Positions 1 through 39,413 of a stretch of DNA of 39,413 bases are shown in pieces. The position numbers and the translations under genes were made by a program. The DNA comes from Planctomycetales bacterium (GTDB lineage Bacteria; Planctomycetota; Planctomycetia; Pirellulales; S012-138). The first letter of the stretch is position 1. Each line of letters starts with the position of its first letter. The stretch covers positions 1 to 39,413 of the forward strand of contig WFOE01000139.1 in the NCBI GenBank assembly GCA_015488215.1, written 5' to 3'. The notes below the pieces were generated by a model. It saw nothing but the letters and a program-made list of their open reading frames with translations, had not been told where the DNA came from and searched no databases.

Positions 1-1980
1 GCCGCGTTGGGATTCCCGCTGGCCGCTCGGGCCGAGCAGGAACTGGTCTATGTGAAAAAGGCCACCCGGGAGGAAACGCTCCGGGCGTCGCTTGCGGCAA
101 GCGGACTGGTCCAGCTTGCCAATCGCTGGTGGCTCATCGGACCGTTTGAAAACCGCCGGCTGGACCAGTCGCACGCGGTGGAAAAGAAAATCGACCTGCA
201 AGCCACCTACCAGGGCAAAAGCGGTCCGGTCCGCTGGCGCCAGGTGGTCATTCCGCCCGGCAAGGCGTTCAATCTGAAGCGGTTGTTCCGGGAGTCGGAC
301 TTTTGTGCCTGCTATCTCTACCAGCAGGTGGAAGTAAAGAAAGCCGTTCGACTGCACCTGAGCCTGGGTAGCGACGACGGGATCGTCCTCTGGCTCAACG
401 GCAAGCGGTTGCTTTATCGCGACGTGGAGCGTCCCGTGGCAGCCGGGCAGGAACAGGTCATGCTCCCTTTGCAGCCGGACAAGAACCATCTGCTAATTAA
501 GATTGGCAACGTCCGCGGCGAATGGGGCTTTTACTACCGGCCCCAGTTGCCGCAGCGGCTGATGGTCAAGCTCCAGCGGCGTTTGGACCGGGACTTCCCG
601 CCCACCGAAGGCGAAGCCCGGCACTACCTGGTGCAGACGCTCCCGCTGCCCGAGGGCGAGTTGATCGAAGGCGGAGGGCTGGTCTTCCGGCCCGACGGCA
701 AACTGTACGTGGCCACCCGTCGCGGCGATATCTGGCTGGTGGAAAATCCCACGGCCGAAGACCCCGACCAGGTGCGCTGGCGCCGCTGGGCCACCGGCTT
801 GCACGAAGTGCTGGGCCTGTGCCTGGTTCCGCCCGGGCGGCTCTACGTGGCCCAACGCCCCGAGCTGACGCTGGTAGAAGACACCGACGGGGACGAACGC
901 GCCGACCGCTTCACCACCGTGTGCGACCAGTTCGGCCTCTCGGGCAACTATCACGAGTACTGCTTCGGCCCGGCCCGCGACGCCCAGGGCAATTTCTTTC
1001 TCACGCTCAACCTGGCCTTTGGTGGCGGGCATCAGTCCCGGGCGGCTTACCGCGGCTGGTGCGTGAAAGTGACTCCCCAGGGCCGGATGATTCCCTGGGC
1101 TTTCGGCCTCCGCAGCCCCAACGGCGTGCAGTTCGCTCCCGACGGGCGGCTTTACTACACCGACAACCAGGGGGAATGGGTCGCCGCCTGCAAGATGCAC
1201 GAAGTACGCCGCGGCGAGTTCTACGGCCACGTGGCCAGCGTGCGCTGGGCCGGGCTGGATGAAAAACACGCCCCGCGGCCGGTCCCTCCGGCCGTCTGGT
1301 TCCCCTACTGGATGAGCCGTTCGGTCAGCGAGCCGGTTTGGGACACCACCGGCGGCCGCTTCGGCCCGTTTACCGGCCAGTGCATCGTGGGCGATCAGAC
1401 CAACTCGCTGCTGATGCGGGTCATGCTGGAAGAAGTGGGCGGGCGGATGCAGGGGGCCGTGACGCTGTTCCGCACCGGGTTTCAGTGCGGCGTGAATCGC
1501 CTGGAGTTCGCGCCCGACGGTTCGCTCTTCGTGGCCGAAACCAACCGCGGCTGGGGGTCCGTAGGCGGCCAGGTGCATGGGCTGCAACGGGTCGTTTACA
1601 CCGGCCGTGTGCCGTTCGAGGTGTTGTGGATGAAAGTCACCCCGAAAGGATGGCGGCTGCGGTTTACCAAGCCGGTCAACCGGGCCCGGGCCGCCCGGCT
1701 GGAGACGTACTTTCTGGAATCCTACACCTATCACTACTGGTCCACTTACGGATCGCCGGAAATCAAGCGGCGGGAAAACCGCGTGGCCCGAGTCGAGCTT
1801 TCCCCGGACGGCTACGAGGTCCACCTGCACGTGCCCAGGCGGCAGACCGGCCGGGTGTTCCACCTGCAACTGCGGCAACTGGCCGCGGGCGACGGCTCGC
1901 CGCTATTGCACGCGGACCTGTATTACACACTCAACGCCCTGCCGCAGGGATCGGAAAAGCCCAAGAGAAAGCAACAGTAG
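1..1980 (+). CDS. Secreted planctomycete-type beta-propeller protein, 5' truncated by the window edge
   Basis: The reading frame is open to the first base, and its first residues (AALGFPLAARA before EQELVYVKK) look like the end of a signal peptide, so only a short 5' piece is missing. Counting from the TTG at position 7, residues about 37-185 form a beta-sandwich-like module (WLIGPF near the start, SDDGIVLWLNGK near 120-132), as in PA14/galactose-binding domains. Residues about 195-545 form a six-bladed-propeller-type region with repeated PDGxLYV motifs (FRPDGKLYVA, APDGRLYYTD, APDGSLFVAE) and an EF-hand-like DTDGDERAD loop. A last beta domain ends in a YYTLNALP-type tail seen in planctomycete dehydrogenase-like proteins. 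There is no CxxCH haem motif in this part. Substrate unknown; a periplasmic sugar-dehydrogenase-like or binding role is inferred. The following gene is 266 bp downstream on the same strand. Confidence 0.8.
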   Translation, partial: AALGFPLAARAEQELVYVKKATREETLRASLAASGLVQLANRWWLIGPFENRRLDQSHAVEKKIDLQATYQGKSGPVRWRQVVIPPGKAFNLKRLFRESDFCACYLYQQVEVKKAVRLHLSLGSDDGIVLWLNGKRLLYRDVERPVAAGQEQVMLPLQPDKNHLLIKIGNVRGEWGFYYRPQLPQRLMVKLQRRLDRDFPPTEGEARHYLVQTLPLPEGELIEGGGLVFRPDGKLYVATRRGDIWLVENPTAEDPDQVRWRRWATGLHEVLGLCLVPPGRLYVAQRPELTLVEDTDGDERADRFTTVCDQFGLSGNYHEYCFGPARDAQGNFFLTLNLAFGGGHQSRAAYRGWCVKVTPQGRMIPWAFGLRSPNGVQFAPDGRLYYTDNQGEWVAACKMHEVRRGEFYGHVASVRWAGLDEKHAPRPVPPAVWFPYWMSRSVSEPVWDTTGGRFGPFTGQCIVGDQTNSLLMRVMLEEVGGRMQGAVTLFRTGFQCGVNRLEFAPDGSLFVAETNRGWGSVGGQVHGLQRVVYTGRVPFEVLWMKVTPKGWRLRFTKPVNRARAARLETYFLESYTYHYWSTYGSPEIKRRENRVARVELSPDGYEVHLHVPRRQTGRVFHLQLRQLAAGDGSPLLHADLYYTLNALPQGSEKPKRKQQ

Positions 1981-2061
1981 CCTCACCGGGCCAGAAGCAG
2001 ACGCTGGGCTATTTGCACCAAACGGGCGGGAACACCGCTGCTTCTGCACCGGGACGGCTCC

Positions 2062-2087
2062 TCTGCGCAAGTTCGCTTCCGCGCAGA
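2062..2087. other. Hairpin with TTCG loop in the 1981-2246 gap
   Basis: TCTGCGC (2062-2068) pairs with GCGCAGA (2081-2087). The stem can extend by AAG/CTT around a TTCG tetraloop, leaving a CC bulge. It lies 80 bp after the propeller gene and 160 bp before the amidinohydrolase gene. No T-run follows, so a Rho-independent terminator is not well supported. The rest of this 266-bp gap holds only a weak promoter-like pair (TTGTGC 2141-2146, CATACT 2165-2170). Confidence 0.35.
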
Positions 2088-2246
2088 CCCACTGGGCCCG
2101 CCGGGTCCGTTCCGCCGCCTTTGCTTCCTGCCGGGGATGCTTGTGCGGTTGCGTGGAGCTATGGCATACTTCGGCCACCTGGAGCGGACGCCCATGCCGG
2201 ATGAGGCGTTCCATTTTGCGAGGGCCGCAGGCCAGGAGGAGCAAGG

Positions 2247-3101
2247 ATGTCGCAAGCGGCAAACCCGTTTGCCGACCGGCCTTCGGTGCTGATGTGCCCG
2301 CCGGAGTATTACGGCATCCAGTACGAGATCAATCCCTGGATGGACCGGCGGCGGCAAGCCGACCACCGGGAAGCGACTCGGCAGTGGGAACGGCTGCGCG
2401 ACCTGATTCAGGAGACCGGAGCCACCGTGTATCTGATGGACCCGGTGCCGGGGCTGCCCGATCTGGTGTTCACGGCCAATGCCGGGCTGGTGTATCGGGA
2501 TCAGGTGATTTTGTCCAACTTTCGCTACCGGGAACGGGCACGGGAACGTCCCTATCAGAAACGGTGGTTCCAGCAGCACGGGTTTCGCACGGTCGATCTG
2601 CCGGAGCCGTACCACTTCGAAGGGGCCGGGGATGCGCTGTTCTGCGGGCCCACGCTCTTCGGCGGCTATCGTATTCGCAGCCACGCGGCGGGCCACCAGT
2701 GGATTGGCCGTCGGCTGGGCTGCCAGGTGATTCCAGTGGAACTGGTCAACCCGTTCTACTACCACCTGGATACTTGTTTCTGCCCGCTGGCCCCCGGCCT
2801 GGCGATTTATTTTCCGGACGCGTTCGACCAGTACGGTCGCCAGGCGCTTCGGGCCCATGTGGCCGAGCTAATCCCGGTCCACGTGGAAGAGGCGCGGCGT
2901 TTCGCCTGCAACGCGGTGGTGATTGGTCGCCGAGTGATAACCAACACCGGCTGCCCCCGACTGCATCGGGCGTTACGGGAGCGGGGATGGGAGCCGGTGG
3001 AAACGCCGCTGGACGAATTCGTCAAGGCCGGCGGCAGCGCCAAATGTTTGACGCTGCGGCTGGACGGCGAGGACGCGGCCGCCTGGCGCCGCGAAGGTTG
3101 A
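2247..3101 (+). CDS. Arginine dihydrolase / dimethylarginine dimethylaminohydrolase-type amidinohydrolase
   Basis: A 284-residue pentein-fold guanidine-modifying hydrolase of the amidinotransferase/DDAH superfamily. These enzymes attack the guanidinium carbon of arginine or methylarginine with a cysteine. Visible residues: acidic motif EGAGD (E125, D129), catalytic His H173 in YYHLDTCFCPL, and catalytic Cys C267 in GGSAKCLTLR. The N-terminal MCPPEYYGIQYEINPWM (from M16) and PDLVFTANAG (71-80) resemble the N-terminal domain of cyanobacterial AgrE/ArgZ arginine dihydrolase. From memory, asparagines equivalent to N29 and N78 are linked there to releasing two ammonia from arginine. AGGAGG at 2234-2239, 7 bp before ATG, fixes the start. 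The gene runs tail to tail into glnB, 20 bp away. Activity could be arginine dihydrolase, arginine deiminase-like or DDAH; the dihydrolase reading is favoured but unproven. Confidence 0.85.
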   Translation: MSQAANPFADRPSVLMCPPEYYGIQYEINPWMDRRRQADHREATRQWERLRDLIQETGATVYLMDPVPGLPDLVFTANAGLVYRDQVILSNFRYRERARERPYQKRWFQQHGFRTVDLPEPYHFEGAGDALFCGPTLFGGYRIRSHAAGHQWIGRRLGCQVIPVELVNPFYYHLDTCFCPLAPGLAIYFPDAFDQYGRQALRAHVAELIPVHVEEARRFACNAVVIGRRVITNTGCPRLHRALRERGWEPVETPLDEFVKAGGSAKCLTLRLDGEDAAAWRREG

Positions 3102-3121
3102 ACACCGCCGGCGGCGAGGGG

Positions 3122-3565
<444 letters not shown>

Positions 3566-5206
3566 TTAGAGGAAGATATACCCTTCCTCGCCGTGTTGGC
3601 TGAGGTCCAACCCTTGGATTTCTTCCTGCTGCTCGACGCGCAAACCAACCACGGCGTCCAGCAGTTTCAGGATAATGTAGGTGCACACAATCGCGTAACC
3701 CCATGTTATCAGGACGGCCAGGATCTGAGGGATCATCTGCGTGCCGCCTTCGATCAGTCCGAGGGGTTGCCCGTTGTGAATGTCCCAAACCTCTCGGGTG
3801 GCGAAGACCCCGGTGAGGATGGCCCCCAGTGTGCCGCCCACGCCGTGGATGCCGAACACGTCCAGCGAGTCGTCGTAGCCGAAACGATTTTTCAGCGTCG
3901 TGCAGGCGCAGTAGCAGAAGATGCCGGCCAGCAGCCCCATCAGCACTGCGGGCATCATGTGGACATGCCCCGCGGCCGGCGTGATGCACACCAGTCCGGC
4001 CACCGCTCCAGAGCAGGCCCCCAGCACGGTAGGCTTGCCTCGCAGGGTCCATTCAATGGTGGCCCAAGCAAACGCTCCGGCTGCGGCCGAGAAGTGCGTG
4101 GCGGCAAACGCGCTGGCGGCAATCCCATCGGCGGCCAGGGCGCTGCCCGCGTTGAAACCGAACCAGCCGAACCACAGCAAGCAAGCGCCGATGCACGTGT
4201 AGGTGAGGTTGTGCGGCGGCATCGGCTCGGAACCGTAGCCCAACCGCTTGCCAATCAGCACCGCGCAGACCAGCGCCGAAATGCCGGAACTAATATGAAC
4301 CACGGTACCCCCGGCAAAGTCCAGCGCTCCCAGAATCGGCCAGGGGCTCTCTCCCGCCTGGAGCAGCCCGCCGCCCCAAACCCAGTGGGCCAACGGGCAA
4401 TAGACCACCGTGCCCCAGATGACCATGAACAACACCATGGCCTTGAATTTCATCCGCTCGGCAAAAGCGCCGACAATCAGAGCGGGAGTGATGATGAAGA
4501 ACATCCCCTGGAACAGCATGTGGGTCAGCCGGGGAATGTCGCCGGCCATCGGCACGACGAACCCCTGTTTCGAGTCGATATAGGTCTGCACGTTCTGCAT
4601 GAACAGGTAGGAACCGTCCCCGATCAGCTCGCCCAGGAAGTTGTCGGGACCGGGGCCAAATGCCAGGGAATAGCCGTAGATGGCCCAAATCAGCGTCATG
4701 ATGGCCATCAGGTAGATACACTGCATCATGACGCTCAACACGTTCTTTTTGCGTACCAGGCCGCCGTAGAACATGGCCAGGCCGGGGCCGGTCATCAGCA
4801 GCACCAGGGCACAGGAGACGAGCATCCAGGCATGGTCACCCCGGTTGAAGTCGACCGGTTTCGCTTCTGCGGCTTCCTGCGCGGCGATTTCGGGGGGCGG
4901 CCCCATGCCTCCGCCTCCTCCCCCCGCGGAGTCTTCTGGCTGCCCGCCTTCGTCTTCCGGGCCGCTACGGTCAGGTTCCGTCGACTGGTCTTGGGACGAG
5001 GCTTCCTGCGGCCGTGTCTGGGTGGCCGCAGCGTTTTGCCCGGCACCGTTTCCCGCGGAAGGGCCGGTGGACGCGGCTTGTCCTTTCCCCTGCGACGGGG
5101 GAGCAGAGGACTGTTGGGCCAGAACGACCCCGGCCAATGCAAACACAACCACCAGAAAGACGCCTGCTGCCCTCTTTTCCGTTGCGGCGCGCGAAAACAG
5201 CGGCAT
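3566..5206 (-). CDS. amtB: Ammonium transporter (Amt/MEP/Rh family) with signal peptide and long acidic N-terminal extension
   Basis: A 546-residue ammonium channel. I chose the ATG at 5206 because it opens a clear signal peptide (residues 1-30, ending VVLAQ) and follows AAAGGGA; the frame stays open upstream to 5389 without a better start. Residues 31-120 are low-complexity Gln/Ser/Pro/Gly/Glu-rich sequence, including six consecutive glycines. The transmembrane channel begins near D124. Conserved Amt features: D296 and pore histidine H304 in DFAGGTVVHISSG, second pore histidine H454 in FGIHGVGG, and the C-terminal GLR...EEIQGLDLSQHGEEGY segment that contacts PII. The signal peptide suggests an out-facing N-terminus. 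The extension is much longer than in most bacterial Amt proteins. glnB follows downstream. Confidence 0.96.
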   Translation of the reverse strand: MPLFSRAATEKRAAGVFLVVVFALAGVVLAQQSSAPPSQGKGQAASTGPSAGNGAGQNAAATQTRPQEASSQDQSTEPDRSGPEDEGGQPEDSAGGGGGGMGPPPEIAAQEAAEAKPVDFNRGDHAWMLVSCALVLLMTGPGLAMFYGGLVRKKNVLSVMMQCIYLMAIMTLIWAIYGYSLAFGPGPDNFLGELIGDGSYLFMQNVQTYIDSKQGFVVPMAGDIPRLTHMLFQGMFFIITPALIVGAFAERMKFKAMVLFMVIWGTVVYCPLAHWVWGGGLLQAGESPWPILGALDFAGGTVVHISSGISALVCAVLIGKRLGYGSEPMPPHNLTYTCIGACLLWFGWFGFNAGSALAADGIAASAFAATHFSAAAGAFAWATIEWTLRGKPTVLGACSGAVAGLVCITPAAGHVHMMPAVLMGLLAGIFCYCACTTLKNRFGYDDSLDVFGIHGVGGTLGAILTGVFATREVWDIHNGQPLGLIEGGTQMIPQILAVLITWGYAIVCTYIILKLLDAVVGLRVEQQEEIQGLDLSQHGEEGYIFL

Positions 5207-5513
5207 GACGTTTCCCTTTCTCACAAGTACGAGAACACGAACAGAAAACGCACTCTCGCGCGACATGCCGCCTTGCCGGCCCCGAGGCCGGCCATGTCGC
5301 ACCCTCACCTTCCGCCTGGCAATCTGTCGGCCCGGTGCGTGCCGCAAATTGGGCCGTGCCTGGAGCACGCGGACCAATCCGGCCGGCAAAAATGCAGGAA
5401 AGTTTCGTCCTCGGCCGGAAGTTGCCGCAGCGGACTAGCTAGAAAACTATCCTGTGGGCTTCGGGTGGTAAAGCGCCTTTTTGACCGAAAATCGCACCCG
5501 CCCCGTAACCCCG

Positions 5514-6209
5514 CTAGACCAAAGGAAGCCCGTCCCAGGGAGTTTCCTGGGCGCCCTCCTGCCGGTTGACCCAACGGGCGGCGACAAACAGCCAGTCCGA
5601 CAGCCGGTTCAGATACCGCAGCAGCGCAGTGGCCACGGCGTGCTGCTGGGCATCTTCGGCTCCGGCGGTGGTGATTGCCCGCACCACGTGGCGTTCGCAT
5701 CGGCGTGCCACGCTGCGCGACAGGTCCAGCAACGCGGCTACCGTGCAGCCGCCGGGCAGGATGAACTGCCGGGGCAACGGCGCTTCTTCACTCCAGCGGT
5801 CGATCTGTTCTTCCAGCCGCAGGAGCCAGCCGTGGGTCTGCTCCTGCTGGGCGTGGTTCCACACCGCCCGAGGCGAAGCGGCCAGCCACGCCCCCCAGCA
5901 GAGCAGCTCCTGCTGCACCTGTTCCACGGCGGAATCCAACTGCGGCAGGCGATTGGCCGCCCGGACCACGCCCAGGTGGCTGTTCAGCTCGTCCAGGTCG
6001 CCAAGCACCACCACCAGCGGATGGTCCTTGGGCACGCGCTGTCCGGCGCCCAAGGCGGTTTGTCCGGTATCTCCCTGCCGGGTGTAGATCGGGCCGGCCA
6101 CGAGTTTGCCTTTCGGTTCAGGTTCCGGTGGGGGACTGCCTCCCGTCCCGAGGCAACTTCGCCGCTTTTCGTCCCTGGGGGCGCATCGTGCACAGCAAAA
6201 GCAGCACAT
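5514..6209 (-). CDS. pduO: Cob(I)alamin adenosyltransferase, PduO type
   Basis: Transfers the adenosyl group of ATP to cob(I)alamin to make coenzyme B12. Numbered from the ATG at 6209 (231 residues): ATP-binding TRQGDTG at 43-49, DELNSHLG at 73-80, the arginine-rich helix RSVARRCERHVV at 165-176, and the family signature RYLNRLSDWLFVAARWVN at 198-215. The start is uncertain. The ATG at 6209 lacks a ribosome site and gives a cysteine-rich leader (C2, C3, C5, C6, C9, C19). A GTG at 6101 (L-V-A-G-P-I-Y) would give a normal-length protein starting just before the domain. Family proteins usually start 1-5 residues before IYTR, which favours the shorter form. It stands alone, divergent from the Gfo/Idh gene; no other B12 gene or B12 riboswitch is visible. 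Confidence 0.9.
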   Translation of the reverse strand: MCCFCCARCAPRDEKRRSCLGTGGSPPPEPEPKGKLVAGPIYTRQGDTGQTALGAGQRVPKDHPLVVVLGDLDELNSHLGVVRAANRLPQLDSAVEQVQQELLCWGAWLAASPRAVWNHAQQEQTHGWLLRLEEQIDRWSEEAPLPRQFILPGGCTVAALLDLSRSVARRCERHVVRAITTAGAEDAQQHAVATALLRYLNRLSDWLFVAARWVNRQEGAQETPWDGLPLV

Positions 6210-6507
6210 AAAAAAGCGGAAAATCAAAAAAAAGCGGCAAACCAAAGTATGAAGTCTATCCCAGGCGGCCACAACCGATTTTGCCGCCCTGGGCCGGTTG
6301 AAGCGGACGGCACATGGGCATGCCGCGTGACGGAGTTTGCTCAATGGGAGTGTTCGAGATACCAACGGCACGTGGACGAACTGCCGCGTTTCTCCGACCG
6401 GAGGAAGTTTTGGCTTTTTCCGCACCAGGGGCTATCATGGAGGCCACCGGGCGCAGCGTAGAACTTCTTTTCTACCTCTAACAGCCGACAAGAACGGGGA
6501 GGAACCC
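6210..6507. other. Divergent intergenic region, pduO / Gfo-Idh
   Basis: About 300 bp without a gene. Next to the pduO start lies an A-rich stretch (6210-6250) with two AAAAAAGCGG-like repeats, unusual in this GC-rich background. Near the other end is the promoter candidate at 6410-6438. I see no B12-box riboswitch consensus on either strand. Confidence 0.5.
6410..6438 (+). promoter_or_regulatory. Sigma-70-like promoter candidate for the Gfo/Idh gene
   Basis: TTGGCT (6410-6415) and TATCAT (6433-6438) are separated by exactly 17 bp, matching the consensus at 4/6 and 5/6 positions. The pair sits about 70 bp upstream of the ATG at 6508. Prediction from spacing and consensus only. Confidence 0.4.
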
Positions 6508-7710
6508 ATGGAAAAACGAGCTTCCCGACGCCGTTTTCTGCAAACCGCAGGAGTGGGCGCAGCCACACTGGCAATGGCCGCCCAGGCCGGGGCCAAACCG
6601 CCGAAGCACATACCCGGGCTGGAAGACGCTCCGACGGATCCCAACGTCGCCCGAAAAAAGTGGAAACCGGTTTCGGACCGCAAGGTACGGGTGGGGATTG
6701 TCGGCTACGGGGTATGCCGCTGGGGAGCGGCCTTCGGGTTCCAGGACCACCCGAACGTCCAGGTCGTGGCCGTCAGCGACCTGTTCCCGGAGCGCTGCGC
6801 CGGGCTGGCCAAAGCGTGCCGCTGCTCGAAGACGTACCCCTCGCTGGAAGAGCTGGTCAAAGACGACACGATCGAAGCTGTCTTCGTGGCCACCGACGCT
6901 CCCAGCCATGCCCGGCACGCCATCGAAGTGCTCAAGCACGGCAAGCACGTGGCCGTGGCCGTACCGGCCGTCTGGGGCAACCTGGAGGATGCCCATCGGC
7001 TGTTCGAAACGGTCAAGCGGACCGGGCTGAAGTACATGATGTTTGAAACTTCTTCCTATCGGGCCGACTGCTACGCCATGCGGCGCATTTACCAAGCGGG
7101 CGGCTTCGGCAAGGTGGTCTATATGGAAGGAGAATACTTCCACCGCATCACCGGCGATTTTCCCTCCTACAAGGGTTGGCGCACCGGCAGCCCGCCGCTG
7201 TGGTATCCGACCCACGCCACGGCTTACTACGTCAGCGTGACCGGAGGGCACTTCACGTCGGTTTCCTGCCAGGGATTCCACCCGAACTATCCGCTTTACC
7301 GCAATGCGGACAATCCGTACAAAAATCCCTTCAACGACGAAGTAGCCCTGATGGAAACCGACCAAGGCGGCACGGCCCGTATCTCGATGGTCCGCAGCGT
7401 GTCCGGCTACCATGCCGAAACGGGCCGCATCTACGGCGAACGAGGTTCCTACTACGGCAATCGCTACCACGGCACGCTGAAGAAACTGCCCGACCTGAGC
7501 CGTCCCCCTCTGCCGCCGGGAGTGCGCGGGGGCGGGCACGGCGGTTCCCACGGCCATCTGACCGAGGAGTTCATCCGGGCCATTCTGGAGGATCGCCAGC
7601 CTTCGGTGGACGTGGTGGCCGCGCTGAACATGACCGTCTGTGGCGTGGTGGCTCATCAATCGGCCCTGCGCGACGGCGAACGGCTGCCCGTGCCCGTTTT
7701 CAAGTGGTAA
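6508..7710 (+). CDS. Gfo/Idh/MocA-family protein with Tat signal, lacking the EKP lysine
   Basis: A 400-residue NAD(P)-binding oxidoreductase-like protein. The start at 6508 follows GGGGAGGA (6496-6503) and gives a twin-arginine leader (RRRFLQTAG, residues 7-15), so it is probably exported folded. The Rossmann motif GIVGYGVCRWG is at 63-73. The usual catalytic EKP motif after GKHV is replaced: GKHVAVAVPAVWG (145-157) has no lysine. A YPTHATAYYVSVTGG segment (233-247) is typical of the secreted planctomycete subgroup. A DHDPS-family aldolase follows 62 bp downstream, suggesting a shared sugar or sugar-acid pathway. Substrate not determinable. The missing lysine suggests non-oxidoreductase chemistry, as in NAD-dependent glycosidases of this fold, or a binding role; this is inference. 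Confidence 0.88.
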   Translation: MEKRASRRRFLQTAGVGAATLAMAAQAGAKPPKHIPGLEDAPTDPNVARKKWKPVSDRKVRVGIVGYGVCRWGAAFGFQDHPNVQVVAVSDLFPERCAGLAKACRCSKTYPSLEELVKDDTIEAVFVATDAPSHARHAIEVLKHGKHVAVAVPAVWGNLEDAHRLFETVKRTGLKYMMFETSSYRADCYAMRRIYQAGGFGKVVYMEGEYFHRITGDFPSYKGWRTGSPPLWYPTHATAYYVSVTGGHFTSVSCQGFHPNYPLYRNADNPYKNPFNDEVALMETDQGGTARISMVRSVSGYHAETGRIYGERGSYYGNRYHGTLKKLPDLSRPPLPPGVRGGGHGGSHGHLTEEFIRAILEDRQPSVDVVAALNMTVCGVVAHQSALRDGERLPVPVFKW

Positions 7711-7772
7711 CCGCCACGGAAAGCCCGGCCGGGGAAAGCTGTCCCCCGGTGTCCGATTCGGAGAATCCGTCA

Positions 7773-8699
7773 ATGACCTTCTGCGCCCAGCGGCTTCGCA
7801 CTGTACAACTGGTCCCGCTTACCGCCTTCGACGCCCAAGGGCGGATCAACGCCCCGGTGATGGAAAAGCACCTGCGGCGGCTCTACGAAGCGGGGCTGCG
7901 CGTGTTCATCCCCTGCGCCGGCAGCGCGGAGTTCCATTCGCTCCGGGCCGAGGAGATTGTTCAGGTGGTGGCCCTGGCTCGCCGGGTGCTGGAAGACGAC
8001 GCAGTGATTGTGGCTCCCGTGGGTTTCCAGCTCGGCTACGCCCTGGAGTTGGGCCAGCGCTGCCTCGATGCGGGAGCCCAGGCGCTGCTGGTCATGCCGC
8101 TTGCCGCCCCCTATCTTTCCGACGCCGGGGCCTGGGACTACTACACTGCGCTGCTGGACCAGTTGGCCTGCCCCACAATCGTTTACAAGAAGGAAGCAAT
8201 CCCCTCGGACGGGCTGCTGCTGGACCTGGCCGATCACCCGAAGGTGGTCGGGGTCAAGTACGCCGTGAACGATATTGACGCGTTCAACCGCGTGGTGCAG
8301 GAGGACCAGGGGCGGATCGACTGGTATTGCGGCTCGGCCGAACGGTTCGCTCCCTTCTTCATGCTGGCCGGGGCCAGCGGCTACACCAGCGGGGCGGGCA
8401 ACCTGTGCCCCTGCTTGACCCTGGCCCTGTTCCGCGCTTGCAACGAAGGCCGCTGGCCCGACGCGATGCGCATCCTGCAGCGCTTGCGGCCCATCGAAGA
8501 TTACCGCGCCCGCGAAGGCAGCTCGTACAACATCAGCTTTCTCAAGGCGGCGATGCACGTGGTGGGCTTGGACTTCGGCCCGCCTCGCCCCCCGCAACGC
8601 CGCATCACCCAGGAAGAACGCCGCGAGATTGAGCAAGTGGTGCGCCAGGTGCTGGAAGCGGAAGCCGAAGCCGCCCGCTGGCCCGCCGTGGCCGGATGA
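7773..8699 (+). CDS. Dihydrodipicolinate synthase-family aldolase, KDGDH-like
   Basis: A 308-residue class I aldolase/lyase of the DHDPS/N-acetylneuraminate lyase superfamily, forming a Schiff base with a 2-oxo acid. The catalytic lysine is K162 in VVGVKYAVND; the conserved tyrosine is Y138 in PTIVYKKE. The loop after strand 2 reads CAGSAEFHSL (48-57) instead of GTTGES. GSAEFHSL resembles the loop of 5-dehydro-4-deoxyglucarate dehydratases (GTGEFFSL), so that activity, rather than lysine biosynthesis, is favoured. The ATG at 7773 lies 62 bp after the Gfo/Idh gene on the same strand, likely the same transcript. A canonical dapA role cannot be excluded from sequence alone. Confidence 0.88.
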   Translation: MTFCAQRLRTVQLVPLTAFDAQGRINAPVMEKHLRRLYEAGLRVFIPCAGSAEFHSLRAEEIVQVVALARRVLEDDAVIVAPVGFQLGYALELGQRCLDAGAQALLVMPLAAPYLSDAGAWDYYTALLDQLACPTIVYKKEAIPSDGLLLDLADHPKVVGVKYAVNDIDAFNRVVQEDQGRIDWYCGSAERFAPFFMLAGASGYTSGAGNLCPCLTLALFRACNEGRWPDAMRILQRLRPIEDYRAREGSSYNISFLKAAMHVVGLDFGPPRPPQRRITQEERREIEQVVRQVLEAEAEAARWPAVAG

Positions 8700-8745
8700 C
8701 CGCTCGCGTGTCCGTGCCAAGCCCCCCAGGGTGTGAAGAACCAGG

Positions 8746-9258
8746 ATGCCCGCTTCTTCCCCGTCCCAACCGCCCCCTCCAGAGAACCAGCCCGACGGCT
8801 CGCCCGGGCCGAAAGCGTTCGGCCGCTCCGCCGCCTGGGCGTTGGCTGCCGCGGACCAGGTGCGGCTTGCCTGCTGGCTTGCACTTTGCTGGGCGGCCAT
8901 CTGGGTGGCGTGGAGTCTGCCGCAGCCGAAGTCACCCGCCTGGAGGCATTTGCCCGGCCGAGAGCTTCCCGGCCCCTTCGACGCCGGGGCGGAGGCGGAT
9001 GCGCGGCGGTCGGCTCGGCTACCGTCGGACTCTCCGGCGAAAACGCCGCCGGTGTTCCAGGTGGAGCTGAATCAGGCCACCTGGGTGGAACTGGCTCAGT
9101 TGCCGGGCCTGGGCCGGGTGCTGGCCCGGCGCATCGTGGAGTATCGCCGCCGCCACGGCAACTTTCGCAGCGTGGAGCAACTGCGGCAGGTCCGCGGCAT
9201 CGGCCCCCGCCGCTTGCAGCGGCTGCGCCCTTTTGTGCGGGTGGATTCTGCCGATTGA
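8746..9258 (+). CDS. ComEA-like helix-hairpin-helix protein
   Basis: 170 residues. A Pro-rich N-terminus is followed by one transmembrane helix (about 40-57) and a low-complexity linker. A C-terminal tandem helix-hairpin-helix domain follows: LAQLPGLGRVLARRIV (117-132) and VRGIGPRRLQRLRPFV (149-164), preceded by the VELNQATWVEL motif typical of ComEA. ComEA anchors in the inner membrane and binds incoming DNA during natural transformation in other bacteria. No other competence gene is in the window, so competence function is only inferred; HhH proteins also serve in other DNA-binding roles. Starts 46 bp after the aldolase gene. Confidence 0.85.
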   Translation: MPASSPSQPPPPENQPDGSPGPKAFGRSAAWALAAADQVRLACWLALCWAAIWVAWSLPQPKSPAWRHLPGRELPGPFDAGAEADARRSARLPSDSPAKTPPVFQVELNQATWVELAQLPGLGRVLARRIVEYRRRHGNFRSVEQLRQVRGIGPRRLQRLRPFVRVDSAD

Positions 9259-9307
9259 AGGGGTCGCAAGGGCCAGCGGTCTGATCGTTCCCGCGTACCC
9301 AACACCG

Positions 9308-9322
9308 GCAAGCTATGCTTGC
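9308..9322. other. Small hairpin GCAAGC-TAT-GCTTGC
   Basis: A perfect 6-bp stem with a 3-nt loop, 50 bp after the ComEA-like gene. No T-run follows on either strand. It could be part of a 3' end structure of the upstream transcript. Confidence 0.3.
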
Positions 9323-9334
9323 AGGAGGCTAAGA

Positions 9335-9409
9335 AGCTGTCACACGACTTCCGGCCGCAGACGCCACGCTCTAAGGATAGAGCGGCGCCGGAGGGTTTTG
9401 TGACACGCT
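9335..9409. other. Extended inverted repeat (candidate structured RNA or terminator) upstream of the GT4 gene
   Basis: Four nested pairings share one axis: AGC 9335-9337 with GCT 9407-9409, TGTCACA 9338-9344 with TGTGACA 9399-9405, CTTCCGGC 9348-9355 with GCCGGAGG 9387-9394 (one G-T pair), and CGCTCTA 9367-9373 with TAGAGCG 9378-9384 closing an AGGA loop. It ends 33 bp before the glycosyltransferase ATG. It could be a 5' leader structure, a decayed mobile inverted repeat or a bidirectional termination structure. It does not fold as a tRNA. Confidence 0.45.
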
Positions 9410-9442
9410 GGAAAAATCGTTCCTCCTGCTTGCCGGTGAACC

Positions 9443-10714
9443 ATGTCGCTTCCGCTGACGCTTCGGCCCCCGGTGGTTGAAAACCGCTCGGCCCAATGGT
9501 GGCGCCATCGAGGTCCGCTGCGGGTAATGTTCGTCAACACCTCGTTGGACGTGGGCGGAGCCGAAACGCTGCTGCTGAACCTGGTGGACCGGCTTGGCGG
9601 AGAGTGGTTCGCACCGGAAGTGTGCTGTCTGAAACAGCCCGGCGTGTTGGGCCCGGAGTTCGCCCGCCGGGTGCCGTTTTTCGCCCATCTGCTTGCGCAC
9701 AAGTACGATTTGCGCGTGCTGCCCCGGCTGACCCGACTGCTTCGGCAGCGGCAAATCGACGCGGTGGTAACCGTCGGGGCCGGTGACCGTATGTTCTGGG
9801 GGCGTTTGGCCGCGTGGCGGGCCGGGGTGCCGGTGGTGCTTACCGCACTGCACTCCACCGGCTGGCCGGATCGCATCCAGTGGCTCAACCGACGGCTGAA
9901 CTGGTGCACCAGCGGGTTTGTGGCCGTGGCCCACGCCCACGCCCGTTACCTGATTCAGCAGGAAAAGCTGCCCGCGGAGAAGGTGTTCGTGGTCCCCAAC
10001 GGAGTGGACACGCAGCGCTTCGTCCCGGGCCGGGCAGCGGAAGGACTGCGCGACCAACTGCAACTTGCCCCGGATGCGCCGGTGGTGGGCATCGTGGCCG
10101 CCTTGCGGCCGGAAAAGAACCACGAGGGATTTCTGGAACTGGCCCGGCTCGTGGCCCGGCAGGTGCCCGCGGCGCGGTTTCTGGTGGTGGGCGACGGCCC
10201 TCGCCGCCGCGAACTGGAACAACTGGCCCGGCAGTTGGAACTGGACGACCGGGTGCAATTCCTGGGCAGCCGTTCCGACGTGGACCAACTGTTGCGGTTG
10301 ATGGACGTGGTGGTGCTGACTTCCCACGTGGAAGCAGCGCCGGTGACGATTCTGGAGGCGATGGCCTGCGGGCGCCCGTTCGTGGCTCCGGCCGTAGGCT
10401 CGATTCCCGAGCTGATTGCCGACGGCCGGACCGGCTACGTGGTGCCGCCTGGGCAAATCGACCAGCAGGCCGAACGCGTGGTCCAGGTGCTCCAAGACCG
10501 CCAGCTTGCCCAGCGGTTGGGCCAGGCCGCCCGCGAGCGGGCCGTGCGGCACTACAGCCTGGAAGCGATGGTCCGCGGCTACCAGCAACTGCTGCTGGGA
10601 CTCTATTGCCGCAGCCGGGGCGTCTCTCCCCCGCCGGGGCTGGAAGACCTCTGGGGTGAGTCGGCCCTCCCGAGCGAGCAAGCCGAACAGGGGGCATTGC
10701 TGGTAAGCAATTAG
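9443..10714 (+). CDS. Glycosyltransferase family 4 (GT-B fold)
   Basis: A 423-residue retaining glycosyltransferase. The N-terminal Rossmann half begins RVMFVNTSLDVGGAETLLLNL (27-47), with the GGAE loop typical of GT4. The C-terminal half holds PNGVDTQRF (185-193), GIVAALRPEKNHEGFL (216-231), VVGDGPRRREL (248-258) and the nucleotide-sugar E-x7-E motif E297/E305 in VEAAPVTILEA. It probably moves a sugar from a nucleotide donor onto a lipid or polysaccharide acceptor at the inner face of the membrane. Donor and acceptor cannot be read from the sequence. The gene stands alone between a structured element and an 860-bp repeat region, with no neighbouring polysaccharide genes. Confidence 0.93.
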   Translation: MSLPLTLRPPVVENRSAQWWRHRGPLRVMFVNTSLDVGGAETLLLNLVDRLGGEWFAPEVCCLKQPGVLGPEFARRVPFFAHLLAHKYDLRVLPRLTRLLRQRQIDAVVTVGAGDRMFWGRLAAWRAGVPVVLTALHSTGWPDRIQWLNRRLNWCTSGFVAVAHAHARYLIQQEKLPAEKVFVVPNGVDTQRFVPGRAAEGLRDQLQLAPDAPVVGIVAALRPEKNHEGFLELARLVARQVPAARFLVVGDGPRRRELEQLARQLELDDRVQFLGSRSDVDQLLRLMDVVVLTSHVEAAPVTILEAMACGRPFVAPAVGSIPELIADGRTGYVVPPGQIDQQAERVVQVLQDRQLAQRLGQAARERAVRHYSLEAMVRGYQQLLLGLYCRSRGVSPPPGLEDLWGESALPSEQAEQGALLVSN

Positions 10715-11562
10715 TTTCTCGGTAGCCCTCATGGCGGCTGGTATTCGGCGAGCCACCGGCTTGGGCCGGAAGGTGTGAAACGCGTGGGGGCTTGGGGGCA
10801 TGGGGGCTTGGAGAGGAGCTTCCGCTCCGATGCGAGAATAAGCGCCGATTCTGGCACTCGGCGAGCCGGGGACTTCAGTCCCCGGAGGAAAAGAACGAGC
10901 AAGCGTTTTTCTCCGGACCTCCCCGGACTGAAGTCCGGGGCTCGCCAAACTAGCATCGCCGAAGCAGAGTTGGCTTGCGGCTTGCGCCAGGAGTTTCCGT
11001 TGCAGCGGCAAAACAGGCGTTTGTAGTCGTGCTCGTGCTCGTACTCGTAATCGGCAGCCCGTCATCGGTGAGCGCGAATCGCCAACTCGGCGAGCCGCCG
11101 ACTTTAGTCGGCGGAGGTGTGGAGGCTTGGAGGCGTGGGGGGATGGGGGGAGCTTCCGCTCCGATGTGAGAATAAACGCCGATTCTCGCAATCGGCGAAC
11201 CTTGAGCTTCAGCTCGGCGAGAACGCGAGCCGGCGGCGTCAGCCTCCGGAAAGGCTCGTCGCTGCGCAGGTTCATGGCGGCTCCTGCTGTGCCCATTCAC
11301 GACTGGCTGCGCAGTTGGCAGGCCCGGGGCCCCCGATAGCCGCTCCAGGGGTGGGAGCAGTCCTTCGACAGCCTCCCTCCGGCTTGTTTGCTTGCGCGGC
11401 GTTCTTTGTGCAGCCGGAAGGGGCCGGGTTGGTGTTGCCCTGCAGGGGGCAAGTGCGTAAAAGGGCCTCCCCCCTCGGAAAACGCCAGAGACTTGCCCTG
11501 GGCCCGTTCGCCCCCTCCGGTGCGACCGGAAGCGACAAGCCCCGGCTGGACTGCTAGCTAAT
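10715..11562. repeat. Repeat-rich intergenic region with multiple covarying hairpins
   Basis: About 850 bp without a supported gene. Hairpins: GGAGC-TTCC-GCTCC at 10815-10828 and 11149-11162; CCGGGGACTTCAGTCCCCGG at 10866-10885; CCCCGGACTGAAGTCCGGGG, the inverted orientation, at 10921-10940; CCGCCGACTTTAGTCGGCGG at 11095-11114; GAGC-TTCA-GCTC at 11204-11215; and a one-mismatch stem at 11230-11249 with a GTCA loop. Several are preceded by GGCGAGCC and followed by GGAGG. A GTGCTCGTGCTCGTACTCG tract (11028-11046), next to a decayed hairpin (about 10990-11004), is an inverted copy of the composite unit seen at 26641 and 39270. 11250-11562 holds little else: a TTGCCC/GGGCAA stem at 11435-11452 and the ribosome site of the next gene. 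Confidence 0.85.
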
Positions 11563-11576
11563 GGAGGAGTGCCGCT

Positions 11577-12329
11577 GTGTTCATTGCCGCATCGAGTGCC
11601 TGTTTTCCGCATCTTTCGCTGGAACAAGCTCTGGAAAAGATGCTGGACCTGGAGTTCAGCTACGCCGAGCTGGTCATCGGCCCCGGCGCCCACCTGGACC
11701 CGGACCAGGTGGTCCGCGAACCGCAGCGGGTGGCCTATCGCTGCCAGCACAGCTATCGGGTCACGCCGGTGGCCTATTACCTGGATTTCGAGGGGTTTGA
11801 TCGCCAGTTCTACGAACGCTTTCACGCCTGCTGCATGCTGGCCAAAGCCACCAAGGTGGTTTCGCTCACCGTGCGTTCCGCCGAATTGGGCACGCCGTTC
11901 AACCAGGAAGTGGAACGGCTCAAGGCCCTGGTAAAACTGGCCACGCTAGAAGGCGTGGTGGTGAGCATCACCACCGAAACCGGACGCATGAGCGAAGACC
12001 CGGACACGGCCGCCGTGCTCTGCCAGCACGTGAAAGGGCTGGCCATCACACTAGACCCCAGCCACTACATCTGCGGCCCGTCCGGCCGGAGCTACCAGAA
12101 GCTGCTGCCGTTCGTTTCGCACGTGCGGCTCCGGGACACCAGCCGCGAAAAGCTCCAGGTGCAGGTAGGCCAGGGCGAAGTGGACTACAGCCGCCTGATT
12201 AGCCAACTGGAAAACGTCAATTACCGCCGGGCCCTGTGCATCGACATCAAGCCCGAGCCGGAATCCGGTATCGACCACGACGCCGAAATCCGCAAGCTCC
12301 GCCTGCTGCTGGAAACGCTGCTGGTCTAA
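11577..12329 (+). CDS. Sugar phosphate isomerase/epimerase-like TIM barrel
   Basis: A 250-residue protein of the xylose-isomerase-like TIM-barrel (AP endonuclease 2) superfamily. It starts at GTG, not ATG; GGAGGAG at 11563-11569, 7 bp upstream, decides this. Candidate divalent-metal ligands sit at strand ends: E134 in TTETG, D160 and H163 in LDPSHY, H182 in SHVRLRDT, and E201 or D203 in GQGEVDYSRLI. It probably isomerises or epimerises a sugar or cyclitol in the cytoplasm. The enzyme is somewhat shorter than the 270-300 residues common in the family. It is followed 33 bp later by an outer-membrane-type protein on the same strand. Substrate unknown. Confidence 0.85.
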   Translation: MFIAASSACFPHLSLEQALEKMLDLEFSYAELVIGPGAHLDPDQVVREPQRVAYRCQHSYRVTPVAYYLDFEGFDRQFYERFHACCMLAKATKVVSLTVRSAELGTPFNQEVERLKALVKLATLEGVVVSITTETGRMSEDPDTAAVLCQHVKGLAITLDPSHYICGPSGRSYQKLLPFVSHVRLRDTSREKLQVQVGQGEVDYSRLISQLENVNYRRALCIDIKPEPESGIDHDAEIRKLRLLLETLLV

Positions 12330-12362
12330 AGCTGCGGCCCGTGCCCGAGGATTGTTCGTCCC

Positions 12363-13280
12363 ATGCCGCCCGGAGTCCTTTCGCTTCCCCAGGGGTGGAT
12401 TGGCCGGGGCCTGCGCCCGCTGCTGGCCTGTTGGCTTGCCCTGTTGGGGACCGAAGGCCGGGGAGAACCGGCCCGCTGGCGCCTTGCCCGATTGCCCTCG
12501 CCCGGGGTGCAGACGGTTGCCACTGTGGCCGTCGAACCGTCCCGGGTGGCGTGGCCACCGGCCGAGCCGGGCCGAAACCTGCGCCTGCAATCCCCCGAGC
12601 CGTCCTCCCGGCGCGACTGGGCCCCGCGCTCGTTCTGGGAACCGGGCCAGTGGATTCCGCCCAGCGGCGCGGTGGCCGACACGCTGGAACGGGCGGCCCA
12701 ACACCGGCTGATTGCCTGGCCGGTGGTGAGCGAGCCGTGGGAGCATCGTCCTTGGGGCGCTTCGTTTCGCCTGGCGGCTCTTTGGGGCGACAATATCGTG
12801 GATCGGCAACTGCGCCTGGAAACCGACGCGCTGTGGGAGTTCTCGCTCTCCCGCCGCTGGAAACCCTACTGGACCTGGGAGCTGCGTTGGGCCTGGAGCC
12901 AGCCGGACGTGGCTACCTACACCGGTACGAAACTTCCTCGGGCCGACGTAATCCTGTTCGACCTGGCCGCCCGCCGCACCTTCTTCCAGTCGCACCACTG
13001 GCGCTGGTCACTGTTGCTGGGCGTGGGCGGGGCTACCTTCTCGTTCAACGACGAAAACGGCGTGCCCCAGGACCAGACCGTGTGGCAGTTTCCCTTGGGG
13101 CTGGCGATGGAATACCGCTGGGACGACCAGTGGAGCCTGTTGCTTCAGTTACGCGACCAGATGGTGCTGGGCGGCGGGCACCGCCTGGAAACCATGCACC
13201 TGGTTTCGCTGGGACTGGGCGTGGAGTACCGTTTTGGCGGCTCCCTGCCAAGCTACTGGCCCTGGGTTCCCGAACCCTGA
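12363..13280 (+). CDS. Predicted secreted/outer-membrane beta-barrel protein, unrecognised family
   Basis: A 305-residue protein. The N-terminus has a hydrophobic stretch (about 17-33, LRPLLACWLALLG) that could be a signal peptide, followed by a Pro/Arg-rich segment to about residue 110. Residues about 130-290 alternate aromatic and polar residues in strand-like blocks (WGASFRLAALWGD, RRWKPYWTWELRWAWS, HHWRWSLLLGVGGATFSF, LGLAMEYRWDDQWSLLLQL, LGLGVEYRFGG), as in small outer-membrane barrels such as the PagL/acyloxyacyl-hydrolase-like group. I cannot assign a catalytic site. Its last 28 bp overlap the 3' end of the oppositely oriented fusion gene. Function unknown. Confidence 0.7.
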   Translation: MPPGVLSLPQGWIGRGLRPLLACWLALLGTEGRGEPARWRLARLPSPGVQTVATVAVEPSRVAWPPAEPGRNLRLQSPEPSSRRDWAPRSFWEPGQWIPPSGAVADTLERAAQHRLIAWPVVSEPWEHRPWGASFRLAALWGDNIVDRQLRLETDALWEFSLSRRWKPYWTWELRWAWSQPDVATYTGTKLPRADVILFDLAARRTFFQSHHWRWSLLLGVGGATFSFNDENGVPQDQTVWQFPLGLAMEYRWDDQWSLLLQLRDQMVLGGGHRLETMHLVSLGLGVEYRFGGSLPSYWPWVPEP

Positions 13281-16200
13281 ACCAGCACCAACTGCACTCC
13301 GGGCGCGGTCGTTTGTACGCGGAGGTGCTCGGCCACCTTGGCCTGGGGGCGAAGCTGCTGCTGCACCAGTACTACGTACCAGCGCCGCTTAGCCGCCGTG
13401 GCCACGGGCACCACCAGGGCGAGGGTGCTTCCGTCCTCGGCACGGACGGCCGCGGCGTCTTGACCCAGGGGAAGCCGCAACCGCGCCTGCCGGGGGCTTG
13501 GCAACCGCAGCTCCACGGTCGGCTTTCCCAACCCGTTCGGCACTGCAAGCAGCAACGCCCACAGCGGCTTTTCTTTTTCCTGGGGTTGCCCTTTGCGGTG
13601 CAGTTCCACGGCACCAGCCAGAACCACCGCGGGCAAGTTCCGGTGGCCCAGGCGAACAGGGACGGTTTCGTTCCGGCCGGCCGGCAGCCAAGCGATCCCG
13701 GGCGCTGCCGGCAACGAGCCTACCCACTCGGGCAACCGTTCCAGGCGTTTTTCCGGCGGCAGCAGCTCCAGCCGCAGGAAGGCGATTAGATGGGCCATCT
13801 GCTCGGGGGTCAGGTCGCGGTGCAGCCCTTCGGGCATGAACGATTTGCCCGTGGCGGCCAGTTGTTCCACGTCGGCCCGTAGCACCGTATGCACTTTGCC
13901 TTGGGCGTCGGCCAACTGGATGGCCGTGGCGTTTTCTTCCAGCACCAGCCCTTGCAGCACGCGGCCGTCTTCCAGCAGCAGCGAATAACCGACGAACTTG
14001 CTCTCCACCGCGGCGTTGGGGTCCAGAATCGATTCCAGCAGGAACTCCCGGGAGCGCTTCTGGCCGGTGAGTTGATCCAGCTTCGGCCCCAGCGAACGGC
14101 CCAGCCCCCGGTACTGGTGGCACGTGGCGCACACCCGCTGGAACACCAGCGCTCCCCGGAGCGGATTGCCCCCCTGGGCCACCCGCTCGCCGTAGCGGGC
14201 CAGCAGTCGGGCCAGCTCGCCTCGGTTGGGATGGGCAAACAACTCCTGCGCCCGGCGGCGGATTTGGGCGTCCGGGTGCCGCAGCAATGCGTCGCGTGCC
14301 TGGGCCGAAAGCCGCAGCGAACCCAGCTTGCCCTGGCCGCGGGCTTCCAGCAGGGCGACGATCCACTCCCGCCGCTCCAGCAACCGCTGAAGCGCCCGCT
14401 GGTGAAGCTGCGGGGTCAACTGCGACCATCGGGCAAACACCAGTTGAGGGAAACGGGCCGGTTCCAGCCGGGCCAGGGCGTCCAGGGCCGCTTGCTGCAA
14501 CTGGGGAGCTTGCCGCGGTTCGAGCAACTCAAGCAAGCGTTCCCGCTGTTCCCGGCGGCGCTGCGGCAAGTGCCCCAACAGCGAAATCGCCTTCAACCGC
14601 ACCGCCAGCGGCTGCCGTGGTTGGCCGGCCAGTTCTAGCACCCGGGCGGTGAAGCGGTCCAGTTGCCGCTTCAGGCGTCCCTGGTCGCTTTCCAGCACCT
14701 TTTGCCACACCTGGGCCCGGGCTTGCAGGGCCGGAAGCAGCCGCGCTAAGGCGTCGATCCGCCAAAGCTCCTGAGGCACGGGCAGCGGGGCCTGGGCCAC
14801 TTCGCCTAGCAGGGAGGCCAACTGTTCGCTCTGGCCACTGCGGCCCAGCGTCTCCAGCGCCGCTTGCAGCACCCGTTGGGTTTTGGCTTCCGCCTGGCGA
14901 ATCAGGTGCCGGACCACTTCCGCCGCGTGCGGTTTTAGCGACGTGAGCACCGCCTGGGTAATCCATACATCGCCGGAGTGCTTGCGGGCGATGTGGGCCA
15001 GGGCCCGGGCGGCCTCGGGCCGGTTCGACTCTCCCAGCGAGAAAGCCACCTGGAACACCACGCCCGGGTGGTCGCTTTCGGCCAGTTCCACCACGCGTTT
15101 GAGCAGCCGAGGGTGCCGGTCCAGCAGCGGTTCGCTCAGCCGCACCGCGTGCCGCACCAGTTCCGGGTGAGGGTCGTGCAAGACCGCGTCCAGGTCCTCC
15201 GGAGCCAGGGCTTCCAGCCCTTGCAACGTCCACAGCGCATGCAGCCGCCCCTGGGGAAGCGACCCGGTGCGCAGCAGGCGTTTCAGTTGCGGCACCACCT
15301 GGCGATGGTTCCCTTGGACCAGCAGCCATTGGGCCATCACGCGCCGCCAGCGGTTGGTGCTAGTAAGTTCCTTGACGAGTTCTTCCGGCTCAAGGTGAGC
15401 CGGCGGGCGAGGCATGGCCAGCTTGCCCTTGCGTGGAACAAGCCGATAGATACGCCCCAGCCCCTCCCCGGCCCGAACGTCGATCTGCGCCAGCCACCCG
15501 TCCGGAATCCACTGCGGATGCTCGATGTACCGGCGGTACATATCCACCACCCACAGCGCACCGTCCGGGCCGGTGGTGACCCAGACGGGGCGGAACCACA
15601 GGTCGGTCGAAGCCAGGAACTCGCTCTGTTTTTCGCTGGGAACCCTCCTTGCCTGGAACGTCACCCCCTGGGGAACCAGCACCGCCCGGTGGACCAGATT
15701 GTGCACCGGCTCGCAGGCGAAGATGTGCCCGGCGTAGCCGGAGCCCAAGGCCACGTCGCCGTACACGTGCGCGCCGCAGGCGGAAGTAAAACGATTCAGC
15801 GAAAATAGGTCGTTGAAGCGGTCCTCCGTCCGGCTGCGGGGATACACCGGCGGCTGGCCCGGCGGCTGGGTAATCGAACGCCGCACCCGGGTAATCGCCA
15901 CCGCCAGATTGCGTTCCACGTAACGCCGCGGCATGACAAAGTGCCAGAACGGGTTTGGATTGGTCGAACCGAACCACTGCCCCCAGTCGCTTTCAGTACG
16001 TCCGTACTGGCTGCGGCCGGTTACCAGTTGAAAGTGTTTTCCGTCAGGCAGAAAGCGGAAATCATCCTGTCCGGCTTGCACCTGCTGGCCCGTGGCCACC
16101 ACGGTAATCCGCTGCCGGGGCGGTCCGATCCCGGCGTAAATCCAGTTGTCCAGTCCCAGGCTCAAGCTGCTTGCCTGGTGTTGCGGATTGTGGTCGTTAA

Positions 16201-17950
16201 AGCCGCGAAAGAGCACCTGGCGGCGGTCGGCCCGCCCGTCCCCGTCGGTGTCTTCGGCAAAGAAAAGTTCCGGAGCGTCAATGACAAACGCCCCCCGACC
16301 CCAGGGAAGCAGTCCCGAAGGGTACGACAGTTTGTCCAGAAATACCGTTGCCTGGTCGTAGCGGCCGTCGCCGTCGGTGTCGGTCAGGATTTTTACCCGC
16401 CCGCCTGGCCGGCCGTCGATCCCGGTGGGGTAGTCGCGCATCTCCAGCACCCACAGCCGCAATTGGGCGTCGAAGGCGATGCACACCGGGTCTTCCACCA
16501 GCGGTTCGCTGGCGGCCAGTTCCACTTGCAGATCGGGAGGTGGGAACAACGTCTTCAACGCGGCCTGGGGGCTTTTCGGTTCCAGCTCGTCGTTGGGCCG
16601 GAGCAACTGATGCACGCGGCGCACCAGCACGTCTTCCACCTCCGGAAGCCAGGGGCCCGGCTGGTTGTAGTTGAGCATGGAGTAGTCGGCTTCGTAGCCC
16701 CCTTCGGCAAGGACGCGGCGGCTGGCCACGTAGGCGAACACGTCGTCGCAGTAGGCGGTGACCCACACGGTGCCGGGCAGTTCTTTTTTCAGCCGCAGGG
16801 CGTAATCGACCACCACTTCCCCGCCCAGAAACACCCAAGTCAAAGGACCGATTCGCCACACGTGGATGGGGCAGGGATACGTTTCCGGCAGGCGGCCCTT
16901 GCGGGCCCACACTTGGAGCATGGCCGCGGCGTGCCGGGCGGTTCGCACGTCCGAGGACTTGAGCCGTTTGAGCAGTTCCTGGCGGCTGGGCCGGTCAAAC
17001 GGCAGTCCGGCGAACCCGAAGCTGCTCATCACTTCCGCCGGCAGGGCAGTCCAGCCCTTGGGGGTTTGCAAAAGCTGTTGCACCTGGTCGGCCAGTTCCC
17101 TGCCGTGGGCCTGAGCGTGTTTGAGCCCGGGCCGAGGGTACGGCTTGGCATCCGCCCCGCAGCCGATCACGCACATGGCCACTGCGCCCGGATGGCGCTG
17201 TTCCAGGTATTGTGCTGCGTAGCCGGGCCAATCGCCGCAGAGGAAATTGTCCTGGGGCCCAAGCGTCGTGGCGTGGCAGGCGTAGCCGAACACCACGCCC
17301 AGCAGCTTGCCCTTGGGATTGCGCACGGCCAGCACTGGCACCGAGTGATCGACCGGCCCGTTGCGGTTCACCCCGTTACGCACCCAGCGGCCATTTTCCA
17401 CGATGCGGCGGTTCACGGCGAACGTGGCCCGGGTCTGCGCCCACGACCACCGGGCCGGCTCCAGACGCCCGATGGCCTCCTCCAACGCCTGCAAAATGGC
17501 CTCGTAAACTTGTTGCGTGTAGCGGCGCCGGGCCTGGGCTTCCTCGGGCGTAAATGGCTTGATCAGGTGGTTGGTTAGCATTCCTTCTAGCGCCGGGCCG
17601 GTATGGGTATGCGTGGTGGAAATGACCAGCCGGGGACGCGAAATCCCCCAGCGGCGTTGAGCCGCCCGGGCCACCCGTCGGGTCAGTTGGCCCGGCACCC
17701 CAACCAGGTCCAGTGTCACTAGCGCCCGCAACTTGCCGTCGGCGGCGCGGACCACTAGCGCCCGGGCCCAAAGCGGCTGCACCACTTTGTCCGTGGGCTC
17801 CTTGCGCACCGCGTAGCCCACCAGCCGCACTTTTTCCCGGGGAGTAATCTCCACGCGGGCAAAGCCGGCCTGAAGCGGCTCTTCGGCCCGGCTGGCACCA
17901 ACCAGCCCGAGAAAAAACACCACCAGCAAAGCAAAAGCAAACCTGGTCAT
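13253..17950 (-). CDS. Ceramidase-like / beta-propeller / HEAT / cytochrome c fusion protein
   Basis: A 1565-residue secreted protein in one uninterrupted frame. The ATG at 17950 opens a signal peptide (1-22, ending ASRAEE); the frame is open to 18103 but upstream residues are Arg-rich and unlikely. Residues 25-450 match the neutral/alkaline ceramidase N-terminal domain, with putative zinc ligands H114, H116 and H226; the usual serine segment reads GADAKP (265-270). From about 460 (SPQAALKTLFPPPDLQVELAA) it continues as a planctomycete membrane-bound dehydrogenase-like protein: propeller about 470-860 with two DTDGDGR calcium-loop motifs, HEAT-like repeats about 880-1265, and a cytochrome c domain with CATCH at 1274-1278 and a possible Met ligand in SFMPEGL. 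The final 150 residues are beta-rich. The N-terminal part is a paralogue of the adjacent gene at 18213. Likely a periplasmic redox-linked enzyme; substrate unknown. Confidence 0.88.
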   Translation of the reverse strand: MTRFAFALLVVFFLGLVGASRAEEPLQAGFARVEITPREKVRLVGYAVRKEPTDKVVQPLWARALVVRAADGKLRALVTLDLVGVPGQLTRRVARAAQRRWGISRPRLVISTTHTHTGPALEGMLTNHLIKPFTPEEAQARRRYTQQVYEAILQALEEAIGRLEPARWSWAQTRATFAVNRRIVENGRWVRNGVNRNGPVDHSVPVLAVRNPKGKLLGVVFGYACHATTLGPQDNFLCGDWPGYAAQYLEQRHPGAVAMCVIGCGADAKPYPRPGLKHAQAHGRELADQVQQLLQTPKGWTALPAEVMSSFGFAGLPFDRPSRQELLKRLKSSDVRTARHAAAMLQVWARKGRLPETYPCPIHVWRIGPLTWVFLGGEVVVDYALRLKKELPGTVWVTAYCDDVFAYVASRRVLAEGGYEADYSMLNYNQPGPWLPEVEDVLVRRVHQLLRPNDELEPKSPQAALKTLFPPPDLQVELAASEPLVEDPVCIAFDAQLRLWVLEMRDYPTGIDGRPGGRVKILTDTDGDGRYDQATVFLDKLSYPSGLLPWGRGAFVIDAPELFFAEDTDGDGRADRRQVLFRGFNDHNPQHQASSLSLGLDNWIYAGIGPPRQRITVVATGQQVQAGQDDFRFLPDGKHFQLVTGRSQYGRTESDWGQWFGSTNPNPFWHFVMPRRYVERNLAVAITRVRRSITQPPGQPPVYPRSRTEDRFNDLFSLNRFTSACGAHVYGDVALGSGYAGHIFACEPVHNLVHRAVLVPQGVTFQARRVPSEKQSEFLASTDLWFRPVWVTTGPDGALWVVDMYRRYIEHPQWIPDGWLAQIDVRAGEGLGRIYRLVPRKGKLAMPRPPAHLEPEELVKELTSTNRWRRVMAQWLLVQGNHRQVVPQLKRLLRTGSLPQGRLHALWTLQGLEALAPEDLDAVLHDPHPELVRHAVRLSEPLLDRHPRLLKRVVELAESDHPGVVFQVAFSLGESNRPEAARALAHIARKHSGDVWITQAVLTSLKPHAAEVVRHLIRQAEAKTQRVLQAALETLGRSGQSEQLASLLGEVAQAPLPVPQELWRIDALARLLPALQARAQVWQKVLESDQGRLKRQLDRFTARVLELAGQPRQPLAVRLKAISLLGHLPQRRREQRERLLELLEPRQAPQLQQAALDALARLEPARFPQLVFARWSQLTPQLHQRALQRLLERREWIVALLEARGQGKLGSLRLSAQARDALLRHPDAQIRRRAQELFAHPNRGELARLLARYGERVAQGGNPLRGALVFQRVCATCHQYRGLGRSLGPKLDQLTGQKRSREFLLESILDPNAAVESKFVGYSLLLEDGRVLQGLVLEENATAIQLADAQGKVHTVLRADVEQLAATGKSFMPEGLHRDLTPEQMAHLIAFLRLELLPPEKRLERLPEWVGSLPAAPGIAWLPAGRNETVPVRLGHRNLPAVVLAGAVELHRKGQPQEKEKPLWALLLAVPNGLGKPTVELRLPSPRQARLRLPLGQDAAAVRAEDGSTLALVVPVATAAKRRWYVVLVQQQLRPQAKVAEHLRVQTTAPGVQLVLVQGSGTQGQ

Positions 17951-18106
17951 GGTGCAGATCCACGCAGGATGGTGGAACGGGAAACTACCGGCTCGGCGTT
18001 TCCGCCGCAGCGCTACGAAATCCAACAGCCAAACCGCGGCAGCGCTTTCCGGATTGCTGTGCGCGGAACCGGCGCTTGCGCTGCGTAAACGGCGCTTACG
18101 CATTGT

Positions 18107-18212
18107 TATAATATATGAGAAGCCGCCGCCTGGCCGGATGCAAGAATCGGCTCAGTTCCCGCTTTGGTGCGGAAGCACCGTGCGCAAGCCGCAGGGTGCA
18201 CGGCGCAAGCCC
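18107..18212. repeat. Intergenic hairpin repeat between the two ceramidase-like genes
   Basis: Contains GGTGC-GGAA-GCACC (18166-18179), the same hairpin type as at 26689 and 26744, with a CAAGAATCGGC lead-in and a GTGCGCAAGCCGCA tail shared with other copies. A TTATAATATATG stretch (18107-18118) is the most AT-rich spot nearby and reads as a possible -10 on either strand, but I see no matching -35 box. Confidence 0.6.
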
Positions 18213-19577
18213 CTACTTGAGCTGCTTGGCCAGCCGGTGCACGGTGCCGATGAGCACTTCTTCCACGTCCTTGCGCCAGCGGCCCGGCTGGTTGTAATAG
18301 ACCATGGAAAAGTCCACCTCGTAGCCCCCTTCGGCGATGACGCGGCGGCTGGCCACGTAGGCGAACACGTCGTCGCAGTAGGCGCTGACCCACACCGGCG
18401 AGGAAAGCTCTTTTTTCAGCCGCAGGGCGTAATCGACCACCACTTCACCGCCCAGAAAGACCATGGTCAGCGGTCCTGCCCGCCACACGTGCACCGGGCA
18501 GGGGTAGCTTTCCGGCAGGCGTCCCTGGGCCAGAAGTTGCAGCATGTTGGCCGCGTGTTGTTTGACCACGGGATTGGAGTTTTTGAGCCGCTGCCGGTAG
18601 TAGGCTTCGTCGTGTTTTTCAAACGGAAGCTGCGCTTCGGCATACGCGCTTGCAAGCTTGCCGGGCAGGGGGCGCCAGGCCGAACGGTCTTTCAGCAACG
18701 CGTCGATCTGGTCGGCTATTTCCGTACCGTGTTGTTTGGCGTAGGCCAGGCCGGTTCGCGGCTCGGGATTGGCGTCGGCTCCGCAGCCGATGGTGCACAG
18801 GGCCACGATGCCCGGGTGATGCTGTTCCAGGAACTCCGAGGCATAGCCGGCCCAGTCGCCGCAGACGAAGTTGTGCTGCGGCCCGAGTGTGGTGCAGTGG
18901 CAAGCGTAGTTGAACACCAGGGCCAGCAGCTTGTCTTTCGGGCCGCGGAGAGCAATCACCGGCAGGCTGTGATCGACGGGGCCCTGACGGTTCACCCCGA
19001 AACCGACCCAACGGCCGTTTTTGATCAACCGGCGGTTTACGGCGAAGGTGGCGGTCGTTTCGGCCCAGGACCACCGGACCGGTTGCAGCCGCTTGCGGGC
19101 CAGTTGGATGGCCGCAAGAATGGCCTGGGCCACCTGGTCGGTGTAGCGCTGCATGGCCGCTTGCTCTTCGGGCGTAAGCGGCTTTTGGAACATGTTGGGG
19201 ATTCCCCCGGCCAGATGCGGCGCGGTGTGGGAATGGCTACACGAGACGACCAGCCCGCGGCGCGGGATGCCGAACCGCTTTTCGGCTTCGTCGGCCACGT
19301 GGGCGGTGAGCTTGCCCGGAACCCCGATCGTATCGACCGTAACCAGAGCGTGCGGTTTCCCTTCGGCTGGTTGAACCACTAGCGCCCGCACCCACAGCTT
19401 CTGTTCAATCTGCTGGTAAGGCTCCTTACGGTTGGAGTACCCGGAGAGCCGCAGTGGTTCCCGGGGCGTGATGTCCACTTTGGCCGCTCCGGCCTGTAGG
19501 GGTTGTTCGCATCGAGCCGGCTCCGACCAGGCGAACCAGCACGCGGCCGCCAGCAACCACAGACCGAATCGCTGCAT
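18213..19577 (-). CDS. Secreted neutral/alkaline ceramidase-like protein
   Basis: 454 residues. Signal peptide 1-23 (MQRFGLWLLAAACWFAW, cleavage near RCEQ), and a strong GAGGAGGAA ribosome site (19584-19590) 6 bp before the ATG. Matches the ceramidase N-terminal domain family (neutral/alkaline non-lysosomal type). Putative zinc histidines H115 and H117 are in SCSHSHTAPH and H227 in NYACHCTTLG; the GGEVVVDYALRLKKE segment near the C-terminus may supply the acidic ligand. The ceramidase serine motif (GxxSPN) is replaced by GADANP (266-271), so amide hydrolysis of ceramide is doubtful. It ends after this domain, without the C-terminal domain of true ceramidases. It lies just upstream of its longer fused paralogue on the same strand, evidence for tandem duplication. 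Confidence 0.88.
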   Translation of the reverse strand: MQRFGLWLLAAACWFAWSEPARCEQPLQAGAAKVDITPREPLRLSGYSNRKEPYQQIEQKLWVRALVVQPAEGKPHALVTVDTIGVPGKLTAHVADEAEKRFGIPRRGLVVSCSHSHTAPHLAGGIPNMFQKPLTPEEQAAMQRYTDQVAQAILAAIQLARKRLQPVRWSWAETTATFAVNRRLIKNGRWVGFGVNRQGPVDHSLPVIALRGPKDKLLALVFNYACHCTTLGPQHNFVCGDWAGYASEFLEQHHPGIVALCTIGCGADANPEPRTGLAYAKQHGTEIADQIDALLKDRSAWRPLPGKLASAYAEAQLPFEKHDEAYYRQRLKNSNPVVKQHAANMLQLLAQGRLPESYPCPVHVWRAGPLTMVFLGGEVVVDYALRLKKELSSPVWVSAYCDDVFAYVASRRVIAEGGYEVDFSMVYYNQPGRWRKDVEEVLIGTVHRLAKQLK

Positions 19578-19672
19578 GGCTTTCCTCCTCGACTGGCGGA
19601 AAGAGCACTCCCAGCGAGCTTTTCGCCGGGAGCAAAGCGTTTTCTTACCACCGGCACGATTGTGGCATGCTC

Positions 19673-19701
19673 ATTGTCGGCCCAACCGATGCGGTTTTCA
19701 A
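19673..19701 (-). promoter_or_regulatory. Sigma-70-like promoter candidate for the ceramidase-like gene
   Basis: On the minus strand TTGAAA (19701-19696) and GACAAT (19678-19673) are 17 bp apart, matching the consensus at 5/6 and 4/6. It lies about 95 bp upstream of the ATG at 19577, in the gap after nnrE. Prediction only. Confidence 0.35.
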
Positions 19702-19808
19702 CAAACCGCGAAGAAAAACGGTGTTTCTGCCGACGGTTCGGCAGTAGCAAAACCGGTCCGTGGTGGTAGCCGACTCGCACCAGGCAGCACCCATGCCGCA
19801 GCTCGGTG

Positions 19809-20498
19809 TTACCGACTAGCGACTTCTTCCACCAGCCAGGGAGGCACACCGATGGATGCCACGTGAAGCTGGCCCAGGTATTGCCGGGCTTCGTCCCGGG
19901 CGAATCCCCGTTTGGGAGCCACGAACGTGCAAGTGTAAGCTGCGCGGATGCAAGGCCGGCCCGGCTGCCCCGTGTCGCAATCCAGCCCGCTGGGCACGTC
20001 GATGGCCACCACCGGCGCGCCGCTGGCGTTGGCCGCCTGGATGGCTTCGGCATAGGGAGAGCGGGGATCGCCGGACGCCCCAGTTCCCAGCAGGGCGTCC
20101 ACCAGCAGCGACGCTTCGTTTACCGGGGCGAGGAACCGGGCCAGGTCGTCGCCGGGGGCAAGTTCGTCCAGCCGGATGCGGGCCCGACGTACGATGTGCA
20201 GGTTCACGGCCGCGTCCCCGCGGACCGAATCGCCCGGGGCCAGCAGCAGCACGTGGACCGGCACGCCGTGGATTTGCAGATGCCGGGCCACTACCAGCCC
20301 GTCCCCGCCGTTGTTGCCACGGCCGCAGAGGATGACCACGGGACAGTCGTCGGCCCGCGGACGGACTTGCAGCACCAGCTCGGCCGCGGCCCGACCGGCG
20401 TTTTCCATCAGCACCACGCCCGGGATACCCAACTCCTGGATGGCCCGGCGGTCCACCTCACGTACCGCATCGCGTGAAAGATAAGAAACCTGCGGCAT
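19809..20498 (-). CDS. nnrE: NAD(P)H-hydrate epimerase (YjeF N-terminal domain)
   Basis: A 229-residue epimerase that interconverts R and S forms of damaged NAD(P)H hydrate for repair. Motifs in order: MENAGRAAAE (31-40), GRGNNGGDGLVVARHL (59-74, the nucleotide and K+ site), DALLGTGASGDPRSPY (about 133-148) and AIDVPSGLDCDTG (about 164-176) with the catalytic Asp. It is a stand-alone epimerase; in many bacteria it is fused to the ADP-dependent dehydratase NnrD, which is absent here. It sits upstream of the ceramidase-like gene on the same strand, separated by 231 bp, so cotranscription is uncertain. Confidence 0.95.
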   Translation of the reverse strand: MPQVSYLSRDAVREVDRRAIQELGIPGVVLMENAGRAAAELVLQVRPRADDCPVVILCGRGNNGGDGLVVARHLQIHGVPVHVLLLAPGDSVRGDAAVNLHIVRRARIRLDELAPGDDLARFLAPVNEASLLVDALLGTGASGDPRSPYAEAIQAANASGAPVVAIDVPSGLDCDTGQPGRPCIRAAYTCTFVAPKRGFARDEARQYLGQLHVASIGVPPWLVEEVASR

Positions 20499-20636
20499 GT
20501 TTTAGCCAGGAGCGTTTGAACGCATGGTCAAGCAAATGATTCTAGAAACCTTGCGCAAACCCCGGTATTGAAGCCATCATTCTATCCGTTACCGGCACGC
20601 AAATCTCCCCTTCGCAGCCCACGGAAGGAGTCACCC

Positions 20637-20714
20637 ATGTCGCTCCGCTCGCAACGCCCTTTCGTCACAGCCAGGTTCGACCGCCGTCGTAAGACCACCG
20701 TCGACCCCCTCTAA
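20637..20714 (+). CDS. Candidate 25-residue basic small protein
   Basis: ATG at 20637 follows GGAAGGAG (20623-20630) at ideal spacing, one of the better ribosome sites in the window, and reads 25 codons to TAA at 20712. The peptide starts MSLRSQRPFVTARFD and is rich in arginine (7 Arg, 1 Lys), with no hydrophobic segment. I do not recognise it. It could be a real small protein, a leader peptide, or the start of a decayed gene. It overlaps no other gene. Confidence 0.3.
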   Translation: MSLRSQRPFVTARFDRRRKTTVDPL

Positions 20715-20802
20715 GTGGGTTACAAGCAGGCCCGGTGCCGCCACGCCGGCAAGCCGCCGATTTGCGTCTGGGGGGTAAGCCAGCCAGTTTTTTCCGGCTC
20801 TG

Positions 20803-20828
20803 CCCGGACTGAAGTCCGGGGCTCGCCG
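20803..20828. repeat. Hairpin repeat CCCGGACTGAAGTCCGGG plus CTCGCC
   Basis: A perfect palindromic stem (20803-20820) followed by GCTCGCC. This is the minus-orientation copy of the GGCGAGCC-stem-ACTTCAGT-stem element found at 10859, 37150 and 39385. Confidence 0.8.
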
Positions 20829-21077
20829 TGAAATCTGGGGCTGGCCAATCACACGACGGAACACCGCGGCAATCTTGCACAGCACCCAACGACTCCTTGG
20901 CATGGGTTTCCGACTACTCAAGACCCAAGACGGCAAGACTTAGCACTGACGCACGACTTAGGACCTTATTATCCGGGGCTGGCCAAAGCGCCAAATAGAA
21001 CCCGTCCAAAGTTCATTGGCTGGGCATTGGGGGTTAGCAGGTTCCAGCCTATCGCGTCCTGAGGAAGCCTGCCCGTT

Positions 21078-21689
21078 TCAAGGCTCCACGCCCAGAATCA
21101 CCAGCGGCACGGCGGGCACGCCGCGCCCTTGCCGGGCCACGTTGTAGATTTCGGCTTCGTAGTAGGGCACGCCGGAACTCATCTGGCTTTGCAACGTTTT
21201 GGTGGGCAGGATTTCCACGCCGACGTCGATCTTGTCCCCGACGTAAAACGCCAGGTGCTTGACGAACAAGTCGTAGGCCACAAACGCATATTTGCCGAAC
21301 TGCACCTCGATGGCCACCCGGTCCTTGACGAAATCGGTCTGGTTGTAGCTGAAGATGGGTTCCTGGCCGGCCTGTTCGATTTCGTGTTTCTGCTGCTCGG
21401 GCGGCAGGGTGAGCGTCTGGCGAATGAGGCGAATGTCCCGGGTGACCCAATAGTTGATCCGGTTTTCCCGCCAGCCTTGGCTCTTCAGCAGTTCGGCAAA
21501 GCGGCGGTTCATCTCCTTGGGGCTGTAGAGCAGTTTCCCTCGAATCCGCTTTTCCCGGGAAACTTTGGTGCGGCAGGCTTCGGCATCGACCCGCCGTACC
21601 ACGTCCTGGATTTCCTCCCACAACTGGCGTTTATGAACCAGGAGGAACTCCAGGCCGTTGAGGTGGGAATACTGGGCGGCGATCCGCAC
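21078..21689 (-). CDS. Type II restriction endonuclease, BglII-like
   Basis: 203 residues. The active-site region reads DFVKDRVAIEVQFGKYAF with D119, E128 and Q130. The spacing equals the D84/E93/Q95 catalytic set of BglII (known family; from memory). The N-terminal AAQYSHLNGLEFLL...RQLWEEI also resembles the BglII start (Y-x-H-A-x-E-I-L, LW-x-EI). It therefore probably cuts a palindromic site using one catalytic magnesium; a GATC-centred site is plausible by family but not shown. It lies 27 bp downstream of the methyltransferase gene, same strand. The central region (60-118) is longer than in BglII. It could be inactive, but no motif is damaged. Confidence 0.85.
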   Translation of the reverse strand: MRIAAQYSHLNGLEFLLVHKRQLWEEIQDVVRRVDAEACRTKVSREKRIRGKLLYSPKEMNRRFAELLKSQGWRENRINYWVTRDIRLIRQTLTLPPEQQKHEIEQAGQEPIFSYNQTDFVKDRVAIEVQFGKYAFVAYDLFVKHLAFYVGDKIDVGVEILPTKTLQSQMSSGVPYYEAEIYNVARQGRGVPAVPLVILGVEP

Positions 21690-21716
21690 GGCAGACTTTC
21701 CCCGAACTGCAAGGCG

Positions 21717-22754
21717 TTACCGCGGGCGCGATGTGAGCGAGGAGCCCGGCGGAGGCTCGTACACCGGCCGGTCCATCGGGCGGATGCGCAGCAGTCCCTG
21801 GGCGGCCAGCGACACCCGTTGCCGGGCGATTTCCAGATATTCAGGGACCACTTCCGCTCCGGCTGCTCGCCGCTGGTGCAACACGGCCGCCACGGCCGAG
21901 GTGCCCACGCCCAGGAACGGATCGACCACCAGTGCGCCGGGATCGGTCATGCTCAGCACCAGCCGCTGGATCAGTTCCACGGGAAACTGGCACGGATGGA
22001 TCGTTTTTTCCACGTGGTTGTGCTTCACGTTGGGGATGATCCACACGTCCCCAGGGTTCTTGCCCAACGGATGGCACGAATACTGTCCGGCTTTCGGCCC
22101 CTTGAAGTACTTCTTGCCCGGGTACTTTTGCGGCACGCGAACCGGGTCCAGATGGAACACGTAATCGTCCGTTTTGGTAAACCAGATGATCGTCTCGTAC
22201 CGGCCGGAGAACCGCCGGGTACAATGCAGCCCGTGCTCGAAGTGCCAAACGATCCGGTTGCGCATCCGCAGGCCTAGTTTGGCAAAGACGGGATAGAGCA
22301 ACACGTCCAGCGGGATGATCGCCCCGCGTTCCACGTAGTTGCCCACCTGCCAGCAGATGCTGCCTCGCGGGTGGAGAATACGGACGCACTCCTCGATTAC
22401 CCGCGATTGCTGCTCCACGTACAGGTCGATGTCCAGCCGCTTTTCGTACTCTTTGCCGATGTTGTAGGGGGGCGAGGTGACGACCAGTTGAGCCGCCTCG
22501 TCGGGGATGGATTGCAAAAGCTCCAGGCAATCGCCGGCGTACAGAGTCACGTCGGCTGCCGGATCGAACTGCGAACTGATCTTCAACGGACACGCATCGG
22601 CAAACAGGCTGGCCGTATTCTGTTCCGCATGTCGCAAGCGACCTGGTTTCTTGGCAGCCATTGGGCGGACATCCGTTTCATCTTCGGCGAACCCCCGTAC
22701 CGTGCTTGCCCCTCGAATGGCCCAGGGCCGGGGCAGCGGCTGTGTTTTCAACAT
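21717..22754 (-). CDS. Type II DNA methyltransferase, beta-type N4-cytosine/N6-adenine
   Basis: A 345-residue S-adenosylmethionine-dependent methyltransferase. Catalytic motif IV TSPPYN (93-98) comes before the SAM-binding motif DPFLGVGT (278-285), the beta order. TSPPY favours N4-methylcytosine, as in M.BamHI and M.BglII, though N6-adenine enzymes of this order exist. The conserved KTIHPCQFP segment is at 250-258. The domain begins near residue 60, so an internal ATG at 22661 could be the true start; neither start has a clear ribosome site. It should protect host DNA from the endonuclease encoded 27 bp downstream. The unrecognised gene 42 bp upstream may share the transcript. Confidence 0.9.
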   Translation of the reverse strand: MLKTQPLPRPWAIRGASTVRGFAEDETDVRPMAAKKPGRLRHAEQNTASLFADACPLKISSQFDPAADVTLYAGDCLELLQSIPDEAAQLVVTSPPYNIGKEYEKRLDIDLYVEQQSRVIEECVRILHPRGSICWQVGNYVERGAIIPLDVLLYPVFAKLGLRMRNRIVWHFEHGLHCTRRFSGRYETIIWFTKTDDYVFHLDPVRVPQKYPGKKYFKGPKAGQYSCHPLGKNPGDVWIIPNVKHNHVEKTIHPCQFPVELIQRLVLSMTDPGALVVDPFLGVGTSAVAAVLHQRRAAGAEVVPEYLEIARQRVSLAAQGLLRIRPMDRPVYEPPPGSSLTSRPR

Positions 22755-22796
22755 AGCCCTACCGGCCGAGACTGCAAGCCGCGGTCCCCTCCGGTG

Positions 22797-23363
22797 CTAC
22801 AACTCCACCCGGGGCAGATGCCGCCGGTAGGGGGGCTCTTCCCGGGGAGGCAGCGGCAGGTGGTTCTCGCGGCTCCAACGCCGGCGCTGTTGCTCGCTGG
22901 CATAATAACGCAGCCAAAGCTGCGGATGGGAAGCCAGGTCGGCACAGTCCCAGTGATAATAGACGTGCGGGGAATCCAAACGCTTTTCTTCCGCGGGCAG
23001 GATGCCCGTGTAGATGAGTTCGTAGAGTTCCCGATCGCTCAGGTGGTCCGTGTGGTGCAGCACAATGCGCTGCTCAAACAGCCGGGCCACCACGCGGCGC
23101 AACAGCCCGGGGAGCTCCTGCTCGGATACGCTTCGCGGCGAGGGAAGTTCCAACGGCGGCGTGAACCAGTCCCGCACCGGCAGCACCGGGGCCTGCTCCC
23201 AGGCCAGCATGTCGCGCAGGTACTCGTTCTCCCGCTGCACCGGCAGCTTCATCCACTGGATGAACCACAGCGAATCGTCTTCGTAAGGCTCCAGTTGGTC
23301 CCAGAGCCGGGCATTTTCCAACAGGGCATCGACCGGGTATGGTGTGGGTGAAGGCTGGTTCAT
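22797..23363 (-). CDS. Unrecognised soluble protein upstream of the restriction-modification pair
   Basis: 188 residues from the ATG at 23363. The frame is open further to 23513, but that part would lie in the divergent promoter region. No signal peptide or membrane segment. Charged, Trp/Tyr/Pro-rich protein: WFIQWMKLPVQRENEYLRDMLAWEQAP near 34-60, LYELIYTGILPAEEKRLDSPHVYYHWDC near 114-141, and an Arg/Pro-rich end. No DNA-binding helix-turn-helix is obvious, so it does not look like a classical controller protein. It may be an ordinary planctomycete protein of unknown function that happens to adjoin the RM genes. It is divergent from the FAD/Fe-S gene (148 bp apart). Confidence 0.65.
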   Translation of the reverse strand: MNQPSPTPYPVDALLENARLWDQLEPYEDDSLWFIQWMKLPVQRENEYLRDMLAWEQAPVLPVRDWFTPPLELPSPRSVSEQELPGLLRRVVARLFEQRIVLHHTDHLSDRELYELIYTGILPAEEKRLDSPHVYYHWDCADLASHPQLWLRYYASEQQRRRWSRENHLPLPPREEPPYRRHLPRVEL

Positions 23364-23511
23364 GGCAAGCGGCCGTTCGGGGTGCAAATTGGCAAAGGAA
23401 CCATCGAGGCGACCAACCTCGACTGTACCGCAACCCCCGAACGACACAAGCAAAAACCGGCCCCGTGGAGCCGAATCCCCGAAATCCTGTTGGCCCGTTC
23501 CCGTTACGACC

Positions 23512-26478
23512 ATGAAATCCCCGCGAGCTTCCGCTCCTTTGCTATCTCACCTGGCCCAACAACTCGACGGCGAACTCTACACCGACCCCTATCGCCGGGC
23601 GCTGTGGAGCACCGACGCCAGCATCTACCAGATCATGCCCCTGGCCGTGGTGTTGCCGCGGCATCGCCAGGACGTGGTCCGCACGGTCCGCTGGGCGGCC
23701 GAGCACCAGGTGCCGCTGGTGCCGCGGGGCGGGGGAACGTCGCTTTCCGGCCAGGTGGTCGGTCCGGGCGTGGTGCTCGATTTTTCCAAATATATGAACC
23801 GCATCGTGCGCCTGGACGTGGAAGCCCAACAGGCGGTGGTCGAGCCGGGCGTGGTGCTGGATCAGCTCAACGCCGAGGCGGACCGCCACGGGCTGGTTTT
23901 CGGGCCTGATGTTTCCACCGCCAGTCGGGCCAACCTGGGCGGGATGATTGGCAACAACTCCTCCGGCGCCCGTTCGATCCTCTACGGTCGCACGGTCGAT
24001 CATGTGATCGAGCTGGAAGTGGTGCTGGCCGACGGCTCGGTAGCGACCCTGGGCCCCCTCTCGCCCCAGGAGCTGGAAGAAAAGTGCCAAGGCGATTCGC
24101 TGGAAGCCCAAGCCTACCGCACCACGCGCCAGGTGGTCGAGGAGAACCGGGAGGAGATTCTTCGCCGCTATCCCAAGATTCTGCGTCGTGTGAGCGGCTA
24201 CAACCTAGACCAGTTCTTGCCTGAAAGCCGCACCTGGTTCAAACCTCCCTGGGGTGTGGAGTACGTCCGCCGGCGCGAGCAGCAGCTCTGGCCCGACCGG
24301 CAGTGGAATCTGGCCCGGCTCCTGGTCGGCGCCGAAGGGACCTTGGGCGTGGTGACGCAAGCCCGGGTGCATTTGGTCCCGCGGCCGCGGCATCGGGGAA
24401 TCGTGGTGCTGCACTTCGATTCGCTTTCGGCTTCCTGCGCCGCGGTGCCGGAAGTGCTGCCGCTGGAACCTTCGGCCGTGGAGATGTTCGACCGGCTCAT
24501 CATCTCCATGGCCCGACAAAGCCGCCGCTACCGCGAGCAACTGGAGTTCGTCGTCGGCGACCCGGAAAGCATGCTCATCGTGGAGTTTTCCTCCGACGAC
24601 CCGCAGAAAGTGCAAGCCCGCGTGGAACAACTCTCGCGGCAGATGGAACGCTTTCCCGGCATGACGCACGCCCTGCCGGTGCTGGACCAGGGGATGTGCG
24701 ACCACATCTGGAACTGCCGCAAGGCGGCGCTGCCCCTGTTGATGAGCATCCCGGGCCTGAAAAAGCCGATTGCCTTCATCGAAGACCCGGCCGTGGATCC
24801 GCAGCGGTTGCCGCAGTTCATCGAGCGGTTTCGCCGCATTCTGGAAAAACACGACCGGCCCGGGGCTATCTACGGCCACGCTTCGGTGGGCTGCCTGCAC
24901 GTGCGGCCGCTGCTGGACACCCGCGACCCGGAGGACCTGGAACACATCCGCTCGATGCTCCAGGAAGTGGCCGAGCTGGTGCTGGAGTTCGGCGGAGCCA
25001 TGAGCGGCGAACACGGCGACGGACTGGCCCGCAGTTTTCTGAACGAAAAACTGTTCGGCCCCAAGCTCTACCAGGCCTTCTGCCAGGTAAAGCAGGCGTT
25101 TGATCCCCAGGGTATCCTCAACCCAGGCAAGGTGGTCCACGCCCCCGGCCCGACCGAAAACCTGCGCCTGAGTCCCGACTACCAGCCCCGGGAACCCGAG
25201 ACGGTGATGTCGTTTGCCCGCTACGGCGGGTTTGCCCGGGCGGTGGAGCTGTGCAACGGCTCGGCCGTGTGCCGCAAACTGCGTGGCGGCACGATGTGTC
25301 CCAGCTATCGGGCCACGCTGGACGAGGAGCACAGCACCCGAGGGCGAGCCAACGCGCTGCGGATGGTCATGGCCGGGCAGGTACCCGAGGAACTGGCCGG
25401 GCGGCGGCTGTTGGAAACATTCGAGCTTTGCCTGCAATGCAAGGCGTGCAAGACGGAATGTCCTTCCAACGTGGACGTAGCGGCCATGAAGGCCGAAGTA
25501 CTCCAGCACCACTACCGCCAGCAAGGGCGCGTGCCGTGGTCGGTGCGCTTCCAGGCCAACGTAGCCCGCTGGAACCGCCTGGGCAGCCGATTGTATCCCT
25601 GGTCCAACTGGCTGCCGCGGATTCCGCTACTGGGGCGGTTGATGAAGCGGGCCTTGGGCATCGACCCGCGACGTAGCCTGCCCCGGTTTACGCCTCCGGC
25701 TTTTCCGCACTGGTTCCGCCACCAGGCCGAGCAACTCAACCAGCCGGAAAACGGCGCTCCGCTGGTGGTGTTGCTGGACGACTGCCTTACCAGCTACACC
25801 GAACCGGAAGTGAATCGGGCGGCCGTCGAACTGCTGCGCCGGGCCGGGTGCCGCGTGGAGCTGGCCCAGCTCCCTTGCTGCGGGCGGCCGATGATTTCCA
25901 AGGGATTGCTCCAGCAGGCCCAAGCCCTGGCCCGGGAAAATCTGCGGCGACTGGCTCCCCTGGTCGAACAAGGAGCCTGGGTGCTGGGCACCGAGCCCAG
26001 TTGCGTTTCGGCCCTGGTGGATGAGTACCTGGACCTGGTCCCGGGCCGGGAAAGCCAGCAGGTGGCCCAACGCACCCGTACCGTGGAGCAGTTTTTGGTA
26101 GAACAGGACCTGCTCGGGCGCATCGTTCCGGAAAAGCTTCCCCCAGCCGGGCCTGTGATGCTGCACGGGCACTGCCACCAGAAGGCCCTGTGGGGGACCG
26201 AGGCTACGCGGGCGCTCCTCCAGGCGATTGCCGGGAAAGGCGGCGTGGAGGTGCTGGACAGCGGCTGCTGCGGCATGGCCGGTTCATTTGGCTACGAACA
26301 CTACGAGCTGAGTATGAAAATCGGCGAGCTGGTGCTGCTGCCCGCGGTGCGCGACAACCCGCACAAGGACATCGTGGCCCCGGGCACCAGTTGCCGGCAT
26401 CAGATACTAGACGGCACGGGCCGCCGGGCGGAACACCCGCTGGTGTATCTCTGGAAGCATCTCCAACAAAGCGAGTAA
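23512..26478 (+). CDS. FAD-linked / Fe-S oxidoreductase, GlcD-GlcF fusion type
   Basis: A 988-residue fused flavin and iron-sulfur 2-hydroxyacid dehydrogenase (D-lactate/glycolate/2-hydroxyglutarate class). The N-terminal FAD_binding_4 domain includes PRGGGTSLSGQVVG (about 67-80) and GNNSSGARSILYG. The FAD-oxidase C-terminal domain has GEHGDG near 503. Two 4Fe-4S motifs follow: C581-N-G-S-A-V-C...GGTMCPSYRAT and CLQCKACKTECPSNVD from C641. Two CCG heterodisulfide-type motifs then occur, CCGRPM at 789 and SGCCGMAGSFGYE around 919, with HGHCHQKAL between. I chose the ATG at 23512 because it precedes the domain by a normal distance; the ribosome site is weak. It probably passes electrons from a 2-hydroxyacid to the quinone pool at the membrane. 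The exact substrate is unknown. Confidence 0.94.
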   Translation: MKSPRASAPLLSHLAQQLDGELYTDPYRRALWSTDASIYQIMPLAVVLPRHRQDVVRTVRWAAEHQVPLVPRGGGTSLSGQVVGPGVVLDFSKYMNRIVRLDVEAQQAVVEPGVVLDQLNAEADRHGLVFGPDVSTASRANLGGMIGNNSSGARSILYGRTVDHVIELEVVLADGSVATLGPLSPQELEEKCQGDSLEAQAYRTTRQVVEENREEILRRYPKILRRVSGYNLDQFLPESRTWFKPPWGVEYVRRREQQLWPDRQWNLARLLVGAEGTLGVVTQARVHLVPRPRHRGIVVLHFDSLSASCAAVPEVLPLEPSAVEMFDRLIISMARQSRRYREQLEFVVGDPESMLIVEFSSDDPQKVQARVEQLSRQMERFPGMTHALPVLDQGMCDHIWNCRKAALPLLMSIPGLKKPIAFIEDPAVDPQRLPQFIERFRRILEKHDRPGAIYGHASVGCLHVRPLLDTRDPEDLEHIRSMLQEVAELVLEFGGAMSGEHGDGLARSFLNEKLFGPKLYQAFCQVKQAFDPQGILNPGKVVHAPGPTENLRLSPDYQPREPETVMSFARYGGFARAVELCNGSAVCRKLRGGTMCPSYRATLDEEHSTRGRANALRMVMAGQVPEELAGRRLLETFELCLQCKACKTECPSNVDVAAMKAEVLQHHYRQQGRVPWSVRFQANVARWNRLGSRLYPWSNWLPRIPLLGRLMKRALGIDPRRSLPRFTPPAFPHWFRHQAEQLNQPENGAPLVVLLDDCLTSYTEPEVNRAAVELLRRAGCRVELAQLPCCGRPMISKGLLQQAQALARENLRRLAPLVEQGAWVLGTEPSCVSALVDEYLDLVPGRESQQVAQRTRTVEQFLVEQDLLGRIVPEKLPPAGPVMLHGHCHQKALWGTEATRALLQAIAGKGGVEVLDSGCCGMAGSFGYEHYELSMKIGELVLLPAVRDNPHKDIVAPGTSCRHQILDGTGRRAEHPLVYLWKHLQQSE

Positions 26479-26857
26479 AACACCGCTGGTCCGATGCACT
26501 ACGCGGCAAGGCTTTTTTGCCCGAGCTAATGCTCGGAGCTGGCCGATTGCAAGAACCGGCGTTTGTTCTTGCATTGATGCGGAAGCACCGTGCAAGCCGC
26601 TGGTCGCAAGCCGATTGCCGGTTGCCGATAACGAGCGGCCGAATTACGAATCACGAGTACGAGGACTATGAACGCTTGCTTTTCCGTTGGTGCGGAAGCA
26701 CCTCGCAAGGCGCAGGTCGCAAGCCGCAAGCCCCTTCCTGCCCGGTGCGGAAGCACCTTGCCCAAGACGCAAGACCCAAGACGCAAGACTTCTCCAAGTC
26801 GCCGGCTGGCCGAGGGGCAGCGCTCGTGGGCCTGCTTCCCAGCTCCTTGCCATCCGC
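26479..26857. repeat. Repeat-rich gap with three GGAA-loop hairpins and a composite unit
   Basis: CCGAGC-TAAT-GCTCGG (26521-26536), GATGC-GGAA-GCACC (26576-26589, one mismatch), GGTGC-GGAA-GCACC (26689-26702 and 26744-26757). 26641-26730 is a composite unit: a TCACGAGTACGAGGAC tract, then CGCTTGCTTTTCCG, the hairpin, then CAAGGCGCAGGTCGCAAGC. It matches 39270-39370 almost base for base outside the stem. It ends with several AAGACGCAAGACCCAAG-like short repeats (26763-26791). No gene seen. Confidence 0.85.
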
Positions 26858-29800
26858 TTAGCCTTCTTCGCGCAGGGATTCAATCAGCGGCGCCCGCAGC
26901 ACGGCCACTACTGCTACCGCTCCGGCGGCTAATCCGGCAACCAGCACGCCCAGCAGAATCCAGGCCAGCAGGGCCACCGGCACGCGGGCTAGCCCAAACA
27001 CCAGATGCGGCACCAGCGCCACGGCCGCGGCCACGATGCCCAGCAGCAGTCCGGCCGCCAGCAGTAAGGCGTTTTCCAGGTTGACCAGCCGGGCCAGTTT
27101 TCCTCGGGCAAAGCCCACGGCCCGGAGCAACGCCAGTTCGCCGCGGCGTTGCAGCACGTTGCGCAGTTGCACGGCGGCCAGCCCCAGTGTGCCCAGCAGC
27201 AGGCCCAATCCACCCAGGGCGGCGAACGTGGAAATGTACGTGTTCTGCACCACCAGGAACTGCCGCAACCGCTCGCTGCATCGCTGGGCGTCGAAGCCCA
27301 AGTCGGCCAAACTCCGCTCCAGCAGGGTTTGGACCTGATCGACGCGCTGCCAGGGAGCTTCGACGGCGAAGAACTGAAACCCGGTAATCCAGGGGAATTG
27401 CTGCTCGAACCGCCGCCGGCTCATCAGCACATCGCCCTGGAAGATGCTGTTGGAAAGCATCCCTACTAGCCGCAGCGGCACCTGGTTTCCTCGGCTATCG
27501 GTAATGGTGAAGACCGTGCCCACCTGGTACAGATGGAGGCTATACATGGCCGTGTTCATGTCGAGCACCACGGGCACCAGGGGGCGGCCTTGTGGGTCGG
27601 TGCCCCAGTCCTTTTCCAGCAGCAGCCAGGGGTTGGCTTTTTCTTCCGGGGTTTGTGCTTCGGAAGCGTACCAGGCGAACCCGCCGCGGCGGATGAACTC
27701 CCGGGGCACGCCCAGCACTCGCGGGCGCGTGGTCTGGTACAGGTTGCGGCAACTGGCGTCTTCACCCGGCAGCACGCGGAAGGAGTAGATTCGCACACCC
27801 TGGAGCAGTTTCATCTGCTGCTGGTCCAGCCCCCCCAGCTCTTGCAGCGCCGCGGGGTCTTCCAGCGGGCGATAAATCGGCAGCGATTCGGCCACCAGGG
27901 CCAGCCCGCCGTCGCCGGAGTCTTTCCGCGGGGGGCGATCCGCCGGGTCGATGCGGAAGGAGTTGACCGCAACCACCAGGAACGCCGCGGCCGCAATCAG
28001 CGTGACGGTCCAGAGCGTGCGGCTGGGATTGCGTGCCGCGTTGCCCAAGGCCAGCCGCAGCATGGGCCAGGGGCCGGGGCGCACCAGACGGCCGCGCGTG
28101 CCGCGGGTGGTCCAGTATCGCAGCCCGACCATGCCGGCCCCCAGCACGCAGGCTCCCGCGCCGAAGAACAGCGGCGCCTGGCGTTCCCCTCCCAGGGAAA
28201 GCCCCGCGGCGGCAAGCCCCAACGCGGCAAGCAGCAGCGCCATGGCCGCCAGCAGGGCCCAGCGCCCCCGGCCCTGCCAACTGGCCAGTTCCGGTTCGCT
28301 TCGTCCGGCCAGCAACCTGCGGATGCTCACGCCGCGCAGGGCTCGCACTCCCCACCACACGGCCACGAAACACAGCAGCACGCCGCTTGCGTAGCCGGCC
28401 GTGTAACTGAGCCAGGAAGAGTGAAAGTTCAAAAACGGCGTGCCCACGGCTCCCACCCACCAGGTGCGCAGTCCGTAAAGCATCAGCCAAGCGAATCCGG
28501 CTCCAAGCAGCACGCCGGGCAAGCCGCCCAGGGCGGCCACCGTGGCTCCTTCGCGCAGCAGCAGAGCCATGACCTGCCGCCGGGTGAATCCCGTGGCCAG
28601 CAGCAAGCCCACCTGGCGAGCCCGAGTCTCCACGCCCAGCCGGAAAAGCAGCATGACCAGAATCGCCGCCCCCGCGATCAGAAAGAAACTGAACGACAAG
28701 AACAGCACCGAAAACGGCGTCGTTCCCCGCGAAGCAGCCAGGCTCTGCCGCTTGACCGGCTGAAGCTGAAAGCCCAACGCCTCGGGCCGGAGCCGTTGCA
28801 GCAGCCGCCGGGAAAGCTCCTGGATGCTCAGCCCTTGGGCTGGGGCAATCCGCACCGAAGTAAGACGCCCGAACCGCTCCGTGCCCCAGAGCCGCTGTCC
28901 CGCGGCCAGCGAAACGAACGCCTTGGGCGTGGCCCGGTACCGGTCCCAGTACTGCTCGTCCACGGGTCGCACGCGGCTCTGGTAGAACTCGAACGGGGCG
29001 TCCCAGTCTTCGATCGACTCCTTGTCGGTCAGCCCGGGCACCTCGGGCGTAAAGTTTGGGTCGGCAGCCGGGCTGTCCGGCTCCAGCGGCACCACCCCGC
29101 GCAGGCGGAACTGGGCGGTCCGCTCCTTGCTCTTGCCGGCGGTGGTGTACTCAGGCGGAAAGTAGGTCAGCCGGATCCTCGCCCCGGGCCGCAGCGGCTC
29201 GGCCCCGGCCGCTTGGAGCTGCCGGTTCAAGTCCTCGAAGGCCCAACTGTTCAACAGAATCTCCTCAGGGCCCAGGCGGTCGATTACCTGGCCGTCGGTA
29301 GTCCGCCAGGGGCCAAGCGGGGGAGTGGCAACGGAGAAATCCAACGCCGTGACCGTGGAATACGGAATCCTCGCCTTGCCCTCGGCGACGGATATCCAGT
29401 TGGCCAGATAGGTGAACGCCCGTTGGGTTTTCAGCCCGGCAAACGCCTCGGCGGCAGCCTGTTCTACGGCTGGTTCCAGCAGCAGGCGGTCGCTTACCAG
29501 TTGGAAGTAGCCTCGCGGGGTCTTTTCAATCCGCAGGCCGAAATCGGCCAATTGAAACCTCAGCCGCCGCTGCAACGTGGCGAAGGCCCGCGGGTCGGGT
29601 TCCTGCTCGATTGCGTGATTGCCGGCAAACAGCAGCAGATTGGCCCGGCCCGGCTGCTGCACCAGTTGTTGCATGGTTTCCAAGGCCAGGTAAGCGTTCA
29701 GGGGCAGTTGCTGGTTGGGGCGCAGGCCGAAGCGGCCCAGTCCCCGCGAAGGGATAATCTGCACTACCTGCAACCGCATGGTTTCTACGGCTTCTTCCTT

Positions 29801-30340
29801 GCGGCCAAAGGGGGTCTCCTCCGGCACGAGCGTGGCCCGACGCAGCCGCACCAGCACGTCCTGCCCCTGTTGCACACCGAGGGTGCGAGCCAGCGAGTCG
29901 TTTAACACGATCTGGTCCGCTTTGGGGTGTTTTACCGGAACATCCAAGGGCCCCAGCGACCAGAACTCCGGGGGGATTCCCAGCAGTTGTACCCGGGAAC
30001 TCAAGCGGCCCGAGTCGGGCTGCTGCACCGTCCCTTGCAACAACACGGCGGGCAACACGTTTTGATAATGGGATTTGAGTTCCTGGTCGCCGGCCAGTTC
30101 CCGGGCCAGCTCTGCGCGGAAGAACCGGGGGGCCTGCAACACCACGTCCACGCGTCCCAGGCGCTGAAGCACCAGATCGCGCAGGCTGCCCCGGACCGAA
30201 TCGCCCACCAGCAGCGCGCCGACCAGCACGGCAGTACCGGCCGCCACCCCAAGCATCACGGCCGCGTACACCCGCAGATGATGCAAGACGCTGCGGCGAA
30301 CCAATACAGCGGAATCGAAGCGGAAGCGGGATTCGGTCAT
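26858..30340 (-). CDS. Large FtsX-like ABC transporter permease
   Basis: An 1160-residue membrane protein. The first transmembrane helix (about 22-45, YAAVMLGVAAGTAVLVGALLVGDS) is followed by a long periplasmic region to about residue 540. A block of membrane segments follows (about 545-575, LFLSFSFFLIAGAAILVML; then about 595-720), with a second periplasmic part and three C-terminal helices (about 1040-1150). This is the layout of FtsX/MacB/LolC permeases with two FtsX domains. The N-terminal motif GDSVRGSLRDLVLQRLGRVD is typical. These permeases work with a separate ATPase to move lipoproteins, peptides or signals across the envelope. No ATP-binding partner is in the window, so the partner is encoded elsewhere or lies outside. 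Confidence 0.9.
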   Translation of the reverse strand: MTESRFRFDSAVLVRRSVLHHLRVYAAVMLGVAAGTAVLVGALLVGDSVRGSLRDLVLQRLGRVDVVLQAPRFFRAELARELAGDQELKSHYQNVLPAVLLQGTVQQPDSGRLSSRVQLLGIPPEFWSLGPLDVPVKHPKADQIVLNDSLARTLGVQQGQDVLVRLRRATLVPEETPFGRKEEAVETMRLQVVQIIPSRGLGRFGLRPNQQLPLNAYLALETMQQLVQQPGRANLLLFAGNHAIEQEPDPRAFATLQRRLRFQLADFGLRIEKTPRGYFQLVSDRLLLEPAVEQAAAEAFAGLKTQRAFTYLANWISVAEGKARIPYSTVTALDFSVATPPLGPWRTTDGQVIDRLGPEEILLNSWAFEDLNRQLQAAGAEPLRPGARIRLTYFPPEYTTAGKSKERTAQFRLRGVVPLEPDSPAADPNFTPEVPGLTDKESIEDWDAPFEFYQSRVRPVDEQYWDRYRATPKAFVSLAAGQRLWGTERFGRLTSVRIAPAQGLSIQELSRRLLQRLRPEALGFQLQPVKRQSLAASRGTTPFSVLFLSFSFFLIAGAAILVMLLFRLGVETRARQVGLLLATGFTRRQVMALLLREGATVAALGGLPGVLLGAGFAWLMLYGLRTWWVGAVGTPFLNFHSSWLSYTAGYASGVLLCFVAVWWGVRALRGVSIRRLLAGRSEPELASWQGRGRWALLAAMALLLAALGLAAAGLSLGGERQAPLFFGAGACVLGAGMVGLRYWTTRGTRGRLVRPGPWPMLRLALGNAARNPSRTLWTVTLIAAAAFLVVAVNSFRIDPADRPPRKDSGDGGLALVAESLPIYRPLEDPAALQELGGLDQQQMKLLQGVRIYSFRVLPGEDASCRNLYQTTRPRVLGVPREFIRRGGFAWYASEAQTPEEKANPWLLLEKDWGTDPQGRPLVPVVLDMNTAMYSLHLYQVGTVFTITDSRGNQVPLRLVGMLSNSIFQGDVLMSRRRFEQQFPWITGFQFFAVEAPWQRVDQVQTLLERSLADLGFDAQRCSERLRQFLVVQNTYISTFAALGGLGLLLGTLGLAAVQLRNVLQRRGELALLRAVGFARGKLARLVNLENALLLAAGLLLGIVAAAVALVPHLVFGLARVPVALLAWILLGVLVAGLAAGAVAVVAVLRAPLIESLREEG

Positions 30341-30776
30341 GGGAACCTGGACCTGGGAACGGAGGCGGAATCACAACGGACCAACGGCCCGGGAGGACGC
30401 GAACCTTGCCCGGGCATGTTTCGTGCCGGTTCCTGGCCACTGCAATTGCCGCACCATTGTGGGCCGAAGCTCAGCCGGGACCGGGCGCGTGCGGCAAGGG
30501 CGGCTTCTGCGTTGTAACCGATGGCGGAAAGGGTTTCCACTTCCGGTGGGGGCCCCCTCCCGGGGAAGCCAGGGCGCATGGGGCATGGAAGCGCAAGGAC
30601 CTGGGACCTTGGTGGCATGGGGGGGTAAGAGGGGACTTCCGCCCTGATGACAAGAAGGGGTAGCGTTGTATCTTCCAAGCGGGGGTTTGGGAGTCGTGCC
30701 AGCTTGTGGGAATCGGCGGATGGGATGGGAAGAACGAAAACTTTGTGAAAAATGGCACGAAATCGCTTCCGGTTGG
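30341..30776. other. Intergenic region between the permease and the atp operon, with a degenerate repeat
   Basis: Divergent gap of about 440 bp before the atp promoter candidate. 30600-30660 (ACCTTGGTGGCATGGGGG, then GGGGACTTCCGCCCTGATG) resembles a decayed copy of the G-rich lead plus GGAGCTTCCGCTCCGATG element at 10785-10832 and 11121-11166. Nothing else recognised. Confidence 0.4.
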
Positions 30777-30806
30777 TTGACAGTTCTCCGGCAGTTGGAC
30801 TAAATT
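30777..30806 (+). promoter_or_regulatory. Sigma-70-like promoter candidate for the ATP synthase operon
   Basis: A perfect TTGACA at 30777-30782, an 18-bp spacer, then TAAATT at 30801-30806 (4/6 to TATAAT). It lies 85 bp upstream of the first gene of the operon, in an AT-richer stretch. Prediction from sequence only, but the best promoter match in the window. Confidence 0.55.
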
Positions 30807-30890
30807 AGCCAGCCCAACAACAACCCCCAGTTTTTAAACCTCGCGGCTGCCGGCTTGTATGGCAGCCGCAACCTGCCCTGAGTAAGGCAC

Positions 30891-31163
30891 TTGCAACCAG
30901 TGCCTCCGACCAGCACCCAGCCGCCGGACGGGTCCCCGCAGCCCAGTCCCATGGCGCTGGCCTTGGAGTGGGTCAGTCGCATCTTGGCCGCGGTGCTGGT
31001 GATGGTGGGCTTGGGCCTGGGGGGGCAGTGGTTGGACCGCAAGTTCGGCACCCGGTACTGGGTGCTTGTTGGTTTTTTGATCGGGTTGCCCGTCGGCTTG
31101 GGCTACCTGATCTGGATCACACGCCGCTTGCAATCCGGTGGCAAGCCGCCGGAAAAGCCGTAA
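30891..31163 (+). CDS. atpZ: AtpZ/AtpI-family ATP synthase assembly protein (first gene)
   Basis: A 90-residue protein with a proline-rich start and two hydrophobic helices (about 28-45 AALVMVGLGLGGQWL-type and 57-76 WVLVGFLIGLPVGLGYLIWI). The GLGxGxxLDxxxGT pattern (GLGLGGQWLDRKFGT) is characteristic of the AtpZ family, small membrane proteins coded at the head of atp operons and linked to Mg2+ handling or c-ring assembly. The start is ambiguous: TTG at 30891, GTG at 30900 or ATG at 30951, all in frame; AAGG at 30884-30887 does not clearly choose. It begins the operon 85 bp after the promoter candidate. Confidence 0.85.
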   Translation: MQPVPPTSTQPPDGSPQPSPMALALEWVSRILAAVLVMVGLGLGGQWLDRKFGTRYWVLVGFLIGLPVGLGYLIWITRRLQSGGKPPEKP

Positions 31164-31227
31164 CGCCTCCGCCGGAGAAGTCCGCTTCCGTGGCGGGCAG
31201 CTCCCCCGACTTGCAATCCACCGGGCC

Positions 31228-31674
31228 ATGACGCACCCCAAGCTGCAAGCCGACATTGCCCCTATGGGACTCTCCGGCTGGCTGCTGCGCTTCGGAGTCT
31301 TGTCGCTGGTGTTTGGCGCAGCCACGGCTCTGATGCTCCTGTGGCGCGGACACTGGCACGCCGCCCTGCTTGCCGGTGGCATCTGTTACTTGGGGGCCAG
31401 TGTGGGATTTTGGCTCTTGGCCTGGGGGGCCACGCCCCAGCAGGCGCTTGTGTCCCTGGCCGGGGCGATCCTCTGCCGCACGCTGCTGCCGTTGGTGGTG
31501 GCCCTGGTGGTGGAAAGCCAATTTCCTTGGCTGCGGGAACAAGGGTTCATGGGTCAGGTAGTGATTGTGTACTTGATCGGCCTGGCGGCCGAAACGGCAT
31601 TGGTCGTTCCCATTGTTCAAAGACGGCAAGCGAGTCTGGCCGGCTCTGCAGGAGCAAGGTCCGAACATGGCTGA
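31228..31674 (+). CDS. atpI: AtpI-like ATP synthase accessory membrane protein
   Basis: 148 residues from the ATG at 31228 (an in-frame ATG at 31138 inside atpZ would add a charged leader and is less likely). Four hydrophobic segments (about 15-38, 43-65, 68-92, 100-135) match the layout of ATP synthase I subunits, assembly helpers of the c-ring. Sequence similarity to classical AtpI is weak, so position carries much of the call. Its last 8 bp overlap the start of atpB, indicating translational coupling. Confidence 0.7.
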   Translation: MTHPKLQADIAPMGLSGWLLRFGVLSLVFGAATALMLLWRGHWHAALLAGGICYLGASVGFWLLAWGATPQQALVSLAGAILCRTLLPLVVALVVESQFPWLREQGFMGQVVIVYLIGLAAETALVVPIVQRRQASLAGSAGARSEHG

Positions 31675-32608
31675 TCCGGTTCTGCACATCAAAGACTGCT
31701 ACTTTTTCGAAGTGCCTCGCTTCCTGTGGCGGCGGAACTGGAAGTCGCTGGACGAGGTGCCCGAGTTCCTGCGCAAAGCCCATCCGGAAGCCTCGCTGGC
31801 CGATTTCAATCGGGACCTTTCAGGCAAGATTCTCATCCCGCAGCCGTTCGGAGAGTTGAAGAATCTATACGAACCGGCTTCCGGGTTTTGTATCTCGAAG
31901 TTCATGATCCTGGAGGTGGTCGTCGCCCTGTTGTTGTTCTTTCTGCTTCGCAAGGCGGTGCGGCAGATCCGACCCGATGGACCACCCCGAGGGAAATGGG
32001 CCAACGCGGTGGAGGCCCTGGTCCTGTTCATCCGCGACGAGGTGGCCCGAAACGCTATCGGCAAAAAGGACGGGGACAAGTTCGCCCCGCTGCTGGCCAC
32101 GCTGTTTGTTTTCATCTTGGGCTGCAATTTGATGGGCATGCTGCCTTGGCTCGGTACGCCCACCGGCGCTTGGGGAACCACGTTCGCCCTGGCCGTGGTG
32201 GCCATCGGCACCACGGTGGGGGCCGGCGTGGTGAAGCTGGGGCCCTTGGGCTTCATTGCCAATATGGTTCCCAAGATTCCGCTCCCGTGGTTCTTCCTGC
32301 CGCTGACGCTGGCCATTCAGGTGACGGTGCTGGCCATCGAGTTGCTGGGCCTGGTAATCCGGCATACGGTGCTCAGCGTTCGTTTGCTGGCCAACATGGT
32401 GGCCGGACACCTGGTCATCCTGGGGCTGTTGGGCGCGGTGGTCGGCGCGGCGGGGGCTTCGCTGGGCGTGTTCGCCACGGCGGCCACGGTGACGGTGGTG
32501 GGCGTCGCGTTGTTTTCGGTCCTTGAGTTGTTCGTGGCTTTTTTGCAGGCTTACATCTTTACGTTTTTGGCGGCCCTGTATATTTCGCTGGCCATCCATC
32601 ACCACTAG
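31667..32608 (+). CDS. atpB: ATP synthase Fo subunit a
   Basis: A 313-residue proton-channel subunit a. The start at 31667 follows AGGAGCAAGG and overlaps atpI. A long N-terminal extracytoplasmic part (1-78) precedes helix 1. The essential arginine is R239 in LSVRLLANMVAGH. Conserved GCNLMGMLPW (152-161) and the C-terminal LELFVAFLQAYIFTFLAALYI segment are present. It works with the c-ring (atpE, 59 bp downstream) to convert ion flow to rotation. Slightly longer than the E. coli protein (271) because of the N-terminal region. Confidence 0.97.
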   Translation: MADPVLHIKDCYFFEVPRFLWRRNWKSLDEVPEFLRKAHPEASLADFNRDLSGKILIPQPFGELKNLYEPASGFCISKFMILEVVVALLLFFLLRKAVRQIRPDGPPRGKWANAVEALVLFIRDEVARNAIGKKDGDKFAPLLATLFVFILGCNLMGMLPWLGTPTGAWGTTFALAVVAIGTTVGAGVVKLGPLGFIANMVPKIPLPWFFLPLTLAIQVTVLAIELLGLVIRHTVLSVRLLANMVAGHLVILGLLGAVVGAAGASLGVFATAATVTVVGVALFSVLELFVAFLQAYIFTFLAALYISLAIHHH

Positions 32609-32667
32609 AGGTGTTCCCAGTCCGCTTCGGTTGTTCGTTTTCCTCCAGAGGCAAGGAGTAACCCAAA

Positions 32668-32979
32668 GTGAACAAGCTGGCCAAAGTGTTCGTTTTGGCT
32701 GCGGTTGTGATTCTGGCCACGGCCCCCGCGGCGTGGGCCCAGGAAAGTGGCAGTCAGACCCTGATCGAGTTCTCCGGTGCCTTCGGTGCGGCGCTGGTGG
32801 TCATCGGAGCCGCCTACGGGATTGGCCGTCTGGCCAGTGCGGCGGTGGAAAGCATGGCCCGGCAGCCCGAGGTCGCCGGAACGATCCAGGTGGCCATGAT
32901 TATCGCCGCGGCGTTGATCGAAGGGTTCACCTTCTATGCCCTTTTCATCTGTCAGACCCAGAACCCCTTCGGCGGCTAG
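32668..32979 (+). CDS. atpE: ATP synthase Fo subunit c with N-terminal signal peptide
   Basis: 103 residues from GTG at 32668, preceded by AAGGAG (32653-32658). Residues 1-25 form a signal peptide (hydrophobic VFVLAAVVILATAP, then AAWAQ), absent from most c subunits of 75-85 residues. The mature hairpin has helix 1 with GAAYGIGRLASAAVESMARQ, the RQP loop (65-67) and helix 2 with the ion-binding Glu E85 in AALIEGFTFYALF. The Na+-type Q...ES/ET signature is not present, so proton coupling is favoured. The mature ring subunit would be about 78 residues, a normal size. Confidence 0.96.
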   Translation: MNKLAKVFVLAAVVILATAPAAWAQESGSQTLIEFSGAFGAALVVIGAAYGIGRLASAAVESMARQPEVAGTIQVAMIIAAALIEGFTFYALFICQTQNPFGG

Positions 32980-33021
32980 CAGGTCGTGGTTCGTTGCCCT
33001 GAGTAGCGGGAGATTGCCCCG

Positions 33022-33693
33022 ATGGCGGCTTTGCGTGTTGTGGTTGGGCTGATTCTCGTGGGAGTCCTTGCAGCGGCCCCGGTTTCCGCCGTGGCGGCCG
33101 AACAAGGTCACGCAGCCCATGGGGCCGCGGACCATGAGGCAGCAGGCGAACACGGGGATCATCATGCCCACATCGGCGAAAAAGGCGTGAACCGCGATCC
33201 CAGCGAGTTGCGCACCGACCTGGCCGTCTGGACCTTCGTGGTGTTCCTCGTGCTGCTTGGGGGGCTGTACCTTACGGCCTGGAAACCGATTCTCGCAGCG
33301 CTTCAGCAGCGCGAAGAGCATATCGCCAACAACATCGCCGAAGCCGAGCGGCTCCAGCGCGAAGCCAAGGCCCTGCTGGCCCAGCACGAGCAGAAGCTGG
33401 CCGAGGCGGCCGGTCAGGTCCGCTCTATGCTGGAAGAAGCCCGGCGCGATGCCGAAGCCGTGCGGCAGGAAATCCTGCAACAGGCCCGCGAGGAAGCCGA
33501 CCAGGAACGCCAGCGCGCCTTGGCCGAAATCGACCAGGCCCGCAAAGCCGCCCTGCAGGAGCTGGCCACCCGCAGCGCCGATCTGGCCGTGCAGCTTGCC
33601 TCGCGTATTCTCCGTGCCCAGGTGGATCGCCAGGCCCATCAGCGGCTCATTGCCGAAGCAATCGGCGAACTGGCCGAGCCGAGCCAGAACTGA
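33022..33693 (+). CDS. atpF: ATP synthase Fo subunit b with signal peptide and histidine-rich external segment
   Basis: A 223-residue stator subunit b. Residues 1-26 are a signal peptide (ending VSAVAAEQ). Residues 27-56 contain seven histidines (30, 33, 38, 44, 47, 48, 50) and many acidic residues. One transmembrane helix follows at about 67-87, then the coiled stalk (about 95-215) rich in Ala, Glu, Gln and Arg. Normal b subunits have 155-165 residues and begin directly with the helix, so the N-terminus is extended and external. ATG at 33022 follows GGGAGA. The stalk joins a and the delta subunit (atpH). Confidence 0.95.
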   Translation: MAALRVVVGLILVGVLAAAPVSAVAAEQGHAAHGAADHEAAGEHGDHHAHIGEKGVNRDPSELRTDLAVWTFVVFLVLLGGLYLTAWKPILAALQQREEHIANNIAEAERLQREAKALLAQHEQKLAEAAGQVRSMLEEARRDAEAVRQEILQQAREEADQERQRALAEIDQARKAALQELATRSADLAVQLASRILRAQVDRQAHQRLIAEAIGELAEPSQN

Positions 33694-33714
33694 TCCTCCA
33701 GAAATCCGCAGCCG

Positions 33715-34315
33715 ATGAGCTCCGCAGACGACATCCGCCAACTGGCCCGACACCAAACCGTGCTCGACGTGGAAGGCGAGCAGGTGGGGGATCGCTACGC
33801 GCGGGCGTTTCTGCGGGCGGCCCAACACACAGACGGCGTGGACGAAGCTGTGGAGGAGCTGGAGCAGTTCGTGGCCCAGGTGCTGATGAAGCACCCGCGC
33901 ATCCTCGGCGTGCTCAGCTCGCCGCTGATTTCGGCCCAGGAACGCATCCAGTTGTTGGAGAAGGCCCTGCAAGGGAGAGTCTCCAAGCTGGTGCTGAACT
34001 TTTTGCGGGTGGTCATCGCCCACGAGCGGATGCGGCACATTGTGGAGATTGTCGATGCGGTCCGCCGCCTGCTGGACGAGCAGCGAGGGCGCGTGCGGGT
34101 GCTGGTCCGGGCGGCCACCGAGCTTTCCTCGCAGGAGCAGGAGCAACTGCGCGAAGTGCTCCGCCGCCGACTGGGCAAGGAACCGCTGCTGGAAGTGCAT
34201 GTGGACCCGGACCTGATCGGCGGCCTGGTGGTCCAGGTGGGCGATACGGTGTTCGACGCTTCGGTCGTGGCCCAACTGAACCGGTTGCGATCTCAAATCG
34301 TGGACAGGTGCATCC

Positions 34316-34335
<20 letters not shown>
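33715..34335 (+). CDS. atpH: ATP synthase F1 subunit delta
   Basis: A 206-residue peripheral stalk subunit. After a 20-residue leader, the OSCP/delta fold starts with [13 protein letters not shown] (24-36) and [15 protein letters not shown] (59-73), and ends with the conserved [24 protein letters not shown] (168-191). It links the alpha/beta head to subunit b. The start is 21 bp after atpF. The last 20 bp overlap the start of atpA, so its translation is probably coupled to the next gene. Confidence 0.97.
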
Positions 34336-35845
<1,510 letters not shown>

Positions 35846-35951
35846 CGTCCACACCGACGCACGAGAAGCGCCAACATTCCAACCTGCCGCTGTGGTTTCC
35901 AGCGGCCCGACAAAAAAACGAAACCGTTAGCCACCCTGACGAGGCTTTGCC

Positions 35952-36863
35952 ATGGTCAACCCCCGACGCCTGCAACGACGCCGGCGCTCGATTGCCAACA
36001 TCCGCAAGATCACCCGCACCATGGAACTGATTGCCACGGCGCGGTTCAAGCGGGCGTTGGAACGGGTCCATGCCGCCTCGGCCTACACGCAGCGCATCAC
36101 CCGAATCGTCCAGCGGCTGGCCACGGCCGGGCTGGAGGTGAGCCATCCGCTGCTGGAACCCCGGCCGGAAATCCGCTCCGCCCGGGTGCTGGTGCTCACT
36201 TCCAACCGGGGCTTGTGCGGCGGATACAACGCCAACGTGCTCCGGGCAGCCATGGAACACTGGGACCAGTGCCGCCAGTTACCGGAGGCGGCGTTGGAAG
36301 TCTCGGGCAAACGGGGAATCTCCTTCTTCCGTTTCCGCCACATCGAGCCGGACCAGGAATACCTGCACCTGGCCGAAAAGCCCACCTTCGACGAAGTGGA
36401 ACGCCTGGCCGAAGGTTACCTGGAACAGTTTACGTCCGGCCGTCTGGACCGGCTCGACGTCATCTACACCCGATTCATCAGCACCGCCCAGCAGCAGGTG
36501 GTGGTGGAAACCCTGCTGCCGATGAGCCACCTGGAAGAAGAACCGGCCCCAGAGAAAAAAGCCCAGGCCGAAGAACCGCCCGCGAGCCGAGGCGTGGTCC
36601 CCTACGAGTTTCTGCCCTCGGCCGCTTCGATCCTGGAAGAGATTGTGCCGGTCAGTTTCAAGACGCGGCTGTTCAAGTGCTTCCTGGACGCCGTGGTCAG
36701 CGAACAGATTGCCCGAATGGTGGCCATGAAAGCCGCCACCGAAAACGCCGAAGAGCTGCTCAAGAGCATCACCCGGGAATACAACCGGGCCCGCCAGTCG
36801 CGCATCACCTCCGAACTGCTGGACGTGATGGGCGGCGTGGAGGCCTTGCGCGGCTCCTCGTAG
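35952..36863 (+). CDS. atpG: ATP synthase F1 subunit gamma
   Basis: A 303-residue rotor shaft. The N-terminal helix has NPRRLQRRRRSIANIRKITRTMELIATARFKRA; the middle has the conserved LTSNRGLCGGYNANV; the C-terminal helix has MKAATENAEELL and REYNRARQSRITSELLDVMGG. A short acidic Pro/Glu/Lys insert (EEEPAPEKKAQAEEPPAS, about 196-213) makes it slightly longer than E. coli gamma (287). GAGG at 35941-35944 precedes the ATG. A repeat-filled gap of 440 bp follows before atpD. Confidence 0.98.
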   Translation: MVNPRRLQRRRRSIANIRKITRTMELIATARFKRALERVHAASAYTQRITRIVQRLATAGLEVSHPLLEPRPEIRSARVLVLTSNRGLCGGYNANVLRAAMEHWDQCRQLPEAALEVSGKRGISFFRFRHIEPDQEYLHLAEKPTFDEVERLAEGYLEQFTSGRLDRLDVIYTRFISTAQQQVVVETLLPMSHLEEEPAPEKKAQAEEPPASRGVVPYEFLPSAASILEEIVPVSFKTRLFKCFLDAVVSEQIARMVAMKAATENAEELLKSITREYNRARQSRITSELLDVMGGVEALRGSS

Positions 36864-38752
<1,889 letters not shown>

Positions 38753-38755
38753 GCA

Positions 38756-39184
38756 ATGGCAGAGGCCCTGGGTGCTTCTCAGGAGCAGCTTCGTTGCGTG
38801 GTGGTCACGCCGGAAGATACGGTGGTGGACCAGCCGGCCCGGTTCGTGGCCCTGCCGCTTTACGACGGCGAACTGGGCGTGGCCCCGCTGCGCCAGCCGC
38901 TGGTGGGCCGCCTGGGCTACGGGCAGTTGCGCATCCGGCACGACGGCCGGACCGACTCCTACTACGTCGATGGCGGATTCGTCGAGGTGGCCGACAACGT
39001 GGTGTCGATCCTCACTTCCCGGGCCGTCCCGGCCGAAAAGATCGACGTGGAAGAAGTGCAACAGCAACTCCAGGCCGTGGCCGCACGCAAGACCACCGAC
39101 GCTGAAACCACCCAACAGAAACACCAGGCCATGCGGCGACTTCAGGCCCAACTGCGCGTGGCCCAAAAGGGACGCACCGGATAA
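38756..39184 (+). CDS. atpC: ATP synthase F1 subunit epsilon
   Basis: 142 residues. The N-terminal beta-sandwich contains LRCVVVTPEDTVVDQPARFVALPLYDGELGV (14-44) and YYVDGGFVEVADNVVSILTSRAVPAEKID (68-96). The C-terminal part (100-142) is helical and Gln/Arg-rich and may act as the inhibitory helix pair. It starts 3 bp after the atpD stop, using AAGGAG at 38742-38747 inside atpD. It is the last gene of the operon; no strong terminator follows, only a T-run near 39228-39234. Confidence 0.97.
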   Translation: MAEALGASQEQLRCVVVTPEDTVVDQPARFVALPLYDGELGVAPLRQPLVGRLGYGQLRIRHDGRTDSYYVDGGFVEVADNVVSILTSRAVPAEKIDVEEVQQQLQAVAARKTTDAETTQQKHQAMRRLQAQLRVAQKGRTG

Positions 39185-39413
39185 ACGGCCCAGCCGGGCA
39201 AGAACTCAGCCGTGGTTGTTCGCCGCTGTTTTTTGGGCAAACCATCAGGCGACTCGACTCAGTGATTCGTAATCGGCGATTACGAGCACGAGTAGGAGTA
39301 CGAGTGCACGCGCTTGTTTTTCCGCTGGAGCGGAAGCTCCTTGCGCAAGGCGCAGGTCGCAAGCCGCAAGACCATTCCCGCCGTGGCGAGCCCCGGACTT
39401 CAGTCCGGGGAGA
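39185..39413. repeat. Composite hairpin repeat after atpC, running off the window
   Basis: 39270-39370 carries a GATTACGAGCACGAGTAGGAG tract (39277-39297), CGCTTGTTTTTCCG, the hairpin GGAGC-GGAA-GCTCC (39327-39340) and CAAGGCGCAGGTCGCAAGC. It matches 26641-26730. At 39384-39413, GGCGAGCC leads into CCCCGGACTTCAGTCCGGGG (39391-39410). No gene seen. Confidence 0.85.

Follow-up and report, generated by a model that had tools for sequence, protein, structure and literature searches.

The intergenic hairpins described here are very probably REP-type DNA elements, one family of which, h2, would be the non-autonomous partner of an IS200/IS605-superfamily HUH/Y1 transposase of the TnpA-REP kind. A gene for such a transposase (tnpA) lies between outward-facing h2 hairpins in a sister genome, and the arrangement is seen again in further families of the order. 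The window, which is the whole 39,413-nucleotide stretch analyzed, is contig C139 of the 4.29-Mb planctomycete assembly G000; G003 and G004 are sister genomes in the genus. Statistics rest on samples of 663 kb from G000 (L009-L028, L170-L189 and the window) and 428 kb from G004, with genes predicted by a simple codon-usage caller.

All hairpins quoted in the first-pass annotation were found in the window, and their recurrence is real and genome-wide, but sequence inspection separates what had been pooled as one family into two, h1 and h2. The h2 unit consists of a GGCGAG foot, an 8-bp stem starting with CC, an NTNA loop (mostly TTCA, TTTA or GTCA) and an AG(G) tail. Family h1 reads GGWGC-TTCC-GCWCC, with a 5-bp stem and a TTCC loop; it has no GAG foot, which counts against the REP reading. 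The flanks proposed earlier, GGCGAGCC in front and GGAGG behind, are present, but the CC of the former and the first GG of the latter are stem bases, so that the foot is GGCGAG and the tail AGG. Conservation drops abruptly at the h2 ends, leaving a crisp 30-bp unit with unconserved flanks. A literature search for a prior description of the GGCGAGCC palindrome found none.

Both families are commoner than chance predicts. In the window, the pattern GAGCC-N5-C-NTNA-G-N5-GG is found seven times where dinucleotide shuffles predict 0.01, and GGWGCTTCCGCWCC, with at most one mismatch, 12 times where they predict 0.11. Genome-wide, G000 contains 106 exact copies of the strict h2 motif, 274 copies of GGAGCTTCCGCTCC and 493 copies with GGWGC..GCWCC (h1), while reversed-pattern controls gave 0. 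Within one genus, the strict h2 motif is present in three genomes (106, 183 and 6 copies); elsewhere among the 297 genomes sampled from the order it was found once. Among perfect 8-bp hairpins with a [TG]T[CT]A loop, the GGCGAG foot precedes 99 of 129 in the G000 sample and 190 of 291 in G004.

A covariance model recovers nine h2 copies in the window at E<=1.5e-5, starting at 10860, 10917 (minus strand), 11089, 11224, 20798 (minus strand), 36879, 36971, 37150 and 39385; h1 copies were located by motif match. The first cluster opens with an h1 hairpin, GGAGC-TTCC-GCTCC (10815..10828, plus strand), followed by an h2 doublet (10860..10946, plus strand), a REPIN-like unit with feet outward that joins GGGGA-class and CCGGA-class stems across a 31-bp spacer. 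Both halves have the GGCGAG foot and a TTCA loop; the left (10860..10889, plus strand) has stem CCGGGGAC (42.5 bits, E=1.1e-8) and the right (10917..10946, minus strand) stem CCCCGGAC (42.1 bits). Further h2 hairpins on the plus strand have stem CCGCCGAC with a TTTA loop (11089..11118, 42.2 bits) and stem CCGGCGGC with one mismatch and a GTCA loop (11224..11253, 31.2 bits). Between them lie a second GGAGC-TTCC-GCTCC h1 hairpin (11149..11162, plus strand) and a degenerate h2 hairpin, TTGAGC-TTCA-GCTCGG, that the model matches weakly (11194..11223, plus strand, 12.4 bits, E=0.33). Upstream of many h1 copies, for example at 10786-10814 and 11116-11148, lie degenerate, G-rich tandem repeats whose units measure 7-8 bp (cttgggg, gcgtggg and tcttgcg types). 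Further copies, all on the minus strand, are the GGTGC-TTCC-GCACC h1 hairpins at 18166..18179, 26689..26702 and 26744..26757 and a CCGGA-class h2 hairpin at 20798..20827 (29.9 bits).

A tandem h2/h1 array fills the gap between atpG (35952-36863) and atpD (37304-38752) on the plus strand (36864..37303). Its h2 members are a hairpin with stem CCGGGAGC and a TTCC loop that includes an h1 core at 36888-36901 (36879..36908, matched by motif and covariance model), one with a GCTGA/TCGGC stem, a single T-G mismatch and a TTTA loop (36971..37000), a decayed copy with foot GGCAAG and arms from two classes, GCCGA and TCCCC (37066..37095, 14.6 bits), and one with stem CCGGGGAC and a TTCA loop (37150..37179, 42.5 bits). 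These alternate with h1 hairpins at 36928..36941, 37022..37035 (GGTGC-TTCC-GCACC) and 37115..37128, and every copy in this array of the ATP synthase operon is sense-oriented. The gap before atpG (window 35771-35950) corresponds in G002 (L131) to a 7-bp-type tandem repeat, CCACTAA/CCACCAG, with no hairpins. At the end of the window are an h1 hairpin on the minus strand (39327..39340) and an h2 hairpin on the plus strand with stem CCCCGGAC and a TTCA loop (39385..39413), which reaches the last base.

Inverted h2 pairs mostly face outward, with 54-70 bp between their starts; outward pairs outnumber inward-facing ones 22:3 in G000 and 32:9 in G004. The resulting doublets are ~84-96 bp long with feet outward, as at 10860-10946, and when aligned they have an asymmetric spacer (e.g., AGCCGAATAAG...TTATTTTTC in G004). 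In a second sub-type the loop is GT[CA]A and the tail GGTTG. This ~84-96 bp doublet, with [GGC]GAG feet outward and a 20-40 bp spacer, is most likely the form in which h2 moves. None of 64 doublets (24 + 40) has the same stem class in both halves (permutation P<0.0002 in G000 and 0.014 in G004). In G075, from family f7 of the same order, four of ten doublets are homotypic; heterotypic halves are therefore a feature of this genus and no general rule. It is uncertain whether unequal halves serve merely to avoid a long hairpin: as single-stranded DNA the doublet in the window still forms a single long structure, and homotypic doublets occur in another family of the order. For h1, all 11 inverted pairs at a 32-bp pitch combine one GGTGC half with one GGAGC half. 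Tandem arrays have periods of ~98 bp and 88 bp. Three loci in G003 (L239, L240 and L241) contain alternating inverted h1 arrays with an 88-bp period (pitches of 32 and 56 bp), always pairing GGTGC with GGAGC.

Stem pairing was measured on h2 copies chosen by foot, loop and outer pairs, with the five inner pairs left free; an alignment of rows preselected as fully paired is perfectly paired by construction and carries no evidential weight. Fully paired stems make up 97 of 120 copies (81%) in G000, against 19% with shuffled arms, and 191 of 219 (87%) in G004, against 10%. The earlier statement that the fold is kept rather than the sequence is supported by this comparison. Its companion, that stem changes are compensated on both sides, is true between the main stem classes (~8 in G000 and ~15 in G004) but fails within them: when each distinct pair of arms is counted once, only 26% (G000) and 34% (G004) pair fully, and rare within-class variants are mostly uncompensated. 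Counted on the foot strand, the ratio of G-U-type to A-C-type mismatches is 13:6 and 13:15 for h2 and 15:16 and 10:21 for h1, and neither strand shows a G-U preference in either family. The compensatory changes with G-U tolerated on one strand that mark a structured RNA were thus not found. Paired classes, uncompensated private mutations and the lack of a G-U preference together indicate that pairing is enforced at copying, at the DNA level and not as RNA, and that single copies drift afterwards. Some h2 copies in G000 and G004 (e.g., 37066-37095) have 5' and 3' arms from different classes, as though the arms had recombined at the loop.

G004 contains five Pfam Y1_Tnp matches, four of them in one subfamily. 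Three intact tnpA genes sit between outward-facing hairpins whose sub-type differs from gene to gene: L152/L153 has a TTTA loop and a GGAG tail, L147/L157 a GTCA loop and a GGTTG tail, and L145/L160 an AGAG foot. Doublets of the first two sub-types are also found elsewhere in G004. At L152 the last codons of tnpA fall inside the hairpin. The same locus (G004:C494) has a ~120-bp h2-h1-h2 stretch as a near-identical direct repeat on both sides of tnpA, which suggests recent insertion or array recombination. The G004 proteins have HUH motifs and Y---Q and match Pfam Y1_Tnp above its cut-off; their nearest NCBIfam model is REP_Tyr_transpos, but at 38-41 bits against a cut-off of 80. An AlphaFold model, of low confidence at the C-terminus and in part of the N-terminal region, resembles ISDra2/IS608 TnpA and the REP-bound TnpA-REP structure 4er8. 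Searches for a Y1 transposase of the tnpA type in G000 and G003 found none; the association with a REP-type HUH/Y1 transposase is present in G004 and other families of the order, and not in the window's own genome. The G000 hairpins are probably an orphan population, maybe through loss of tnpA or an assembly gap at repeats. Another REP-like family of this genus is probably represented by h1, for which no transposase was found.

Across the order, the TnpA subfamily of G004 is present in 49 of 147 genomes. Of 36 tnpA-like loci, 20 have a perfect 8-bp hairpin with an xxAG foot, mostly CGAG or AGAG, within 350 bp on the left, 16 have one on the right and 16 have one on each side; among control windows, 18 of 320 contain such a hairpin. 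About half of the tnpA loci have no perfect flanking hairpin, which counts against the REP reading. At least five hairpins are present in 18 of 20 genomes with a strong tnpA and 17 of 127 others (p=1e-11), and in 9 of 11 versus 16 of 125 (p=3e-6) when genomes that seeded the model are left out; both tests treat genomes as independent, and counts near 50 per genome are lower bounds (at least that many). The 17 genomes with five or more hairpins and no strong tnpA also count against the REP reading.

Positions differ between close relatives. In G000 the atpG-atpD gap holds the tandem array; G004 has a different set of elements there, and in G003 the gap is 87 bp long and element-free. Of the gap pairs with elements compared between G004 and G000, four carry elements in G004 alone and one in G000 alone; in three, both genomes have elements, but of different content. 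Divergent (promoter) gaps are avoided in G000, with 3 of 71 occupied versus 71 of 289 other gaps (p=3e-5), and G004 shows the same trend (p=0.03). In co-directional gaps of G000, h1 follows gene direction in 37 of 46 (37:9, p=4e-5), and h2 does so more weakly (23:8). Such a bias would fit a transcript-level role; G004 shows no orientation bias along genes (h1 18:14). Hairpin orientation in G000 gave no signal against GC skew as a measure of replication.

We conclude that the hairpins very probably represent a REP/REPIN-TnpA system of known kind, set apart by a non-GTAG foot and by the heterotypic doublets of this genus. REPs and BIMEs with TnpA-REP (RAYT), as in the REPtrons of E. coli, Stenotrophomonas and Marinomonas, resemble h2 in hairpin length (20-30 bp), in the conserved 5' foot, in numbering hundreds of copies between genes, in forming inverted pairs and mosaics, and in having a hairpin-flanked tnpA (PMC8266576, PMC3733652). 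The window's elements are likewise short intergenic palindromes in high copy with a conserved foot at the hairpin. The likeness to REP-Mb of Marinomonas extends to the perfect stem and TTNA loop. TnpA-Mb requires a TTNA loop and a paired stem and selects its CT site mainly by the last two foot bases, AG (PMC8266576); these are what h2 conserves, and the design is the same. The foot differs, being GTAG there and GGCGAG or [AC]GAG here, and TnpA fits REP_Tyr_transpos only weakly; GT[AG]G, which is absent here, is the defining mark of the canonical superfamily, and elements with other feet have been described (PMC6006769). REPINs resemble the doublets as transposase-linked inverted REP pairs with a short spacer, presumed to be the mobile unit (PMC3116915, Bertels and Rainey 2011). 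Recurrent multi-copy inverted doublets with fixed spacing are found here too, but REPIN halves are described as symmetric (palindromic), of one REP type (PMC3116915), whereas those of this genus never share a stem class. The class 3 TnpA-Y1 proteins of Planctomycetes, Acidobacteria and Proteobacteria agree in phylum, NHVH and W[TA] motifs, a long conserved N-terminal region and atypical high-copy hairpins, but are reported with a CnGA foot and Y----Q (PMC6006769), where we find [AC]GAG and Y---Q.

An Rfam scan reached no family at gathering cut-offs, and lax thresholds gave only miRNA-type chance matches and a lead to RF01687, the Acido-Lenti-1 'RNA' (PMC2864571). The reverse strand of RF01687 has an xTAG foot, an 8-bp CC..GG stem and a GTNA loop, the layout of h2 with TAG in place of GAG. 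Window copies score 20.2-20.7 bits, below its gathering cut-off of 37. RF01687 itself passes that threshold in 59 of 294 planctomycete genomes, frequently as inverted pairs ~150 bp apart, and 3 of 30 loci picked by RF01687 only (L271, L275 and L284 among L255-L284) have a TnpA-like stretch between two outward hairpins, with weak protein matches (E 1e-3 to 1e-5). From its many copies, the inverted pairs and these stretches, RF01687 is probably a REP-type DNA element, a TAG-foot relative. The view that the hairpins belong to no named family therefore stands for the strict motif, confined to one genus, but not for the design, which is that of REPs and REPINs.

It is unlikely that the hairpins are structured RNAs or 3'-UTR elements, transcribed to stabilize or terminate mRNAs and kept for their RNA fold. 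Covariation between stem classes, location after genes and not at promoters, the sense bias of h1 in G000 and the array between atpG and atpD would all agree with such a role, but mismatches do not favor G-U on either strand, within-class mutations lack compensation, G004 has no orientation bias, some orthologous gaps lack copies, and the hairpins are linked to tnpA. The first-pass annotation leaned towards an RNA structure capped by a GNRA-type loop; that leaning is not supported, given the missing G-U preference, the absence of an Rfam match above cut-off and the way hairpins flank and track a single-stranded DNA transposase, and its alternative, a REP-like element, was the right reading. 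The hairpins may still have an exapted, secondary effect on transcripts. We consider intrinsic transcription terminators highly improbable: G+C-rich hairpins downstream of genes have the expected position, but the conserved unit has no following U-tract, the hairpins form footed outward doublets, their copies are restricted to one genus, and stopping at the arrays within the atp operon would lose atpD and the next gene.

Passive amplification of palindromes, in which tandem duplication and template-switch correction keep stems perfect with no transposase, would account for the tandem periods of ~98 and 88 bp, the stems that join arms of two classes and the failure to find tnpA in the window's own genome. 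It is nonetheless improbable, given that copies are dispersed over unrelated gaps, the same hairpins flank tnpA in several families, and hairpin abundance tracks tnpA. Duplication and template switching may remodel arrays after insertion. On the REP reading, TnpA would recognize single-stranded DNA, presumably of the lagging strand, by its foot, loop and paired stem, cut beside the hairpin and bring about insertion of copies into intergenic DNA. Stems would drift among paired classes, we propose, because TnpA needs pairing and not a given stem sequence, and copies would later decay by uncompensated mutation.

More tentatively, and with rather less than even confidence, we suggest that Planctomycetota hold a broad, largely undescribed group of REP-TnpA systems with xxAG feet, of which RF01687 would be one branch misfiled as RNA, and that in this genus the unit ends must differ in stem, either as an end-discriminating code or in avoidance of an unstable long palindrome. 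The Rfam entry RF01687 is worth re-examination as a DNA element. The h1 and h2 hairpins are also a clear example that stem covariation by itself does not prove RNA. Since several copies lie at contig ends, the hairpins may help explain assembly breaks in these planctomycetes. What appeared to be a new RNA family becomes a putative transposase-hairpin pair, open to testing, with natural variants of foot, loop and stem, useful for learning what TnpA-REP enzymes read.
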